This document shows, piece by piece, positions 1 to 64,000 of a stretch of DNA of 64,000 nucleotides. This DNA is from Cellvibrio sp. 79. Its GTDB lineage: Bacteria > Pseudomonadota > Gammaproteobacteria > Pseudomonadales > Cellvibrionaceae. Position numbers and translations under genes: made by a program. Under the pieces are notes generated by a model. The model saw only the letters and a list, made by a program, of their open reading frames with translations, was not told the origin of the DNA and searched no databases. Location of the stretch: contig MVDH01000001.1 of NCBI GenBank assembly GCA_003056245.1, positions 1,240,716 through 1,304,715 on the forward strand, in the 5' to 3' direction. The first letter of the stretch is position 1, and every line of letters begins with the position of its first letter.

Positions 1-851
1 GGCAATGGGCGTATCAGGATAAATTTAAAAATGCGGGGATTACTGCATTGCTGGGTTCCGGTTTTGACCCTGGCGTAACGAATGTGTATACCGCCTATTT
101 GAAAAAACATTATTTAGATGAAATCCATTATCTGGATATTATTGATTGCAATGCCGGTGATCACGGTTTGCCATTTGCTACCAACTTTAATCCCGAAATT
201 AATATTCGCGAAGTGACCGCGAATGGTCGCTATTGGGAAAATGGCGATTGGGTAGAAACGCCGCCATTGTCTGTTAACCAGCTGTTTGATTTCCCTGCGG
301 AGATTGGCCCGAAGAAAATTTACATGATGTACCACGAAGAGTTGGAGTCCATCGTAAAACATTTTCCGGAAATAAAACGTGCGCGTTTCTGGATGACCTT
401 TTCGGATAATTACCTGAAGCATCTGGAAGTGCTGGGCAACGTGGGTATGACTGGTATCGAGCCAATTATGTTTGAAGGCCGTGAAATCGTACCGCTGCAA
501 TTTTTAAAAGCGCTGTTGCCCGATCCAGCCAGCCTTGGCCCGTTAACCAAAGGCAAAACCTGTATTGGTTGCCTGATACAAGGTATAAAAGATGGTCAGC
601 CAAAAACCATGTTTATCTATAACGTCTGTGATCATCAGGAATGTTATCGCGAAGTAAAATCCCAGGCGATTTCTTACACTACCGGGGTGCCGGCGATGAT
701 CGGGGCGAAAATGATTCTGGAAGGAAAATGGAAAAAACCGGGGGTATGGAATATGGAGCAACATGATCCTGATCCATTCATGGATGATCTCAATAAATAT
801 GGTTTGCCATGGCAGGTTGTGGATATTGATCCGAGTGTAATCCAGGATTAA
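1..851 (+). CDS. Carboxynorspermidine synthase (saccharopine dehydrogenase family), 5' truncated
   Basis: The reading frame is open from base 3 and runs 282 residues to the stop, so the N-terminal NAD(P)-binding part lies outside the window. The visible part has the motifs GSGFDPGVTN and GGDHG-like NAGDHG followed by ATNFNPEINIREV, which are typical of the saccharopine dehydrogenase-like enzymes that reductively condense diaminopropane or putrescine with aspartate semialdehyde to form carboxy(nor)spermidine. The function is supported by the next gene, nspC, which decarboxylates that product. The gap to nspC is 98 bases, so the two are probably co-transcribed. True saccharopine dehydrogenase of lysine metabolism is less likely because of this neighbour. 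The TTG at 48 is internal and is not the start. Confidence 0.9.
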   Translation, partial: QWAYQDKFKNAGITALLGSGFDPGVTNVYTAYLKKHYLDEIHYLDIIDCNAGDHGLPFATNFNPEINIREVTANGRYWENGDWVETPPLSVNQLFDFPAEIGPKKIYMMYHEELESIVKHFPEIKRARFWMTFSDNYLKHLEVLGNVGMTGIEPIMFEGREIVPLQFLKALLPDPASLGPLTKGKTCIGCLIQGIKDGQPKTMFIYNVCDHQECYREVKSQAISYTTGVPAMIGAKMILEGKWKKPGVWNMEQHDPDPFMDDLNKYGLPWQVVDIDPSVIQD

Positions 852-898
852 TTTCACCGTGTAGGTTAATGGTGAACTTGCGAACCGCAACATTTAAT

Positions 899-931
899 CC
901 CCAGAGTGTTGGGGCTCGTTCCTCGCCCCAA
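899..931 (+). promoter_or_regulatory. Overlapping GC-rich hairpins ahead of nspC
   Basis: Two mutually exclusive stems share the TTGGGG at 909-914. One pairs CCCCA at 899-903 with TGGGG at 910-914. The other pairs TTGGGGC at 909-915 with GCCCCAA at 925-931. No T-run follows, so it is not an ordinary terminator. It lies 19 bases before the nspC start and could form an alternative RNA structure that affects expression. This role is inferred only from base pairing. Confidence 0.3.
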
Positions 932-949
932 CTTACAAAAATTACTCCA

Positions 950-2137
950 ATGAAAAAACGCGAATACTTCAATCAGTTTGATCCCACTCGTGTTCCGTCC
1001 CCTTGTTTTGTTATCGACAAAGCGGCAGTGGAAGACAACTTAAAAATCCTCAATCACGTCCACCGCGAAAGTGGTGCGAAAATATTGGGTGCGTTAAAAG
1101 CATTTTCCTGCTGGAATCTTGCGCCTTTATTTCGCCAATATCTATCCGGAACCTGTGCCAGCGGATTGCATGAGGCACGATTGGGACGGGAAGAGTTTGG
1201 TGGCGAGGTACATTGTTATTCGGCTGCTTATAAAGAGTCTGATTTAATTGAAATTTTAAAAATTGCTGATCATGTCATTTTCAATTCCTTTTCCCAATGG
1301 TCGCGCTTTAAATTATTGGCACTAGGTGCTCAACAACATCGTCCTGAGCTGCAATTTGGAATTCGTATTAATCCTGAGCACTCCGAAGGTGAGGTTGCAC
1401 TCTATGATCCTTGTGCACCTTGTTCGCGTATGGGTGTGCCTATTGCACAATTTGAGCAAGCCTTGCAAGAAAATCCAACTGTGCTGGATGGTATTAGTGG
1501 TTTGCATTTCCATACATTATGCCAACAGGACTTACCTCCACTGCAACGCACACTTATTGCGGTAAAAGAAAAGTTCGGAAAATATTTTGATCGTATCCAA
1601 TGGATTAATTTTGGTGGTGGCCACCATATCAGCCGTGAGGATTACCAGGTCGATGAATTAATCGAAGTGATTAAATCTTTTCGTGCTGAGTATGGTTTGA
1701 AGGTTTACCTGGAGCCAGGTGAGGCAGTTGCACTTCGTAGCGGTGTACTGATTGCGGAAGTACTGGATATTACCTGGAACACTATGGCGCAGGCTATTCT
1801 GGATACATCCGCTACCTGCCATATGCCGGATGTCCTGGAAATGCCTTATCGCGCCGATATCCTGGGCGCAGGGTTACCGGGCGAATTACCCCATACCTAT
1901 CGGTTGGGCGGCATGACGTGCCTGGCCGGTGATATCATCGGTGATTATTCATTTGCACAACCATTGCAAATTGGCCAGCGCGTGCTGTTTGACGATATGG
2001 CTCATTACACCATGGTAAAAACTACTACGTTTAACGGAATTAATTTGCCCGCAATTGCTGTATGGGATTCGCGTACAGATGAACTGGAAATTATTCACGA
2101 GTTTGGTTACAGCGATTTCAAACAACGTCTTTCTTGA
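950..2137 (+). CDS. nspC: Carboxynorspermidine decarboxylase
   Basis: This is a PLP-dependent, alanine-racemase-fold decarboxylase of 395 residues that converts carboxynorspermidine or carboxyspermidine to norspermidine or spermidine. Visible family hallmarks are PSPCFVID near the N terminus, ILGALKAFSCW with the expected PLP lysine around residue 48, a glycine-rich NFGGGHH segment, YLEPGEA, and a C-terminal TCHMPDVLEMPYR stretch. The ATG at 950 is chosen because the frame upstream of it (from 869) has no family similarity and covers the hairpins before the gene. With the preceding synthase it forms the alternative polyamine route known from Vibrio and many bacteria that lack SpeE. The polyamine product cannot be told from sequence. 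Confidence 0.93.
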   Translation: MKKREYFNQFDPTRVPSPCFVIDKAAVEDNLKILNHVHRESGAKILGALKAFSCWNLAPLFRQYLSGTCASGLHEARLGREEFGGEVHCYSAAYKESDLIEILKIADHVIFNSFSQWSRFKLLALGAQQHRPELQFGIRINPEHSEGEVALYDPCAPCSRMGVPIAQFEQALQENPTVLDGISGLHFHTLCQQDLPPLQRTLIAVKEKFGKYFDRIQWINFGGGHHISREDYQVDELIEVIKSFRAEYGLKVYLEPGEAVALRSGVLIAEVLDITWNTMAQAILDTSATCHMPDVLEMPYRADILGAGLPGELPHTYRLGGMTCLAGDIIGDYSFAQPLQIGQRVLFDDMAHYTMVKTTTFNGINLPAIAVWDSRTDELEIIHEFGYSDFKQRLS

Positions 2138-2149
2138 TGGGCTATTTCA

Positions 2150-2668
2150 ATGAGGCATTCAGATTTGCAAAAACCGCGCGCATACATAGGTTTGGTCAAT
2201 CCCAAAAGTCCCACCAATGTGGGTATGGTTATGCGCGCAGCAGGATGCTATGAAGCTGATGCAGTTTTTTATTCCGGTGTGCGTTTTGATCGCGCGCGAA
2301 AATTCGCGACCGACACTAAAAATGCACAAAGCAAAATTCCGTTAACACACGTAGAAAACTTACCGGATGCACCTGTGGCTGGTGCTAAATTGGTCGCCAT
2401 CGAGTTGATTGAAGGTGCGGTGCCCTTAATGGATTTTACGCACCCGGAAAATGCATATTATATTTTCGGGCCAGAAGATGGTTCATTGAGAAGTGAAATT
2501 CTTGATCATTGCGATCACGTTGTTTATATACCGACGATCGGCTGTATGAATTTGGCGGCGACCGTGCATGTGGTTCTTTATGATCGTATGAGCAAATCGG
2601 GCAGGGCAGTGATTGAGCAGCGACCGGTTGCCGAGAACAGGGACGTAAATAATAAAATCAGGATTTAG
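2150..2668 (+). CDS. TrmH/SpoU-family (SPOUT) RNA methyltransferase
   Basis: The protein has 172 residues, the size of a minimal SPOUT 2'-O-ribose methyltransferase. Motif 1 is seen as NPKSPTNVGMVMRAA, motif 2 as YIFGPEDGSL and motif 3 as IPTIGCMNLAATVHVVLYDR, which together build the trefoil-knot SAM pocket. The target (tRNA or rRNA) cannot be assigned, although single-domain members such as TrmL act on tRNA. It starts 12 bases after nspC and may be on the same transcript. Its 3' end overlaps the convergent lipoprotein gene by 11 bases. Confidence 0.85.
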   Translation: MRHSDLQKPRAYIGLVNPKSPTNVGMVMRAAGCYEADAVFYSGVRFDRARKFATDTKNAQSKIPLTHVENLPDAPVAGAKLVAIELIEGAVPLMDFTHPENAYYIFGPEDGSLRSEILDHCDHVVYIPTIGCMNLAATVHVVLYDRMSKSGRAVIEQRPVAENRDVNNKIRI

Positions 2669-3077
2669 CCGTAACGATTTCTTCCTGAATCAGGTATCGG
2701 TCATCAGTTTTTTCTTGTTGTTGAGTAGAAGATTGATTTTCCTTCGCTGCATTTTCCGTTGGGTTTTCACCCGGACATTCGCCTTTGCTTTCTAACAAGT
2801 AAAGAGTATTACCTGCCAGTGCAACAGAGCCGGAGACGATTGCACTGGTCGTGGTGGTAAAAACAGCGCTGGCAATTTCGGACGAAATATCCCAGGCACA
2901 ATAATCATTCGTGCAGCTCCAATCGGCATCGCTTTCCATAGGTATAAGGTCTAATGTAACTTTCTGTACGGCCACCTTACATTTTTCATCGTGGCTCGCC
3001 ACTTTTTTGGGAACGACTACGCAGGCGTTCAAGCTGATAATCAGCAAACCCAGGGTTATGTGCGCAGATAAATTCAT
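2658..3077 (-). CDS. Small putative lipoprotein of unknown function
   Basis: The 139-residue product starts with a hydrophobic signal segment that ends in the lipobox-like LNAC at residues 16-19, so it is predicted to be lipid-anchored. The mature part has six cysteines outside the lipobox (CK, SC, DYC, ..GEC), a short hydrophobic alanine/valine-rich stretch at about 70-95, and a polar glutamine-rich tail. I do not recognise a family. It is the last gene on the minus strand after the TauE/SafE gene, 33 bases downstream, and may belong to that operon. Confidence 0.65.
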   Translation of the reverse strand: MNLSAHITLGLLIISLNACVVVPKKVASHDEKCKVAVQKVTLDLIPMESDADWSCTNDYCAWDISSEIASAVFTTTTSAIVSGSVALAGNTLYLLESKGECPGENPTENAAKENQSSTQQQEKTDDRYLIQEEIVTAKS

Positions 3078-3110
3078 GATGCCGGGTTCTCTTCATTATT
3101 GGTGTTCGCA

Positions 3111-3872
3111 TTACGAAGCGAACTGCTTGTACCAATATTGGCCCAACATAATTAAACACATTGTAACAATCAGTATCCTGAGGGTTTTGGGATTGACTTT
3201 GAACAGATAGTGAGACCCTAACCAGGCTCCCAGCATTTGGCCAACCATCATCGCCGCGCCGGCAATCCAGATTACTTTTCCTGCGACAATAAAAACCGCT
3301 AGCGATGCAATATTGGTCGCAAAATTCAGCGGCTTGGCAGTTGCAGTCGCTTTGATTAATTCGAGGGCGCGCAGGCTTACTCCTGACACTGCTAAAAATG
3401 ATCCGGTTCCCGGGCCAAACATGCCGTCATAAGCGCCTATAGCAGGAATAACAATATTTTTGTAAGTGCTTGCTGAAATGCGTGGTTTATCCGTTTCCAA
3501 TTTCAAATAAGGTGCAGTAATAAAATAAGCGGCGATGATGATCAGCACCATTGGAATAATAAAACCCAGTATTTTGGTATTAATAAATTGCACCAGAATG
3601 CTGCCAATAACCGATCCGATAAATGCCATCAACATCAGTACTTTTATGTCCGGCCATAGAATTTTTTTGCGTTTGAATAATAAAAAACTGGCAGTGCCGG
3701 AACCAACCGAGCTTTGCAATTTATTGGTGCCTAGCGCCGCTAACGGTGGCACCCCGGCTACCACCAGGGCGGGAACCGTAATGAGCCCGCCGCCGCCGGC
3801 AAGTGTATCCAGAAAGCCGGCGATAGCGGCGGCGAAGAATAAAAAGAGTAAGGTTTCCAGCGCAAACTCCAT
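3111..3872 (-). CDS. TauE/SafE-family sulfite/organoanion exporter
   Basis: This 253-residue polytopic membrane protein has the TauE/SafE signature: GFLDTLAGGGGLITVPALVVAGVPP followed by LGTNKLQSSVGS in the first repeat, and the second-repeat AIGAYDGMFGPGTGSFLAV. About eight hydrophobic helices are visible. The family exports small anions such as sulfite, sulfoacetate or taurine-derived products; the substrate here is unknown. The start lies 3 bases after the anti-sigma stop, which points to co-transcription with the ECF sigma operon. The exporter may therefore be part of an oxidative or sulfur stress response controlled by that sigma factor. Confidence 0.88.
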   Translation of the reverse strand: MEFALETLLFLFFAAAIAGFLDTLAGGGGLITVPALVVAGVPPLAALGTNKLQSSVGSGTASFLLFKRKKILWPDIKVLMLMAFIGSVIGSILVQFINTKILGFIIPMVLIIIAAYFITAPYLKLETDKPRISASTYKNIVIPAIGAYDGMFGPGTGSFLAVSGVSLRALELIKATATAKPLNFATNIASLAVFIVAGKVIWIAGAAMMVGQMLGAWLGSHYLFKVNPKTLRILIVTMCLIMLGQYWYKQFAS

Positions 3873-3875
3873 ACA

Positions 3876-4157
3876 TCATTCCTGGCTTTTGTTTTCAGGG
3901 CTGTGATTATTTTCATTCTTGCTTTTTTCTTGCTGTATTTTTTCTTGCAAATGTTTCCAGATGGTTTCGGTGTCGATTGCGTTATCGGTCAGTTCAATGT
4001 TTTTGGCTAGGGTACGGGTAATTTTTAAATGCCGTACAAAACGGCGACAATTGGCGCACATCAACAGGTGTAGACGAATTTGCCAGTTCAGTGGAGTGCT
4101 GGTGTCTTTATCCAGATATTGACTGGCAAGGCTAGCAACTTGTTTGCAACTTAACAT
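3876..4157 (-). CDS. Zinc-finger anti-sigma factor
   Basis: This 93-residue soluble protein has the putative zinc-finger (zf-HC2) layout: Cys4 near the N terminus and an H-x3-C-x2-C pattern in LHLLMCANCRRF at residues 30-37. The family binds and inhibits its cognate ECF sigma factor, and zinc release or thiol oxidation often relieves inhibition. Its ATG overlaps the end of the sigma gene (ATGTTAA), indicating translational coupling. There is no transmembrane helix, unlike many envelope-stress anti-sigma factors, so the signal is probably cytoplasmic. Confidence 0.85.
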   Translation of the reverse strand: MLSCKQVASLASQYLDKDTSTPLNWQIRLHLLMCANCRRFVRHLKITRTLAKNIELTDNAIDTETIWKHLQEKIQQEKSKNENNHSPENKSQE

Positions 4158-4759
4158 GAGCCAGTCTCCTGATAACGATCAATAACTTGCATCAACGTCA
4201 GGCGCGCACGATGCACCAGAACGCGCACGTTAGATGCACTGACGTTGAGAATACTGCAAATATCTTCAAAGGATTGCTGCTCTATATCGCGCAAAATAAA
4301 CGCCGCTTTCTGTGCGGGAGGAAGCTGGTTTAATGTTTTATTGATACAAATCTGCAACTGCTTTTCTTCCAGTAAGGCTTCGGGGGACTCAATGCTCCAT
4401 GACGTAACGGGGTGCTGCCAATGTCCGTTTCCCTTGAAATTGGTGTTGTCCAGATAACTGCCGGGTATTTCGCCATCTAATTGATCTAACGAAACCATGC
4501 GCGACTCTTTACGCAAGCGAGCTTTGGCCTGATTACTGACAATAGTGAGCAGCCATGTTTTCAATGAGGCTCGTTTTTCAAAGCCGGCAATATTTTTATA
4601 AACGGACACCCACGATTCCTGCACTATTTCATCGGCAAATACATCGCCCACGATGGCGCGTGCAATACTCAACATGAGTGCCTGATATTGGCTAATCAGG
4701 TAACGAAACGCTTTATCGTCACCGGCAATAAGCAAAGTGATTAATACATTTTCATCCAT
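4151..4759 (-). CDS. ECF-type RNA polymerase sigma factor
   Basis: The protein has 202 residues from the ATG at 4759. The frame extends to a TTG at 4786, but no ribosome-binding site favours it. Region 2 is seen in YQALMLSIARAIVGD and DEIVQESWVSVYKNI, followed by WLLTIVSNQAKARLR. Region 4 is LPPAQKAAFILRDIEQQSFEDI followed by a helix-turn-helix with SASNVRVLVHRARL. A longer than usual acidic linker joins the two regions. It is encoded between DoxX and the zinc-finger anti-sigma factor, and most likely directs transcription of this operon and of unlinked stress genes. Confidence 0.92.
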   Translation of the reverse strand: MDENVLITLLIAGDDKAFRYLISQYQALMLSIARAIVGDVFADEIVQESWVSVYKNIAGFEKRASLKTWLLTIVSNQAKARLRKESRMVSLDQLDGEIPGSYLDNTNFKGNGHWQHPVTSWSIESPEALLEEKQLQICINKTLNQLPPAQKAAFILRDIEQQSFEDICSILNVSASNVRVLVHRARLTLMQVIDRYQETGSC

Positions 4760-4807
4760 GGGATTAAAGGCGCCGAATGTGAACAAGAAGAATAATTAAC
4801 GGCAAGC

Positions 4808-5440
4808 TTAGCATTCCTGTTTCATGGCCGGTAAGTTGATAGTTGTTTTTTTGTTTTGCCATATTCGTGCAAGCCAATAATCAAGGCTGTGGTATTTGCC
4901 TGCACCCAATCCAATCAATGCCAATAGCATAATTAAATAGGTTGCAGCGAATTCTATGCCGTTATTCAAAATGACAAACTTTCCGCTGGATGTTAGCCAT
5001 TCGTAATCGCCGTGCTCTTGCAAAATATGGCGGGCTTGTGCGAGTTTTTCCGGCGCAGACATGACTTGTGCATTGGCAAATGGTGCGTTGACATCTGCAA
5101 TAGCTTGCCACCCGTTCCCCCAATGAACACAGGTGATGGCGACCAACATGGTGATGATTAAGGGAATGGAAATAAAGCGTGTCATTAACCCCAGGGTTAA
5201 TAGTATTGCACCGGCTAATTCAGCTGCTGTTGCAAGCGCTGCCATCAGCCACGGAAAGGGCAAGCCAAGCCCCCATTCTGTATCGCCGAACCAGCTTACC
5301 GTATCCTCAAATGAATTAAATTTGCTCATACCTGCCATCCAGAAAATAGGGGCGAGGTAAAGCCGTAAAAAAAGACTGGCGAGATTCTGGCTACTGCTGA
5401 TGAGTAACTGGTATGAAGAGTCAAATTGATTGGTGAGCAT
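4808..5440 (-). CDS. DoxX-family membrane protein
   Basis: This 210-residue protein with about four hydrophobic helices has the DoxX pattern: RLYLAPIFWMAGMSKF in the first helix and AAELAGAILLTLGLMTR in the second. Start at ATG 5440, preceded by TAGGTG; a GTG at 5446 is the alternative. DoxX-like proteins have been linked to thiosulfate oxidation in archaea and to thiol / redox homeostasis in bacteria. It is the first gene of the minus-strand operon DoxX, ECF sigma, anti-sigma, TauE/SafE. This context suggests a redox or sulfur stress unit. The biochemical role is not established by sequence. Confidence 0.85.
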   Translation of the reverse strand: MLTNQFDSSYQLLISSSQNLASLFLRLYLAPIFWMAGMSKFNSFEDTVSWFGDTEWGLGLPFPWLMAALATAAELAGAILLTLGLMTRFISIPLIITMLVAITCVHWGNGWQAIADVNAPFANAQVMSAPEKLAQARHILQEHGDYEWLTSSGKFVILNNGIEFAATYLIMLLALIGLGAGKYHSLDYWLARIWQNKKTTINLPAMKQEC

Positions 5441-5515
5441 AAGCACCTACAGGGCTACTAAAACGATTGTGACCTGTAGATGCAATGGAAATGAATTTGT
5501 TACAGCGGAAGTTAA

Positions 5516-6235
5516 TTATTGTTTCAGGTCTTCAGCTTCTTTTTTCAAGGCTTCATCCAAATCGAGCTGGTCTTGATCAATGACCGGAACAGTATTCTGG
5601 ATTTTTTCCTCTACCTTTTGTTTGGCATCCTCTTTTTTCTGTTGAACGCTTGAATCAATTTTTTGCTTCACTGCATCGCTGGTGGCTTCAAGCGGGTTTT
5701 CGATAATTTTTTGTGCATTCTCCAGGGCTTTTTGTTTTTCATTGAGTGTTTCTTTAACTGCCTGGGCTTTGTCGTAAGCAGTTTGTAGTTCTTTCGGCAA
5801 CACCGGGGTAATTTTTTCTTTAGCGCCTTCAATTTGCTCCGAGAAAATTTGCGGGGTTCCATCTTTAATCAGCATCACCGCCATTTGGTTGGTGTCTGCG
5901 TTCCAGATCATGCCCGCTTTGTCAGTCACCGCTTGTACCTGGGCCGGGGCATAACGCGACGCGACATAAAAGAGCGCACCTTCTTGCTGGATGGTTTGCG
6001 CGGTACGCAACAGCTTCATTGTAGGTTCGTATTTATCACCCAACAGTTTGGTCATACGGTCTTTGATCATCGGTGTTTCAAACAGCTTGACCTCATTGGG
6101 ATCAAACCCGACCAGCGGCTTCAAAAATGACCACATTAATTTGCTTTGAAGCTGGTTGCCGATTATGAGTGACGACACACACGCAGAAAGGAATAAACAG
6201 ATAATGGCAATAGTGGCAATTTTGGTAATTCGCAT
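5516..6235 (-). CDS. Putative lipoprotein with coiled-coil C terminus
   Basis: The 239-residue product starts at the ATG at 6235, where a signal sequence ends in the lipobox LSAC at residues 16-19. Starting at the upstream 6286 codon would add a non-signal extension. The mature protein has a globular part up to about residue 150 and then a charged, alanine- and lysine-rich region (for example EKQKALENAQKII and KKEDAKQKVEEK) predicted to be helical or coiled-coil. I do not recognise the family. The gene is divergent from etfB, with about 220 bases between them holding the promoters of both. Confidence 0.7.
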   Translation of the reverse strand: MRITKIATIAIICLFLSACVSSLIIGNQLQSKLMWSFLKPLVGFDPNEVKLFETPMIKDRMTKLLGDKYEPTMKLLRTAQTIQQEGALFYVASRYAPAQVQAVTDKAGMIWNADTNQMAVMLIKDGTPQIFSEQIEGAKEKITPVLPKELQTAYDKAQAVKETLNEKQKALENAQKIIENPLEATSDAVKQKIDSSVQQKKEDAKQKVEEKIQNTVPVIDQDQLDLDEALKKEAEDLKQ

Positions 6236-6458
6236 AAAAATCTTCCGCAGGCTTTGGAACGGGTTATAGCTAAATAAAAGGCGCAAATTGTGCGCGAACC
6301 GGTTGCCGGCGTCCAGTTATGCATGGAATTGCAGCCAAATTGAATTTGGCTGGTTATAATTCCGATAGCGGCAACCAATACTGCCGTTTTTTGCTATCCC
6401 ACCTATAAAATGATCATTGAATAGTAGGGAAAACACCTGCTATCACAAGGAATGCATT

Positions 6459-7208
6459 GTGAAAATATTAGTTGCTATCAAGCGTGCTGTGGACCCGAAT
6501 GTTCGCGTTCGCCCTCTCCCGGACGGCAGTGGAATGGATATTGCCACTGCCAAAATGTCAATCAATCCCTTTTGTGAAATCGCTGTCGAAGAAGCCATAC
6601 GCCTGAAAGAGCAGTGCACTGCCTCCGAGGTTGTAGTGGTCAGCGTTGGTCCGGTTGTTGTTCAGGAGCAATTGCGTGCAGCATTGGCTTTGGGCGCCGA
6701 CAGGGCAATCCATATCAACACAAATGAAGCGCTTGAGCCCTTATCAATAGCCCGCCTGTTAAAGGAAGTGGTGATGCAGGAAGGGCCGGGGTTGATCCTT
6801 TTAGGTAAGCAATCCATTGACGGCGATCATAATCAAACCGGGCAAATGCTGGCTGCGCTGTGCAACTATCCCCAAGGAACGTTTGCTTCCAAAATCCAGT
6901 TGGTAAACGACGAAGTTCATGTGACGCGCGAGCTGGATAGCGGATTGCAAACCTTGGCCTTGCGTCTCCCCGCCGTAATTACTACCGATTTGCGTCTCAA
7001 CCAACCGCGTTTCCCTACCATGCCGAACATCATCAAGGCGCGTCAAAAACCACTGGTTTCCATTGCTCCTGCCGATCTGGGTGTGACCGTCAACCTGCGC
7101 GTTTTCACTGAATCCCTTGTTGTTCCAACATCACGCCCGGCGGGAGTAAAAGTAAATTCTGTAACTGAACTGCTGGAAAAACTGCGCACGGAGGCGCGAG
7201 TTCTATGA
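6459..7208 (+). CDS. etfB: Electron transfer flavoprotein subunit beta
   Basis: This 249-residue protein starts at GTG 6459, eight bases after the ribosome-binding site CAAGGA; the longer frame from 6417 has no family support. Family features include VKILVAIKRAVDPNVRVR at the N terminus, NPFCEIAVEEAIRLKE, and the signature around VTRELDSGLQTLALRLPAVITTDLRLNQPR. ETF-beta binds AMP and pairs with ETF-alpha to carry electrons from acyl-CoA and other dehydrogenases to ETF:ubiquinone oxidoreductase. The stop overlaps the etfA start by four bases (ATGA), so the two subunits are translationally coupled. Confidence 0.96.
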   Translation: MKILVAIKRAVDPNVRVRPLPDGSGMDIATAKMSINPFCEIAVEEAIRLKEQCTASEVVVVSVGPVVVQEQLRAALALGADRAIHINTNEALEPLSIARLLKEVVMQEGPGLILLGKQSIDGDHNQTGQMLAALCNYPQGTFASKIQLVNDEVHVTRELDSGLQTLALRLPAVITTDLRLNQPRFPTMPNIIKARQKPLVSIAPADLGVTVNLRVFTESLVVPTSRPAGVKVNSVTELLEKLRTEARVL

Positions 7209-8146
7209 ATAATGCAAAAGTATTAGTCATTCTGGAACCGGCTGACGATGGACTTGGTGTTGCCAATGCGCGAGTGCTGGGCGCGGTGAATTGCCTGCGC
7301 CAACACCTGGCGCTGGATTGTGACCTGGTGATTTGCGGGGGAAATGCATTGCAGGTGGACGCTGCGCTTGCGGTAGCTGATGTAGGACAGGTGATTTGTG
7401 CGGACCAATTGCCGGACTCCCAGGCCGAAACCCTCGCTCCCTGGTTGGCAACTCTCGCGATTCCCTATGATTACCTGTTTATTGCCTCCAATTCCTTTGG
7501 CAAAAACCTCTTGCCGCGCCTTGCCGCTTTGCTCGATAACCAGCCCGTCACCGATGTGATTGCGATCAAATCTGCCAATCGCTTCCAACGGCCAATCTAC
7601 GCTGGCAGTGCGATTGCCAATGTACACACCGAGCAGCCCCAAATATTGCTGGGTATCCGCACCAGTGCGTTTGATGCTGTCGTGCCCGGTTCATCGTCAG
7701 CCCGGCGGTTGGTTGTTCCGGGTCCGGTTGCGCAAAGTCTGAGCCGTCTCATCAGGGAGGAAACGGTTGTCCTCGAACGCCCCGAGCTGACTGCTGCCAG
7801 AGTTGTAGTGTCTGGCGGACGAGGGCTGCAAAATCGTGAGAATTTCGCCTTGCTTTATTCGCTTGCTGACAAGCTTGGTGCTGCAGTGGGTGCATCGCGC
7901 GCGGCAGTAGATGCGGGTTTTGTCGCTAACGATTTGCAGGTGGGCCAAACCGGAAAAGTAATTGCACCGGATTTGTATATTGCGGTAGGTATTTCCGGCG
8001 CAGTCCAGCATCTTGCCGGGATGAGCGAGGCGCGGGTGATTGTGGCGATCAATAAAGACCCGGATGCGCCCATATTTGAAGTGGCCGACTATGGTTTGGT
8101 GGCCGATTTATTTGAAGCCTTGCCCGAATTGATAAAACAGTTGTGA
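7205..8146 (+). CDS. etfA: Electron transfer flavoprotein subunit alpha (FAD-binding)
   Basis: The 313-residue protein ends with the ETF-alpha FAD-binding domain: VVSGGRGLQ, GAAVGASRAAVDAGF, QVGQTGKVIAPDLYIAVGISGAVQHLAGM and AINKDPDAPIFEVADYGLV. The N-terminal half has the nucleotide-binding-like fold shared with EtfB. It forms the heterodimeric electron carrier with the upstream subunit. The gene ends before a strong terminator at 8173, so etfBA forms a two-gene unit. No ETF:quinone oxidoreductase gene lies nearby. Confidence 0.96.
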   Translation: MNNAKVLVILEPADDGLGVANARVLGAVNCLRQHLALDCDLVICGGNALQVDAALAVADVGQVICADQLPDSQAETLAPWLATLAIPYDYLFIASNSFGKNLLPRLAALLDNQPVTDVIAIKSANRFQRPIYAGSAIANVHTEQPQILLGIRTSAFDAVVPGSSSARRLVVPGPVAQSLSRLIREETVVLERPELTAARVVVSGGRGLQNRENFALLYSLADKLGAAVGASRAAVDAGFVANDLQVGQTGKVIAPDLYIAVGISGAVQHLAGMSEARVIVAINKDPDAPIFEVADYGLVADLFEALPELIKQL

Positions 8147-8172
8147 CAATCGTGCAGCAAGGGTCTCCCTCC

Positions 8173-8197
8173 AAAGCCACCGTTCCGGTGGCTTTTT
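8173..8197 (+). terminator. Rho-independent terminator after etfBA
   Basis: A ten-base stem AAAGCCACCG / CGGTGGCTTT with a three-base loop is followed by a short T-run. It lies 26 bases after the etfA stop. Confidence 0.85.
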
Positions 8198-8377
8198 GTC
8201 AATCAGATTATTCCCGCCCAATTTATTCTCAATCGATGAAATACCGTTATTAGCGCTAAACTTGAATACGGCTTTTCGTTAGAATGGCGCCCCTGTTTTC
8301 CTTTCTGGGATAAGGACCTGTTAAGGTTTCCAGATACAGAGCTACAGACCTATTTAATCCTTCAGGCGAAATCAACG

Positions 8378-8575
8378 ATGACGATGGAACAATTTGAATC
8401 CCTTGCTATGTATATTTGTGGCGGCGGGTTAATTATCTTTATGTTTTTTATTGTGTGGGATCTGGCGAAAAAATCCAAAGCAGGCAGGTTTGGGACTTTT
8501 GTGCTTTTCGGCGTGTTGGGTTTTGCGATTATGGTGTTTGTCATCAAGGAAGTTTTTGTACACCTGCTGGGGTAA
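8378..8575 (+). CDS. DUF2788 small membrane protein
   Basis: The 65-residue protein has two hydrophobic helices (about residues 8-26 and 40-60) joined by a basic loop, KKSKAGRFGTF. Size, topology and the motif GGGLIIFMFFIVWDLAKKSKAG match the DUF2788 family of small inner-membrane proteins found in gammaproteobacteria. Its function is unknown. It lies 39 bases upstream of the degenerate hybrid kinase and is probably co-transcribed with it. Confidence 0.75.
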   Translation: MTMEQFESLAMYICGGGLIIFMFFIVWDLAKKSKAGRFGTFVLFGVLGFAIMVFVIKEVFVHLLG

Positions 8576-8614
8576 TTGCCCCAACGTATTTCACTAAAAA
8601 TAACCGGACAACCT

Positions 8615-10804
8615 ATGTTTCATTTTTTTGTTCCTGCGAGCAAAGTGCAGAAAGATCGCGCCATCATGCGCGAGACCGATGCGCGAGTCGCCAAATACAG
8701 CCGGCGTGGTTTGATCCTCAATTTTTTGGTGTTCGTACTTTGTCTCACCTTTGGGGATTTTGAAAAAAAGGAACACAACACGGCCATCGTTTTAGTGACG
8801 GGTTTGTTGTTGGTGACATTGGTCCGCAGTTATTACCTGTTCCGCTTTGATGCGCTTTATGCGCGCGCGCCTGCGCGTTGGCGCAACCAGTATTTTTTCG
8901 CCTCTTGCCTTGGCGCGGCCTGGTGGAGTGTCATTCTGGTAACCCTGACCTGGATGCAGGGCATGCGCGATGAAACACTGATTATGTGGCTTTATTCCGT
9001 AGTGTTTTATTCGAGTGTATCCAATGTCTTTGCCCCGTATCGCCATTTTTTAACGCTGTATCTGGCGATAGGGCAAATACCCGCAGCAATTACAGCGATC
9101 TTTTTAGGTGATGCGGAGGGTGTTTTATACGGCTGCATCATGCTGGTGTTTTATACGATGTTGTCCCATCAGGGCAAAGTGACATCGCTCGCTTATTGGG
9201 AGCGATTGGAAGCACACTACTCGTTGCGCGAGCGTGCACAAGGTTTGGAAAATGAGAAGCGCACGTCGCAAGCACAAATCGAATTAAAAAATGAATTTCT
9301 GGTTAATCTCGGCCAGGAGATTCGCTCCTCGATTAGCGATGTTATGAGCACCTTGTCATTAATTGATGACAGTCAACTCTCCGAACATCATCGCGAATTA
9401 TTAACAACTGCAAATAAAGCCGCCGGCCGCCAAATTGACCTGGTAAACAACGTAGTAGATTTTTCCAAAATCACTACCAAAACCCTGGTGCTGGAAGAAG
9501 TGGAATTCGATCTGCGCCGTACATTGGAAAAATTTGTGCAGGATTTTACGCTGGACGCACACCAGCAGGGCATTGAACTCTATTACATGTTTGATCCCAA
9601 TATGCCATTGCGGGCGAAAGGCGATGTGGCGCGATTGAATCAAATATTAGCCACCTTATTGAATCACACGCTTAAAGCCAGCCGTATTGAACATGTCTTT
9701 ATCGAGGCGCGCTTTCATCAGGAACAGGATGATTTTGGCGAGTTACAAGTCATCATTAGTGATAGTGAGAAAAACGTTGCGGGTGAAAATGATCCTGAAG
9801 CGCGCGAAAGTGATCATAAAGGTATTGGCTTGGCGATTTGTAAAGGTCTTGCTGCCTGTATGGGTGGTAGCATCCATTTACGTGAAAACAAAAATCGCGG
9901 CAACCGTATTTTTATTAATGTCGCTTTGCAAGTGGTTTCCCACGATGAACGACGCTTTGGTTCCGAGCAAAAATTACGTGGCAAACGCGCCCTGTTAGTG
10001 GATTTGCCGGATAGTAATGCCAACGCGTTAGCTGATGAAATCAATGCCTGGGGTATGAGCACGCAAATTGTTGCGGGGCAAGAGCAAGCTGTAAGTCGTT
10101 TAATTGAACAGGTGAGTGCCGGCACACCTTTTGATTTGGTCCTGATTTTTACCAAACTCAACAACATGAATGGCTTGGCGTTGTCACGCGAGATAGTGTC
10201 CCATCCGGAAATTGCAACAGTAAAACAAATTATCGCAATGAGTATTTTGCAAAGTGATAGCCCGGAAATGAAATTGCATTTGCGTAGCTACCCGCAAGTT
10301 TGCGTGATTGAAAAGCCGATTATGCGCAAACGTTTGTTTGATGCTTCCGTACAAAAACTGTTGAATTCTGATATCGACGACGAACGTAAAATATTCGAAA
10401 AAGAAACTTCTACGGCGGTAACAGTTCCAAGAGTATTGTTGGTGGAGGATCATCGCGTTGATCAGATGGTAATAAGTGCCATGCTGAAAAAGCTGGGTTG
10501 TTACGTGCAAATTGCGCACAACGGATTGGAAGCCGTGGAAATTATTGAACAAGAGCGTTTTGATTTGGTGCTGATGGATTACGACATGAAGGAAGCTGAT
10601 AGCTTGCTTGCTGCGCAAAAAATCCGTCAGCAAGAGCGGGCAACGCACAGCACCCGACACTTGCCGATAGTTGCGGTAACCGCCGCGCAAACCGAAAGCG
10701 ACCAGGATCAATACCGGGCCGCAGGAATGGATGACTATATTGCCAAACCTATTCGTTATGATGATCTGGAAGCGCGCTTGCAACGCTGGTTGGAAAAAGA
10801 ATGA
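8615..10804 (+). CDS. Degenerate membrane-bound hybrid histidine kinase with two receiver domains (probable pseudokinase)
   Basis: The protein has 729 residues from the ATG at 8615. About five to six hydrophobic helices lie between residues 30 and 185, followed by a coiled coil and a DHp / HATPase / REC / REC layout. The key residues are lost. The H-box reads NLGQEIRSS, with Gln234 where the phospho-accepting His should be. The N-box reads LLNHTLKAS, with His351 in place of Asn. The G1 motif DxGxG reads DSEKN. Only GIGLAICKGLA (G2) is kept. The first receiver has Phe512 at the phospho-Asp position. The last receiver is intact (VEDHRVD, Asp655 in LVLMDYDM, VTAA, AKPI). The frame is intact, so it seems to be a maintained non-catalytic scaffold or a phosphate sink, not a pseudogene. 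Confidence 0.88.
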   Translation: MFHFFVPASKVQKDRAIMRETDARVAKYSRRGLILNFLVFVLCLTFGDFEKKEHNTAIVLVTGLLLVTLVRSYYLFRFDALYARAPARWRNQYFFASCLGAAWWSVILVTLTWMQGMRDETLIMWLYSVVFYSSVSNVFAPYRHFLTLYLAIGQIPAAITAIFLGDAEGVLYGCIMLVFYTMLSHQGKVTSLAYWERLEAHYSLRERAQGLENEKRTSQAQIELKNEFLVNLGQEIRSSISDVMSTLSLIDDSQLSEHHRELLTTANKAAGRQIDLVNNVVDFSKITTKTLVLEEVEFDLRRTLEKFVQDFTLDAHQQGIELYYMFDPNMPLRAKGDVARLNQILATLLNHTLKASRIEHVFIEARFHQEQDDFGELQVIISDSEKNVAGENDPEARESDHKGIGLAICKGLAACMGGSIHLRENKNRGNRIFINVALQVVSHDERRFGSEQKLRGKRALLVDLPDSNANALADEINAWGMSTQIVAGQEQAVSRLIEQVSAGTPFDLVLIFTKLNNMNGLALSREIVSHPEIATVKQIIAMSILQSDSPEMKLHLRSYPQVCVIEKPIMRKRLFDASVQKLLNSDIDDERKIFEKETSTAVTVPRVLLVEDHRVDQMVISAMLKKLGCYVQIAHNGLEAVEIIEQERFDLVLMDYDMKEADSLLAAQKIRQQERATHSTRHLPIVAVTAAQTESDQDQYRAAGMDDYIAKPIRYDDLEARLQRWLEKE

Positions 10805-10856
10805 TATGTGTTAGGAAAAGAAGCGTTTAGCAGGGTAAACCTGCAGGCTAGCACGG

Positions 10857-10886
10857 AATGCCGCTGATAAACTCAGCGGCATTTTT
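10857..10886 (+). terminator. Rho-independent terminator after the hybrid pseudokinase
   Basis: An 11-base stem AATGCCGCTGA / TCAGCGGCATT with a five-base loop is followed by a T-rich stretch, 52 bases after the stop codon. Confidence 0.85.
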
Positions 10887-10987
10887 ATTTAAAAGAACAA
10901 TAAGTCGGCGTGTTGTTATCCGGCGCGGCCTGCCGCATAGCTGCTAGACTTCATAACAGACACTACTACAACTATAAAGGTTCAGCT

Positions 10988-13900
10988 ATGTACCTCTTCA
11001 CTGATTATTTTAAAAATAATTCTGATGGGAAAAAAATAAACTATCTATTTTTGATATTGCTTTCACTACTGCTGGCACTGGCGGGGTGTGATAACAACAG
11101 CACTTCCAATACTTCACAAACCCGCGATCAGCAAACAGACGCTGCGTTCCCGAATGCCGCACAGCACAGTTTAAGCGGTGCACGTATTCTGGTGTTCAGT
11201 AAAACATCCGGCTTTCGCCATGAATCTATCACTGCCGGCATTGCTGCGTTACAACAGTTAGCCGGGCAAAAACAATTTACGGTAATAACCACAGAAGATG
11301 CTGCCCAATTTACCGATGCAAATTTACGTCAGTTCAATGCCATCATTTTTTTAAATACCACTGGCGATATTCTTGACGATGCACAACAACTGGCGATGGA
11401 ACGTTTTATCCAGGCGGGTGGCGGCTTTGTCGGTATCCATTCAGCAACTGACACCGAATGGGAAGGCGATTGGTTTTGGTATCGCAATTTGGTGGGTGCA
11501 GTATTTAAAAACCATCCCAACCAACCGAGCAATGTTCAAACTGCCACGGTAACTATTGCAGATAAAAACCACCCATCGACAACAGAATTGCCAGAATCAT
11601 TTTCGCTGGCTGATGAATGGTACAACTACCGCGATATTTACGAATTTATTCATGTGCTGGCCAAGGTGGATGAAAGCACTTATCAAGGCGGCGAACATAA
11701 TCACGATCATCCCATTTCCTGGTATCACGAATACGATGGCGGCCGCGCGTTTTATACTGGTTTGGGCCATACCGATGAAACCTTTTCCAACCCGCAATTT
11801 TTGCAGCATTTGCTTGGCGGTATAACTTACGTAGTCGGTTTAAATCATCGCTCTGGGTTTCAGCCGCGTCTTGATTACAGTAATGTGCGTCCGGAAGATA
11901 ATCGCTTTATTAAAAAAACGCTGGCAGAAAAACTGGATGAACCCGTCAAGCTGGCATTTTTTCCTAATGGCGATGCGTTAATTGCACTGCGGCCCGGCCG
12001 TTTGCAACGGGTAGATTACAAAACCGGCCAGCTCAGTGATGCTGGTTCATTAACCATAGGTTACGACAAGTTTTTGGAACTCGGTTTGGTCGGTGTGGCG
12101 GTAGATCCCAACTTCGCCAGCAATCAATGGATTTATGCTGCGTTTACCGTTGCCAAAGAAACAGAAGGGAAAAAGCAATTAAGCCAGCGTCTGGCCCGTT
12201 TTAAATGGGTTAACCAACAAATTGATGTAAGCACTGAACAACTATTATTGGAGTACCCGATTGATACGAATTGTTGTCATACCGGTGGTGATATTCAATT
12301 TGGTAACAATGGAGAATTATTTCTTTCTACTGGCGATAACACTAATCCACATGATCAGGACGGTTATGCCCCTGTCGATTTTCGTACTGATATGAAAAAG
12401 AACGATGGGTTACGCGGCGCGGGCAATACTATGGATTATCGCGGCAAGGTACTACGTATTAAACCGGGAGCGGATAGCGGTTATGAAATCCCAGCGGGTA
12501 ATTTATTTACCGATCCGGCGGAAGGGCGCCCGGAAATTTATGTTATGGGGGCACGCAATCCGTACAGCCTGACATTCGATAAAAAAGCGGGCAGTTTGTT
12601 CTATGGCGATGTCGGTCCGGATGCTAGTAAAGATTCTGATCAAAAAGGTCCGCAAGGTTATGATGAAATCAATCGGGTAACGGCTGCAGGTAATTTTGGT
12701 TGGCCGTTAGTAATTGGTAAAAATCGCCCTTACAATTATTTTGATTACATCAAAAAAAAACCAGGTGATTGGGTGGATCTTGCCGCCCCCGTTAATAATT
12801 CGCCTCACAATACCGGTGCGAAAAAATTGCCGCCAGCGCAACCGGCATTTATTGCATACCCGTATGGCATTTCTGATGAATTTCCGGAAATGGGAACCGG
12901 CGGACGCACCGCCATTGTTGCCGATGTTTATCATGCAGAAGATTATCCTGCTTCGGTAAATCGTTATCCTGCTTATTACAACAATAAATTATTTATCGTT
13001 GATTTCATGCGTACCTGGGTTAAAGCCGTGAGCTTTGACGGACAAGGGCGAATTCAAAAAATTGAACCTTTTGCGCCGCAAATTAATTATGCGCTACCAA
13101 TCGATGCACGTTTTGCTCCCGATGGAACCTTGTATGTGCTTGAGTATGGAATGTCCTGGTTTACTGGCAATCCGGACGCGCGCCTGGCAAGAATTGAATA
13201 TGTCGGTGCGGGTAATCGCCCTCCTGTTGCGAATATCCAGGTTGATAAAGAGCAAGCGGGAATCCCCGCACAAATTCATGCTTCCGCCAAAAAATCCCTC
13301 GATCTCGACGGCGATAAAATCCAATATGATTGGAAGTTGCAATGTGCGGGTAGTAATTGCCCTGAAATAAAGTTAGGCAATGCGCAGGAAATTATTACGA
13401 CTATTCCCCAATCAGGTAACTATCAATTGGTTCTGACGGTAACTGATAATCAGGGCGCAACAACATCGATCACGCAACCGCTGGTGATTGGTAATGAACC
13501 GGCAACGATTCAACTGAAAACTGATGCGAATAAAAGTTTTTATTGGCCCGACACGCGCAAGTATGCGTATGAATTCTTAATTCAGGATAAAGAAGACGGT
13601 GTTGTTACTGCGATAGAAAATAATAATCCCTTTATCCAGTTTTCTTATCGGGCGCCTGTCTCTGAGAAAACACCGGGACATCAAAGTGTCGGCTTGATAG
13701 ACCAGGGTAAAGCATTGGTGGATGCTAATAGTTGCCTGGGTTGTCATAAAATTGAAGAGAAAATGGTTGGTCCGGCATTTCGTGATGTGGCAAAAAAATA
13801 CCAGAGAGATAAGAACGCACTTAAATATCTGGTTAATAAAATTGGCAATGGCGGCAGCGGTGTTTGGGGTGAAATGAATATGCCTGCATTCTCGGGCTTA

Positions 13901-14542
13901 AGCGAGGCGGACCGCACCGCGCTGGCTACTTATGTATTGTCATTGGCAGAGGTTAAGTTACCTGAATCATTGCCCGTTGCCGGTACTGCGGAATTAAAGG
14001 CCCACTCAAAAAATGCTGCTGTAGCAAATGAGCCTTATAAAATAACTGGTGAAGCTTATTCATTTTCCGTGAGCTATACGGACAAAGGTGCCAATTCAAT
14101 TGCACCGATCAACGTACAGAAAGAATTTACATTAATTTCCGCCCGATTGGATTTTGCCAGCGTAGTTACATCTGCTGCGTTGGGTAAGGGAGTCAGCCAG
14201 GATAAATATAAAGAAAAGGATGTGTTGAAATTTACATCCAGCGAAAATTGGGCAGGATTTAATTCAGGCAATTTTGACTTAACTGGAATTAGCACATTAA
14301 AACTCGGAGCCTATTTTTTACAGGAAGCTGCCCCGTGGAAAATAGAAATTTATCGTGCAAATACTGCCGGCGAGTTATTAGGTAGCATCACGGTGAAATC
14401 AGACACATTGTGGGAATACACACGAATTAATATTCCGTTAACCAAACCGGTAAATGATTTCGCGGATATTTATATTCGCGTAAAAGTGGAAGGGAAAACC
14501 GCAGCAGAGTTGCGCCTGGTAGATATCGAGTTTGAAAAGTGA
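10988..14542 (+). CDS. Giant lipoprotein: ThuA + PQQ-type sugar dehydrogenase + PKD + cytochrome c + C-terminal beta-sandwich
   Basis: This 1184-residue protein has a signal segment ending in lipobox LALAGC (Cys34). The domains in order are a ThuA-like (trehalose-utilisation / DUF1080-associated) domain at about 55-275 with VFSKTSGFRHESI and GGGFVGIHSATDTEW; a glucose/sorbosone dehydrogenase beta-propeller at about 300-740 with NCCHTGGDIQFG and MGARNPYSLTFD; a PKD domain at about 741-835; a class I cytochrome c domain with CLGCH at 916-920 and a candidate axial Met in NMPAF; and a C-terminal beta-sandwich at about 1010-1184 that resembles a carbohydrate-binding module. It probably oxidises a sugar at the cell surface or in the periplasm and passes electrons to its own heme. 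The start at 10988 gives the signal sequence directly. Confidence 0.9.
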   Translation: MYLFTDYFKNNSDGKKINYLFLILLSLLLALAGCDNNSTSNTSQTRDQQTDAAFPNAAQHSLSGARILVFSKTSGFRHESITAGIAALQQLAGQKQFTVITTEDAAQFTDANLRQFNAIIFLNTTGDILDDAQQLAMERFIQAGGGFVGIHSATDTEWEGDWFWYRNLVGAVFKNHPNQPSNVQTATVTIADKNHPSTTELPESFSLADEWYNYRDIYEFIHVLAKVDESTYQGGEHNHDHPISWYHEYDGGRAFYTGLGHTDETFSNPQFLQHLLGGITYVVGLNHRSGFQPRLDYSNVRPEDNRFIKKTLAEKLDEPVKLAFFPNGDALIALRPGRLQRVDYKTGQLSDAGSLTIGYDKFLELGLVGVAVDPNFASNQWIYAAFTVAKETEGKKQLSQRLARFKWVNQQIDVSTEQLLLEYPIDTNCCHTGGDIQFGNNGELFLSTGDNTNPHDQDGYAPVDFRTDMKKNDGLRGAGNTMDYRGKVLRIKPGADSGYEIPAGNLFTDPAEGRPEIYVMGARNPYSLTFDKKAGSLFYGDVGPDASKDSDQKGPQGYDEINRVTAAGNFGWPLVIGKNRPYNYFDYIKKKPGDWVDLAAPVNNSPHNTGAKKLPPAQPAFIAYPYGISDEFPEMGTGGRTAIVADVYHAEDYPASVNRYPAYYNNKLFIVDFMRTWVKAVSFDGQGRIQKIEPFAPQINYALPIDARFAPDGTLYVLEYGMSWFTGNPDARLARIEYVGAGNRPPVANIQVDKEQAGIPAQIHASAKKSLDLDGDKIQYDWKLQCAGSNCPEIKLGNAQEIITTIPQSGNYQLVLTVTDNQGATTSITQPLVIGNEPATIQLKTDANKSFYWPDTRKYAYEFLIQDKEDGVVTAIENNNPFIQFSYRAPVSEKTPGHQSVGLIDQGKALVDANSCLGCHKIEEKMVGPAFRDVAKKYQRDKNALKYLVNKIGNGGSGVWGEMNMPAFSGLSEADRTALATYVLSLAEVKLPESLPVAGTAELKAHSKNAAVANEPYKITGEAYSFSVSYTDKGANSIAPINVQKEFTLISARLDFASVVTSAALGKGVSQDKYKEKDVLKFTSSENWAGFNSGNFDLTGISTLKLGAYFLQEAAPWKIEIYRANTAGELLGSITVKSDTLWEYTRINIPLTKPVNDFADIYIRVKVEGKTAAELRLVDIEFEK

Positions 14543-14568
14543 CTATTTGATACCAGTATCTGTTGTGA

Positions 14569-14603
14569 AACGAAATAGCGAACCCGCTTCGCTATTTCGT
14601 TGT
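14569..14603. terminator. Bidirectional terminator between the ThuA fusion gene and fumC
   Basis: A 14-base perfect stem AACGAAATAGCGAA / TTCGCTATTTCGTT encloses a five-base loop. It lies between convergent genes and can serve both strands, although the flanking T-runs are short. Confidence 0.75.
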
Positions 14604-14615
14604 CGCGATCACCAC

Positions 14616-15992
14616 TTATAACCCGCCGCGTGTTAATTTTTCCGGATTCAATAGTTGCTCCAACTCATCGCGCGCATAATCGGTTTCCTCTTGCGCAACA
14701 TCAACAATCGCACGACCTTCCTGATAAGCTTTTTTTGCAATTGCTGCTGCTTTTTCGTAGCCGATTAACGGATTTAATGCAGTGACCAGGATGGGATTTT
14801 GTGCGAGCGCTTTGTTGAGGTTGGTGTGATTAACCTGGAAGGTTGCAATTGTTTTATCGGCTAGCTCATTACAGGAGTTACTAAGGAGCTCAATGGATTG
14901 CAATAAGTTATAGGCAATCAACGGCAGCATTACATTTAATTGGAAATTGCCGGATTGCCCCGCAATACCAATGCTTACATCATTACCCATCACTTGCGCG
15001 GCAGCCATGCACACGGCTTCGGGAATTACCGGATTTACCTTGCCGGGCATAATTGATGAGCCGGGCTGTAATGCTTTCAATTGAACTTCACCCAAACCTG
15101 CGAGTGGGCCGGAGTTCATCCAGCGCAAATCATTGGCAATTTTCATCAAACTTACGGCCAGGGTTTTTAATTGGCCGGAGATAGCCACCGCCGTATCCTG
15201 GGCGCTCATGTGTGCAAAAAAATTATCAGCAGGAACAAAAGTAAGGCCGGTGGCTTCACTTAATTGTTGTGCGAATTTTTCTGCAAAATGCGGGTGTGCA
15301 TTAACGCCGGTGCCCACCGCAGTTCCGCCTTGCGCCAGGTTTAATAATTGCGGCAGGGCGATTTGCAAACGCACGTAATTACTTTCGATCTGACTGGCCC
15401 AGCCGCTGATTTCCTGTCCGAAGGTCAGGGGCATAGCATCCATCAAATGGGTACGTCCGGTTTTTACGACATCAGTGAGTGCTTCGGTTTTGCCCAGCAA
15501 GCTTGTATGTAACGCTTCCAGCGCGGGGTAGAGCTGTTGCTTCAGCGCCAATGCTGCGCTGATATGGATGGCACTCGGAATTGTATCGTTGCTGCTTTGG
15601 CTCATATTGACATGATCATTGGCGTGGACCTTTTGGCCCGCCAGATCACTGGCGATATGAGCGATTACCTCATTCACATTCATATTTGTGCTGGTGCCGG
15701 AGCCGGTTTGGAACACGTCTACCGGAAATTGGTCCACATGATGTCCAGCCAATACGCTGTCGCAGGCGGTGCAAATGGCCCAGGAGATATCTTCATCCAA
15801 TAGACCAAGCTCACGATTAGTCAGTGCTGCGGCCTTTTTGATATGTACCACAGCATGGATAAAACGCAGGGGCAAGGTGAGGGTACTGATAGCAAAATTG
15901 TCCAGCGCCCGCTGGGTTTGAGCACCGTAAAGTGCGGCTTTAGGTACCGCTACCTCACCCATGCTGTCATGTTCAATACGAAATTCAGTCAT
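14616..15992 (-). CDS. fumC: Fumarate hydratase, class II
   Basis: This 458-residue enzyme of the fumarase / aspartase superfamily catalyses the reversible hydration of fumarate to malate in the TCA cycle. The superfamily signature GSSIMPGKVNPVIPE with the catalytic serine loop is present, together with TGSGTSTNMNVNEV, NMSQSSNDTIPSA and KTGRTHLMDAMPLT. The length matches homotetrameric oxygen-stable FumC. It is a single-gene unit transcribed away from uvrB. ATG at 15992 is preceded by AAAGGAGAA. Confidence 0.96.
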   Translation of the reverse strand: MTEFRIEHDSMGEVAVPKAALYGAQTQRALDNFAISTLTLPLRFIHAVVHIKKAAALTNRELGLLDEDISWAICTACDSVLAGHHVDQFPVDVFQTGSGTSTNMNVNEVIAHIASDLAGQKVHANDHVNMSQSSNDTIPSAIHISAALALKQQLYPALEALHTSLLGKTEALTDVVKTGRTHLMDAMPLTFGQEISGWASQIESNYVRLQIALPQLLNLAQGGTAVGTGVNAHPHFAEKFAQQLSEATGLTFVPADNFFAHMSAQDTAVAISGQLKTLAVSLMKIANDLRWMNSGPLAGLGEVQLKALQPGSSIMPGKVNPVIPEAVCMAAAQVMGNDVSIGIAGQSGNFQLNVMLPLIAYNLLQSIELLSNSCNELADKTIATFQVNHTNLNKALAQNPILVTALNPLIGYEKAAAIAKKAYQEGRAIVDVAQEETDYARDELEQLLNPEKLTRGGL

Positions 15993-16163
15993 ACATTCTC
16001 CTTTGGACTACTGACACAGGCTGTCATTAAGGGTAATTAGGCTGGGATGGTTTCATAGTCTAGTTGTCAAAGCAGAGGGACATCTGGCAATTCGGCACTC
16101 GCGGCCGGATTTTCGTTACAATCCCGGTTTGTTTGTCTCCCTTACTTTCGTTATCGAGAAATT

Positions 16164-18176
16164 ATGTCAAAACAATTTGTCGTAAATAGCCAATTTGCGC
16201 CCGCAGGCGATCAACCCACCGCTATTGAAGGCTTGGTGCAAGGTATTGAAGCTGGCCTCAAACATCAAACCCTGCTAGGGGTCACCGGTTCCGGTAAAAC
16301 ATTTACTGTTGCCAACGTGATTGCAAAAATCCAGCGCCCGACATTGATTATGGCGCACAACAAAACCCTGGCGGCACAACTCTACGGTGAATTTAAAGAA
16401 TTCTTTCCCAATAATTCAGTGGAATATTTCGTTTCCTATTACGACTACTATCAGCCGGAAGCGTATGTTCCATCGTCAGATACATTTATCGAGAAAGATT
16501 CCTCGGTAAACGAACATATCGAGCAAATGCGTTTATCCGCTACCAAATCATTAATGGAACGCAGTGATGCCATTGTAGTTGCAACAGTTTCCGCAATTTA
16601 CGGTTTGGGTGATCCCGAATCCTATATGAAAATGTTGTTACATATTGTGCGTGGCGACAAAATTGACCAGCGCCAAATTTTGCGCCGTCTTGCTGAATTG
16701 CAATATACCCGGAACGATATGGATTTTGCGCGCGCGACTTATCGCGTGCGCGGTGAGGTCATTGATATTTATCCCGCTGATTCCGATATGGAAGCAGTGC
16801 GTGTGGAATTATTTGATGATGAAGTCGAACAAATTTCGGTGTTCGATCCACTTACCGGTGAAGTTCTGCATAAGGTTGCCCGTTATACCATTTATCCAAA
16901 AACTCACTATGTGACGCCGCGTGAAACTGTACTGGAAGCAATTGAAAATATTAAGGAGGAATTGCGCACCCGTTTGGAATACTTGCGCGAAAACAATAAA
17001 TTGGTTGAAGCGCAACGCCTGGAGCAGCGCACGCGTTACGATTTGGAAATGATGCAGGAGTTGGGTTACTGCAACGGTATCGAAAACTATTCGCGTTATT
17101 TATCCGGACGAGCTCCTGGTGAGCCACCGCCGACATTATTTGATTATTTGCCACAAGATGCGTTGTTGGTCATTGATGAAAGCCATGTGACTATTCCGCA
17201 AATCGGTGCGATGTACAAAGGTGATAGATCGCGCAAGGAAACATTAGTTGAATATGGTTTCCGTTTACCTTCCGCGCTGGATAACCGTCCCATGCGGTTC
17301 GATGAATGGGAGCGCATTGCGCCGCAAATGATTATGGTCTCTGCTACGCCAGGTAAATACGAAGCTGAAAATCAGGGGCAGGTGGTGGAGCAGGTTGTAC
17401 GCCCAACCGGTTTGATTGATCCCGTTATTGAGATTCGTCCTGCAACCACGCAAGTGGATGATGTGTTATCTGAAATTCGTTTGCGCGTCGAGCAAAATGA
17501 GCGCGTGTTAATCACCACACTCACCAAGCGAATGGCGGAGGATCTCACGGAATATCTTAGTGAACACGGCGTGCGTGTGCGTTATTTGCATTCGGATATT
17601 GACACTGTTGAACGTGTGGAAATTATCCGTGACTTACGCTTGGGCCAATTCGATGTTCTCGTAGGTATCAACTTGCTTCGTGAAGGTTTGGATATGCCAG
17701 AGGTTTCACTGGTAGCCATTCTGGATGCAGATAAAGAAGGTTTCCTGCGTTCTGACCGTTCACTGATCCAAACCATTGGCCGCGCTGCGCGTAACGTAAA
17801 TGGCAAGGCAATTCTTTATGCCGATAGAATTACCGGCTCCATGCAACGCGCCATTGACGAAACTGATCGTCGTCGCCAGAAGCAAATTGATCACAACCTG
17901 AAACATGGTATTACACCGCAAGGTATCAATAAAAATATCACCGATATACTTGAGGGCTCCGTCGTTCCCGGTGCGGGCGGTCGCGGTGCGCGTAACAAAG
18001 CCATGGCTATCGCTGAGCGACAAGCGAAATATAAAGTGGAAGTTAATCCAAAAGATATTTGGAAAACTATTGAGCTCTACGAAAAACAAATGTTCCAGGC
18101 TGCAAAAGATCTTGAGTTTGAAGTTGCTGCAAAATTGCGCGATGAGATAGAGAAACTGAAGAAACAGGCGATGTAA
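16164..18176 (+). CDS. uvrB: Excinuclease ABC subunit B
   Basis: UvrB, 670 residues, is the damage-verification helicase of nucleotide excision repair. Walker A GVTGSGKT is near residue 40. The beta-hairpin region has [12 protein letters not shown], and the helicase motifs include VIDESHVT and QTIGRAARN. The C-terminal UVR motif ([16 protein letters not shown]) mediates UvrC contact. Length and motif order are standard. I could not find a convincing LexA box in the 170 bases between fumC and this gene. Confidence 0.97.
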
Positions 18177-18295
18177 CGAATCAACCGAAATCAGGTTTCT
18201 CGTCAATATTTAGTTTCTCGTGAATAGTTAAATGGTGTGTGGTAGGTTCGATAATTGAACAATGGATGCCATTTGATAAACAGGTTTCGATAAAA

Positions 18296-18362
18296 GGGTT
18301 CAATAAATTGAACCCCTACGAAACCAATATATGTAGGGGCGCAATTTATTGCGCCCTTTTTT
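18296..18362 (+). repeat. Nested palindromes (REP-like element) ending in a terminator
   Basis: Two hairpins occur in tandem: GGGTTCAAT / ATTGAACCC at 18296-18315 and GGGCGCAAT / ATTGCGCCC at 18337-18356, the second followed by six T. The segment between them is itself bounded by CCCCTAC (18313-18319) and GTAGGGG (18333-18339), so the whole element can fold into a cruciform-like structure. It terminates transcription after uvrB. The symmetry and the GTAGGGGCGC core look like a dispersed REP-type element, which needs other copies in the genome to prove. Confidence 0.6.
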
Positions 18363-18425
18363 GTCTATTTTTGATGTGATGGTTTGCACTAGCTTCTACA
18401 TCGATCAACGGATCAATGTGAAAAA

Positions 18426-18839
18426 TTAATGCGCTTTCGCCACACCCTGTAACACAGTGGCACTTGCTTTTTGGCTGCGACAGCTAGCGATGTTCCCCAA
18501 TGAAACCACACCAACAAGGCGCTTGTCACGATTCAGTACCGGTAGTCTACGTACTTGGATGTCCGCCATGTTTTCTGCAACGTGCTGAATTTCTTCATCT
18601 TCAAAACAGTAACGTATTTTTTCAGTCATTACTTTACTAATGGGCGTTTCATGATTTAAACCATTGGCTACGGCGCGAATAGCAATGTCCCGATCAGTAA
18701 TCATGCCTACTAATCGATCTCCTTCTTTTACCAGGATTGCACCACAATCTGCTTTTTCCATTGCACAAGCCGCTTCGCAAATGGTGCTATCAGACGAAAG
18801 CGTTTCAACATTGTGAGTCATAATATCTTTAATTTTCAT
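18426..18839 (-). CDS. Tandem CBS-domain protein
   Basis: The 137-residue protein consists of two CBS motifs: MTHNVETLSSDSTICEAA with GMITDRDIAIRAVA in the first, and VMTEKIRYCFEDEEI with LPVLNRDKRLVGVVSLGNIA in the second. Such stand-alone pairs bind adenine nucleotides and often regulate other proteins. It is the third gene of a minus-strand set after DUF4142 and the proline-rich protein. The MITDRDIAIRAVA type is common among stress-induced CBS proteins in proteobacteria. Its partner is unknown. Confidence 0.9.
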   Translation of the reverse strand: MKIKDIMTHNVETLSSDSTICEAACAMEKADCGAILVKEGDRLVGMITDRDIAIRAVANGLNHETPISKVMTEKIRYCFEDEEIQHVAENMADIQVRRLPVLNRDKRLVGVVSLGNIASCRSQKASATVLQGVAKAH

Positions 18840-18864
18840 GCTACATCTCCTATGGGATTAAGTA

Positions 18865-19065
18865 TTAAAAATCCGCCACGGGGTGTGTTGGTTCCGTCGG
18901 GTCTATTGGTTGAAAAGGTTGCTCAGGTTCACTCGGCGGATTTGGGTTAGGTATTGGATTTGGCTCAGGGGTGGGCACTGGTGATGGTTGAGGTGGATCA
19001 ATAGGATTAGGTGTTGGGGGCGTTGTTTCAGGTGGAATGCCTGGCCCTTGATTTTGAATTGTCAT
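18865..19065 (-). CDS. Short proline-rich protein
   Basis: The 66-residue product starts at ATG 19065, preceded by AGAGAGGA; the longer frame would overlap the upstream gene. About 40 percent of residues are proline, in repeated NP, TP, PEP and IPNPNPP steps, with many Glu/Gln/Asn and no hydrophobic segment. It should be an extended, disordered polypeptide. No family is recognised. The good ribosome-binding site and the position between DUF4142 and CBS genes, on the same strand with short gaps, argue that it is translated. Confidence 0.6.
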   Translation of the reverse strand: MTIQNQGPGIPPETTPPTPNPIDPPQPSPVPTPEPNPIPNPNPPSEPEQPFQPIDPTEPTHPVADF

Positions 19066-19087
19066 AAGTTGGTCCTCTCTATCTGCA

Positions 19088-19660
19088 TTAAACTTTATAG
19101 TTGGGTTCCTCAACAAAATCGTTTTGATAAGGGGAACTGGTAGGAATATTGTTAGTGTGGAATGTATCGGCTAAATCCTGGGCCATTCTAAGATGGTGAC
19201 CAAGGTGCTCTACGGCATGGGTGGCAAATTGACTGATTTCAGGATCATCCGAAGCGCCAATTTTTCTAAATAATTTCACTATATCCCTATGGACGCTCAA
19301 TTGATGATCCACATAACATTCATCAAAAGAATCATCATTTCTATACGCCGCAAGATAGGGTTCCACTTCATCAAGATGTCTTTCGATTTCAGGTGTAGGA
19401 ATTCCTTTGGAATGCGCAATATTGGTAAGTTTCTGGTTAAGTGCAATATGATCATCGATCATACGCTGGGCAAAAATTTTGATATTGGTAGAATCTGACT
19501 TTTCCAATGCGAGTTTGGAATTTTGTATTTCCGCAAATCCCTTATAGATTGCTTCTTCAATCAGTTGGGTGATGCTTCTGTCCGGTCGTTTGGTGATTTT
19601 TGTTAATAAAAAACCAGCTGCAAATGCCGCTCCTATCAGCAATATACTATTTGCTCGCAT
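19088..19660 (-). CDS. DUF4142 protein, membrane-anchored
   Basis: The 190-residue protein has an N-terminal hydrophobic segment (ILLIGAAFAAGFLLTKI) followed by a four-helix ferritin-like DUF4142 domain. Typical family features include FAQRMIDDHIALNQKL, ECYVDHQLSVHRDIVKLF and AVEHLGHHLRMAQDL. The segment has no clear cleavage site and looks like a membrane anchor. DUF4142 proteins are periplasmic or secreted, with stress-related expression in many bacteria; the activity is unknown. It is the first gene of the DUF4142 / proline-rich / CBS minus-strand group. Confidence 0.85.
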   Translation of the reverse strand: MRANSILLIGAAFAAGFLLTKITKRPDRSITQLIEEAIYKGFAEIQNSKLALEKSDSTNIKIFAQRMIDDHIALNQKLTNIAHSKGIPTPEIERHLDEVEPYLAAYRNDDSFDECYVDHQLSVHRDIVKLFRKIGASDDPEISQFATHAVEHLGHHLRMAQDLADTFHTNNIPTSSPYQNDFVEEPNYKV

Positions 19661-19930
19661 TTTATTTTCCTCGTCTCATGGGGATGTAACCGTTGTGACC
19701 GTTATAAGTTAGTAATGATTCAAACTATTTTTGTTTTTTGAGGAAAATAATTGCTATGTATAAAGTTTCCCCCGGATACTCCATACTAAGATATTGATTT
19801 CAATAAAAATTGAACTATCAATACTGTGTGCTTATCAAAGCCGATAGTGACCTTTATTATGCTATTGAGATTGGATGCTGTTGTTTGAGGCGCTGCCATT
19901 TTGATTGTTTCCAAACGGGTATCATCTATT

Positions 19931-21037
19931 ATGGTTCTACATCAAAAAATTCAGGAATGGGCGTCAATTTTTAGCGCCACATTTTTCCAATGGTTAGAGC
20001 GGGAACCCTTCAGGAATAGTGCAGTAATTTCTTTTTACACCATATTTTCCTTGCCAGGATTATTAGTGATCATTATTAACCTCGCAGGGTATTTCTATGG
20101 CCAGGAAGCTATTACACGCCGAATTAGTGCTGAAATCGAAGGAATGATTGGTGGGAATACCGCAAAAGATATTGAAGCAATTATCGCAAATGCCAGTGTG
20201 CATCGGGATTTTACGTTTGCATCAATGATTGGTATTGCTACGTTGATATTTGGTGCTACCGGTGTGTTTTATCAGCTACAACAAACATTGAATTCCATTT
20301 GGGAAGTCAAACCGCTGCCTAACAGCACGGATAAAAAAATTATGAAAATGGTGTTGGACAGAGTGTCATCATTTGGATTAATTCTTGCGGTGGGTTTTTT
20401 ATTATTGGTTTCGTTGATATTGTCTGCAGTGCTAACTGTATTGAGTGGATGGGTAGCCTTTTATTTCTCTGAAACCTTTAATATCCTTTTTAGAATGCTT
20501 GATCTTTCGTTATCGCTAGCAGTAATTACTTTTTTATTTGCGGCTATTTTTAAATTCCTACCCGATGCAGTGGTTCCCTGGCGGGATGTATGGGTGGGCG
20601 CTTTTGTAACCGCCTTATTATTTGTATTGGCTAAATTCGCACTCGGAATTTATTTTGGTCACAGTAACCCCGCCTCCGCATACGGTGCTGCCGGTACTAT
20701 TATTTTGATCATGCTGTGGGTTTCTTACGTGGGTTTGATTGTGTTATTTGGTGCTGAATTTACGCGAATTTATGCGGATCGCCGCGGCACCAAAGTAAAA
20801 CCGCTGGAATTTGCAGTTTCAACATCCACTGAAAATCAGGGAGCGCAAGTTAATCCGGCTACTTATAATGTGCCGGGCAGTCAGTTGAAGCCACCCATTT
20901 ATCCAATAAAAAACGATTTAGTCTTGGAGCATAGGGCTAGCGAAGCCGCTAGCCCGGTGGATGGTTCTATCAGTGGTGAAGAAGATCCCGGTGTAGGATT
21001 GGAATTTCTGGTTACTAGCAATAAACCTGCAAAATAA
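19931..21037 (+). CDS. YihY/BrkB-family inner membrane protein
   Basis: The 368-residue protein has about six transmembrane helices and the family motifs AVISFYTIFSLPGLLVI, GATGVFYQLQQTLNSIWEV, FKFLPDAVVPWRDVWVGA and AGTIILIMLWVSYVGLIVLFGAEFTRIYA. The start is uncertain: ATG 19931 keeps the usual N terminus, and TTG 19901 with GAGG upstream is possible. The last 85 residues form a polar cytoplasmic tail beyond the usual family core. Despite the old ribonuclease BN name, the molecular role of BrkB proteins is unclear. It is divergent from the DUF4142 gene and in the same stress-type neighbourhood. Confidence 0.88.
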   Translation: MVLHQKIQEWASIFSATFFQWLEREPFRNSAVISFYTIFSLPGLLVIIINLAGYFYGQEAITRRISAEIEGMIGGNTAKDIEAIIANASVHRDFTFASMIGIATLIFGATGVFYQLQQTLNSIWEVKPLPNSTDKKIMKMVLDRVSSFGLILAVGFLLLVSLILSAVLTVLSGWVAFYFSETFNILFRMLDLSLSLAVITFLFAAIFKFLPDAVVPWRDVWVGAFVTALLFVLAKFALGIYFGHSNPASAYGAAGTIILIMLWVSYVGLIVLFGAEFTRIYADRRGTKVKPLEFAVSTSTENQGAQVNPATYNVPGSQLKPPIYPIKNDLVLEHRASEAASPVDGSISGEEDPGVGLEFLVTSNKPAK

Positions 21038-21057
21038 AATTGTTAACATTTAAAAAA

Positions 21058-21309
21058 TTATGGCCAGGGTGCAGGGTTATCATTTATATATTGAGGGCCA
21101 CCTTCTTCAGGTTCGGCATCGCTTAATGAGTTGTCTGCTTTTATTTCTCCAGTCGCCAATTGATGAAAATCAGTGCGAATTTTTTCAAAATCCGCATAGG
21201 CCAGATTTGCGCTTTCTTCCGGACATTCTTTAACGGCCCAGGCAATAATTTCATCCAACCGTCTATCCAATTCCATACCAAATGCAGTTTTATCGAGTTT
21301 TCCTGTCAT
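21058..21309 (-). CDS. Small hypothetical acidic protein
   Basis: This 83-residue protein has a helical N-terminal half (GMELDRRLDEIIAWAVKECPE) and an acidic, proline-containing tail ending in NDNPAPWP. No signal peptide or membrane helix is present, and I do not recognise a family. It lies 32 bases downstream of the DUF2934 gene on the same strand, so the two are probably one transcript. Confidence 0.6.
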   Translation of the reverse strand: MTGKLDKTAFGMELDRRLDEIIAWAVKECPEESANLAYADFEKIRTDFHQLATGEIKADNSLSDAEPEEGGPQYINDNPAPWP

Positions 21310-21341
21310 GGGTGATACTCCGCTCGTTTAATGTGATGAGA

Positions 21342-21545
21342 TCAGGTTTGGTCGGGTTGTTCAGGTTCTGTTGAGCCTTTTGTTTCTGACGGATCTATAG
21401 ACCTCTTTTGATGTGGATGATTATTCTCTTTGGCGGCCATTGCACTTGCTATTTGCCAGTGCTTATCAGATTGTCCTTCAGGTTTTCCCTCGGATAACCA
21501 AAGATAGTACGCCAGCTCTTGAATATGTTGCTGATTGCTAATCAT
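21342..21545 (-). CDS. DUF2934 protein
   Basis: The 67-residue protein has the DUF2934 core, with IQELAYYLWLSEGKPEGQSD followed by KHWQIA. This is a short helical motif seen in small stress-associated proteins of rhizobia and other proteobacteria. A polar tail rich in Pro, Glu and Gln follows. ATG 21545 has an AGAGGTG ribosome-binding site. Function unknown. It is linked with the neighbouring 83-residue gene and with the CBS / DUF4142 / BrkB group, which suggests a shared stress role. Confidence 0.8.
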   Translation of the reverse strand: MISNQQHIQELAYYLWLSEGKPEGQSDKHWQIASAMAAKENNHPHQKRSIDPSETKGSTEPEQPDQT

Positions 21546-21747
21546 GGTGCACCTCTTGATAAAAATGTAAATAAAAGGTCATCAATATTGATTTACAGGA
21601 TTAGAACCCATGCAATGTGAAAAATTCACATCGGCTAGGTGAGTAATTTACTTCCCGGCAAATGGCTTACAAAAATCTCCGCCCATAGCGACTATTCGCA
21701 AATTTTAAATTCTCTAAAATGGCCTCCATAGCGTTGCAAATGTGCGC

Positions 21748-21764
21748 TTGACGGAACCGGTCAA
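21748..21764 (+). promoter_or_regulatory. Inverted repeat upstream of the M23 peptidase gene
   Basis: TTGAC at 21748-21752 and GTCAA at 21760-21764 are separated by seven bases. The site lies 81 bases before the peptidase ATG and could be an operator. The rest of the 300-base gap 21546-21845 shows no other clear structure. Confidence 0.3.
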
Positions 21765-21845
21765 CCAGCTATTGAAATGATTTCTTTCGGTAGATCGGCT
21801 ACAAACCATTCACTCATTTTTTTTGGATCTATAAGGATGTTTGCT

Positions 21846-22901
21846 ATGAAAGCTCTTCGTACTTTAACTCGCGTTGCTTTAATGTCTTCTGCGCTATTGT
21901 CTTCAGTGTCATCGCTAGCAATTGATTTCCCATTGCGTGCGGATGATCTGAACCTTAATCATCGTTATACAACTGACACGCATTGGTCTGGCGGTGCGCA
22001 GGCAAACGCACTGGATATCGTTGCCCGTCGCCATATCGGCAATGGTAAATGGGATTACCTCAAAACCGATGGTGCGGATAAAAAGGTCAATTCAAACTAC
22101 ATCATTTACGGTGTGAAAATCCGTGCAATGGAAGATGGCACTGTAGTCAATTGTTGGCGCAACGCCCCGCAAAATACGCCCGGTTCCAATCACGCTAAAG
22201 TGGCTGAAGGTTACATTGCTTATGCGGGAAACTATTTGTACGTGCGTCACGATGATGGCAATTATGCTCTCTATGCCCATGCCCAACCAGGCTCAATTCC
22301 TACCGCGTTGTGTCCACATAATGCGACTTACAACTCCAAGGCCGAGCCGGGGTATGTATTGAATGGTGATGGCGGTGTTAGTAATGGTGCGCGAATCACC
22401 AAAGGGCAGGTGTTAGGCCTCGTTGGTAACGTCGGTAATTCATCCGGACCGCATTTGCATGTGCATATGCAAACCTCGGGTAACCAGCCGGTCAAAATGA
22501 AATTTGACCGCGGCCAGACTACACCGTTTACCAACGAAACGGCTTCAGTGAATGCCACCTGGACTTTATTGAATGGTAAAGCCTTGCCTGCCGGTGAGGT
22601 GATGGTTTGGGCACCACACTCAGTGGCTTACTGGACGGTAAACAATATTCCCGACGAGCGTATGCAAGCCTGGTTCAATCATTTCGCAGATTCAGGCGTA
22701 ATGCCAAATGTTTATGCGTGCACTGACAATGGTCAAATTTATAACACTGGTTGGGTTCCATCGAGCGGTTCCTGGTATGCCTTCCACGGTATGTCGTTGA
22801 CTACTTTCAATAACAAATCGACTGAGTTGGCCAATCAGGGTTACACACGCTATGGCTGGTGGTACTGCGGTTCGGTTTACACCGGAATCTGGCGCAAATA
22901 A
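21846..22901 (+). CDS. Secreted M23-family metallopeptidase with extra C-terminal domain
   Basis: The 351-residue protein starts at ATG 21846, where AAGGA lies at normal spacing. A Sec signal peptide ends near SLA at residue 27. The M23 (lysostaphin-type) domain has the metal-ligand pair THWSGG...ALD around residues 40-56, VGNVGNSSGPHLHVHMQ at about 195-210 with the catalytic HxH, and YVRHDDGNYALYAHAQ. The C-terminal 110 residues (from about 245) contain aromatic-rich WxxF / GYTRYGWW motifs that resemble a repeated secreted-protein domain rather than a LysM or SH3 module. It probably cleaves peptidoglycan cross-links or a secreted peptide substrate. Confidence 0.88.
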   Translation: MKALRTLTRVALMSSALLSSVSSLAIDFPLRADDLNLNHRYTTDTHWSGGAQANALDIVARRHIGNGKWDYLKTDGADKKVNSNYIIYGVKIRAMEDGTVVNCWRNAPQNTPGSNHAKVAEGYIAYAGNYLYVRHDDGNYALYAHAQPGSIPTALCPHNATYNSKAEPGYVLNGDGGVSNGARITKGQVLGLVGNVGNSSGPHLHVHMQTSGNQPVKMKFDRGQTTPFTNETASVNATWTLLNGKALPAGEVMVWAPHSVAYWTVNNIPDERMQAWFNHFADSGVMPNVYACTDNGQIYNTGWVPSSGSWYAFHGMSLTTFNNKSTELANQGYTRYGWWYCGSVYTGIWRK

Positions 22902-22930
22902 TTTTGCGATTGAGTCAGCGTCGTAAATAA

Positions 22931-22968
22931 AAAATGGTTGGTTACAAGGAAGTAACCAACCATTTTTT
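22931..22968. terminator. Bidirectional Rho-independent terminator
   Basis: A 15-base perfect stem AAAATGGTTGGTTAC / GTAACCAACCATTTT with a six-base loop has T-rich tracts on both strands. It ends the peptidase transcript and can also end the convergent AraC transcript. The remaining bases up to 23205 show no other clear element. Confidence 0.9.
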
Positions 22969-23205
22969 ATTGAATTCGTGGAATATAAATTGAACTCTTT
23001 TGAACGCTTCTGAAGCCACACGCTTATCAAACACCGAAGCCGGGGTAAAAATTCCCCTGATGTAAAAAATCAGCCCGCGTAACTCTGTAGATCCGTTCAA
23101 TTAATCTATCTTTTGGTCTATGTTTGTCCCGTAACCGTGTGGGCATAAAAATACTCGCCATCTTCCTTTCTAAATAACCGTTATTAATTTTGTTAAAAAT
23201 CACAT

Positions 23206-24363
23206 TCAATCATCTTTTTTACGGTATAAATTTTTAAAGGTTTTTGGCACGCAACCATATTCCTGCTTAAATAGTTTACTGAAGTAAGAAACATTGTTGT
23301 AACCCACCGAGTAAGCAATTTCCGACACATTGGCCTCTTCATTTTCAGATAACAACCGGGCCGCTTCCGTAAGGCGCAGTTTGTTGAGGTAGGTACTAAA
23401 TGTGAGGCTTAGCTCCTCCTTGAGGATGTCGTTAATTTTGGTTCGGTTTATGCCCAAACTGCTGGCCGCTAATTCCAGGCTTAATTCAGGATTGGCGTAT
23501 TCGGTTGCCATGTAACGTAACAACCCGCTTTTTTCTTTGTCGCGTTGCGGCTCGATCGATAATTTTGAATAAGCAATCAGCGGTTGGTCTTGTTTGACTC
23601 TCTTTTTAAGCTCTTCTGTAAGAACAATTAAGTACAAACGAAATTGCCAGATAAAAAACAATATCCACATTATTAGTGAAACTGCGACGGCGCTATATAA
23701 ATAACGTGAATCCGATCCTTGTAACCTGATATCGGCCAGCTTCGCATGCGATGGGGTATTGAGCGGGCTTTGTAGAGAATTAACCCACGCAAAACCCATA
23801 GTTTTATTGAGTTGATATGAGGTATCGCTAAATTCAAACCCGTATCGCCCCAGCCACCAATGAGGTGTGTCGAGACTATCGAAATCAATACTAATTTCGG
23901 ACCAGTTTTTATCGCAGGAAAACGCGGTGGACGACAGGCGTCGGGAAGACATGTTATTTAAATCGGTAACTTTATCGTCAAAGCTGAATAGCACAAAGAG
24001 CAATACATTTTTAGGATCGCACTGAACCTTGAATGTAATCTTTGAATAGCGGGTGAGATCTACCTGCACGTAGGATTGGATAGGGTCTACGAAGTACATC
24101 GAAAAATGGGTATAGGGAAATGGCTCTGCGGAGTCCAGAAAGAAATCATATTCAATGGTTCCCACTTCATTCTTCACTGCCAAATTGGTTTTGGTGATGG
24201 GCTTTTTGGGTTCGATAGCAGACATCCAGAGAAATTCTGTGTCGCGCGCCGGGAACATGGAAGTATCTATGTTGGACTTTTTGATTCCGAAGTAAATAAC
24301 AAGCCCTGTCACTAGTACCAATATTAAGGAGGCTATGAGGGAATTTCGAAAGAACTTCAGCAT
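23206..24363 (-). CDS. Membrane-anchored AraC-family transcriptional regulator (paralogue 1)
   Basis: The 385-residue protein has a transmembrane helix at about 8-28, an extracytoplasmic beta-rich sensor domain at about 40-220, a second helix at about 222-245 (AVAVSLIMWILFFIWQF), and a cytoplasmic AraC DNA-binding domain in the last 100 residues with helix-turn-helix motifs SLELAASSLGINRTKIND and VSEIAYSVGYNNVSYFSKLF. The sensor has jelly-roll-like patterns (YVQVDLTRYSKITFKVQC, WSEISIDFDSLDTPHWW) that suggest binding of a saccharide. ATG 24363 is chosen over GTG 24378. It is divergent from the GH30 xylanase and closely similar along its whole length to the AraC regulator at 27167. Confidence 0.88.
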   Translation of the reverse strand: MLKFFRNSLIASLILVLVTGLVIYFGIKKSNIDTSMFPARDTEFLWMSAIEPKKPITKTNLAVKNEVGTIEYDFFLDSAEPFPYTHFSMYFVDPIQSYVQVDLTRYSKITFKVQCDPKNVLLFVLFSFDDKVTDLNNMSSRRLSSTAFSCDKNWSEISIDFDSLDTPHWWLGRYGFEFSDTSYQLNKTMGFAWVNSLQSPLNTPSHAKLADIRLQGSDSRYLYSAVAVSLIMWILFFIWQFRLYLIVLTEELKKRVKQDQPLIAYSKLSIEPQRDKEKSGLLRYMATEYANPELSLELAASSLGINRTKINDILKEELSLTFSTYLNKLRLTEAARLLSENEEANVSEIAYSVGYNNVSYFSKLFKQEYGCVPKTFKNLYRKKDD

Positions 24364-24600
24364 GGTAAAAAACCGCACGATTGAAACAGTTAATTGCAGC
24401 CTGGAGCCTGGTATTCAAGGAAATAACGGAGGGAGCCAGGGCGCTTTCATTATTATAAAAAGGGTATTGCCCGATATCTGGAAAGCTGTAAACATCATAA
24501 TATCAGACATATGGCCGGCGAAATCAAGCAAACTTTTTGTTTCTTACGATGCCAGGCTGAATTATTTGTTCTTATATAAAAAGCATTCTTGCTTATGAAA

Positions 24601-24766
24601 GTTCAGCGAGCGCTTTATGAAGGCGCGGTGAGAGTTTTGCAATGATTCGATGAAAGCTTTGTAAATGTCCGGTAGAAGTCTTGCAGTATTTCAGTAAGAG
24701 ACCGATGCCAGCTCAGTGAAAATCTTGTGGTAGTTTCGCATGACTTCCGTAAGGAGTGCCCTGAAA
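24601..24766 (+). repeat. Degenerate 22-bp tandem repeat array in the xylanase upstream region
   Basis: About seven units of 22-23 bases follow each other at 24601, 24634, 24656, 24678, 24700, 24722 and 24744, with an 11-base half unit at 24623-24633. The rough consensus is GTYTTGCARTRDTTCRGTGAAA. The best-conserved parts are TTG(C/T) near the start and TC(G/A)GT(G/A)AAA at the end. The period equals two helical turns, so each unit presents the same DNA face, as expected for repeated binding of a dimeric activator. The array lies in the 682-base gap between the membrane AraC regulator and the xylanase. Nothing else is clear in that gap apart from the xylanase ribosome-binding site. Confidence 0.55.
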
Positions 24767-25045
24767 ATGAACACTTGTTGATCTTCATCCGTATCCAGCA
24801 AGTTTCAGCGATTCATTTATAGGAGTGATACGAATCACATTATCTTTTTCCCGAAACGAAAAGCAGTAAAAAAAATTACAGGAAACCTGCAAATTTTTAC
24901 AGTCTGAAAGAAAACCACTCAAATCTGCCATTGCTTTTGCGCCTGTTTTGCTACTTTCGCACCAGCTTCTACAACACGCCCCCGCTAAATACTCCGAAGC
25001 TAAAACAATAATGTAAATCCTGACGATTAACTCAAGGAGTTAACC

Positions 25046-26752
25046 ATGTATAAAAATAAAAGTGGTATCTATAAGGCTTTATTCTTAACTGTTGCCGGTG
25101 CTTGCTTTGCTTGTTCACAGGCGATTGCTCAATCCGTAAGTATTAATGCTGCTACCGAATACCAAACCATTACCGGGTTTGGTGGCATGAATGGCGCTGG
25201 TTGGATCGGCGATTTAACCGCAGCGCAAATTGAAACCGCTTACGGAAGCGGCGAAGGGCAATTGGGTTTGAGCATTATGCGCTTGCGTATCGACCCCAAC
25301 TCCGCCAACTGGAACATCCAGGTGCAATCTGCTGTGCGTGCACGTCAACTTGGCGCCAAGCTTTTAGCGACGCCATGGTCGCCACCGGCTTATATGAAGA
25401 CGAATAACAGTTTGATTAACGGCGGCAAATTAAAACCGGAGTATTACGGTGAGTACGCGACACACTTATTAAATTTTGTTGATTTTATGTCCCGTAACGG
25501 CGCGCCGCTGTATACCGTATCTGTACAAAACGAGCCGGACTGGCATCCTGACTATGAGTCGTGTGATTGGTCTGGCGATGATTTTGTAAACTTCCTGAAT
25601 TCACAAGGCTCACGCTTTGGTTCAAATATCAGAGTGACGGTAGGCGAAGCGGTAGGTTTTACGAAAAAGTTTACTGATCCCGTACTGAACAGCCCGACTG
25701 CAGTGCAACATGCGGACATTATCGCCGGTCATTTATACGGTGCCGTTCCGCAAGATTATCCATTAGCGCGCGCTAAAGGCAAAGAAGTCTGGATGACCGA
25801 GCATTATACCGACAGTAAAAATGATGCCGATGTTTGGCCACTGGCCCTGGATGTGGGGACTGAATTACATCGCAGTATGGTTGCCAATTTTAATGCGTAT
25901 ATCTGGTGGTACATCCGTCGCTCTTACAGCTTCATTAAAGAAAATGGCCAGGTGAGCAAGCGCGGTCATATCATGGCGCAGTACGCACGTTATGTTCGCC
26001 CCGATTACAAACGTATTGGTGCAACGGAAAAACCGTATTCGGATGTATCGGTTTCTGCGTTTAAAGGTCCCAACAATAAAATTGTGATGGTAGTGGTCAA
26101 CACGGGGACTTCATCGCGCAGTTTGAATCTCACTTTGCAAAATGCGAGCGTTGGTAACCTGGTTAAGTACAGCACTTCTGCAACACTCAATGTAGGTTAC
26201 GGTGGAACTACCAAAGTTAATAGCGGTGCGGCGACGGTAATCGTAGAACCGCTAAGTGTTACTACATTTGTTAGTGAAGGCACTGGACCGTCAAGCATCT
26301 CCAGTTCATCATCAAAAAGTTCTGTTGCCCCGGCTTCCTCATCCAAAAGTTCTTCTTCATCAAGCTCTGTTGTATCAAGTTCCAGTGTATCCAGCAGCGC
26401 TTCATCAATGCCTCGCTCTTCAAGCAGCTCTTCAATTGCGAATAGTAACAATGCTAATTGCAGTTACGTGGTGACCAATGACTGGGGTTCAGGATACACC
26501 GCTGCAATCCGCATAAAAAATAACGGCACCAATGCAATAAATGGTTGGAATGTCAGTTGGAATTACAGCGATGCTTCGCGCGTTACCAATAGCTGGAATG
26601 CCACGCTTTCCGGCAGTAATCCGTATTCCGCAACCGGCTTAAGCTGGAATTCCAGTATTCAACCGGGGCAAACCATTGAGTTCGGTTTCCAGGGGACAAA
26701 AAATAATGGTTCTGCACCGGTTCCTGCGATCTCCGGCAGTGTGTGCAAATAA
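25046..26752 (+). CDS. Secreted GH30 glucuronoxylanase with C-terminal CBM2
   Basis: The 568-residue enzyme has a signal peptide ending near AIAQS, a GH30 (TIM barrel plus side beta-domain) catalytic module at about 30-405, a 55-residue poly-serine linker and a CBM2 module at about 470-568 with conserved Trp residues and flanking cysteines (CSYVV and SGSVCK). The acid/base Glu163 is in VSVQNEPDW and the nucleophile Glu252 in VWMTEHYTD. The segment [16 protein letters not shown] carries arginines at the place where GH30 subfamily 8 enzymes recognise 4-O-methylglucuronate, so it probably cuts glucuronoxylan. ATG 25046 follows a strong AAGGAG. It is flanked by two AraC-type regulators. Confidence 0.94.
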
Positions 26753-26817
26753 TGTCGCCTTCAAAAAAACTGTAACAGTATTGTTTCCATAATGTCGTTT
26801 GGAGTCAGTCCTGATTA

Positions 26818-26844
26818 GCCCGGTTTTCGAGCCGGGCATTTTTG
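26818..26844 (+). terminator. Rho-independent terminator after the GH30 gene
   Basis: The stem GCCCGGTT / AGCCGGGC with one G-U pair encloses a TTCG tetraloop and is followed by ATTTTT. It lies 66 bases after the xylanase stop. Confidence 0.85.
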
Positions 26845-27166
26845 CTTGAAACAGGAGTGAATCCAAATATATGGCAATATTTTCCCGGTTATCACTTCGG
26901 GATTTTCAATTACGCAACATAATCATTGGGCAGGTTGGTGCATATTAATTCTTTTAATGTGAACCCTCATTGCCTGATTCAATCAGTGAAAAAGTTAATG
27001 ATAAAGTTCTCCCTGGACGCCCGGTCACGATGACGGGCTTTTTTCATAAGGATCTGCTATAAACCTGGCAATGGTTTCTATAATTAAAATTTACATATAC
27101 GACAGCACCATATTCTAATTCTTATTTCCTGAACGTATATGCAATCCCTATAAGAAGTGAAACTTC
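26845..27166 (+). other. Gap with a second, orphan terminator
   Basis: No convincing gene is seen between the xylanase terminator and the second AraC gene. A second terminator-like hairpin sits at 27019-27046, so the 170 bases before it could be a small RNA transcribed on its own. A 25-codon frame at 26870 lacks a well-spaced ribosome-binding site and is not called. Confidence 0.4.
27019..27046 (+). terminator. Orphan Rho-independent terminator
   Basis: The stem GCCCG...CGGGC with extra partial pairing is followed by six T. It is not directly downstream of an annotated gene. Confidence 0.65.
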
Positions 27167-28348
27167 ATGCTCGAATTTTATAAGAGAACAGCGTTAGCGT
27201 TATTCATTTTATTTCTGGTCAGTGGTTTTATTGCTTTTGAATGTTTTTATCAAAGCAAACATCAAACCCTGTTGTTGCCCGCAGGGCAAAGCGATATTCC
27301 ATGGCGTGCTGTGATCAGCTCGGATATGGATGATGGAGGACGCTCGACGTATTCCATAAAAGAGTCCTCCTACAATATCGATTATGATTTCTGGTTGCAT
27401 GACGGTGTCCAATATCCTTACGTTTCATTTGCAACGCGCTTCACCCAATCGGGATCTGGCGCTGCTTCGCCTGTAGATCACCATATTGATTTATCGTCTT
27501 ATACCAGTGTCAAATTCAAGATTAAATGCAATCCGGCCAATATCCTGATGTTTACTGTCTACTCATTTGATGAGCAAGTCAGCACGCTGGATAATTTATT
27601 AACCTATCGTATTCCCTCGGTCTATTTTGCGTGTGACCGTAATTGGTCAGATGTTGAAATTGACTTGAACAAATTGGAAACACCGGAGTGGTGGCTCCGG
27701 CAACACGCCAACCTGGCGAACCGTAACTATTCCCTGCAAAAAGTTGCATCGTTTACGGTTGGAAATTCGGTTCAAAGCCCATTATTAACCGATTCAAATG
27801 TCGCCATTGACAATTTGGTGTTGGAAAGTCGAAGTTGGATAAAATTAATATCAGGTGTTGCTTTACTGCTCATGGTTTGGAGTTATTTTGTTTTTTGGGT
27901 GTTCAGGAATTATGCGATATCACTCACAACAGATGTACAAGCCAGGCTTCAGAAAGATATTCCGCTCATTGCTTACCAACAATTGTCGATTGAGTCGCAC
28001 AAAGACAAAGAGCGCAGCGCCTTACTAAAATACATGGTGACAGAATATCAAAACCCCAGTCTGGATCTGGAAACTGTTAGCCAACAGGTTGGAATGAACA
28101 AGTCAAAAGTTAATGACATCTTAAAAGAAGAAATTGGGCTTACATTTAACGCCTATCTTAATAAATTGAGAATAACGGAAGCCGCGCGATTGCTCGCCGA
28201 AAATAATGATATGAACATTGCAGAAGTGGCATTTTCGGTGGGCTACAACAATGCTTCTTATTTTAATCGTTTATTTAAAAGTGAATATGGTTGTGCCCCC
28301 AAGGCTTTTAAATCATTAAAGCTCAATAAAACGTTAATAGACCAATAA
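27167..28348 (+). CDS. Membrane-anchored AraC-family transcriptional regulator (paralogue 2)
   Basis: The 393-residue protein has the same architecture as the regulator at 23206: transmembrane helix at about 8-28, extracytoplasmic beta-rich domain at about 45-220 (HIDLSSYTSVKFKIKC, WSDVEIDLNKLETPEWW), second helix at about 228-250, and C-terminal AraC domain with LETVSQQVGMNKSKVND and IAEVAFSVGYNNASYFNRLF. The linker KDKERSALLKYMVTEYQNP is nearly shared with paralogue 1. A one-component transmembrane regulator of this kind could sense oligosaccharides in the periplasm and activate the xylanase gene directly. It is co-directional with the xylanase and separated from it by terminators. Confidence 0.88.
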   Translation: MLEFYKRTALALFILFLVSGFIAFECFYQSKHQTLLLPAGQSDIPWRAVISSDMDDGGRSTYSIKESSYNIDYDFWLHDGVQYPYVSFATRFTQSGSGAASPVDHHIDLSSYTSVKFKIKCNPANILMFTVYSFDEQVSTLDNLLTYRIPSVYFACDRNWSDVEIDLNKLETPEWWLRQHANLANRNYSLQKVASFTVGNSVQSPLLTDSNVAIDNLVLESRSWIKLISGVALLLMVWSYFVFWVFRNYAISLTTDVQARLQKDIPLIAYQQLSIESHKDKERSALLKYMVTEYQNPSLDLETVSQQVGMNKSKVNDILKEEIGLTFNAYLNKLRITEAARLLAENNDMNIAEVAFSVGYNNASYFNRLFKSEYGCAPKAFKSLKLNKTLIDQ

Positions 28349-28510
28349 TTGTCTAATTGCCCAAACGCTCTGTTCGTCTGTAGTTATTTCCGTTGGTTTA
28401 AATTCGTAATATCTCACTCGCTGAACATCAAGTAACTTCCGTGTTGCTTCAGGGACTGCTCATGTGTCGTTTTCCGGTCCGGCTTTTTCCCAGGCAGGAT
28501 TTATACACAC

Positions 28511-28547
28511 TTGCGCACTGTGCATATCCGTGTATACTGTGCATATC
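28511..28547 (+). promoter_or_regulatory. Promoter and direct-repeat operator of the GntR/ABC operon
   Basis: TTGCGC at 28511-28516 and TATACT at 28533-28538 with 16-base spacing look like a sigma-70 promoter. TGTGCATATC occurs at 28519-28528 and again at 28538-28547, flanking and overlapping the -10 element, with GTATAC between. YtrA-type GntR proteins often bind near their own promoter, so autoregulation is likely but unproved. Confidence 0.55.
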
Positions 28548-28570
28548 TTATATATACAGATGGGGTTTGC

Positions 28571-28948
28571 GTGACCGAAGCTTTATTTCTTTCGCAAAAT
28601 GATAGTCGGCCCATGTACTTGCAAATCATGGAGCAGATTAAACAAAAAGTGCGCGCGGGTGATTGGCCTGCCGGCCACCCTTTGCCTTCCATTCGCGAGT
28701 TAAGTGTTGCAACCAAAGTCAGCGTGATTACGGTTAAACGCGCTTATACCGAGTTGGAAACTGAAGGGGTGATAGTGACCCAGGCTGGACGTGGCTCTTT
28801 TGTAGCTGATGTTATTGATGTGCAGAAAAGCCTGATGGAAGTGGAATTGGAAAAAAATATTTCCGGGTTAATAGCTGCAGGAAGAGCATTAGGATTAAGT
28901 GATAACCAAATAGTCATGCACGTTAAAAAAGCGTTGTCTGCGGATTGA
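28571..28948 (+). CDS. GntR-family regulator, YtrA type
   Basis: The 125-residue protein starts at GTG 28571. It has the GntR winged helix (PMYLQIMEQIKQKVRAGDWPAG, LPSIRELSVATKVSVITVKRAY, ELETEGVIVTQAGRGSFV) and only a short helical C-terminal part of about 45 residues, as in the YtrA subfamily, which usually controls a linked ABC transporter. The next genes encode a secreted protein, an ABC ATPase and a permease, which fits. It is probably a repressor of its own operon. Confidence 0.9.
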   Translation: MTEALFLSQNDSRPMYLQIMEQIKQKVRAGDWPAGHPLPSIRELSVATKVSVITVKRAYTELETEGVIVTQAGRGSFVADVIDVQKSLMEVELEKNISGLIAAGRALGLSDNQIVMHVKKALSAD

Positions 28949-29039
28949 TCTGTGCGATCAGTCTTGCACCGGAGTGTATTAATACCGTGAGGATTTTCAC
29001 CTGAGTTACAGGTGTTACTTAACATTAACAGGAGTTTAT

Positions 29040-29522
29040 ATGCAAACAATAATTTTCAAATGGGTGGCAAGTTTTGCCTTGATAAGTGTTGGTAACTGTG
29101 TGGCTGCAACAACGCTACCTTCATCAGGCACCATTAATCTTCAATCCATAAATAAAGGGACTTCAATGGTTAAATATAATCAGGAATACATGCACGGTAC
29201 TATTACTGGTGTGACTTTTAATGAAGTTGATACGGGGCCTATGCACATGGGAAAGAGTGCCTGTTCCTATTCAATTTTTTCACACAAAAAAATTATAAGG
29301 TCTGTCGGGTTCTGCGCTCTTGAAGATAAAGAGGGCGATAAAATTTTTATTCAATATGCTGGTTCCAGCAGCGCCGAAGGTGAATGGAGTGGAACCGATG
29401 ATGTTATTGGCGGCACCGGCAAGTATAAAGGGATTCAAGGGCGTGGCCCTTACTCATGTGCCAATACTCATAAAGATGGCGAATTTCCCTGTACCGTAAA
29501 ATTGGAATATCAGCTCCCGTGA
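29040..29522 (+). CDS. Secreted protein, possible allene-oxide-cyclase-like barrel
   Basis: The 160-residue protein has a signal peptide ending near VAA at residue 22. The mature part is beta-rich with four cysteines. The segment DDVIGGTGKYKGIQGRGPY resembles the GGTGKYxGxxG turn of dirigent / allene-oxide-cyclase-like beta barrels, a fold used in several small secreted proteins. The resemblance is only to this motif. ATG 29040 follows CAGGAG. It stands between the GntR gene and the ABC ATPase, so it may be co-regulated and could act as an extracytoplasmic partner of the exporter. Confidence 0.65.
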   Translation: MQTIIFKWVASFALISVGNCVAATTLPSSGTINLQSINKGTSMVKYNQEYMHGTITGVTFNEVDTGPMHMGKSACSYSIFSHKKIIRSVGFCALEDKEGDKIFIQYAGSSSAEGEWSGTDDVIGGTGKYKGIQGRGPYSCANTHKDGEFPCTVKLEYQLP

Positions 29523-29607
29523 ATTTGTAAATTTATAAATAGCCGGGCGCATTTTTGTGCCCACTACACACCCTTTTATTAATAGTTCGTCGAGAAATTT
29601 CGCAGGT

Positions 29608-30498
29608 ATGAAAATGCAAAATGCCATTGAATTTCACCAGGTTTGCAAGCGTTATCCGGACTTTTATCTGGAGAACCTTAGCATGCAGCTACCGGAGGGG
29701 CAGGTGATGGGATTGGTTGGCGTGAATGGTGCTGGTAAATCCACGACCATGCGTTTGTTGATGGGATTGATTCAACCGGATTCAGGGAGTGTAACAGCAT
29801 TGGGATATGAATTGCCGCATCAGCAAGTACGTGTTAAGGAACAAATTGGTTATGCCTCGGAAGACATGCGCATGTATAAAAATGAAACACTGGGTTGGCA
29901 TATGCGATTTATCCAATCCATTTATCCGGGTTGGGATCCGCTTTACGCTGATCATTTATTAAAAGTATTTGATTTAAAAGCCGATCAAAAAACCAAAGGT
30001 TTTTCCCATGGTCAACGCGTTAAAGCGGGTTTGTTATTGGTGTTAGCTCGCCGACCGAAATTGGTTGTACTGGATGAACCCACCACCGGGCTTGATCCTG
30101 TTGCGCGCGAAGAAGTTCTTTCAGAGTTGGCGGAAATTTTGCGCAATGAAGAGCGTAGTGTGTTGTTCTCCTCTCACAATACGCAGGACGTAGAGCAGCT
30201 ATCTGACACCATCAGTTTTTTACATAAAGGCAAACTTCTGGATTCACAGGATAAGGAGATTTACCTGGACCGCTGGCGGCGGGTTTTGTGTACGGGGATT
30301 AGCGATGCATCCAATCTATCCTTGCCCGGTTTGGTCAGGATAAAACGCAATGGGTCTTTACATGAATTGATATTCAATCAAAACCCGGACGCTGCAGTTG
30401 CGCGCTTAAATGAATTAGGTGCAGAAATTTCGGTGGTTGAACCTATGTCGTTGGAAAAAATATTTGTGGCGGCGGTAAAAGCAGGAGTGCATATATGA
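29608..30498 (+). CDS. ABC transporter ATP-binding protein (YtrB-like)
   Basis: The 296-residue protein has Walker A GVNGAGKST near residue 42, a signature region KGFSHGQRVKAGLLLVLA in which SHGQR replaces the usual LSGGQ form, Walker B KLVVLDEPTTGLD, and an H-loop in LFSSHNTQDVEQL. Start ATG 29608 is chosen; ATG 29614 is equally good because AGG lies close. It drives an ABC-2 type exporter with the following permease, whose start overlaps its stop (ATGA). The substrate is unknown; YtrA-linked ATPases elsewhere relate to cell-envelope or antibiotic stress. Confidence 0.92.
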   Translation: MKMQNAIEFHQVCKRYPDFYLENLSMQLPEGQVMGLVGVNGAGKSTTMRLLMGLIQPDSGSVTALGYELPHQQVRVKEQIGYASEDMRMYKNETLGWHMRFIQSIYPGWDPLYADHLLKVFDLKADQKTKGFSHGQRVKAGLLLVLARRPKLVVLDEPTTGLDPVAREEVLSELAEILRNEERSVLFSSHNTQDVEQLSDTISFLHKGKLLDSQDKEIYLDRWRRVLCTGISDASNLSLPGLVRIKRNGSLHELIFNQNPDAAVARLNELGAEISVVEPMSLEKIFVAAVKAGVHI

Positions 30499-31175
30499 AT
30501 TACGCGCTGAATATTCCCCTCATTAAAATACTTATTACGAAAGATTGGCACCTGCAGAGAAAAACGATTGCTATGTATTTGGTCGGTGGCTTGTTTTCGC
30601 TGAGTTTTATTAGTGGCGGTGAGTGGCAATTTTTTATGGGCACAACGTTGTTAATCAGCGCGCTGATAGGCTTGGGTAATCACCAAATTACCAGTTCGAT
30701 TATAAATGAGCGCAAAGAATATACGCTGCCATTTATTATGAGTTTACCCGTTACACCGATTGATTATCTGGTGGCTAAATTAATTGCCAGTATGAGTTTA
30801 TTTGTGCTGCCCTGGTTCGTCGTTTGTGCGGCAACTCTGGTGGTATTTTGGATTACACCGATCCCTGATGGTTTTATTCCTATAACAGTTATTATCGGAA
30901 TTTATTTATTTCTATGTTACGCCGTTAGTTGGACTGTGGGCATGATTAGTGAATCAGAAGCGGTATCGATTTTTACCATGGTATTCATGAATTGCCTTAT
31001 CGGTCCGGTTATTTTTACCTTCACTCGTTTTAGTGGTATTTCCTCGCACGTATCTGCTGCTTCACCGGTATGGAACTCCGAATCTGTTGGTGTGGTGGTG
31101 GGGCAACTTGTGGTGATCCTGTTGGCGCTGGCGACGGCGTTTTATTGGCAAGCCCGTAAAAAAACTTTCCTTTAA
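30495..31175 (+). CDS. ABC-2 type permease
   Basis: The 226-residue protein with about six hydrophobic helices has the motif NERKEYTLPFIMSLPVTPIDYLVAKLIAS, typical of ABC-2 permeases linked to CcmA / YtrB-type ATPases. It overlaps the ATPase gene by four bases and must be translated together with it. A transmembrane heterodimer or homodimer with the ATPase is inferred. Confidence 0.85.
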   Translation: MNYALNIPLIKILITKDWHLQRKTIAMYLVGGLFSLSFISGGEWQFFMGTTLLISALIGLGNHQITSSIINERKEYTLPFIMSLPVTPIDYLVAKLIASMSLFVLPWFVVCAATLVVFWITPIPDGFIPITVIIGIYLFLCYAVSWTVGMISESEAVSIFTMVFMNCLIGPVIFTFTRFSGISSHVSAASPVWNSESVGVVVGQLVVILLALATAFYWQARKKTFL

Positions 31176-31206
31176 ATTTCTCTAACGTTCTCGCGAGGTG
31201 GTTACT

Positions 31207-32406
31207 ATGAATTCCACGGTTGAGTCACGCCTGTACAAATCTGTTGATGGCAACGTTTCGGAGCAGGAATTGCAACAGCGTTACCATTATCTGGATAACT
31301 TGCGCGCGTTAGCGATGATTGCAGGCGTCTTATTTCATGCTTCGCTTGCTTACAGTTCCATGCTGCATGGTTTATGGATATCGGCGGATAGCCAGCAATC
31401 GTCAGCGGTCGATGTTGTTGGGTTTTTCACGCATTTATTTCGGATGCCATTGTTTTTTTTGATCGCCGGTTTTTTCGCTGCTTATCTTGTGGCAAAGCGT
31501 GGTATGGGAGGTTTTATTGCCAATCGCGCAAAGCGCGTTCTCCTGCCGTTAATTGTCTTTTTGCCATTGTGTTTATGGGCGGTTGTTGCGGCCATGTTGA
31601 GTGCAGCCAATACTGTTGAAAATAAATCCCCGGTGCTGGCGATGGTCGCCAAAGCGCTGGCAAATCCTGCCGATGCGCCACCACCACCTCCACCAACCAC
31701 TATGCACCTATGGTTTTTGTATGTTCTTGTGTTTCTATATCTATTGACCTGGGCTTTTGGTTATCTGAATTGGAGCAGCGTGCGTGAAAAGGTTATACAA
31801 ATAAAACCGCTGGCATTTCTGCTTGGGTTCCCATTGTTACTCATGCCCGGTTTGTTATTGGTGGGATCGCCATTGCCAGCCCCGGATAGTTTTTTACCAC
31901 AACTGTGGGCGTTTGGTTTTTTTGGATTATTTTTTGCGGTAGGTTACTGGATGTTTAAAGGCGATAACCTGGTTGAAAAAATTTCCAGCTATTGGTGGTT
32001 GATGCTAATTGGTAGCGTTTTTCTTTATGTACTTTATTATCAACTTATCCCCAAGCGGATCGTTTTGCCAGCACCGCCGATTGAAACACATTTGAAAATT
32101 GTATTGAAACTCTGTGAAGCATATATCGCGGTATGGATGACATTGGTATGCCTGGTGTTAGGAAAGCGTTATTTAAATGGCGCCAATCGTAATATGCGAT
32201 TTATGGCCGATAGTTCATATTGGATTTATATTATCCATGTGCCTTTGTTATTTGCGATCCAATACCAATTAATGGACTTAAGTTGGGGTTGGCTCACTAA
32301 ATTTGCAGTGTCGGTGATAGCGACTTTGACAATTGGAGTGCTGAGTTACACATTGCTGGTGCGTTGGACACCGATCGGCTGGATGTTAAACGGACGTCGA
32401 AAATAA
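31207..32406 (+). CDS. Acyltransferase-3 family membrane protein, OpgC-like
   Basis: The 399-residue protein has about ten transmembrane helices and the family start YHYLDNLRALAMIAGVLFHASLAY with a conserved His, followed by RMPLFFLIAGFFAAYL and KRVLLPLIVFLPL. The SYWIYIIHVPLLFAIQY region near the end is also typical. Members transfer acyl groups to glucans, O-antigens or peptidoglycan; the form seen here is closest to OpgC / MdoC, which succinylates osmoregulated periplasmic glucans. ATG 31207 is preceded by GAGG. It follows the permease by 31 bases and may be the last gene of the GntR/ABC operon. Confidence 0.8.
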   Translation: MNSTVESRLYKSVDGNVSEQELQQRYHYLDNLRALAMIAGVLFHASLAYSSMLHGLWISADSQQSSAVDVVGFFTHLFRMPLFFLIAGFFAAYLVAKRGMGGFIANRAKRVLLPLIVFLPLCLWAVVAAMLSAANTVENKSPVLAMVAKALANPADAPPPPPPTTMHLWFLYVLVFLYLLTWAFGYLNWSSVREKVIQIKPLAFLLGFPLLLMPGLLLVGSPLPAPDSFLPQLWAFGFFGLFFAVGYWMFKGDNLVEKISSYWWLMLIGSVFLYVLYYQLIPKRIVLPAPPIETHLKIVLKLCEAYIAVWMTLVCLVLGKRYLNGANRNMRFMADSSYWIYIIHVPLLFAIQYQLMDLSWGWLTKFAVSVIATLTIGVLSYTLLVRWTPIGWMLNGRRK

Positions 32407-32697
32407 TACCTGCAACTATTTTCGGCGGGTTAATTGATACGGTGACGTTACTGGTGTTCGCCAGGTCAACGTTATAAATATCTACCGTTCGACCCATTAC
32501 TTTTTAACAATTATCTTATAGTCATGTCGCAGTCATGCTGCGTGGTTTTTGCCATAAAAATACTAATCGCATCAGATAATTAAGGCTCTTAAAGGATTCT
32601 TAATAAAGATTAATTTCGCATTTACTATTATGAACACAAGGATACTGGACAACAGTAATAAGAGATATTAAGGTCGTTGCGATTTATGATTGAGTGA

Positions 32698-34281
32698 ATG
32701 GCTATGACTGAACGATTGTATCGTCCCCAATCCAGCGAGCGTGAGTACCTGCTAGGTGATTGGCGCCTGTGCGTAAATACCAATAGCCTGAAACGCGATG
32801 ATATTACCGTGGAGCTGGAAAACCGCCTGGTGTTACTGCTGGTTTTTTTAATAGAGAACCAGGGGCAGGTTTTAGGCAAAGAACAAATCCTGAAAACCAT
32901 TTGGCAAGGTAAAGTGGTAAATGAAGATAGCCTTGCTGTCGCTATCAGTCATCTGCGCAAAGCGCTTGGTGATAATTCACGCGCGCCGCACTATATAAAA
33001 ACTATCCCGGGAATTGGTTATCAATTTATTGCGGAGGCAATGCCTGTTAGTAAAGCGCCTGTCAGTAATATTACGCAAGCTGCTGTGAGTGACACCCTGA
33101 TAGTTGTGAATGACACGCAAGCGATTACGAGTGAGTCATTACCAACGCAAGAAAATGCTCTGCGGGAGTTGGTTGTTACACCCCAAATAGTCAAACGGTC
33201 CCCACGTGCTTTACTGTTGATTGGTGTTGTTTCTGTGGCGGTTGTTATATTGTTGGCGGTGGTATGTCTGCGCCTGTTTTATAATAGCTCTGCAAACCCT
33301 TTACCTGATGATTCCGCCTTGTTGCCGAATAACGACGCTAATAATCGTTTTGTTCAACTGGCCCCGCAACTCGCAAGCTGGAATCCTGCCGAGCTAAAAG
33401 CAGCTATCCAATCATTGCGTGAACTTTTACAACAATATCCTGATTTTGCACCGGCGTATGCCGCCATTGCGGAAACAAAAATAAAATTATTATGGGAACA
33501 ATTGTCAATTCGCGCCAACTGTGCCGAAGTGCTTGGGTTGCTCAATAAATCACTTGAACTCGATCCGCAGCAAGCCCATACGCTAATCACCCGCGGCAAT
33601 GTTTTATTCTGGTGTGTACGCGATTTTGTAGCGGCCGAACAGGATTATCTCCAATCGATGCAATTGAATCCCAAAAACGATTCGGCGCCTATGCTTTATG
33701 CGCAATTGCTGTTGGCGCAGGGAAAATTTACCGAATCTTTGCAGCAGGTCGAAAAATCGCGCGAATTAAATCCGCTCAATTATTCAGTGCCGACAGTGGT
33801 GTGGATTTACCAAATGCAACGGCGCGATGATTTGGCGCTTCAGGAACTTGACCGTATTAACAGCGCTGAACCGGGCGGTCGGGATTTCCATATCTCTGCC
33901 CACCGGGTTTATGCACGCATTGGGCGCGGTGAAGAGTCAATGCAGCACTGGTTGTGGTTAATGCGTGATTCCGGTTACAGCGAGACCGATCTTCAAACTG
34001 TACAAACGGAGTTTGCGCAGGGCGGTTTGCCTGCTGTTCACCGCTGGTTGTTAGCGCGCAAAGATAAAGCGGATTTGGGGCAATATATTCCGCCGTTATC
34101 CTGGGCACGTTATGCGCTGGCTGCGGGCGAATTGGATATTGCGTTGGATTATCTGGAGCAAGCATTCAGCGCACGGCAATCGCCACTGTTATGGGGCAAT
34201 ATTGATCCTGCTTATGATCCGGTGCGTACACATCCGCGCTTTCAGGCAATTATGCAGCAGTTACAAAACCCCGAGTTTTAA
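32698..34281 (+). CDS. CadC-type winged-helix regulator with TPR sensor
   Basis: The 527-residue protein has an OmpR/PhoB-type winged helix at about 15-115 (LGDWRLCVNTNSL, DSLAVAISHLRKALGD, YIKTIPGIGYQFIA), a single transmembrane helix at about 168-195 (RALLLIGVVSVAVVILLAVVCLRLF), and an extracytoplasmic C-terminal part with tetratricopeptide-like repeats at about 220-510. This is the CadC / ToxR topology, in which the sensor acts from the periplasm on a DNA-binding domain without a phosphorelay. ATG 32698 or 32704 could be the start. It faces the PQQ-propeller, TonB receptor and halogenase genes and may regulate them. Confidence 0.88.
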   Translation: MAMTERLYRPQSSEREYLLGDWRLCVNTNSLKRDDITVELENRLVLLLVFLIENQGQVLGKEQILKTIWQGKVVNEDSLAVAISHLRKALGDNSRAPHYIKTIPGIGYQFIAEAMPVSKAPVSNITQAAVSDTLIVVNDTQAITSESLPTQENALRELVVTPQIVKRSPRALLLIGVVSVAVVILLAVVCLRLFYNSSANPLPDDSALLPNNDANNRFVQLAPQLASWNPAELKAAIQSLRELLQQYPDFAPAYAAIAETKIKLLWEQLSIRANCAEVLGLLNKSLELDPQQAHTLITRGNVLFWCVRDFVAAEQDYLQSMQLNPKNDSAPMLYAQLLLAQGKFTESLQQVEKSRELNPLNYSVPTVVWIYQMQRRDDLALQELDRINSAEPGGRDFHISAHRVYARIGRGEESMQHWLWLMRDSGYSETDLQTVQTEFAQGGLPAVHRWLLARKDKADLGQYIPPLSWARYALAAGELDIALDYLEQAFSARQSPLLWGNIDPAYDPVRTHPRFQAIMQQLQNPEF

Positions 34282-34494
34282 TTTTCCCCAGCTTTTATAA
34301 AACTATTTTTATACCAACTATTTTTCTTTGGATGATTTCCTTCCTGGTAGTTAAGAAGCTCCAGCGCAGCGATGCACGAGCTTCTTAATCCTTCTTCATA
34401 CTCCTTCATTATCAATTTATCTCTGCTGTTTTTAAGCTCTCTCTGGTAACGCAGGTAAGGATTACTCACATTAATAACCACAGAGGCTTTTGTT

Positions 34495-35796
34495 ATGAAG
34501 CATTTATTGCTGCTTGGCTCACTATTTTTGTTTGGGTGCGGAATTTCAGCTCTTCCTGAAGCTAACGCGTCCTTATCCGATAACAATCATCCTAAAACAC
34601 TCGATAAGCTTAAAAGGCTGGAATTGGGCTGGCAGTATTCATTGTATGCACCGGTGGTTTCTACACCGGTAGTATCCGGCAGCCAATTACTGGTGGCAGC
34701 AGAAAACGGCAATTTATATTCCTTTGATTTACCAACACGAAAATTTTCATGGTTATATCGCACTGAAGCTGGCATTGCATCCACACCGATAGTTGCTGAT
34801 AGAAAAATTTATTTCCTGAGTCGCGATGGATTTTTCTATGCATTGGAGCAAGCAACGGGTAAGCGCCTATGGCGTTTTGCCACTAAAGGGGAGGGGCGCT
34901 TTGCTTCAATAGGTGGCTATGGTCTACCGGCAGAAATGGGCCCGGTGCCGGACCCCTGGGATTTCTACCTATCATCACCCGTGGTGCACAACGGTAACGT
35001 TTACTTTGGTAGTACGGATAAAAATTTTTATGCGTTGAATGCTACCACTGGCGAACCGGTCTGGACATTTACAGCCGATGAAGCAATTCATTCATCGCCC
35101 GTTATCAAGAATGGGAAAATTTTCTTTGGAACCTGGGGCACTAAACTTTTTGCATTAAATGCAGAGACAGGCAATGCGGTGTGGCATTACCAGGGGGGTG
35201 CTGATCCAAAAAATTTTGTAATGCAAGGTATCACCGCTGCTCCCGTCGTTGATGACAAAAATGTTTACGTCGGCGCGCGCGATGGTTTTATGTATGCAAT
35301 TCGCCAGACCGATGGTGCACTCGTATGGCGCTACGATGCGGCCAATAGCTGGGTTTTGGCGAACGCAGTGCTGGATGATAAGAATGTCTATATAGCCACC
35401 TCAGATACCGGATTATTTTTAGCGTTGGATAAACAAACCGGCCTGGAAAAATATCGCGCAGATACTCGCTTGTGGGTCTATGCCACGCCGTTGCTAGTAC
35501 AGAACCGCTACGCATTTGTAGGAACAATGGCCGGCGAATTATATGGGTTTGATAAAAATACCGGCAAGAAAATATGGTATTACCAAACACCGGAGGGCCG
35601 CGCGGATATTAATGATATTGTCGATGGCAAAACCGGCAAGCTGCGCGATGAAAAATTATTTGCACCGCAAATGCAAACCCAGGCGGGCGTTGAACTGGTG
35701 AAATCATTAGGCGCATTTATTGCCTCACCGATTTGGGCAGATGGTAAATTAATTGCGGTCACCGCCACTGGCGAAATATTGCTTTTTGAATACTGA
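34495..35796 (+). CDS. PQQ-like beta-propeller lipoprotein
   Basis: The 433-residue protein has a short signal segment ending in the lipobox FLFGC (Cys15). The rest consists of repeated propeller blades with the patterns NLYSFDLPTRKFSWLYR, FYALNATTGEPVWTF, LFALNAETGNAVWHY and MYAIRQTDGALVWRY. This is the PQQ / BamB repeat. No obvious catalytic residues for a dehydrogenase are visible, so it may be a structural or ligand-binding propeller at the outer membrane. It is upstream of and co-directional with the TonB receptor. Confidence 0.85.
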   Translation: MKHLLLLGSLFLFGCGISALPEANASLSDNNHPKTLDKLKRLELGWQYSLYAPVVSTPVVSGSQLLVAAENGNLYSFDLPTRKFSWLYRTEAGIASTPIVADRKIYFLSRDGFFYALEQATGKRLWRFATKGEGRFASIGGYGLPAEMGPVPDPWDFYLSSPVVHNGNVYFGSTDKNFYALNATTGEPVWTFTADEAIHSSPVIKNGKIFFGTWGTKLFALNAETGNAVWHYQGGADPKNFVMQGITAAPVVDDKNVYVGARDGFMYAIRQTDGALVWRYDAANSWVLANAVLDDKNVYIATSDTGLFLALDKQTGLEKYRADTRLWVYATPLLVQNRYAFVGTMAGELYGFDKNTGKKIWYYQTPEGRADINDIVDGKTGKLRDEKLFAPQMQTQAGVELVKSLGAFIASPIWADGKLIAVTATGEILLFEY

Positions 35797-35934
35797 TTAA
35801 CGCGCTATCCATTCCATTAACTTTTAAACAGCGCTAACCATGACTCCGTGGTTAGCCGGGGAGGTTTTGCCTGAAAAAAACGATTTACCCACACATCCAA
35901 CACAAGTGAGAGATAAAAAAATAAAGGTCTAACT

Positions 35935-38900
35935 ATGACAAGCACAAAAAAATTCATGATCGCATCGCGCAAAGATTTCAAAAAATCCTTGCTGGCTTTA
36001 TCCATTGTTTCCCTAAGCGCACCAATGATGGCGCAAGTTGAAATCACCCAGGATTCGGAGCTGGATGAAATTATCGTTACCGGCATGAAAAGCAGTATTG
36101 ATTCAGCGCAAAACATTAAACGTAATGCTGATACTGTAAAGGATGTCATTACCGCCTCAGATATAGGTGCATTGCCGGATAAAAGTGTTACTGAGGCATT
36201 GCAACGTGTTGCCGGTGTGACGGTAGAGCGCTTTGCCGATACGTCTGACCCTAACCATTTTGCAGATGAAGGTTCAGGCGTATTGATTCGCGGCCTGGAT
36301 CGCGTGCGCAGTGAAATTAATGGTCGTGATTCTTTCAGTGCTAATCCCAATGGCGGTTTGAACTTTGAAGATATTTCCCCTGAATTATTGGGATCTGTTG
36401 AAGTGGTAAAAAACCAGACGGCAGATTTAATTGCCGGTGGTATTGCCGGTACGGTTAATTTGATTACGCGTAAACCATTTGATGCAAATGATCGCATCAT
36501 TATGCTTTCCACTAAGGCGAGCTACGGTGATTTCCGTGAGGAAATTTCTCCTTCTTATTCCGGTTTATTCAGTGATCGTTGGGAAACTGGGGTAGGTGAA
36601 TTTGGACTTTTGCTTAGCGCCACACAAACTGAATTCAAGTCACGTGGTGATGGTATTGGCGTAGCAAATTTTTATTCCAGGGGAAGTGCCGCTGGTTTGG
36701 ATGCTGGTCCTGTCACTAATCAACCTGCTGGTTCTGTTGTCTATATGCCGGGACAATTTTCTTTACGCACCGCTGATAATGATCGCGAACGCAAAGGTAT
36801 TGCCAGTTCCTTGCAATGGAAAAACGCTAATGAAAATGTGATTACAACATTGGAGTATATAAAATCTGATGCAACTCTGGTGTGGCGTGAACGCGTGGTC
36901 GGTACGCAGGAACAGGGCTTTAGATCTGATGTTTATGGGCACAGTGATATTGCTGCTGGCACAACTGCGATTTTTGATAAAGATGGTTTTTTCATTAGTG
37001 GTACTCTAACTGCTGACACAATGCATACGTTGCTTTCTTCGCGATTTAATCGCGCGCAAGATATTGTTGAAGACGTTTCATTTAAATTAGAGTTACTTCC
37101 GACCGATGAATTAAAAGTAGATCTTGATTACCAGCATATAGAGTCAACGCAGCGTGTCCAAAACTACGGTGTTAATGGCAGAGCCTTTCGTCAAGTAACG
37201 GATGCAACTCTGGATCTTAGCGGTAATTTGCCAAAAGTGGCTTATATTAATCCAAGGTTTACTGCGCCTATATCCGTGAAAGGTAGTAATAGTATTGATG
37301 AAGCGGATATTCACCTGGGAACAGCAAGTGATCAAAATGTTGATTCGGAAGGAACTGAGGATGCATTTAAGTTTAATGCGGATTACGGTTTGGATCGTGG
37401 TTTATTTAAAAGTATTAAATCCGGTATCTTTTATTCAGATAAAGAGTTAATCATTCGCGATACAGAATATTCAAACTGGGGTGCGCTGAATCGCCCATGG
37501 ACTGCAGGAGAGTCTGTAACCAGTTCACCGGCAAATGCACCGGGTGAGTGGGAACGTGTCGATTTTTATGACTTTTATAAAGGGAAAAACGTTCTTGGTG
37601 GCAATACCAATTTTTATTTTCCTCTAATGAGCAGTGCAGAAAACTTTACTGAGTTTACTCGTCGGACTTGTGCCAACGGAACCAATCAGGCCGAATTTGG
37701 TGGCGCTGATGGTAAAGGCTCGCAAAGAGATATCAATTGCTATCATTCCCAAATGGATTTGCCCGATCGTGTTTCTGGAACTCCTTTCGCCCCTCATCAT
37801 GTTACTTCAACTAATGAGGTGCGTGCCGAAGGATACGTCCGGGTTGATATTGCAGATGATGAGGCCGATCTCCCCTGGCGAGGAAATTTGGGGCTGCGCT
37901 TCGTAAATTATCAGCTTGAGTCATCTGGATTCACGCTATTACCCACTAGTGCCACTTCCGGCAGCGCTGCTGTACGAGCAATTTTTAACAGCAAATATCC
38001 TAATATTGCAGCGTTGGTTAGCTCGGATGCTGGCAGCGTTGAAAAAATCAAAGGTACAGATTATTCAACAGTCCTACCCAGTATTAATGTGGCGGTAAAT
38101 CTAACGGATGAAATTGTAACGCGTGTAGGAATTTCGAAAGGTTTGTATTTTCCAAATTTAAGTCAAACACGTAATTCCAAAATAGCAATTATTAATTCAA
38201 CGAATGTGCCTCAGGACTCACAGAAACCATTGCAGGAAAATCCCGCATTACCGAATTACAATCCGGTAGTTGATGTAACTGATGTTCAATTGACAGGAAG
38301 TGCACGCAATCCGTTTTTGGAACCGGAAGAATCACTCAATATGGATTTTTCAACAGAGTGGTATTTTGCTAAATCCGGCTCGTTGACAGCATCTTTGTTT
38401 AGAAAAGATATCGACAATTTATTCCGGGATCGTGTTTTTAAAATGGATGTTAAAAACCCTGCAACAGGTGCGGTAGAAAAATTTAATTTAAATGGGCCGA
38501 GTAATGATGGTTCGGGGTCAATCCAGGGGATTGAAATAGCGTATAACCAATTTTATGATTTCTTACCGGGGTTGTGGAGCGGCCTTGGATTGCAGTTGAA
38601 TTATACCTACATTGATCAGCAAAATATGAATGATAAAGCAGCCGTAGATTCGGGCGTGCTATTTGATTCAGCGGGTAATCAGTTAGAAGATGCCCGTAAT
38701 GGTTTCCGCCAATTCACCAACCTTCCTTTGCCGGGTTATTCGGATCAAAACTACAACATCGTCGGTATGTATGAATATAACGATATTTCAGCGCGCCTTG
38801 CTTACACCTGGCGTTCGGAATATTTAATTACCCGTCGCGATTCCAATGAATTTGCACCGGTTTATTCAAAAGATGTAGGGTCTCTGGATTTTACGTTCTT

Positions 38901-39063
38901 CTATACCATCAATGACAATTTCAAAGTTGGTTTAGAGGCAACCAATTTATTGGATACAGAAACCGAAACCCAGGTGCAGCTCAACCAGGCTGGAGACAGA
39001 ACAGATTCGCTTAACTTTATCACCGATAAACGTTATGCCATCAGTTTGAGAGCCAATTTTTAA
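35935..39063 (+). CDS. Large TonB-dependent receptor
   Basis: The 1042-residue outer membrane protein has a signal peptide ending near MMAQ at about residue 34, a TonB box-like DEIIVTGM, a plug domain with VKDVITASDIGALPDKSVTEALQRVAGV and SVEVVKNQTADLIAGGIAGTVNLITRKPF, and a C-terminal beta-barrel that ends in RYAISLRANF with the terminal Phe needed for barrel assembly. The size and plug type fit the carbohydrate-related TonB receptors of Cellvibrio, Saccharophagus and Xanthomonas. It is followed by a halogenase-like gene, a common pairing in polysaccharide-using bacteria. The imported molecule is not known. Confidence 0.94.
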   Translation: MTSTKKFMIASRKDFKKSLLALSIVSLSAPMMAQVEITQDSELDEIIVTGMKSSIDSAQNIKRNADTVKDVITASDIGALPDKSVTEALQRVAGVTVERFADTSDPNHFADEGSGVLIRGLDRVRSEINGRDSFSANPNGGLNFEDISPELLGSVEVVKNQTADLIAGGIAGTVNLITRKPFDANDRIIMLSTKASYGDFREEISPSYSGLFSDRWETGVGEFGLLLSATQTEFKSRGDGIGVANFYSRGSAAGLDAGPVTNQPAGSVVYMPGQFSLRTADNDRERKGIASSLQWKNANENVITTLEYIKSDATLVWRERVVGTQEQGFRSDVYGHSDIAAGTTAIFDKDGFFISGTLTADTMHTLLSSRFNRAQDIVEDVSFKLELLPTDELKVDLDYQHIESTQRVQNYGVNGRAFRQVTDATLDLSGNLPKVAYINPRFTAPISVKGSNSIDEADIHLGTASDQNVDSEGTEDAFKFNADYGLDRGLFKSIKSGIFYSDKELIIRDTEYSNWGALNRPWTAGESVTSSPANAPGEWERVDFYDFYKGKNVLGGNTNFYFPLMSSAENFTEFTRRTCANGTNQAEFGGADGKGSQRDINCYHSQMDLPDRVSGTPFAPHHVTSTNEVRAEGYVRVDIADDEADLPWRGNLGLRFVNYQLESSGFTLLPTSATSGSAAVRAIFNSKYPNIAALVSSDAGSVEKIKGTDYSTVLPSINVAVNLTDEIVTRVGISKGLYFPNLSQTRNSKIAIINSTNVPQDSQKPLQENPALPNYNPVVDVTDVQLTGSARNPFLEPEESLNMDFSTEWYFAKSGSLTASLFRKDIDNLFRDRVFKMDVKNPATGAVEKFNLNGPSNDGSGSIQGIEIAYNQFYDFLPGLWSGLGLQLNYTYIDQQNMNDKAAVDSGVLFDSAGNQLEDARNGFRQFTNLPLPGYSDQNYNIVGMYEYNDISARLAYTWRSEYLITRRDSNEFAPVYSKDVGSLDFTFFYTINDNFKVGLEATNLLDTETETQVQLNQAGDRTDSLNFITDKRYAISLRANF

Positions 39064-39086
39064 TCTAACCCCTATGGTTCTCATTT

Positions 39087-39118
39087 GCCCACACCATGTA
39101 AATGGCGTGGGCGTTTTT
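39087..39118 (+). terminator. Terminator between the TonB receptor and halogenase
   Basis: The stem GCCCACACCAT / ATGGCGTGGGC with one mismatch and a four-base loop is followed by G and five T. It may partly separate the receptor and halogenase transcripts. Confidence 0.7.
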
Positions 39119-39158
39119 GCTGGTGGATTCCAGCGTTTTTCAAGAGCTATGAAGCCTT

Positions 39159-40685
39159 ATGAATTCTGATGCACATATTTCTCCGCGAATTAAAAAAATT
39201 ATTATTGTGGGCGGCGGTACGGCTGGCTGGATGACTGCGGCAACGCTCGCCAAAGTATTGGGCAAGGAACAATATTCCATTCAGCTAATTGAATCGGACG
39301 CTATTGGAACTATTGGTGTCGGTGAGGCTACTATCCCGCACATTGGTATTTTCAATAAAATACTGGGAATTGATGAGCAGGATTTTATGCGTAAAACCCA
39401 GGCAACGTTTAAGTTGGGAATTGAATTTACTAACTGGGGAAATATTGGTGAATCTTATATACACCCTTTTGGCAGTTATGGAGTGAATATAGATTCGCTG
39501 CATTTTTATAATTATTTTTTAAAAATGGCTAGACAAGAGGGGAGTTTAAATCCGGAAGAATATTCGATCGGAGCTTTGGCGGCACGCAGAAATAAATTTA
39601 TGCATCCGCTGAATGCCACGCACTCGCCACTGGGCAATATCAGATATGCATATCATTTTGATGCAGGCCTGTATGCAAAATATTTGCGCAATTACGCAGA
39701 AGGAAAAGGTGTCGAGCGGATTGAAGGAGCAATAACCCAGGTAAAATTACAAGAAGACAATGGTTTTATTGATTCTGTTTTATTGGAGGATGGACGCGTT
39801 TATAACGGGGAGTTATTTATCGACTGCAGTGGATTTCGCGGGATTTTAATACAAGAGGCATTAGGCACAGGTTATGAAGACTGGAGTAATTTATTGCCCT
39901 GTGACAGCGCTATAGCTGTGCCAACAGCGAATCTACATCCTCCTGCCTCTTTCACTCGTTCTACAGCCCATGAAGCCGGATGGCAATGGCGTATCCCCTT
40001 GCAACATCGTACTGGCAACGGGCATGTATATTCCAGCCGGTTTATGACTGATGATCAGGCTGGACGGATTTTATTAGATAATGTGGAAGGAGATTTATTA
40101 ACGGAGCCTCGAGTAGTGAGATTTAAAACCGGGATGCGTCGTAAATTCTGGAATAAAAACTGCGTAGCAGTGGGATTGTCCAGCGGATTTCTTGAGCCCT
40201 TGGAGTCAACCAGTATTCATCTAATCCAGGCAAGCATTAAAAAGTTGCTGGAGTTTTTTCCTGACAAAGAGTTTGACCAGCGCAACATAGATGCGTACAA
40301 CGAAATCTTGCAGCGGAATTTATTGTTTATCAGGAATTTTATTGTACTGCACTACAAAGTAACTAATCGAAACGATTCTGATTTTTGGAATTACTGCCGT
40401 ACCATGCCGATTCCGGAGAGTCTGGAGAAAAGAATAGCTTTATATCGACAAGAAGGAAAAATTTATCACGATAGCAATGAACTTTTTTCCGAGGACAGTT
40501 GGTTTGCTGTTATGTTCGGGCAGGGGCTAGTAGCAAATAAATATCATCCGCTGGCGGATGTTGTATCCGGGCAACGATTAAAAAAAATGTTTTCTGAAAT
40601 ACAAACGGTGATTGGTAATTCTGTGAATGCTATGCCAATGCATACAGATTACATTGCCAAATATTGCGCGCAATCTGCAAGTTAA
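39159..40685 (+). CDS. Tryptophan-halogenase-family flavoprotein
   Basis: The 508-residue protein has the FAD-binding GGGTAGWMTA at residues 18-27, IGVGEATIPHI, and FKLGIEFTNW, whose Lys85 aligns with the catalytic lysine of PrnA. The halogenase motif WxWxIP appears as WQWRIP at about 279-284. FAD-dependent halogenation of an aromatic substrate is therefore possible on sequence grounds. However, homologues beside TonB receptors are very common in marine and plant-polymer degraders, where the substrate has not been defined. It probably acts in the cytoplasm. The gene overlaps the convergent alkA stop by four bases. Confidence 0.9.
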   Translation: MNSDAHISPRIKKIIIVGGGTAGWMTAATLAKVLGKEQYSIQLIESDAIGTIGVGEATIPHIGIFNKILGIDEQDFMRKTQATFKLGIEFTNWGNIGESYIHPFGSYGVNIDSLHFYNYFLKMARQEGSLNPEEYSIGALAARRNKFMHPLNATHSPLGNIRYAYHFDAGLYAKYLRNYAEGKGVERIEGAITQVKLQEDNGFIDSVLLEDGRVYNGELFIDCSGFRGILIQEALGTGYEDWSNLLPCDSAIAVPTANLHPPASFTRSTAHEAGWQWRIPLQHRTGNGHVYSSRFMTDDQAGRILLDNVEGDLLTEPRVVRFKTGMRRKFWNKNCVAVGLSSGFLEPLESTSIHLIQASIKKLLEFFPDKEFDQRNIDAYNEILQRNLLFIRNFIVLHYKVTNRNDSDFWNYCRTMPIPESLEKRIALYRQEGKIYHDSNELFSEDSWFAVMFGQGLVANKYHPLADVVSGQRLKKMFSEIQTVIGNSVNAMPMHTDYIAKYCAQSAS

Positions 40686-41638
40686 TAGCCATCTGCTTTT
40701 TGCATTGCCCATAAATGGGCTGCAACTAGCGCTCGCCAGGGAGAAAACCCGGCGAGCCATTCTTTAGTTGCGGCTTCGCTGATTTTTTCTTCGTTGTTCA
40801 ATTGTTTGTCCACCGCCAATAACCATTGCAGGTTTCGCCGCACAGCGACATCACCGTGAAGTGATCCATCCAGCCAGCCAAATCCACGCAAGAGTGCATA
40901 ACTGATTGTCCAGGGGCCAACGCCTTTCACTTGTATCAGCCGATCATGAATATCCTGTGCAGGCAGGGGAAGCAAAGTGTTATTCCAATAATCGCGTAAC
41001 CAGGTTTCAAGCGGCAATTCTCCCGAATGAATTAGCCTGGCTAATTCAAGTATTGTTTGCGCTTTGGTTAATGAGAAACCTTGTGCGCGTAATTCATCAA
41101 CCGTAAATGCCACCAATTGCGTGGGGCCTGGACAACAGTAGATACCGGAAGAATGTTGTACTCCTGCATAGCGAATTAAATTGCGACGTAGGGATATGGC
41201 GGCATGCACACTGATTTGCTGGCCGGTAATTGCCCAGCTCAAGGCTTCAAATGCCGATGCACTCTGCGGCACTCGCAAACCGGATTGTTTTGCAACAAGA
41301 GGGCCGAGATGCGGATGCTCTTGAATGAAAGATTCAAACTCATGTATTGCTTGATTCAGGCCCAGCATATGTTTTACAAGGTGTCGTAGCTCTTGTTCTA
41401 TGTGTGCTTCATTCAATTTTCTTCGCCCTGAATCTATATGTAATTCAGTGGTAAGTTGTTGTTTTTTGAACGTTAACGTGAGTCGGGCGGGAAGCTCGTT
41501 CCAGCAAATACCTTTTACCAGTTGATTATCTTTCACCATTTCAGACAACATTTGCGCATCGCGCTGGTGGAATGCAAAAAAATTATCGCGTTGATAATTA
41601 GCGGGTAATTTCAGGCGTGTATTAATTAATGTTGGCAT
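40682..41638 (-). CDS. alkA: DNA-3-methyladenine glycosylase II
   Basis: The 318-residue base-excision glycosylase has the helix-hairpin-helix motif IQVKGVGPWTISYALLR followed by the catalytic aspartate in LHGDVAVRRNL. The N-terminal part is AlkA-like. It removes 3-methyladenine and other alkylated bases. It is longer than E. coli AlkA (282 residues). It lies 62 bases downstream of ada on the same strand, the classical adaptive-response pairing. Confidence 0.9.
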   Translation of the reverse strand: MPTLINTRLKLPANYQRDNFFAFHQRDAQMLSEMVKDNQLVKGICWNELPARLTLTFKKQQLTTELHIDSGRRKLNEAHIEQELRHLVKHMLGLNQAIHEFESFIQEHPHLGPLVAKQSGLRVPQSASAFEALSWAITGQQISVHAAISLRRNLIRYAGVQHSSGIYCCPGPTQLVAFTVDELRAQGFSLTKAQTILELARLIHSGELPLETWLRDYWNNTLLPLPAQDIHDRLIQVKGVGPWTISYALLRGFGWLDGSLHGDVAVRRNLQWLLAVDKQLNNEEKISEAATKEWLAGFSPWRALVAAHLWAMQKADGY

Positions 41639-41700
41639 AAGTTATTAAAAACAGGTGCTGGATGTATCGTGGTTGGGAATATGGACTCATTAAAACAGTA

Positions 41701-42639
41701 TCAGCTTTTTTTCGATAGTGATTCACGTTCCAGTAATGCTTTCTTTCGTGCAATACCCCACCGATAGCCTGATAAATCACCATCGCTCCGTACCACGCGA
41801 TGGCAAGGAATAGCAACGGCAAGATGATTTGCGGCACAGGCGCCAGCTACTGCACGTATTGCTTTGGGTGAGTTAATCAGTGCTGCAACATCGGCATAGC
41901 TGCGTGTTTCGCCCAATGGGATTTTTTGCAATGCATCCCATACTTGTTGTTGAAAAACGGTGCCACGTATATCGAGAGGCAAATTAAATACTACTGTCGG
42001 ATCTTCAATAAACTGAATAACATCTTGTAGCATTTTTTCAAAATCGCTATCACCTTTAACCAGTAATGATTTTGGAAATCTGGTTTGCAAATCCGCTAGT
42101 AAAGCATCTGCAGCATCATCCAATAATATTGCACAAATTCCTTTTTCGTTTTTTGCCACCAATACTTGCCCCAGCGATGATTTTCCAATAGCAAATTGAA
42201 TGGTCATTGCGGCGCTTCTCTTGTGTTGTACTTGTTTGTCTCGATACGCTTTTGCGTAAGCTTTGGGGCTTAAACCGGTAACGGATTTAAATAGCCGTTG
42301 CAAATGGTACGCACTGATACCTGCATAATTAGCGAGGTTTGCCAGCGTAGGTTCTTGTTCAGCCTTTTCAATGTAACGGCACAGGAGAGCAATACGGTCA
42401 GCATTTTGTTGGTTGGTGCTGCTGTGTTGTGGACGGCAGCGTTTGCAGGCGCGGAATCCGGCTGCTTCTGCTTGCGCTGCATTATCAAAAAAACGCACGT
42501 TATCCGGATTGGGATGGCGCGAGGGGCAGCCGGGGCGACAGTAAATACCGGTGGTAATTACTGCATAAATAAATTGGCCACTGGCATCAGTTAACTGTTG
42601 CCAGCGCGGGTCAGTGGTTATATCGGTAGATGTAGTCAT
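41701..42639 (-). CDS. ada: Ada methyltransferase/regulator with shortened AraC domain
   Basis: The 312-residue protein has the N-terminal zinc / methylphosphotriester domain (TTGIYCRPGCPSRH ... AGFRACKRCRP), one AraC helix-turn-helix (LANLANYAGISAYHLQRLFKSV), and the C-terminal O6-methylguanine methyltransferase with the acceptor Cys in AIPCHRVVRSDG. Compared with E. coli Ada (354 residues) about 39 residues are missing in frame after YRDKQVQHKR, which removes the second helix-turn-helix of the AraC unit. The repair cysteines are all present. Regulation of the adaptive response may therefore be altered. ATG 42639 is favoured over GTG 42648. Confidence 0.9.
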   Translation of the reverse strand: MTTSTDITTDPRWQQLTDASGQFIYAVITTGIYCRPGCPSRHPNPDNVRFFDNAAQAEAAGFRACKRCRPQHSSTNQQNADRIALLCRYIEKAEQEPTLANLANYAGISAYHLQRLFKSVTGLSPKAYAKAYRDKQVQHKRSAAMTIQFAIGKSSLGQVLVAKNEKGICAILLDDAADALLADLQTRFPKSLLVKGDSDFEKMLQDVIQFIEDPTVVFNLPLDIRGTVFQQQVWDALQKIPLGETRSYADVAALINSPKAIRAVAGACAANHLAVAIPCHRVVRSDGDLSGYRWGIARKKALLERESLSKKS

Positions 42640-42726
42640 AGTAATCACAAAATAGTTATTCCGGAATTACTCTACCGGTAAACCGGATGAACTACAGCGC
42701 AAATCTTGCTATGACATTCGAAATAA

Positions 42727-44277
42727 TTATTCGAGACTAGTTTCGGGTTTGCGCAGCATTTGCGGTGTCGCGAGTGCCAGTAAAATTAACGTGGCGAGTA
42801 ATACCAGGGGGCCGCTGGTAACGATCATAAATGGTGTCCAGTCTTTAACTGCATAAATAGTACCGCTAAAGGTTTGGGCTTTGAATGAGTCGCTTTTACT
42901 CAGGATCTTGCCTTTGTTATCAATAATCGCGCTGGGCCCATTATTCGTTGAGTAAACGAGATAACGACCTGTTTCCAGTGCACGCATTTGCGCCATTTGC
43001 ATAAATTGTTTGGATTGGATGGAATCCAGAAACCAGCCCAGATTATTTACGCTGAGCAAAACCTGGGTCTCTTTGGCAGCAGTGGCAATTAAATCCGGAT
43101 AGACAATTTCGTAACAGATCGCGGGTGTAATTCGGACGCCATTGGCAATCAATCCATGCTGGTCCTGTGGGCCAACGTGAATAAATGAGGTGGGCAGGTT
43201 GAAGAACTCGATTAGTCCGCGCAGTTGGTCTTCCAGTGGAACATATTCACCGAAAGGCACCAGGCGGCGCTTGTGGTAAAAGCCATAGCCATTACCGAGG
43301 CCTGCCACCGAGTTATAGTATTTTTGTTGTTCTCGATCTTCGTAAATGACACCGGTAAATAAAGCGGATTCATTGAGGGAAGCCTGTTTATTTATTTCTT
43401 CCAGAAAGGGCAGGGCGTCGTGATACGTTAGTGAAGTCGGGATAGCGGCTTCGGGCCAAATGACCCAATTGTTTTTCCACAAGTCATTGCTTAATTCGCG
43501 TAGCTGGTTGAGTGCTGCAGTAGTGGAATCCTGATTAAAATTCAGCTTGATACTTTGATCAATATTGGGTTGCACCATGCCAACAGTGATAGGTTTGGTA
43601 TCCGGCTCGGCCCAGGTGATGGTTTTTAATCCTGCACCCATTATCCAAAATAAAATTGCACTGCTGCTGAGTATAATCAGCGGGATATTTTTTATTGATT
43701 CATTTTTATTGCGCCACAGCCACTCTGCAATAACACCAGCACTCACTACGAGAATAAAACTGATACTGATTACCCCGGCAATCGGCGCCCAGCCCGCGAG
43801 CCAGGTATTTAAGTGCGCATAACCCAAATACAACCAGGGAAAACCGGTCAACAACCAGGTGCGAATCCATTCACCCAGCATCCAGCAGGCGGGTAGTGCA
43901 AGTGTTATTGCAAAGCGGTTGTAGCTAAACCATTTACCGTAAATATAAAAAGGAATACAAAACAATATCGCCATAAAACAGGCAAAAATAAATACGAGAA
44001 ATGCTGCAAATAATGGTGAGGCGCCGCCGAAGTTGTGGATGCTGGTATAAATCCAGTGAATGCCTGCACCGTAAAAGCCAACACCAAATGCGAAGCTCCG
44101 CCAGAGCACATTTTTCAATGACTGTTCTTTCAGCAGTAGTGAAAATGCAATCAAGCTAAGCAGGGTAATTGGCCAAACATTGAATGGTGCGAAGCTTAGC
44201 GTAATCAACGCGCCGCTAGTGAGCGCAATTAGCAATGCATATTTATCGGGTAGGTTTAAAATTTTTTTTGCGATCAT
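42727..44277 (-). CDS. lnt: Apolipoprotein N-acyltransferase
   Basis: This 516-residue inner membrane enzyme adds the third acyl chain to lipoproteins. Six or more N-terminal helices are followed by a carbon-nitrogen hydrolase domain with catalytic Glu in VIWPEAAIP, Lys in the KRRLVPFGEYVP region and Cys in ITPAICYEIVYPD. A C-terminal helix completes the enzyme. It follows corC on the same strand but is separated from it by a terminator-like hairpin. Lnt matures lipoproteins such as those predicted in this window. Confidence 0.95.
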   Translation of the reverse strand: MIAKKILNLPDKYALLIALTSGALITLSFAPFNVWPITLLSLIAFSLLLKEQSLKNVLWRSFAFGVGFYGAGIHWIYTSIHNFGGASPLFAAFLVFIFACFMAILFCIPFYIYGKWFSYNRFAITLALPACWMLGEWIRTWLLTGFPWLYLGYAHLNTWLAGWAPIAGVISISFILVVSAGVIAEWLWRNKNESIKNIPLIILSSSAILFWIMGAGLKTITWAEPDTKPITVGMVQPNIDQSIKLNFNQDSTTAALNQLRELSNDLWKNNWVIWPEAAIPTSLTYHDALPFLEEINKQASLNESALFTGVIYEDREQQKYYNSVAGLGNGYGFYHKRRLVPFGEYVPLEDQLRGLIEFFNLPTSFIHVGPQDQHGLIANGVRITPAICYEIVYPDLIATAAKETQVLLSVNNLGWFLDSIQSKQFMQMAQMRALETGRYLVYSTNNGPSAIIDNKGKILSKSDSFKAQTFSGTIYAVKDWTPFMIVTSGPLVLLATLILLALATPQMLRKPETSLE

Positions 44278-44296
44278 AAAATCATTTCGTCGGTTT

Positions 44297-44324
44297 AAAA
44301 AAATCCCGCCTGAAGGCGGGATTT
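44297..44324 (-). terminator. Terminator or attenuator between corC and lnt
   Basis: The ten-base perfect stem AAATCCCGCC / GGCGGGATTT has a four-base loop and is followed on the minus strand by a run of T. It falls inside the usual corC-lnt operon, so it may reduce or regulate read-through into lnt. Confidence 0.75.
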
Positions 44325-44358
44325 ATTCAGCTCTGGCTTATTCGCAAGCAGTGTCGTG

Positions 44359-45216
44359 TCAATCAGACAAAACAGTCAAGCGCAGCAAGTGAATCTGACG
44401 GTTATCAGCATAAAGCACGCGGAATTGCATATTATCTAATTGTACAATTTCATTGCGTTTGGGCAGATGGCCAAACTCCTGCATTAATATGCCGCCGATT
44501 GTATCGAAGTCTTCGTCACTGAATACGGTGCCGAAAAACTCATTGAAACTCTCGATCGGTGTTAAGGCTTTGATGATGTAATCATTTTCGCTGACACGCT
44601 TGATGTAATCCGACGTTTCTTCTTCCTCATCGGTTTCATCTTCAATTTCACCAACGATTTCTTCGAGAATATCTTCAATAGTCAACAGACCGGTGATGCC
44701 GCCGTATTCATCCATCACTAGCGCCATGTGATAACGGTTTTCACGGAATTCACGTAGCAAAATATTTACCCGCTTGCTTTCCGGGATAATATTCGCCGGA
44801 CGCAAAATAGTTTCGATATTGAAATTATCGGTACCTTTGAGGGCGAGCGGTAATAAATCCTTCGCAAGCAAAATCCCGCGAACATCATCAATGTTTTCGC
44901 CAATGACTGGAAAGCGTGAGTGCCCGGATTCGATAATTTTGGGCAAATATTCTTGCGGTGAATCTTCAATGCGAATGGCCACAATATGGGAACGTGGCAC
45001 CATAATTTCGCGGGCTTGAAGGGAGGAAACATCCATCGCACCCTCAATGATGCTCAGTGCTTCCTGATCCAGTAATTGATTATCGGCGGCGTCTTTGATT
45101 ATCTCCATTAATTCGTCGCGAGATTTTGGTTCCGCGCTGAAAGCATGGAGTAATTTATCCAGCCAGGATCGTTCGTGTTTTTCAGTGGTAGTGCTACTCG
45201 GATGTTCGTCCGACAT
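44359..45216 (-). CDS. corC: HlyC/CorC-family CBS protein
   Basis: The 285-residue protein has no transmembrane helix. It carries a CBS pair (AREIMVPRSHIVAIRIED, SGHSRFPVIGENIDDVRGILLAKDLL, MALVMDEYGGITGLLTIEDILEEIVGEIEDE) and a C-terminal CorC_HlyC transporter-associated domain. This is the CorC / YbeX type, associated with magnesium and cobalt efflux and, in E. coli, with ribosome metabolism. Start ATG 45216 is used. It is 20 bases downstream of ybeY, as in other gammaproteobacteria. Confidence 0.93.
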   Translation of the reverse strand: MSDEHPSSTTTEKHERSWLDKLLHAFSAEPKSRDELMEIIKDAADNQLLDQEALSIIEGAMDVSSLQAREIMVPRSHIVAIRIEDSPQEYLPKIIESGHSRFPVIGENIDDVRGILLAKDLLPLALKGTDNFNIETILRPANIIPESKRVNILLREFRENRYHMALVMDEYGGITGLLTIEDILEEIVGEIEDETDEEEETSDYIKRVSENDYIIKALTPIESFNEFFGTVFSDEDFDTIGGILMQEFGHLPKRNEIVQLDNMQFRVLYADNRQIHLLRLTVLSD

Positions 45217-45236
45217 GATGATAGTTCCCAAGGTCT

Positions 45237-45707
45237 TTATTCTTCAGCAGTGAGACTGTCTTGATAGGGGGCAGGGAATCCCAGCCCGGTGATGATTTCG
45301 GTTTCCAGTGCTTCCATGGTTTCGGCTTCGTCATCGTCGATATGATCGAACCCCAATAAATGCAGGCTACCGTGAACCAACATGTGAGCCCAATGGGCTT
45401 CCAGTGTTTTGCCTTGCTCTTGCGCTTCCCGTTCTACGACCGGTGCGCATACAACCAAATCCCCCAGAAGTGGGATACCCACTTCTTCGGGGATATCTGC
45501 GGGGAACGAAAGCACATTGGTTGGCTTGTCCTTACCCCGGTATTGCGAATTCAATTCCTGACTTTCGGCCTCGTCGACTATATAAATACTGACTTCGGCT
45601 TCTTCCAGTTCCTGGCTTTTAAGTGCAGCGGTAATCCAGGATTCCAATGCAGCAACCGCCGGTAAATGCTGGCTGCTGGTGTTGGTTTCAATATCAATCT
45701 GGTACAT
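45237..45707 (-). CDS. ybeY: Endoribonuclease YbeY
   Basis: This 156-residue metalloenzyme acts in 16S rRNA 3'-end maturation and ribosome quality control. The zinc motif HGxLHLxGxDH appears as [11 protein letters not shown], and the strand with [16 protein letters not shown] is typical. The ATG at 45707 lies one base after the ybeZ stop, so the two are coupled. Confidence 0.95.
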
Positions 45708-45708
45708 A

Positions 45709-46767
45709 TCAGTCGGCTTTGGGCTGCTTTTGTTCAAAAGCGTCATAGGCTTCTACGATGCGTTGCACGATCGGGTGGCGCACAACATCCTTCGAGGTGA
45801 AATGCGTAAAGCTGATGCCATTTACGTTATCCAATACTTCAATCGCATGACGCAAGCCGGATGCTATACCGCGCGGCAAATCGATTTGCGTTGGGTCGCC
45901 TGTAATGACTGCTGTGGTACCAAAGCCAATGCGGGTCAGGAACATTTTCATCTGTTCGCGAGTGGTATTTTGGCTTTCATCGAGGATCACAAACGAGTTA
46001 TTCAGGGTGCGGCCGCGCATAAAGGCGAGAGGCGCAACTTCGATAACTCCGCGCTCCATTAGCTTGCCAACAGTATCAAACCCTAACATTTCAAATAACG
46101 CATCGTAGAGCGGACGCAGGTAAGGATCTACTTTTTGCGCCAGATCACCGGGCAAAAAACCCAATTTTTCCCCGGCTTCCACTGCAGGGCGTACCAGTAG
46201 GATTCGCTCTATTTCATTTTTAAGGAGGGCTTCTACTGCACAGGCAACGGCCAAATAAGTTTTACCGGTACCGGCTGGGCCAATACCAAAGTTGATATCG
46301 TGCTTTTGAACTGCCCGCACATAACGCTGCTGATTTAAGCCGCGTGGTTTGATAGTGCATTTCTTGGTGCGGATGAGCGTAATGCCTTCATCGCCGTCAA
46401 TGTCCTTCTCTGCCGCTTTTTCTGCGGAGGGAAATGCCTGCGTGTCGGTTTGATCAAGTTGTTGCATAAGCTGTTCTATACCTGAGGTTTGCAGAGCTAA
46501 ATGAACTTCGTCAGGGGTAAGTTCGGCGTGTTCAGTTAATTGATAAAGATTACGCAAAAGCTCTGCGGCGGCACGAGTCTTATCGGCAGGCCCGATCAGT
46601 TCGAAATCAGTGCCGCGATGGCGAATTTCTATATCAAGGCGTTCTTCGATCTGGCGCAGGTGCTGACCTAGCAGACCATTGAGATTCGCGAGTCGGCGAC
46701 TATCACCAGGTGCCAGGCTTAGCTGGTGAGTAACAGTTTCCGGGGCGGAGGTGACGTGACTATTCAA
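45709..46767 (-). CDS. ybeZ: PhoH-like ATPase YbeZ
   Basis: The 352-residue protein has an N-terminal KH-like part (about 1-100) and a PhoH ATPase domain with Walker [12 protein letters not shown] and Walker [12 protein letters not shown]. YbeZ acts with YbeY in RNA metabolism. In most gammaproteobacteria miaB is directly upstream. Here the upstream neighbour is a BON protein, with miaB found about 9.4 kb away on the same strand. Confidence 0.94.
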
Positions 46768-46971
46768 AGCGGGTATGGATCTCTTTCAGCTTCAGTTAAG
46801 GTAAGACTAAACCATTAAACGATGTGGATAAAGTATAAATTTCAAAGGTTTAGCCAGAAACTATTACAAAAGCTATTGTTTTAGGTGAAAAATGCTGCTT
46901 AAGCTTATGTATTTAAAGTGATTTTATTTTATAAGACAGAGGCACATCGCGCCTCGGGATTTGTTCGCAGG

Positions 46972-47655
46972 TTATAATTTAATATCTAGCTTGTTGATCA
47001 CCGTTTTTACATCATTTTGTTTGGATGCAATTGCTTGGGCGAGATCTTTTTGTACGCTCGTATTTACTATACCGGTCAGTGTGACGGCGTTGTTGTAGGT
47101 ATCCACATTAATTTTTAAGCCCTCAATATTTTTGGAGGCGAGTAGTTCGGATTTAATCGAAGCAGTTGTGGAAACATCATTTACATATTGGGAGAAACTG
47201 CGGCGATTTGTTGTTGTCACAGGTTGTGCGTTAGTTGTCGCGGGTGGTTTTGGGGTCACCTTGATATTGTTTTTTACGGAATCGATGCCTTCAATCCCCA
47301 GCGCAATATTTTCTGCCAACTCTTTTTGAATATCCGAATAAACTATACCATCCAATATTGCGACAGTGTTGTCGACATTTATATCAATATCTAAATCGCT
47401 AAGATGTTTGTTAAGAACTAATGCAGTTTCCAGTTTACTTTCAATCCAACCATCTTTAAATGCCGCTTTACTGTCTTTCCATGTTTGTTTACTGTCTTGT
47501 TTAAACTCCGCCCAATATTCTTCAGCGGATCTTTTATCTTGGCGTGTCTCATATTCTGTATTTGCAGCGCAAGCCCCGGAAACAATAACTAATACTGTCG
47601 GATATAAGATTGCGCTTATTTGTTTAATTGGAAAACGAAATTGTACAGTTTTCAT
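46972..47655 (-). CDS. Periplasmic protein with two BON domains
   Basis: The 227-residue protein has an N-terminal export signal (possibly a lipoprotein-like SGAC), a charged helical stretch with many Trp and Lys (EYWAEFKQDSKQTWKDSKAA), and two BON domains: ESKLETALVLNKHLSDLDIDINVDN...VAILDGIVYS and SIKSELLASKNIEGLKINVDTYNNAVTLTGIV. BON domains are lipid-binding modules of envelope-stress proteins such as OsmY and DolP. It is divergent from the AI-2E permease gene and has a sigma-54-like promoter upstream. Confidence 0.88.
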   Translation of the reverse strand: MKTVQFRFPIKQISAILYPTVLVIVSGACAANTEYETRQDKRSAEEYWAEFKQDSKQTWKDSKAAFKDGWIESKLETALVLNKHLSDLDIDINVDNTVAILDGIVYSDIQKELAENIALGIEGIDSVKNNIKVTPKPPATTNAQPVTTTNRRSFSQYVNDVSTTASIKSELLASKNIEGLKINVDTYNNAVTLTGIVNTSVQKDLAQAIASKQNDVKTVINKLDIKL

Positions 47656-47728
47656 AATTTTCTCCTTTTGCTGAATAACGTTACGCTTTTCAGTTACATG
47701 CTATTTGTGTAGTGCAAATCCAGTGAGC

Positions 47729-47745
47729 AGCGGGATTTATGCCAA
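47729..47745 (-). promoter_or_regulatory. Candidate sigma-54 promoter of the BON gene
   Basis: Read on the minus strand, TTGGCATAAATCCCGCT has GG and GC exactly ten bases apart and a good -24 box (TTGGCAT). The -12 box (CCGCT) is a partial match. It ends 74 bases before the BON start codon. Confidence 0.5.
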
Positions 47746-47807
47746 AATGTTAAGTTATTGTATCTTCGGTATTTTTTTATTTTAAATAAGTAGATTTCGT
47801 AAATAAT

Positions 47808-47830
47808 TTTTTTGAAAAAAATTCAAAAAA
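47808..47830. promoter_or_regulatory. A/T-rich dyad between the divergent BON and AI-2E genes
   Basis: TTTTTTGAA and TTCAAAAAA form nine-base arms around a five-base A spacer. It lies about 63 bases upstream of the BON -24 element and could be an enhancer for a sigma-54 activator or a bend site. The whole gap 47656-47913 is very A/T-rich. Confidence 0.35.
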
Positions 47831-47854
47831 TGTAAATTTTAGAGTTTTTAAAAT

Positions 47855-47871
47855 GTGGTATGAAAATGGCA
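47855..47871 (+). promoter_or_regulatory. Candidate sigma-54 promoter of the AI-2E gene
   Basis: GTGGTATGAAAATGGCA has GG-N10-GC with the -12 box TGGCA. It ends 42 bases before ATG 47914. Confidence 0.45.
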
Positions 47872-47913
47872 AAGCAATAAGGATGATTTGTATCCCCGAT
47901 GGGAGATTTGGCG

Positions 47914-48996
47914 ATGAATACCCGTGTAATTATCCATGAAGTAGAAAAATTACAACAAAAAACAGTAATTCTCCTGTTGAAGTTTTTGGGGGTAATTGCT
48001 CTACTTTATACCTTATATTTTTGCCGTACCCTACTGTTGCCTGTATTGGTGGCGGGGTTTATTGCGTTATTTTCCAGCCCTCTTGTACGGTTTCTCGCCC
48101 ATCATAAAATTCCACATGCATTGGCATCCCTATTGGTTGTGATTTTATTATTTTTCGGTTTGGCTATTACCGTTGCTTTTTTGGTTGAGCCTGCAAGTCA
48201 ATGGTTAAATAATCTGCCCACGTTGGGGGATAAGTTGACAGCGCAGATGGATAATCTGTCCGAATCATTTAATGCCCTAAAAACTAGTTTATTAACTACC
48301 GAAGATTCGGGAAATACTGTAGTGAATCTGGTGGAAGGGATGATGCTTTCCTCATTTTCGGTAGTGGCTGGCACTACAGCATTGTTAATAATGCAAATTT
48401 TTTCAGTGTTTATTATCACGTATTTTTTTCTAGAATATGGCGATGATTTAATGCGTAATCTGGTTCGGGTACAAGGATCTTTTAGCGAGAAAAAGAAAAC
48501 TGTAATTATTTTCCAAACTGTACGCGATGATATCTCACGTTATGTGCTGGTTATTTTTGTGATTAATTTGGGGTTAGGTGTTGCAACAGGAATTGTCATG
48601 GCTTTATTGGGTGTAAAAGACCCGATTCTTTGGGGCGCATTAGCCGCTATTCTTAATTTTGCCCCTTATGTAGGGGCGATATTATTGTCAGTAATCCTTA
48701 CGTGTGTCGGATTTATTGAATTTGGTTCTGTTACTGAGGCGCTTATGGTTCCTGGGGCTTTCATTCTTCTTAATTTTATAGAATCCCAGCTAGTAACTCC
48801 TACTGTACTTGGTCAGCGTTTCAACATGAATCCGCTATTGGTTGTTTTGTGGATGTTTGTCTGGGGTTGGGTGTGGGGAGTAATAGGCTTATTAATCGCT
48901 ATCCCCCTGTTGGTATGTTTTAAAATTCTTGCATCCCATTTAAACCTTATCGGTGGTTGGATAAACATTATTGATTCAGAAATAGGCAAAAAGTAA
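47914..48996 (+). CDS. AI-2E-family permease
   Basis: The 360-residue membrane protein has about eight helices and the family signatures PLVRFLAHHKIPHALASLLVV, GALAAILNFAPYVGAIL and QRFNMNPLLVVLWMFVWGWVWGVIGLLIAIPLLVCFKI. ATG 47914 is favoured because GGGAGA lies at good spacing; ATG 47899 is possible. Family members include the TqsA autoinducer exporter and sodium/proton antiporters, so the cargo cannot be stated. It has a sigma-54-like motif upstream and starts the envelope part of the block. Confidence 0.9.
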   Translation: MNTRVIIHEVEKLQQKTVILLLKFLGVIALLYTLYFCRTLLLPVLVAGFIALFSSPLVRFLAHHKIPHALASLLVVILLFFGLAITVAFLVEPASQWLNNLPTLGDKLTAQMDNLSESFNALKTSLLTTEDSGNTVVNLVEGMMLSSFSVVAGTTALLIMQIFSVFIITYFFLEYGDDLMRNLVRVQGSFSEKKKTVIIFQTVRDDISRYVLVIFVINLGLGVATGIVMALLGVKDPILWGALAAILNFAPYVGAILLSVILTCVGFIEFGSVTEALMVPGAFILLNFIESQLVTPTVLGQRFNMNPLLVVLWMFVWGWVWGVIGLLIAIPLLVCFKILASHLNLIGGWINIIDSEIGKK

Positions 48997-49169
48997 TCCT
49001 GTAATAATTTCTTTTTTTGCAATATTTTCAAGCCTCTTTAGTGGTGAGTAGAACCTTTGCTATACAAAGCTTTTTGGAGAAAATCGTTAGTGGTTGGCGT
49101 TAACAGCGCTATCCATATGAATTTATTGGGATTTTATAGCGTCAAAAAAAAATGGGATGGGTAAGAAAG

Positions 49170-49186
49170 TTGGCATGGGGTTTGAA
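49170..49186 (+). promoter_or_regulatory. Near-consensus sigma-54 motif before the DUF1328 gene
   Basis: TTGGCATGGGGTTTGAA has a strong -24 box (TTGGCAT) and a TTG at -12, but the GC dinucleotide reads GA. It lies 37 bases before the ATG at 49224. Confidence 0.4.
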
Positions 49187-49223
49187 GTGAATAACATAAG
49201 TATCTGAAATTAAAGGGGGCTCT

Positions 49224-49385
49224 ATGCTGTATTACTCAATAGTGTTTTTTATTGTCGCCATCATTGCTGCGATCTTGGGGTTTGGTGGTATTGCAGGGGC
49301 CGCAGCTGGCATTGCTAAAATATTATTCTATATATTTTTAGTATTATTGATTTTATCTTTGGTATTTGGTCGACGTCGTTTTTAA
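49224..49385 (+). CDS. DUF1328 small membrane protein (YtjA type)
   Basis: The 53-residue protein is almost wholly hydrophobic, with two helices around a glycine/alanine segment ([18 protein letters not shown]), and ends in the basic GRRRF. This matches the DUF1328 / YtjA family of short membrane proteins. ATG 49224 is preceded by AAAGGGGG. It starts a group of four small envelope genes. Function unknown, often found among stress-induced genes. Confidence 0.85.
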
Positions 49386-49427
49386 CCCGGTTTAATCATT
49401 TTTTAAATGTTTAATGAGGTAAATGTT

Positions 49428-49715
49428 ATGGCTACCCAACCATCCCTTAAAGATGTTGCAAATGGACGTTTGAATGCAGTGAGCATATCCGAGGCGATTA
49501 ACCAATTTAAAGAAGCAACGACGCAAATTTATGATGCGGTTAGCCTTATTGGTAACACATCTGCGGCTGCTGCCAAAACCCAGTTGTATGAAGGTAAAAT
49601 CAAAGCATTGGAATTAGAGGAAAAAGCTGAGGAATTAGTAAAGGCTAGGCCTTTAGTAACTATTGGGGTAGCCTTTGCTGCAGGTTGGTTGGTATCTCGA
49701 TTACTACAGCGTTAG
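49428..49715 (+). CDS. DUF883 / ElaB-YqjD-like membrane-anchored protein
   Basis: The 95-residue protein begins at ATG 49428, after GAGG. It has a long amphipathic helix and a C-terminal hydrophobic segment ARPLVTIGVAFAAGWLVSRLLQR, the arrangement of ElaB / YqjD proteins that anchor at the inner membrane by the C terminus and can bind ribosomes in stationary phase. The link is by arrangement and the C-terminal motif only. Confidence 0.75.
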   Translation: MATQPSLKDVANGRLNAVSISEAINQFKEATTQIYDAVSLIGNTSAAAAKTQLYEGKIKALELEEKAEELVKARPLVTIGVAFAAGWLVSRLLQR

Positions 49716-49727
49716 GTGACATTGATC

Positions 49728-50186
49728 ATGGATGCTCATGATCGTGAAAAGGAAGCGGTTAGCGAGGCATCATCTGCAGCGAATTCGCCGCCAAATCCTG
49801 ACAACTTTAAGGATATGTTAGCGCTCGGGGAGCAGGTCGTTCGATTGGTTAACGATATAGCCGACTTGGTGCGAATGGAAACCATGCTGGCTATTCAGTC
49901 AATACCGCGATTATTGATGCTGTGGTTTTTGATGATGCCAATTCTCTTATTAACCTGGTGTTCATTTTCAGCATGGATTGCATGGATGCTATACGCGGCA
50001 ACACAATTGCCGGGAGCGGGTTTTTTTGCGTTTTTTCTTCAGCAGCTTTTATTGCTCTTCGTGTGTCGATGGCTTTATACAAAATACCGGCAACGTATGA
50101 CCTTGCCTTATACGCGTGAACATATAGATAAATTTTTACGGGGGTTTAATAATGGATCTCCTGGATCGAGTGAAACAAAAAAATAG
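49728..50186 (+). CDS. Small membrane protein, putative holin-superfamily / DUF1469-like
   Basis: The 152-residue protein has an N-terminal polar helix (EQVVRLVNDIADLVRMETMLA) followed by two hydrophobic helices (about residues 62-87 and 92-115) and a basic tail. This layout resembles the YqjE / DUF1469 proteins that accompany DUF883 genes, but similarity is weak by eye. ATG 49728 is favoured. It overlaps the next gene by 35 bases. Confidence 0.65.
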   Translation: MDAHDREKEAVSEASSAANSPPNPDNFKDMLALGEQVVRLVNDIADLVRMETMLAIQSIPRLLMLWFLMMPILLLTWCSFSAWIAWMLYAATQLPGAGFFAFFLQQLLLLFVCRWLYTKYRQRMTLPYTREHIDKFLRGFNNGSPGSSETKK

Positions 50187-50415
50187 TCAGGTAATCCGGC
50201 GAGAAATTGAGCTGGAATTGCTTTTGGGTAGGAACTTAAGTGGGAATGTACCACGCACTGGTATGTTAATTTTTGTTATTGCACCATTTTGTGCCGGGTT
50301 CATTGCCCATCGCTTATCTCGATATTCATTTGGCGTGCAACTCATTGATGCTTTTTTACCCGTGGGTTCATTATTCCAAAAACTTGGACACATCCGTATA
50401 AATTTAGAAAGATGA
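50152..50415 (+). CDS. Small hypothetical membrane protein (YqjK-like position)
   Basis: The 87-residue protein has a charged N-terminal helix (VKQKNSQVIRREIELELLLG), one hydrophobic segment (GMLIFVIAPFCAGFIAHRL) and a short tail. No family is recognised. It overlaps the previous gene by 35 bases, so it belongs to the same operon, as the third partner often does in ElaB / YqjD-YqjE-YqjK clusters. Confidence 0.6.
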   Translation: MDLLDRVKQKNSQVIRREIELELLLGRNLSGNVPRTGMLIFVIAPFCAGFIAHRLSRYSFGVQLIDAFLPVGSLFQKLGHIRINLER

Positions 50416-50593
50416 GTTAATTTCAGGAGGTCAAAAAAGCAACCAAAAATTTTATTTTATTAATTTAAGCGACCGTGCGAAATGCTAAAAAGGTGATGCA
50501 GATCGCTAACTTATTGATTTATTCTGCTTTCTTTTAGTCTTGGGGTGCTAGAATGAGTCGCGTACTTGCTCGCCAATAATGAGGGTGAATATC

Positions 50594-51913
50594 GTGGCTG
50601 ACGTTTTATTAGTTGACGATGATAGAAATTTTTTAAACGCAACTGCTGAGTTGTTAGGGTTACTTGGGCATTCTGTAAAAGCAGTGGATTCTGTTGCCGA
50701 TGCGCGTGAGTTAATTGGCAAACATCAGTTTACCCACATGATATTGGATTTAATTCTGCCCGACGGAAGTGGTCTGCATTTGTTAGAGGCCCTGCCAGCG
50801 AAAAGTGATACAAAAATTACATTGATAACAGGGCATCCCTCTGTTAAGTCCATTGTTAAAAATCTTTATGGCTCTAATGTTAGCTACCTCATTAAGCCCA
50901 TAGATTTAAGTCAACTGCAGTCTTTATTTGTTGAGCATCAGCCAGTTGCTGGCGTCAATCATTCGACAATACCATTACATTTTAATTTCCTGGTGGGTGA
51001 ATCCGAGCCCATGCAGCACTTATATGAAATGATTGAGCGCGTTTCTTTAACCAGAGCCAATGTGCTTTTATTAGGTGAAAGTGGTGTTGGTAAAGAAATG
51101 GTGGCGGCCGCTATACATTATGCGAGTAAAGTGGATGGTGAATTCGTTGCTACCAATTGTGGCGCATTTTCGCGTGAATTAATCAATAGTGAATTGTTTG
51201 GGCATGAGAAAGGCGCGTTTACCGGTGCCAGTCACCGCAAAATAGGCGTTTTTGAGCAGGCTAATAAGGGCACGTTATTTCTGGACGAAATCACTGAAAT
51301 GCCGCTTGATCTTCAGCCTAATTTATTGCGCGTATTGGAAACTAAAAAGGTTACGCGTCTTGGTGGTGTAACTCCGATTGATGTTGAGGGGCGTGTTGTA
51401 TCCGCAACAAATCGGACTGAACTGGAAATAGCCGAGCAGCATCGTTTACGTGAGGATTTGTATTTCCGATTAGCTGTTTTCCCTATTCACATTCCTCCGT
51501 TGCGCAGTCGTAGAAGTGATATTCCTCTATTGGTTCAATATTTTCTGTCAGTATTTAATCAGCAATACGATAGCAATATTAGTATTAGTGAAGAGTCGCT
51601 ACAAAAGTTGATGGAGTACGATTGGCCTGGCAATGTGCGTGAATTGCGCCATGCGGTCCATCGCGCTTTCATTATGGCTGATCCACAAAAAAAGCTTATT
51701 GTTTTGCCTAATGATTTAACGTCGCCGTTTTCCAAAATCAGCCAGCAGCATGCAGCTGGGATTTCGGTGGGGAAAACGGTTGAAGAAGTTGAACGTGAGT
51801 TGATTGAGATCACCCTTCAACACTTTGACGGCGATAAAAAGCAAACAGCGGATATGCTGGGAATAAGTTTGAAGACACTTTATAACCGTTTAAATAGTTA
51901 TGCCGATGCCTAA
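50594..51913 (+). CDS. Sigma-54-dependent response regulator (NtrC family)
   Basis: The 439-residue protein from GTG 50594 (GAGGGTG just upstream; ATG 50579 is an alternative) has a receiver domain with LLVDDD and phospho-acceptor Asp52 in MILDLILPDGSG, a AAA+ domain with Walker A GESGVGKE and the sigma-54 contact loop GAFTGA, and a C-terminal Fis-type helix-turn-helix (QTADMLGISLKTLYNRL). It should activate sigma-54 promoters when phosphorylated. It begins the two-component cluster and is a good candidate activator for the sigma-54-like motifs ahead of the adjoining envelope genes. Confidence 0.93.
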   Translation: MADVLLVDDDRNFLNATAELLGLLGHSVKAVDSVADARELIGKHQFTHMILDLILPDGSGLHLLEALPAKSDTKITLITGHPSVKSIVKNLYGSNVSYLIKPIDLSQLQSLFVEHQPVAGVNHSTIPLHFNFLVGESEPMQHLYEMIERVSLTRANVLLLGESGVGKEMVAAAIHYASKVDGEFVATNCGAFSRELINSELFGHEKGAFTGASHRKIGVFEQANKGTLFLDEITEMPLDLQPNLLRVLETKKVTRLGGVTPIDVEGRVVSATNRTELEIAEQHRLREDLYFRLAVFPIHIPPLRSRRSDIPLLVQYFLSVFNQQYDSNISISEESLQKLMEYDWPGNVRELRHAVHRAFIMADPQKKLIVLPNDLTSPFSKISQQHAAGISVGKTVEEVERELIEITLQHFDGDKKQTADMLGISLKTLYNRLNSYADA

Positions 51914-51924
51914 GGGGAGATAAT

Positions 51925-52149
51925 ATGTTGGACGCAGAAACACAACGTTTACTGCATGATCTCCGCAATCCTTTGAATAGTATTTCTATCAATGCTGAGT
52001 TAGGCAAGTTGACGTTGGAGCGCACAGGAGACATCCAGCGCGCGATTCATATTTTTGACATCATTCTTAATGAGTGCCGCAATTGCAGTAACAAATTGAA
52101 TGATATTAAAAATACGCCGCGTAAATTTGGGGAAGAGGGAGTGGGATGA
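51925..52149 (+). CDS. Stand-alone DHp (HisKA) mini-protein
   Basis: The 74-residue protein consists only of a two-helix dimerisation / phospho-acceptor unit. The H-box LLHDLRNPLNSISINAEL has His11, and the second helix is IQRAIHIFDIILNECRNCSNKLNDI. There is no ATP-binding domain, membrane helix or receiver. ATG 51925 follows AGGGGAGA, and its last four bases overlap the kinase start (ATGA), so it is translated as part of the cluster and is not a truncated kinase with a missing 3' part. It may act as a phosphotransfer or dimer-interfering partner. Confidence 0.75.
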   Translation: MLDAETQRLLHDLRNPLNSISINAELGKLTLERTGDIQRAIHIFDIILNECRNCSNKLNDIKNTPRKFGEEGVG

Positions 52150-53642
52150 ATGATGCCTCTCATGCCAGTGAAACCAGTTTTGGTGGTTTACCGGGTTATG
52201 TCTGGCATCTCGTATTGGCAACTGTAATTAGTTTTTTTGTTATTAGTGCTGTCCTGTCATATCGCTCAGTCAATATTATCGCTGCTAATAATCGCAGCAT
52301 TAATAATAATCTGCAGACTATTACCCTTATCAAAGATTTAAAAACCGAACTGCTGGCTGCTGAAAGTAGCCAGCGTGGGTTTTTATTGACATCGGACGAG
52401 CAATATCTTGAGCCTTATCATAAAACGTTACATGTTATAGATGATTTATTGAATAAATTAAGTGATGCGTCTGAGGAAATACCAGCCCAAAAAAATCGAT
52501 ATGAGCAACTCTATTCCCATGTGTTAGACAAGATTAGTGAGATGCAAACAATTGTCAGTCTGACAGGTGAAGACAGATATAGGGAGGCGATTAATAAAAT
52601 CAGGACTGATGAGGGTATTAAATTAATGCAAGTTATTACCGGTCTTATCGGGGAAATGGAAGCCGATGAGGCGTTAAGGCTTAAGGAAAATAAAAGCCAT
52701 GCATTGAATAACCGGCAGTTTATTGTTGCCTCATTGCTGTTAACCAATTCGATTGGTTTAATGCTTTCCCTTGGTATATTTTTTATTTTGTATCGCAATT
52801 CTGCGAAGGTAGCCGATTTATATCGGGAGCTTGAACGAGCAAATAATGAGCTCGAAATAAAGGTGGATGCGCGCACACAAACGCTTATGCAGTACTCGGA
52901 GGAATTGCAACGTAGCAATAAAGAACTGGAAGCGTTTGCTTTTGTTGCATCGCACGATTTGCAGGAGCCTTTACGAAAAATTCGCGCATTTGGTGATCGT
53001 TTGCAACAAAAATATACGTCGGAACTGGGTGAGCGAGGTGCTGATTATGTTAACCGTATGCAGGCAGCATCAGAACGTATGTCAGTACTTATCGATGATC
53101 TTCTCAGTTTTTCGCGGGTAACTACCAAGCAAAAACCATTTGTGCCTGTTGATTTAAATAAAGTGATGGGACGGGTTCTGGATGACCTGGACTACGCGAT
53201 AGAAGATGTCAGTGCGAAACTTTATATAGAATCGCTGCCCGTTATAGATGCTGATGCATCTCAAATGGGTCAGGTATTTATGAATTTAATGGCGAATAGC
53301 CTTAAGTTCAGGCGCCCCGATGTTCCCCCTGAAATTCGGGTGACTTGCGAGGAAGGGCTTTCGTCCCCACTGGTTGAGGATGGGCGTGACTGGTGTTGTA
53401 TACGATTTTCTGATCAGGGTATTGGATTTGATCCCCATTATGCGGATCGAGTGTTTAATTTATTTCAACGCTTGCACGGACGTGATGAATATTCGGGGAC
53501 CGGGATTGGCCTGGCTTTGTGTAGAAAAATTGTCGAACGTCATGGCGGTAGTATTGAGGCAGAGAGTGAGTTAGGTAAAGGGGCTACATTTATTATCTAC
53601 TTGCCAATGTCACAACCGGTAATTGAGCCACTCGAAGTTTAA
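52146..53642 (+). CDS. CHASE3-containing sensor histidine kinase
   Basis: The 498-residue protein has a transmembrane helix at about 20-42, a helical CHASE3 sensor (about 45-180, with AESSQRGFLLTSDEQYLEPY), a second helix at about 194-216, a coiled coil, a DHp domain with the H-box FVASHDLQEPLRKI (His270), and a HATPase domain with N-box FMNLMANSLKFR, G1 FSDQGIGFD and G2 GTGIGLALCRKIV. All catalytic residues are present. It overlaps the DHp mini-protein gene by four bases. Confidence 0.92.
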   Translation: MNDASHASETSFGGLPGYVWHLVLATVISFFVISAVLSYRSVNIIAANNRSINNNLQTITLIKDLKTELLAAESSQRGFLLTSDEQYLEPYHKTLHVIDDLLNKLSDASEEIPAQKNRYEQLYSHVLDKISEMQTIVSLTGEDRYREAINKIRTDEGIKLMQVITGLIGEMEADEALRLKENKSHALNNRQFIVASLLLTNSIGLMLSLGIFFILYRNSAKVADLYRELERANNELEIKVDARTQTLMQYSEELQRSNKELEAFAFVASHDLQEPLRKIRAFGDRLQQKYTSELGERGADYVNRMQAASERMSVLIDDLLSFSRVTTKQKPFVPVDLNKVMGRVLDDLDYAIEDVSAKLYIESLPVIDADASQMGQVFMNLMANSLKFRRPDVPPEIRVTCEEGLSSPLVEDGRDWCCIRFSDQGIGFDPHYADRVFNLFQRLHGRDEYSGTGIGLALCRKIVERHGGSIEAESELGKGATFIIYLPMSQPVIEPLEV

Positions 53643-53688
53643 GGAATATTAACTGTGGTGGTAGAAACTCGATAAATAGCGGTGACTT

Positions 53689-54132
53689 ATGAATGTTCCT
53701 AAAAAGACGCTGGTAATTTTAATGGCAGAAGATGATAAAGATGATCGTCTTCTGACACATGAGGCAATGCATGAAAGCCGGGTATTAAATGAGTTGCACT
53801 TTGTTGAAAATGGCGTGGAGCTGTTGAACTATTTGCATGGTGAAGGTGTGTATGCAGACCGTGCTCTTTATCCGTTGCCGGGTTTAATTTTGCTTGATTT
53901 AAATATGCCGAAAATGGATGGCCGTGAGGCTTTGGCAAAAGTTAAGGCTGATAAAAACTTGCGTCGCATTCCTGTGGTAATCCTGACTACCTCTAAAGCA
54001 GAAGAGGATATGGTAAAGGGCTATGATCTGGGCGCTGCTTCCTATATTACCAAGCCGGTTACATTTGACGCGCTCGTTGAATTAATGCGTGTTCTGGGCA
54101 GGTATTGGGTCGAGTTTGTTGAATTGCCTTAA
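53689..54132 (+). CDS. Single-domain response regulator (Rcp1-like)
   Basis: The 147-residue receiver has AEDDKDD, phospho-acceptor Asp70 in LILLDLNMPKMDG, TTS and KPV. There is no output domain. Such proteins usually shuttle phosphate or bind partners. It lies between two kinase genes and probably takes phosphate from the CHASE3 kinase. Confidence 0.93.
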   Translation: MNVPKKTLVILMAEDDKDDRLLTHEAMHESRVLNELHFVENGVELLNYLHGEGVYADRALYPLPGLILLDLNMPKMDGREALAKVKADKNLRRIPVVILTTSKAEEDMVKGYDLGAASYITKPVTFDALVELMRVLGRYWVEFVELP

Positions 54133-54155
54133 GCGTGGTCCATGGAGAATCGTCT

Positions 54156-56096
54156 ATGCAAACGGTAAAACTTTTAATTGTTGACGATGACGAAGACGAT
54201 TTTTTATTAACAAAGGAATTGTTGGGCGAGATCAATCAAAATTATCAGTTGGAATGGGCTTCAAGTTTTGAAAAAGGCTTGTCGTTATTAAGTGAAAACT
54301 CCCACGATTTGTGTTTAATGGATTATAAACTGGGTGCACAGGACGGCATTGCATTGTTACGCCAGGCGCACGATGTTGGTTTTTCCGGTCCTATTATTTT
54401 GTTGACGGGTGTTCATCGCGCAGATGTTGATCTTCAGGCATTGGAAGCGGGCGCGGTTGATTATTTAGTAAAGTCCGGTTTGAGTGCAGAACAGCTTGCA
54501 CGCTCTATTCGTTATGCATTGGCTCGTAATGATGTAGAACAGGAGCGTGTTGAGCGTTTAAAAGCCGAAGCGGAAAACCGTGCGAAAAGTGAATTTCTTG
54601 CCCACTTAAGCCACGAGTTGCGGACACCGTTATCTGCAATTCTGGGTTTCACTGAGTTGTTAATCAATAAGAATACCGACCTGGAAAATCTTTCCCATTT
54701 GCATATTGTCCATCGCAATGGCAAACATTTATTAGGTTTGCTGAATGATGTTCTGGACTTGTCAAAAATAGAAGCCGGTAAGTTGGAACTGGAAAAGCAA
54801 ACGGTTCACTTATCCTCATTTCTTTGTGATATTTATTTCCTGATGCAGGGCGCGGCGATCGATAAAAATTTGCGCTTGCGTGTAGAAGCCCCTCAACCAC
54901 TTCCTGCGAGTATTTATACTGATCCAATGCGCTTGCGCCAAATCTTGCTGAACTTGATTGGCAACGCTATTAAGTTTACTAATGATGGCGAGGTTGTTTT
55001 GAATATTGAGCGTTTGCGCGAACACGAACAAGGCAAGGAAAAAATTGCGTTTACGGTGCGGGATACCGGTATAGGTATTAGTAAAAATGTGCAGGAACTT
55101 ATTTTTGAACCGTTTGTGCAATCGAAAGATGCTTATGCTCATCCGCGTGCTGGAACGGGTTTAGGGCTTACTATCAGTAAAATGCTGGTTGCCCGGCTGG
55201 GTGGAGACATCCAGTTGGTTAGTGAGGTCGGCAAGGGTAGTGAATTCAGTTTTACTGTTGATCCGGGGGATTTGTCGCAAATCGGTTCTGAGTTATTGCG
55301 TTTGAATTTTGATTTGGTGAGCGAAAAAAATACAGTAATACCGCATTTTAGCGGCCGTGTGCTGGTAGTAGATGACCTGCGTGATATCCGGTTGTTGATT
55401 GGTCATTTTGTTTCTTCGACCGGTCTGGATGTCATGTATGCCGATAATGGTGCGGAAGTGTTGCGCTTGATTGAAACCGAAGCGGCGCAAGGACGAAGTT
55501 TTGATATGGTTTTGATGGATATCCATATGCCAATTATGGATGGGCATGAAGCGGCTAGGCGATTGCGGGCCAATGGTTTCAACCCACCATTGGTGGCCTT
55601 AACTGCGGCGCACATGAAAGGTGATATGGATCAGTGTTATGAATCCGGCTTTTCTGCTTATCTGGGCAAGCCAGTGGATCAGGCGCGGCTTTACGAATGT
55701 ATGGCGAATTTTCTGCCGACAACATCAACTGATGTGTTGACTGAACAAAAATCACAGGGAGGATATATCTTAGTGGTCGAAGACGATCCTGATGCATCAC
55801 AGGCACTTGCTGCGTTGTTAGGATTATTGGGATGGCAAGCAATTATCGCGCGCGACGCCGCTACTGCGTTAGTCAAAGCTAGGGATTACCAGCCAGCCAT
55901 TTTGCTTTTGGATATTAATTTGCCAGATATGAATGGTTATGTATTGGCGACGCAAATCCGTTCTATTTTGCCTGATGCAAACATTATCGTTGCGAGTGGT
56001 GAGGAATTGGACAAGGCTCGCGCGAAAGAAGCAGGAATTAACGGTTCCATATTAAAACCGGTTTCGCTTGACCAACTGCAAGATATCTTGCAGTAA
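54156..56096 (+). CDS. Hybrid kinase: REC - DHp - HATPase - REC - REC
   Basis: The 646-residue soluble protein starts at ATG 54156, eight bases after GGAG. It has an N-terminal receiver (VDDDEDD, Asp56 in CLMDYKLG), a kinase core with FLAHLSHELRTPLSAI (His153), N-box NLIGNAIKFT, G1 RDTGIGIS and G2 GTGLGLTISK, then two receivers (VVDDLRD with VLMDIHMPIMDG, and VVEDDPD with LLLDINLPDMNG). There is no membrane helix or Hpt domain. It takes input through its N-terminal REC and is the last gene of the cluster, ending at a strong terminator. Confidence 0.93.
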   Translation: MQTVKLLIVDDDEDDFLLTKELLGEINQNYQLEWASSFEKGLSLLSENSHDLCLMDYKLGAQDGIALLRQAHDVGFSGPIILLTGVHRADVDLQALEAGAVDYLVKSGLSAEQLARSIRYALARNDVEQERVERLKAEAENRAKSEFLAHLSHELRTPLSAILGFTELLINKNTDLENLSHLHIVHRNGKHLLGLLNDVLDLSKIEAGKLELEKQTVHLSSFLCDIYFLMQGAAIDKNLRLRVEAPQPLPASIYTDPMRLRQILLNLIGNAIKFTNDGEVVLNIERLREHEQGKEKIAFTVRDTGIGISKNVQELIFEPFVQSKDAYAHPRAGTGLGLTISKMLVARLGGDIQLVSEVGKGSEFSFTVDPGDLSQIGSELLRLNFDLVSEKNTVIPHFSGRVLVVDDLRDIRLLIGHFVSSTGLDVMYADNGAEVLRLIETEAAQGRSFDMVLMDIHMPIMDGHEAARRLRANGFNPPLVALTAAHMKGDMDQCYESGFSAYLGKPVDQARLYECMANFLPTTSTDVLTEQKSQGGYILVVEDDPDASQALAALLGLLGWQAIIARDAATALVKARDYQPAILLLDINLPDMNGYVLATQIRSILPDANIIVASGEELDKARAKEAGINGSILKPVSLDQLQDILQ

Positions 56097-56118
56097 ATAG
56101 ATAGATAATCTAAAAGAC

Positions 56119-56157
56119 CGAGCAAAAAGCCTGTGCAATTGCTGCACAGGCTTTTTG
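56119..56157. terminator. Bidirectional terminator between the hybrid kinase and miaB
   Basis: A 17-base perfect stem AGCAAAAAGCCTGTGCA / TGCACAGGCTTTTTGCT with a five-base loop lies between convergent genes. It serves the two-component cluster and miaB. Confidence 0.92.
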
Positions 56158-56179
56158 CTTTATTGTGTGCCTGAAAAAT

Positions 56180-57556
56180 TTATAAAGTAATCCAGTCGTC
56201 ATCCAGTTCGGAACTTATCAGCGTACCGCGCAGCGAGTTGGGCAGGGCTTCTTCGATTAACAAATCGGCAAATTTTCCAATCAAATCTGCATTATCACTG
56301 CGGAAATTTACCACGCGATTATTTTCCGTGCGACCACACAATTGTCCCGGATCTTTTTTGGAATAACCGGAAACCAGAATGCGTTCGGTGTTGCCCACCA
56401 TGCGGCGGCTAATGGCCATGGCTTGCTGGATTAAACGATCTTGCAAAATAGCCAGCCGATGTTTTTTGACTTCTTCCGGCGTGTCATCAGGTAAATCTGC
56501 CGCAGGTGTTCCAGGGCGTGGGCTGTAAATGAAGCTAAATGATGTGTCGAAATCCATATCGTGAATTAGCTTCATTGTCGCTTCAAAATCAGCATCGGTT
56601 TCACCTGGGAAACCGATAATAAAATCTGACGAAAAACTGATGTTCGGGCGAATTTTTTTAATTCGGCGCAGTTTTGATTTGTATTCCAATGCGGTGTGAC
56701 CGCGCTTCATCGCCATCAAAATTCGATCAGACCCACTCTGTACCGGCAAGTGCAAATGGCTAACTAATTCGGGAACGTGGTGGTAAACATCAATCAATGA
56801 ATCCGTAAACTCTACGGGATGTGATGTGGTGAAGCGAATACGGTCAATACCATCAATTGCGGCAATGTAAGTAATCAACTCAGCCAGATCAACAACAGTG
56901 CCGTCAGTTGAATCACCGCGATATGCATTTACATTTTGGCCAAGCAGGTTTACTTCGCGTACACCTTGCTTGGAGAGGTGAATAATTTCAGCCATTACAT
57001 CCGCAACCGGGCGACTGACTTCTTCGCCGCGAGTGTAGGGCACAACACAGAACGTACAGTATTTGGAGCACCCTTCCATGATGGATACAAATGCACTGAC
57101 GCCATCCGCATCGGGTTGGGGCAGGCGATCGAACTTTTCGATCTCGGGAAAACTGACATCCACTACGACTACGCCATTGCTCTTTTTGGTTTCCATCATT
57201 TCCGGCAAACGGTGCAGGGTTTGCGGGCCAAAAATCAGATCGACATAGGGCGCACGTTTGGCGATAGCAGCACCTTCCTGGCTTGCTACACAGCCACCAA
57301 CACCAATTACCAGATCCGGATTCTTTTTCTTGAGTTTTTTCCAGCGGCCGAGCTCATGGAACAGGCGTTCTTGCGCTTTCTCACGAATGGAACAGGTATT
57401 GATGAGGATTACATCGGCATCTTCAGGATCTTCGGTCGGCACCATATTGTGCGATTCACCCAGCAAATCCTTCATGCGCGATGAATCGTATTCATTCATC
57501 TGGCAGCCGTGGGTTTTGATATAGAGCTTTTTAATAGGCGCTTCAGTGGTGGACAT
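56180..57556 (-). CDS. miaB: tRNA-2-methylthio-N6-dimethylallyladenosine synthase
   Basis: The 458-residue radical-SAM methylthiotransferase modifies A37 of tRNAs. The N-terminal cluster-binding domain starts with [12 protein letters not shown]; the radical-SAM cysteines are in [10 protein letters not shown]; and a C-terminal TRAM domain is present. In other gammaproteobacteria ybeZ, ybeY, corC and lnt follow directly downstream; here they are separated by about 9.4 kb and a bidirectional terminator. It must therefore be expressed alone. Confidence 0.96.
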
Positions 57557-57736
57557 CGAACTACTACCTGCTTGGAATGGCGCTGGTTAATGCGTGTTGA
57601 TGGTTGACCTGTTGATCAAAAAGCACGCAGAAAAAGAAGGCGCGCATTATAGCTATGTTACGGGGTAAAGCCTATAGAAAAGCCCTTGGCTTTCAGTGAT
57701 CGATGCTTTAGCCTGCGGCGCCTTATTGTAAATTCG

Positions 57737-58186
57737 ATGGTTATCTGGAATCCGGAATATATGAAAGAGCTTCTCTCGCTAGTTGCCGATGGTTACCTTC
57801 CCTTTTTACTTCTGGTTACCCTGGGGGTTGGCACCCTGGAAATAATGCGCGGTTATCGCTCGTTTTGGGTCAAGTTGTTTGCGTCGGCTATGTTGCTGTT
57901 GGCGGTGACACTGCTGGATTTATATGTACATGTATGGGCAGCCCTGGGGTTGGTTTACTCAATCCATACCGCGATAGCACTGGTGTTGGTGGTGTTTATT
58001 GGCGCGGGGTTGCAATCGCGCCTTGGTTGGGTGTGCTTGCTGATGAGTTTGCTGGCTTATCTGGAGTTGTTGTTTTACCTCGGCTACCGCACCTGGGGCG
58101 ATATGGGCCTGACGCTGGTGGTGATAGGTATCGGGCTTGGATTAATTTACCGCTTTTTACCTGGCCGCACCGCAGCGCACACGTGA
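57737..58186 (+). CDS. Hypothetical four-helix membrane protein
   Basis: The 149-residue protein has about four hydrophobic helices (YLPFLLLVTLGVGTL, LFASAMLLLAVTLLDLYVH, HTAIALVLVVFIGAGLQ, LTLVVIGIGLGLIYRFL). I do not recognise a family. The start is uncertain: ATG 57737 is used, ATG 57761 and an upstream codon are possible, and no clear ribosome-binding site decides. It is divergent from miaB and 48 bases before the DUF6172 gene. Confidence 0.6.
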   Translation: MVIWNPEYMKELLSLVADGYLPFLLLVTLGVGTLEIMRGYRSFWVKLFASAMLLLAVTLLDLYVHVWAALGLVYSIHTAIALVLVVFIGAGLQSRLGWVCLLMSLLAYLELLFYLGYRTWGDMGLTLVVIGIGLGLIYRFLPGRTAAHT

Positions 58187-58234
58187 TAAGATGCGCGCCC
58201 CGTATCGGACCCGTTGCATAACACAAGGTAAACC

Positions 58235-58561
58235 ATGAAAAAGACGTTCAAGCTCCATATTGAAGGCAAGCATCCTGATCGCCTGTTGGAGGCTATCAAG
58301 CACGAAGTGCGTAAATACGTGAAGCGCGAGCGTCGCAAAACATTGCCCGCAGGCGCCAACTATTGGGCGTTTGATTGCCGTTTTGGTGTTACCGAAGTAG
58401 ACGCGGAAGATGTTCGTTTGGCAGACATTATCGGGCTAATGGATAAAGTAAAAGCAGCTGATGGTGAAGCATTTTACATAGAGATTCTGGCGCGCGCTGC
58501 CCAGCGCAAGCCGCGTGTTCATGCCGATGATCCGGATAATGACGACGATTTGGAAGACTAA
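58235..58561 (+). CDS. DUF6172 family protein
   Basis: The 108-residue protein has the conserved core MKKTFKLHIEGKHPDR, IKHEVRKYVKRERRKTLP, YWAFDCRFG and an acidic C-terminal tail. The KRERRK and WAFDCRFG segments match a conserved gammaproteobacterial family that I know as DUF6172; the match is from memory of motifs. Function unknown; basic N terminus and acidic tail. Confidence 0.7.
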   Translation: MKKTFKLHIEGKHPDRLLEAIKHEVRKYVKRERRKTLPAGANYWAFDCRFGVTEVDAEDVRLADIIGLMDKVKAADGEAFYIEILARAAQRKPRVHADDPDNDDDLED

Positions 58562-58587
58562 TTCCTTTTTAAGCCTGTAATAAAAAA

Positions 58588-58619
58588 GCCGTCTGTTGAC
58601 TCAACAGACGGCTTTTTTT
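58588..58619. terminator. Bidirectional terminator between DUF6172 and the helicase gene
   Basis: An 11-base stem GCCGTCTGTTG / CAACAGACGGC with a three-base loop is flanked by A6 and T7, so it works for both convergent genes. Confidence 0.92.
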
Positions 58620-58634
58620 ATGTGCGGCCAATAA

Positions 58635-59987
58635 CTAACGTTTCTTCGGTGCAGAGGGCTTTGCGCTACGGGTGGTTTTGCTGCTGGCGCGAGCCGGTTT
58701 ACCTGCAATAGTACGCGCACTGCCCGAGCTGCCTTTTGCGGGTTTAGCAAACGCGGATTTCTTTGGATTGCCTGGTTTTGATTTGCTCGTTGGCTTCGTT
58801 GCCAATTTCAACAAACCACTTTTGGGTTTAGTGACGACCTTAACCACTTGCTCGGTGACTTCAAAACCTTTGATTTTTTCACGTTTGATTTTGGTGCCTA
58901 TCACCTCTTCAATCAGCGAGATTTTGTGTTCTTCGGCTGGTGTTACCAATGAAATCGCAGTGCCTTTTTTGCCGGCGCGACCGGTACGGCCCACGCGATG
59001 GACGTAGTCTTCAGTGAAGAACGGCAAATCCAGATTCACCACGAAATCCAGCCCCTGGATATCCAGTCCACGCGCGGCTACTTCAGTGGCGACCAGCACT
59101 TGCAGTTTGCCTTCTTTAAACTCCTGCAGCGCACGGCGGCGTGATCCCTGCGTTTTTTCGCTGTGAATAACGGCTGCATCAACTTTGTCGTTCTTCAATG
59201 CCTGGATTAACTGCTCGGCTGCTTCACGTGTGCTGCTAAACACCATCACCTGATACCAGTTTTGGCTGTGCAGTAGATGAATAAATAATTCGTACTTGCG
59301 TGTGCTATCTACCGGATAGAGCACGTGATCCACTGTTTCCGCGACCGAGTTGCGCTTGCTAACAGTGATCAGGGTAGGGCGATTCATCGCCTGCTTGGAC
59401 AAGTTGGTAACCAGCGGTGAGCCGGTCGCCGAGAAAAACAGGGTTTGGTGTTTGCGCGTAATACTGGTGAGGATTGCGTGCATATCGACCACAAAGCCCA
59501 TATCCAGCATACGGTCAGCCTCATCCAAAACTGCGAACTCCACTTTGGCGAGATTCACATTTTCCAGCTCAATGTGCTCTTTCAGACGACCGGGCGTTGC
59601 GACCAGGATATCCACGCCGGCACGCAGTTTGGCGCCCTGGCTGGTTACCTTCACGCCGCCATATACCGCAGCGATTTTGAATGGCGTGAACTGTGCAAAT
59701 TCCTGTAGTGCTTTGGCGATCTGTTCAACCAATTCGCGCGTGGGGGCAAGAATCACGGCGCGCACAAAGCCTGCTTCGGTTCCTTTGGGTTTTTCCAGCA
59801 TTTGTTGTAGTACAGGCAAGCTGTAGGCAGCGGTTTTTCCGGTTCCGGTTTGGGCGGTGGTGAGCAAATCCAGGCCGCGTCTGGCTGCGGGAATCGCTTG
59901 CTCCTGGACTGGGGTAAGGGTTTTAAAGCCAATGACTTTAAGGGCGCGCAGCAATTCAGGCGCAAGTCCAAGGGAAGTAAAGTTCAT
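58635..59987 (-). CDS. DEAD-box RNA helicase, RhlE-like
   Basis: The 450-residue helicase starts at ATG 59987, preceded by GGTGGAG; a longer frame to 60074 lacks support. Motifs seen are Q-motif LGLAPELLRALKVIGFKTLTPVQEQ, Walker A AQTGTGKTAA, PTREL, DEADRMLDMGF, SAT, and the C-terminal HRVGRTGRAG. The last 75 residues are rich in Lys, Ser, Ala and Pro and probably bind RNA. RhlE-type helicases act in ribosome assembly and RNA turnover. Confidence 0.92.
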   Translation of the reverse strand: MNFTSLGLAPELLRALKVIGFKTLTPVQEQAIPAARRGLDLLTTAQTGTGKTAAYSLPVLQQMLEKPKGTEAGFVRAVILAPTRELVEQIAKALQEFAQFTPFKIAAVYGGVKVTSQGAKLRAGVDILVATPGRLKEHIELENVNLAKVEFAVLDEADRMLDMGFVVDMHAILTSITRKHQTLFFSATGSPLVTNLSKQAMNRPTLITVSKRNSVAETVDHVLYPVDSTRKYELFIHLLHSQNWYQVMVFSSTREAAEQLIQALKNDKVDAAVIHSEKTQGSRRRALQEFKEGKLQVLVATEVAARGLDIQGLDFVVNLDLPFFTEDYVHRVGRTGRAGKKGTAISLVTPAEEHKISLIEEVIGTKIKREKIKGFEVTEQVVKVVTKPKSGLLKLATKPTSKSKPGNPKKSAFAKPAKGSSGSARTIAGKPARASSKTTRSAKPSAPKKR

Positions 59988-60140
59988 GGGCGTCTCCACC
60001 AGTCCAGCTAAAAAGGGCGCGCAGTATACCGATTTAACGTGCTGGCGGGTTAGTACCGGCGAGTTTTTGATCACCTTATAACCGAAAAACGCCGCTTCTT
60101 GTTTATTCAGGCCAAAGCTATCTTTGGAAAAATAGTAAGC

Positions 60141-60158
60141 TATATATATTATATATTT
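60141..60158. promoter_or_regulatory. A/T palindrome upstream of the MarR gene, candidate operator
   Basis: The A/T stretch TATATATATTATATATTT is nearly palindromic and lies 22 bases before the MarR ATG, the usual place for a MarR autoregulatory site. It may overlap the -10 region. Confidence 0.4.
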
Positions 60159-60179
60159 AACTTGTTATGAGGATGGTTT

Positions 60180-60689
60180 ATGAGTCTGCCTGAACACGAT
60201 GATATGGGACCGCTGGTGCCGGAACAGGAAAGCCTGGGGTTTTTACTGTCGGATAACCTGCGCCTTACCCGTCGTATCGCTTCCCGGTATTTCGAACAGT
60301 ACCAACTGACCTTGTCCCAAGCGAAAGCGTTGCTCGGGGTTCGTCGCTGGCAGGGCATTCGCCAGGTAGATCTGGCGGACTGCATGGATATCCAACCCAT
60401 CAGCCTGGCCCGTTTGTTAGACCAGCTTGCTGAAAATGGCTGGATCGAACGCCGACCGGATCCAAAAGACCGGCGCGCCTTCCAGCTTTATCTAACGCCT
60501 GCCGCTGCACCGATTGTGAAAATGATTACTACCGCATCCGCAGAGTTTCAGCAAAAGGCACTCGCCGGTTTAACTGCTGAACAACAACAGGCCTTATTTG
60601 CCGGATTGAATCAGGTGCGCGAAAACCTGACGGCATTGGGAAAAAACGTTTCTGAATCCAAAGTGGTATCCGAGGTAAGTGAAAAATGA
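60180..60689 (+). CDS. MarR-family transcriptional regulator
   Basis: The 169-residue protein has a MarR winged helix with RIASRYFEQYQLTLSQAKALLGVRRW, QVDLADCMDIQPISLARLLDQLAENGWIERRPDPKDRRAFQLYLT, which includes the DPKDRR wing. The stop overlaps the next gene start (ATGA). It most likely represses the downstream EmrAB-type pump and is relieved by lipophilic drugs or phenolics. Confidence 0.93.
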   Translation: MSLPEHDDMGPLVPEQESLGFLLSDNLRLTRRIASRYFEQYQLTLSQAKALLGVRRWQGIRQVDLADCMDIQPISLARLLDQLAENGWIERRPDPKDRRAFQLYLTPAAAPIVKMITTASAEFQQKALAGLTAEQQQALFAGLNQVRENLTALGKNVSESKVVSEVSEK

Positions 60690-61717
60690 CTGAAGCATTG
60701 AAGTCGCGCCGCTTTTTGTTACTGGTAGTTATACCGGCTGTATTGGCTGTTATTGGTCTGGTGATTTATTTGTCGGGCGGTCGTTATGCGACAACCGAGA
60801 ATGCTTACACCAAGGCCGATGTCATTAGTATCCGCCCGCGTGTTGCCGGTGCTGTCGAGAAGCGCCTGGTTGCTGAGAATGATCACGTTAAAGCCGGCCA
60901 GTTGCTGATGGTGCTGGACCGCAAACCCTACGAAGTGGCATTGGCGAAAGCAAACGCAAAATTAGGTGAGGTGCGCACTAATCTCGCGGCATTGCATGCG
61001 AGTTACAGCGAAAAGCAATCCGAGTTGCAACTTGCCATCGCCAATCGTGACTACGCCGTAAAAGAGCAGCAACGCCAAGCCAATCTGGCGGAACGTAAAT
61101 TGGTTGCCAAGGCAACTTACGACGAGGTGAGCCATACCCGTCGTATTAATGATCAACAAGTGATTACCATCGAGCAGGATTTAAAGCGTATCGCTGAGTT
61201 CCTGGGGGGCGATGCCGGTTTACCTATCGAGCAACATCCCAGTTACTTGGCTGCGAAAGCAGAAGTAGAGCAGGCGCAGTTGAATCTTGAGTACACCGAA
61301 ATTACCGCCCCTAAAGATGGCATTGTGACCAAACCGCCAGAGGCGGGTGAATTCCTGGCGGTGGGCAGCGCGGTGATGTCATTGGTGGCGAGCGATAACC
61401 TGTGGGTGGAAGCGAATTTTATCGAAACTGATTTGACCCACGTACGCGTTGGCCAGACTGTGAGTGTAAAAGTGGATACCTATCCCGATGTTGAATGGAA
61501 AGGCGAAGTACAGAGCATTAGCCCGGCAACAGGTGCCGAGTTTTCGGTAATCCCTGCACAGAACGCTACCGGTAACTGGGTGAAGATCGCCCAGCGTGTA
61601 CCTGTGCGGATCAGTATTAAACCGAACAACAACGCTCCGGCTTTGCAGGCGGGTTTGAGCACCGGTATTGAAATTGATACTGGCTACAAACGTTCGTTGT
61701 TGGGACTTTCCATCTAA
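60686..61717 (+). CDS. HlyD/EmrA-family periplasmic adaptor
   Basis: The 343-residue adaptor has one N-terminal membrane helix, a biotinyl-lipoyl-like domain (VISIRPRVAGAVEKRLVAENDHVKAGQLLMVLD), a coiled-coil hairpin, and the beta-barrel part EITAPKDGIVTKPP with NLWVEANFIETDLTHVRVGQ. It links the inner membrane pump to an outer membrane TolC-type channel. Coupled to marR upstream and to the MFS gene downstream. Confidence 0.93.
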   Translation: MTEALKSRRFLLLVVIPAVLAVIGLVIYLSGGRYATTENAYTKADVISIRPRVAGAVEKRLVAENDHVKAGQLLMVLDRKPYEVALAKANAKLGEVRTNLAALHASYSEKQSELQLAIANRDYAVKEQQRQANLAERKLVAKATYDEVSHTRRINDQQVITIEQDLKRIAEFLGGDAGLPIEQHPSYLAAKAEVEQAQLNLEYTEITAPKDGIVTKPPEAGEFLAVGSAVMSLVASDNLWVEANFIETDLTHVRVGQTVSVKVDTYPDVEWKGEVQSISPATGAEFSVIPAQNATGNWVKIAQRVPVRISIKPNNNAPALQAGLSTGIEIDTGYKRSLLGLSI

Positions 61718-61757
61718 CTTTCTTTTTGCCCTGAATTTTTCGCATGGGAGAGCTGTT

Positions 61758-63320
61758 GTGGCCCAGGTAGCGACTGAAACATTTCCCGATACGCCGGCAC
61801 CTGCTGTGTCGGCTGGCAAACGCGGGTTAATTACCGCCTCGGTGATGCTGGCAACCATTATCCAGGCGCTGGATACCACTATAGCCAACGTAGCTTTGCC
61901 CCATATGCAGGGCAACATGTCGGCCACCCAGGACCAGATTTCCTGGGTGCTAACCTCTTATATTGTTGCTGCGGCGATCTTCCTGCCGTTGACCGGTTTC
62001 CTGTCGGATCGTTTTGGCCGCAAGCGGTTAATGCTGTGGTCGATTGCCGGGTTTACGATTACTTCCATGCTTTGTGGAGCGGCGCAAAACCTTCCGCAAG
62101 TGGTAATTTTCCGGTTGTTGCAAGGGATTTTCGGTGCGGCGCTAGTGCCTTTGTCCCAATCTATTTTGCTGGATACCTATCCCAAAGAAAAACACAGCCA
62201 GGCGATGGCTGTGTGGGGAATGGGTGTGGTTCTCGGTCCTATTCTTGGGCCAACCTTAGGTGGCTTACTCACTGAACACTACAGTTGGCGCTGGGTATTT
62301 TATATCAATGTTCCCTTGGGCATTTTGGCGCTACTTGGGGTGATGGCCGCCGTTAAGGAAACTGCTATTAACAAGGCGCGTCATTTTGATTTATTGGGTT
62401 TTGCCTTCCTGAGTTTGGGGATTGGCGCCCTGCAAATGATGCTGGATCGCGGTGAAAGTCAGAACTGGTTTAATAGCCCGGAAATCATCATTGAATGTAT
62501 TTTGATGGGAATGGGGTTCTACTGGTTTATCAGTCATATCTTCACTTACAAGCAACCATTTATCGAACCGGCGATTTTTAAGGATCGCAACTTTTCTATC
62601 GGCCTGATTTTTATGTTTGTGGTAGGGATTATTTTGCTCGCCACTATGGCACTGCTACCGCCGTTCTTGCAAAACCTGCTGGGTTATCCGGTGGTAGATG
62701 TAGGGTTGGTGATGGCGCCACGCGGTATGGGGGTGATGCTCTCCATGATGATTGTCGGGAAAATTGCCGGCAAAGTGGACCCGCGTATACAGGTGGGATT
62801 TGGGTTGATATTAACGATCATCTCGCTTTGGGAAATGACTTTATTCAATACCAGCATTACCAGTTGGGATATCGTGCGGACTAGCGTAGTGCAGGGGATC
62901 GGCCTGGGCTTTATCTTCGTACCTTTGTCAGCAATTGCTTTTGCCAGTCTTGAGGACCGCTTTCGCAACGAGGGTACAGCGTTATTTAGCCTGACCCGTA
63001 ATATTGGTAGCAGTATCGGTATTTCAGTGGTGATGGCGGAATTGCAGCAGAATATCCAGCGCAACCATGCGGCCTTTGCGGATTACATAACTCCTTACAA
63101 CCAGGCGTTGGCGAAAGTCGGTGAGTCCGGTCATTGGGATATCGCCACTACCGCGGGGTTGGTTGCTATTAACAATGAGGTCCAACGTCAGGCGGCAACC
63201 CTGGCCTACTTGCAAGACTTCCAGTTGATGATGTGGGTAACTATTGCTGCGTTGCCGTTATTACTGTTATTACGTAAACCGCAGGCGGGCGGGGCGCCGG
63301 TAAATATTGCCGCCGATTAA
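61758..63320 (+). CDS. DHA2-family MFS drug efflux pump (EmrB/QacA type)
   Basis: The 520-residue protein starts at GTG 61758, six bases after GGGAGAG; the frame from 61668 overlaps the adaptor gene and is not used. Fourteen hydrophobic helices are expected. The DHA2 motifs are TIIQALDTTIANVALPHMQ in helix 1, DRFGRKR in loop 2-3, and GMGVVLGPILGPTLGGLL. It should extrude hydrophobic drugs with the EmrA-like adaptor. Confidence 0.94.
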   Translation: MAQVATETFPDTPAPAVSAGKRGLITASVMLATIIQALDTTIANVALPHMQGNMSATQDQISWVLTSYIVAAAIFLPLTGFLSDRFGRKRLMLWSIAGFTITSMLCGAAQNLPQVVIFRLLQGIFGAALVPLSQSILLDTYPKEKHSQAMAVWGMGVVLGPILGPTLGGLLTEHYSWRWVFYINVPLGILALLGVMAAVKETAINKARHFDLLGFAFLSLGIGALQMMLDRGESQNWFNSPEIIIECILMGMGFYWFISHIFTYKQPFIEPAIFKDRNFSIGLIFMFVVGIILLATMALLPPFLQNLLGYPVVDVGLVMAPRGMGVMLSMMIVGKIAGKVDPRIQVGFGLILTIISLWEMTLFNTSITSWDIVRTSVVQGIGLGFIFVPLSAIAFASLEDRFRNEGTALFSLTRNIGSSIGISVVMAELQQNIQRNHAAFADYITPYNQALAKVGESGHWDIATTAGLVAINNEVQRQAATLAYLQDFQLMMWVTIAALPLLLLLRKPQAGGAPVNIAAD

Positions 63321-63471
63321 GGCGCTAATAACACAATCGACTAACACCGGTGTATGCAATTTAGCCAGGTGGGGCGAGAATAGGGAAAACTTGTGGTATC
63401 CTGCGCGCCCTTTGCCGGGGCTCGCTGCCACAGTGCCCCGCCGTTATTTGAGTGATTTCCAAGAGAGAGTT

Positions 63472-63813
63472 ATGGCTGCCAAACCCGTTTATAAAGTGAT
63501 ATTCCTCAACCAGGGCCAGGTTTACGAAGTCTTTTGTTCCGCGATTTACCAAAGCGAGATGTACGGTTTTATTGAGATTGAAGAGTTCGTGTTTGGGGAG
63601 CGCACGCAGGTGTTGATTGACCCAGCCGAGGAAAAACTCAAAAGCGAATTTGCCGGTGTAAAGCGTTCCTACATTCCTATGCACTCAATTGTGCGTATTG
63701 ATGAAGTGGAAAAAGAAGGTCCGGTAAAAATTACCGAGATCAAAGGCGTTGGCGATAAAATCGCACAATTCCCTTATGGGACTTTTATTCCCAATCCCAA
63801 GCCGGTTGAATAA
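63472..63813 (+). CDS. DUF1820 family protein
   Basis: The 113-residue protein begins at ATG 63472 with AGAGAGAG upstream. The segments VYKVIFLNQGQVYEVF, GFIEIEEFVFGERTQVLIDPAEEKL and SYIPMHSIVRIDEVEKEG match the DUF1820 family, which is well conserved in gammaproteobacteria. The role is unknown. The remaining 187 bases up to the window end hold no gene that I can support. Confidence 0.85.
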   Translation: MAAKPVYKVIFLNQGQVYEVFCSAIYQSEMYGFIEIEEFVFGERTQVLIDPAEEKLKSEFAGVKRSYIPMHSIVRIDEVEKEGPVKITEIKGVGDKIAQFPYGTFIPNPKPVE

Positions 63814-64000
63814 CCGTTCATTTGTTTGCTGCCAGACGTATTCTTGTAAAAGCGGTTATCGCCATTTTCGAGCCTGCCAGCAAACAGTCTTCCCTGCCAC
63901 CAATAAGTTCAAGTTATGCCTGTTGGAAATTCCACCGGCGTGTTTACTTGTAAATTCCATTTTAGAAAATGAAAATTTTTGGAGGTGTGGACCGTATTAC

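Follow-up and report, generated by a model that had tools for sequence, protein, structure and literature searches.

A putative sigma-54 regulon of envelope and general-stress genes tied to an NtrC-type activator cassette in Cellvibrio sp. 79

Introduction

BON and CsbD proteins belong to RpoS stress regulons. A study of AlgU in Azotobacter lists the same two kinds of protein (PMC10651043). In the phage-shock system, as one article outlines it, PspF acts with sigma-54 to switch on a set of genes for membrane stress (PMC3162934). For NtrC, one report gives the recognition site, the NtrC box, as a palindrome with a 17-bp layout, TGCACCAnnnTGGTGCA (PMC8743547). Here we analysed a window of 64,000 nucleotides of the Cellvibrio sp. 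79 genome, in which genes for BON, AI-2E and DUF1328 family proteins stand near a signalling cassette headed by an NtrC-type activator. A preliminary description of this DNA had proposed that sigma-54-like promoters and the activator beside them form a self-contained regulon. A literature search among open-licence papers yielded no description of such a regulon, and a sigma-54 regulon with this signalling cassette is apparently undescribed so far.

Results

The genes nearest to the cassette that are considered to be targets are a gene for a BON-domain (OsmY-like) periplasmic protein (bon; 46972..47655, minus strand; PF04972 in two stretches, OsmY model below cut-off) and the divergent gene for an AI-2E family transporter (47899..48996, plus strand; PF01594), the likely start of which, ATG 47914, is preceded by GGGAG. 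These are followed on the plus strand by an operon that begins with a DUF1328 gene (49224..49385; PF07043) and continues with a DUF883-like gene (49407..49715, likely start ATG 49428; DUF883_C below cut-off, E = 0.003), which has tblastn relatives at the same place in related loci, and a holin-like membrane protein gene (49716..50186; PF07332 below cut-off, E = 0.019; syntenic). A small gene without a family (50152..50415; an ORF with no Pfam match) ends the operon. Direct reading of the sequence bore out the three sigma-54-like motifs of the preliminary description. The predicted promoters of bon (TGGCATAAATCCCGCT, 47729-47744, minus strand; matrix score 11.6) and of the AI-2E gene (TGGTATGAAAATGGCA, 47856-47871, plus strand; 10.8) carry GG and GC ten bases apart (GG-N10-GC), and that of the DUF1328 operon (TGGCATGGGGTTTGAA, 49171-49186, plus strand; 13.0) reads GG-N10-GA, without the canonical C at -12. 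The distances to the start codons are 73 bases for bon, 42 for the AI-2E gene with ATG 47914 (27 with ATG 47899) and 37 for DUF1328. A scan of the window agreed that no such motif stands at the starts of the CBS/DUF4142/BrkB/DUF2934 group.

The sites were scored with a hand-written sigma-54 weight matrix, and the bon, AI-2E and DUF1328 sites ranked 10th, 18th and 1st, respectively, of all window positions. Sites scoring at least 10 numbered 21 in the window versus a mean of 29.4 (sd 6.3) in 20 first-order Markov shuffles, and a loose consensus gave 377 matches versus 339 ± 20, a count that 2 of 100 shuffles reached. Pairs of a sigma-54 site with the dyad described below numbered 4 in the window alone versus 0-3 in 20 shuffles, which is a weak excess; the only pair apart from those of the targets, at about 4.2 kb, leads to a 21-codon ORF alone. 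In the genus, the raw pattern was counted 39 times with the right spacing versus 29 times with a spacing one base too long, so that lone pattern matches are mostly due to chance and the evidence lies in recurrence. The plain consensus search and the window-only matrix were rejected as site finders, as they did not usefully separate background from sites.

These scans, being near background, would fit the view that a loose consensus has matched the three motifs by chance. Thus, the comparison with shuffled sequence that had been suggested as a check did not raise the window alone above background, and it was the comparison with relatives that separated the sites from chance. Activator matches (E ≤ 1e-80) were found in 45 of 144 family genomes, including the genome itself, and 40 loci from the 44 other genomes were compared, with G052, G072, G090 and G102 (partial matches, 47-49% identity) left out and L079 (from G126), whose activator match is similarly weak, kept in the set. 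A short-peptide search of named genomes gave, among the best 80 of at least 591 matches, mostly distant NtrC-family proteins, those of Gilvimarinus agarilyticus and Paraglaciecola marina being useful. Sigma-54 sites were present upstream of 25 of 28 BON genes, 17 of 29 AI-2E genes and 30 of 31 DUF1328 genes in the 40 loci, and they persist despite differing gene order. In conservation, the bon site ranked 9th of 220 windows of the spacer, the AI-2E site 1st of 220 (7 sequences) and the DUF1328 site 1st of 200 (10 sequences). The GA of the last site, earlier described as a near match, is real and conserved in relatives: of the 18 copies in the two nearest genera, 17 have GA and one has GT, and outside these genera GC occurs in 11 of 13 copies. 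Since position and sequence are conserved across genera, even after rearrangement, this footprinting contradicts chance matching, the probability of which we regard as negligible.

The A/T dyad reported between the first two sites is likewise real and was taken as the 19-mer at 47810-47828 (TTTTGAAAAAAATTCAAAA; 19.1 bits). It is one copy of the palindrome TTTTGNA-N5-TNCAAAA, is common to the divergent bon and AI-2E promoters and lies 75 bp from the bon site and 37 bp from the AI-2E site. Dyad 2 (TTTTGCAATATTTTCAAGC, 49015-49033; 18.6 bits) precedes the DUF1328 promoter at a distance of 147 bp from the sigma-54 site; its position is not conserved when sequences of the same genus are aligned (rank 39 of 200 windows). 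This dyad and the unlinked members of the regulon had been overlooked earlier. The sequence comparisons suggest that the palindrome is probably the enhancer of the activator. The dyad matrix was trained on 82 upstreams, in which the spacer between divergent bon and AI-2E genes was entered once for each gene; an upstream was admitted if a sigma-54 site scoring 9.9 or more stood within 230 nt. When training was confined to two genera, a score of at least 8 bits was reached by 24 of 32 upstreams from other genera versus 8.4% of shuffles. In the 40 loci, 135 dyad-sigma-54 pairs were found versus 4 with the reversed pattern, 9-17 in shuffled sequence and 12-15 with the sigma-54 spacing off by one; this count is partly circular because the matrix was trained on upstreams from those same loci, whereas the hold-out is not circular. 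No convincing dyads were found at the loci of Caenimonas (L111), Pigmentiphaga (L118) and a Sinobacteraceae MAG (L113). At the MAG locus, BON and DUF1328 genes adjoin a 39%-identical activator. Strict dyads numbered 29 in this genome versus 9 for the reversed pattern. Of the 29, 27 fall within ORFs 60 or more codons long, and the bon/AI-2E dyad is unique in having sigma-54 sites that lead to genes, so that targets cannot be picked out by the strict dyad on its own.

The dyad-to-promoter distance ranged from 47 to 239 bp (5th-95th percentile; median 89). This wide spread and the A/T-rich arms could also be explained if the dyad were the site of another DNA-binding protein, such as a repressor or a nucleoid protein, and not the enhancer of the activator. 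However, sigma-54 enhancers commonly lie at varying distances upstream. The 17-bp two-arm layout is, besides, like that reported for the NtrC box (PMC8743547), and we consider binding by such a protein very unlikely.

Dyad-sigma-54 pairs were also present upstream of unlinked CsbD, DUF2383 and small-lipoprotein genes in the same genome. All six DUF2383 copies found in the genus carry the pair, and the small-lipoprotein gene was first picked up by homology and then found to carry it. No pair precedes the activator gene in the window; when the 40 loci were included, a pair near this gene was seen in L061 only, within the match of the gene. The earlier proposal is therefore borne out in part. Footprinting, the common dyad, synteny and co-occurrence strongly support a link between a sigma-54 regulon and the NtrC-type activator, whereas the self-contained character of the regulon does not hold, given the three unlinked targets and an activator gene without the pair.

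The activator (50579..51913, plus strand; PF00072, PF00158 and PF02954) has a receiver domain with the Asp, an AAA+ domain with Walker A and GAFTGA motifs and a Fis-type HTH, as is characteristic of sigma-54 enhancer-binding response regulators. Its GAFTGA loop (residues 212-217) is intact, as previously noted, and is 95-100% conserved per column in 41 aligned sequences. It is followed on the plus strand by genes for a lone HisKA (DHp) domain protein of 74 aa (51925..52149; PF00512, 29.9 bits with a cut-off of 26.9), a CHASE3 sensor histidine kinase (52146..53642; PF05227, PF00512 and PF02518), a single-domain receiver protein (53689..54132; PF00072) and a hybrid histidine kinase (54135..56096; NCBIfam hybrid-kinase models below cut-offs; syntenic). 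Because at least 16 proteins of this genome have a match covering the AAA+ region, and because dyads before bon and DUF883 are missing in L058 and L060, it could be argued that genuine sigma-54 promoters here respond to some other enhancer-binding protein, with the cassette as a mere genomic companion. Against this, the targets are linked to the cassette in all 40 loci, with a synteny that survives rearrangements, and the BON gene and the activator agree in their occurrence in 18 of the 21 genomes from the genus. Furthermore, the recognition-helix region (residues 425-441) is 0.89 identical versus 0.76 for the AAA+ domain (41 sequences), and this near-invariant helix goes together with a dyad common to several genera. 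Control by another activator is thus improbable, and the activator of the cassette is the preferred one.

The lone HisKA gene is present in 37 of the 40 loci. In an alignment of 35 relatives and the window's own protein (L041 and L070, which read past a stop, were excluded), the phospho-acceptor His is found in 36 of 36 sequences; His, Asn at H+4 and a Cys are invariant, a second Cys (C-x2-C) occurs in 34 of 36, and the acid at H+1 is variable. No HATPase domain matched the 74-aa protein, which sets it apart from histidine kinases. A helical hairpin is predicted, with weak fold matches including HK853 and ChpT (E-values of 0.17 and 0.88, not significant). In HisKA kinases, the Asn at H+4 is needed for phosphatase action and the acid at H+1 for kinase action. 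Since the former is invariant and the latter is free to vary, we tentatively suggest, as a possible but rather doubtful reading, that the protein is a minimal ATPase-free DHp phosphatase/phosphotransfer module dedicated to the activator. It would set the threshold of an envelope-stress regulon in which sigma-54 has acquired control of genes that RpoS or AlgU govern in other organisms. The invariant Cys, together with the second Cys, may make the protein redox-responsive.

Discussion

The comparison shows conserved sites, a conserved dyad, site-dyad pairing, synteny and co-occurrence, and an rpoN gene is present in the genome. On these sequence-based grounds, it is very likely that envelope and general-stress genes form a sigma-54 (RpoN) regulon that is turned on by a two-component/phosphorelay cassette through a dyad-bound activator. 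We infer activator-dyad binding, RpoN-dependent transcription, the order of the phosphorelay and its signal. The phosphorylated response regulator encoded at 50579-51913 would bind 17-19-bp palindromes, which typically precede GG-N10-GC/GA promoters by about 50-240 bp, and the bound activator would drive open-complex formation by RNA polymerase with sigma-54. The single dyad 1 would serve both divergent promoters and dyad 2 the DUF1328-DUF883-holin-like operon, with the CsbD, DUF2383 and small-lipoprotein genes as putative targets elsewhere in the genome. The CHASE3 kinase, the receiver protein, the hybrid kinase and the lone HisKA protein would make up the phosphorelay.

Such a regulon would place the DUF1328, DUF883, DUF2383, CsbD, BON and AI-2E families, several of them without known function, under one cassette with a readable enhancer code, which gives them a testable common role. 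The stand-alone DHp protein is a candidate minimal phosphorelay part. The regulon also fits the thesis, as put forward in one article, that sigma-54 serves the cell exterior (PMC3162934).

The receiver-AAA+-Fis HTH architecture is common to NtrC and the activator of this cassette. However, the activator scores 324.8 with TIGR01818, below the cut-off of 558.6 for the NtrC (NR(I)) equivalog, the arms are TTTGNA here and TGCACC in the NtrC box, and the targets here are stress and envelope genes. PspF likewise governs a membrane-stress gene set, but the present activator has a receiver domain and kinases and other target genes, and scores 249.3 with TIGR02974 (cut-off 443.6), which separates it from PspF. 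ZraR, GlrR, AtoC and the PrsR-type (PEP-CTERM) regulators are also two-component sigma-54 activators with local targets, and the activator falls below all their NCBIfam cut-offs. ChpT/Spo0B-like phosphotransferases consist of a dimeric DHp four-helix bundle and a degenerate ATPase-like domain. The lone HisKA protein would resemble these, and the DHp of kinases, in having its His in a predicted two-helix DHp-like hairpin, but would be a 74-aa hairpin only, without the ATPase-like domain and with a conserved C-x2-C. Finally, the present regulon differs from those of AlgU and RpoS in having predicted sigma-54-type promoters and a putative dedicated enhancer.

Sigma-54 sites in the window and its relatives

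The genome (5.7 Mb), which contains the window at G000:C1:1240716-1304715, encodes RpoN. Direct reading placed the three sigma-54-like sites of the preliminary description at the same positions: 47729-47744 (minus strand) upstream of the BON-domain gene bon, 47856-47871 upstream of the divergent AI-2E gene, and 49171-49186 upstream of DUF1328, which heads an operon with DUF883 and a holin-like gene. BON, AI-2E, DUF1328, the NtrC-type activator, the CHASE3 kinase and the receiver protein of this cluster had Pfam matches; the DUF883 and holin assignments were under the Pfam cut-off. When the window was scanned with a sigma-54 weight matrix, the sites scored 11.6, 10.8 and 13.0 and ranked 10, 18 and 1, respectively, while the window total of sites scoring at least 10 (21) was below the mean of Markov shuffles (29.4). 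By the refutation test set in the preliminary description, the scan alone therefore does not tell the sites from background; comparison with relatives does.

With a criterion of a score of at least 9.9 within 230 nt of the gene and denominators counted from locus rows, sigma-54 sites were found in relatives upstream of bon (25/28 genes), AI-2E (17/29, with the site in L078 doubtful because it has GG for GC), DUF1328 (30/31) and separately placed DUF883 genes (7/8). In same-genus intergenic alignments evaluated in 16-bp windows, the AI-2E and bon sites ranked 1 and 9 of 220 in conservation (7 sequences), and the DUF1328 site ranked 1 of 200 (10 sequences). The DUF1328 site had been described as a near match with GA for GC. 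At -12 it has GA in 17 and GT in one of the 18 copies from the two nearest genera, including the window, and GC in 11 of the 13 copies outside them. The near match is therefore a conserved variant.

A palindrome accompanies the sigma-54 sites

Gapped words enriched upstream of the sigma-54 sites combined into a symmetric 19-bp motif, TTTTGNA-N5-TNCAAAA (the dyad), a candidate enhancer. The A/T dyad noticed earlier proved to be one copy of it (47810-47828); the divergent bon and AI-2E promoters flank this copy, which is upstream of each. A second copy is upstream of DUF1328 (49015-49033); its position was not conserved in the same-genus alignment (rank 39 of 200). In the training data themselves, dyads of at least 11 bits occurred in 70 of 82 upstreams versus 3% of shuffles. 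When the motif was trained on 50 upstreams of the two nearest genera and tested on 32 from others, dyads scoring at least 8 were found in 24 (8.4% of shuffles, 7.4% of random chunks) and at least 10 in 19 (4% and 4.9%). The dyad centre was upstream of the site by a median of 89 bp (5th-95th percentile, 47-239 bp; 76 pairs). With a dyad matrix partly trained on the same loci, 40 loci contained 135 dyad-site pairs, as compared to 4 in the reversed sequence, 9-17 in five Markov shuffles, and 12 and 15 with the sigma-54 spacing off by one; stricter thresholds gave 103 pairs versus 0 reversed, 1-3 shuffled, and 1 and 6 off-by-one.

In L072-L074, at ca. 17.3 kb, a single dyad flanked on both sides by a sigma-54 site is shared by two divergent genes, DUF883 and one for an OmpA-like barrel, a layout matching that of bon and AI-2E in the window. 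Elsewhere in the own genome, an intergenic dyad was near-perfect (L085, C1:1154226-1154242; 21.3 bits), and no sigma-54 site was found nearby.

Predicted regulon members outside the cluster

An own-genome pattern search with the right spacing returned four places, namely bon, AI-2E, CsbD and one within an ORF; further searches returned DUF1328 and one other place, and CsbD again with DUF2383. The pair is present at CsbD (C9 near 1219.7 kb; also in two other species), upstream of DUF2383 (C9:1028893; present in 6/6 genus copies found, two of which, in G014 and G023, came from a homology search only) and at a small lipoprotein gene (C1:193992), which was located by homology and then seen to carry the pair. 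These upstreams were outside the dyad training set. Since these genes are unlinked to the cluster, the regulon, for which no fewer than six promoters are predicted in the own genome, is dispersed and not self-contained as had been proposed. Its predicted targets belong to envelope or general-stress types, and relatives have the pair upstream of genes for small lipoproteins, OmpA-like barrels and DUF2383 proteins as well. Among 21 genus genomes, 10 had both BON and the activator, 8 had neither and 3 were discordant (Fisher P 0.002), and DUF2383 occurred in six, every one with the activator (P 0.019); these P values are indicative only, because the genomes are related.

The lipoprotein (60-70 aa, C-D...GxAExxGExxDxA; no Pfam cut-off met) adjoins the cassette, with the pair, in many relatives, following the hybrid kinase in L044, L049, L050, L053-L055, L077 and others, and is unlinked to it in the own genome (L256, C1:193992-194195). 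Two same-genus genomes share a conserved pair ca. 260 nt upstream of a Crp-like ORF (L257 and L232); the activator was not found in one of them, which is 79% complete. In two other genera (L063, ca. 2.3 kb; L075, ca. 3.9-4.2 kb), a pair precedes a gene for a 550-580-aa membrane protein, divergent from an AI-2E-like gene in L075. Its HCxxGxxRS stretch resembles that of a dual-specificity phosphatase.

The activator and the lone HisKA protein

Among 41 sequences, the activator (50579-51913) shows conservation of Walker A, GAFTGA and the phosphoacceptor Asp. Residues 425-441, including the recognition helix, showed higher identity (0.89) than the AAA+ (0.76) and receiver (0.63) domains, which would be expected with a conserved DNA site. 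The activator scored below the cut-off of each of the 25 top-ranking NCBIfam models listed. Comparison of relatives' sites, the dyad, synteny and co-occurrence makes a strong case for the predicted sigma-54 regulon and its link with the adjacent NtrC-type activator, as first suggested. No pair was found upstream of the window's activator gene. The stretch separating the DUF1328 operon from this gene showed neither a terminator-like nor a forward sigma-70-like site, so read-through and positive feedback are possible.

The protein at 51925-52149 is a bare HisKA domain (Pfam), and 37 of the 40 loci have it. An alignment of 36 sequences showed H11, R14, N15, N18, E25, L26 and C51 to be invariant, and C54, three residues after C51, was present in 34. 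An acid occupied H+1 in 27/36 and Asn occupied H+4 in 36/36. In HisKA proteins, according to Willett and Kirby (PMC3510030), kinase activity needs the H+1 acid and phosphatase activity needs Thr/Asn at H+4. The AlphaFold model is a helical hairpin (mean pLDDT 89.4), and PDB fold matches to HK853 and ChpT were weak (best E 0.17, none at or below 0.001). We infer that the protein is a dedicated phosphatase or phosphotransfer protein.

Distribution among relatives

Of the 144 family genomes, 45, the window's own among them, gave activator matches at E ≤ 1e-80; the orthology of the five weakest (partial, 47-51% identity) is uncertain. In G021 (L036/L065) the match was limited to residues 1-311, and one stop lay inside the match in each of G018, G044 and G142; decay or assembly error is possible. 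Loci were fetched from 40 of the 44 other genomes, and tblastn detected the whole five-gene cassette, consisting of the activator, the lone HisKA, the CHASE3 kinase, the receiver and the hybrid kinase, in 32; at least one cassette gene was not found in L056, L057, L061, L063, L064, L069, L078 and L079. Each of the 40 stretches had a match to one or more of the genes bon, AI-2E, DUF1328, DUF883 and holin (tblastn), often in differing order or orientation. The full cassette also adjoins bon and DUF883 in Paraglaciecola marina (L110), and DUF883 and DUF1328 in a genome from another family of the class (L326); dyads at these two loci are weaker (9.2-10.9 bits). The system looks narrow in distribution, as only 2 of 369 genomes in a class-wide draw, own counted, passed E 1e-110.

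Comparison with known systems

A description of the regulon was not found in searches of open-licence papers. None of the six terms sought occurs in PMC12316311, Cellvibrio, BON and CsbD are not mentioned in PMC13377108, and the words BON and OsmY are absent from PMC3162934. The dyad resembles the NtrC box in its 17-bp layout, as given in PMC8743547, but its arms differ. One BON and one CsbD protein are listed in a study of the AlgU regulon of Azotobacter vinelandii (PMC10651043), whereas here both families appear to be wired to sigma-54, in agreement with the thesis stated in the title of PMC3162934.
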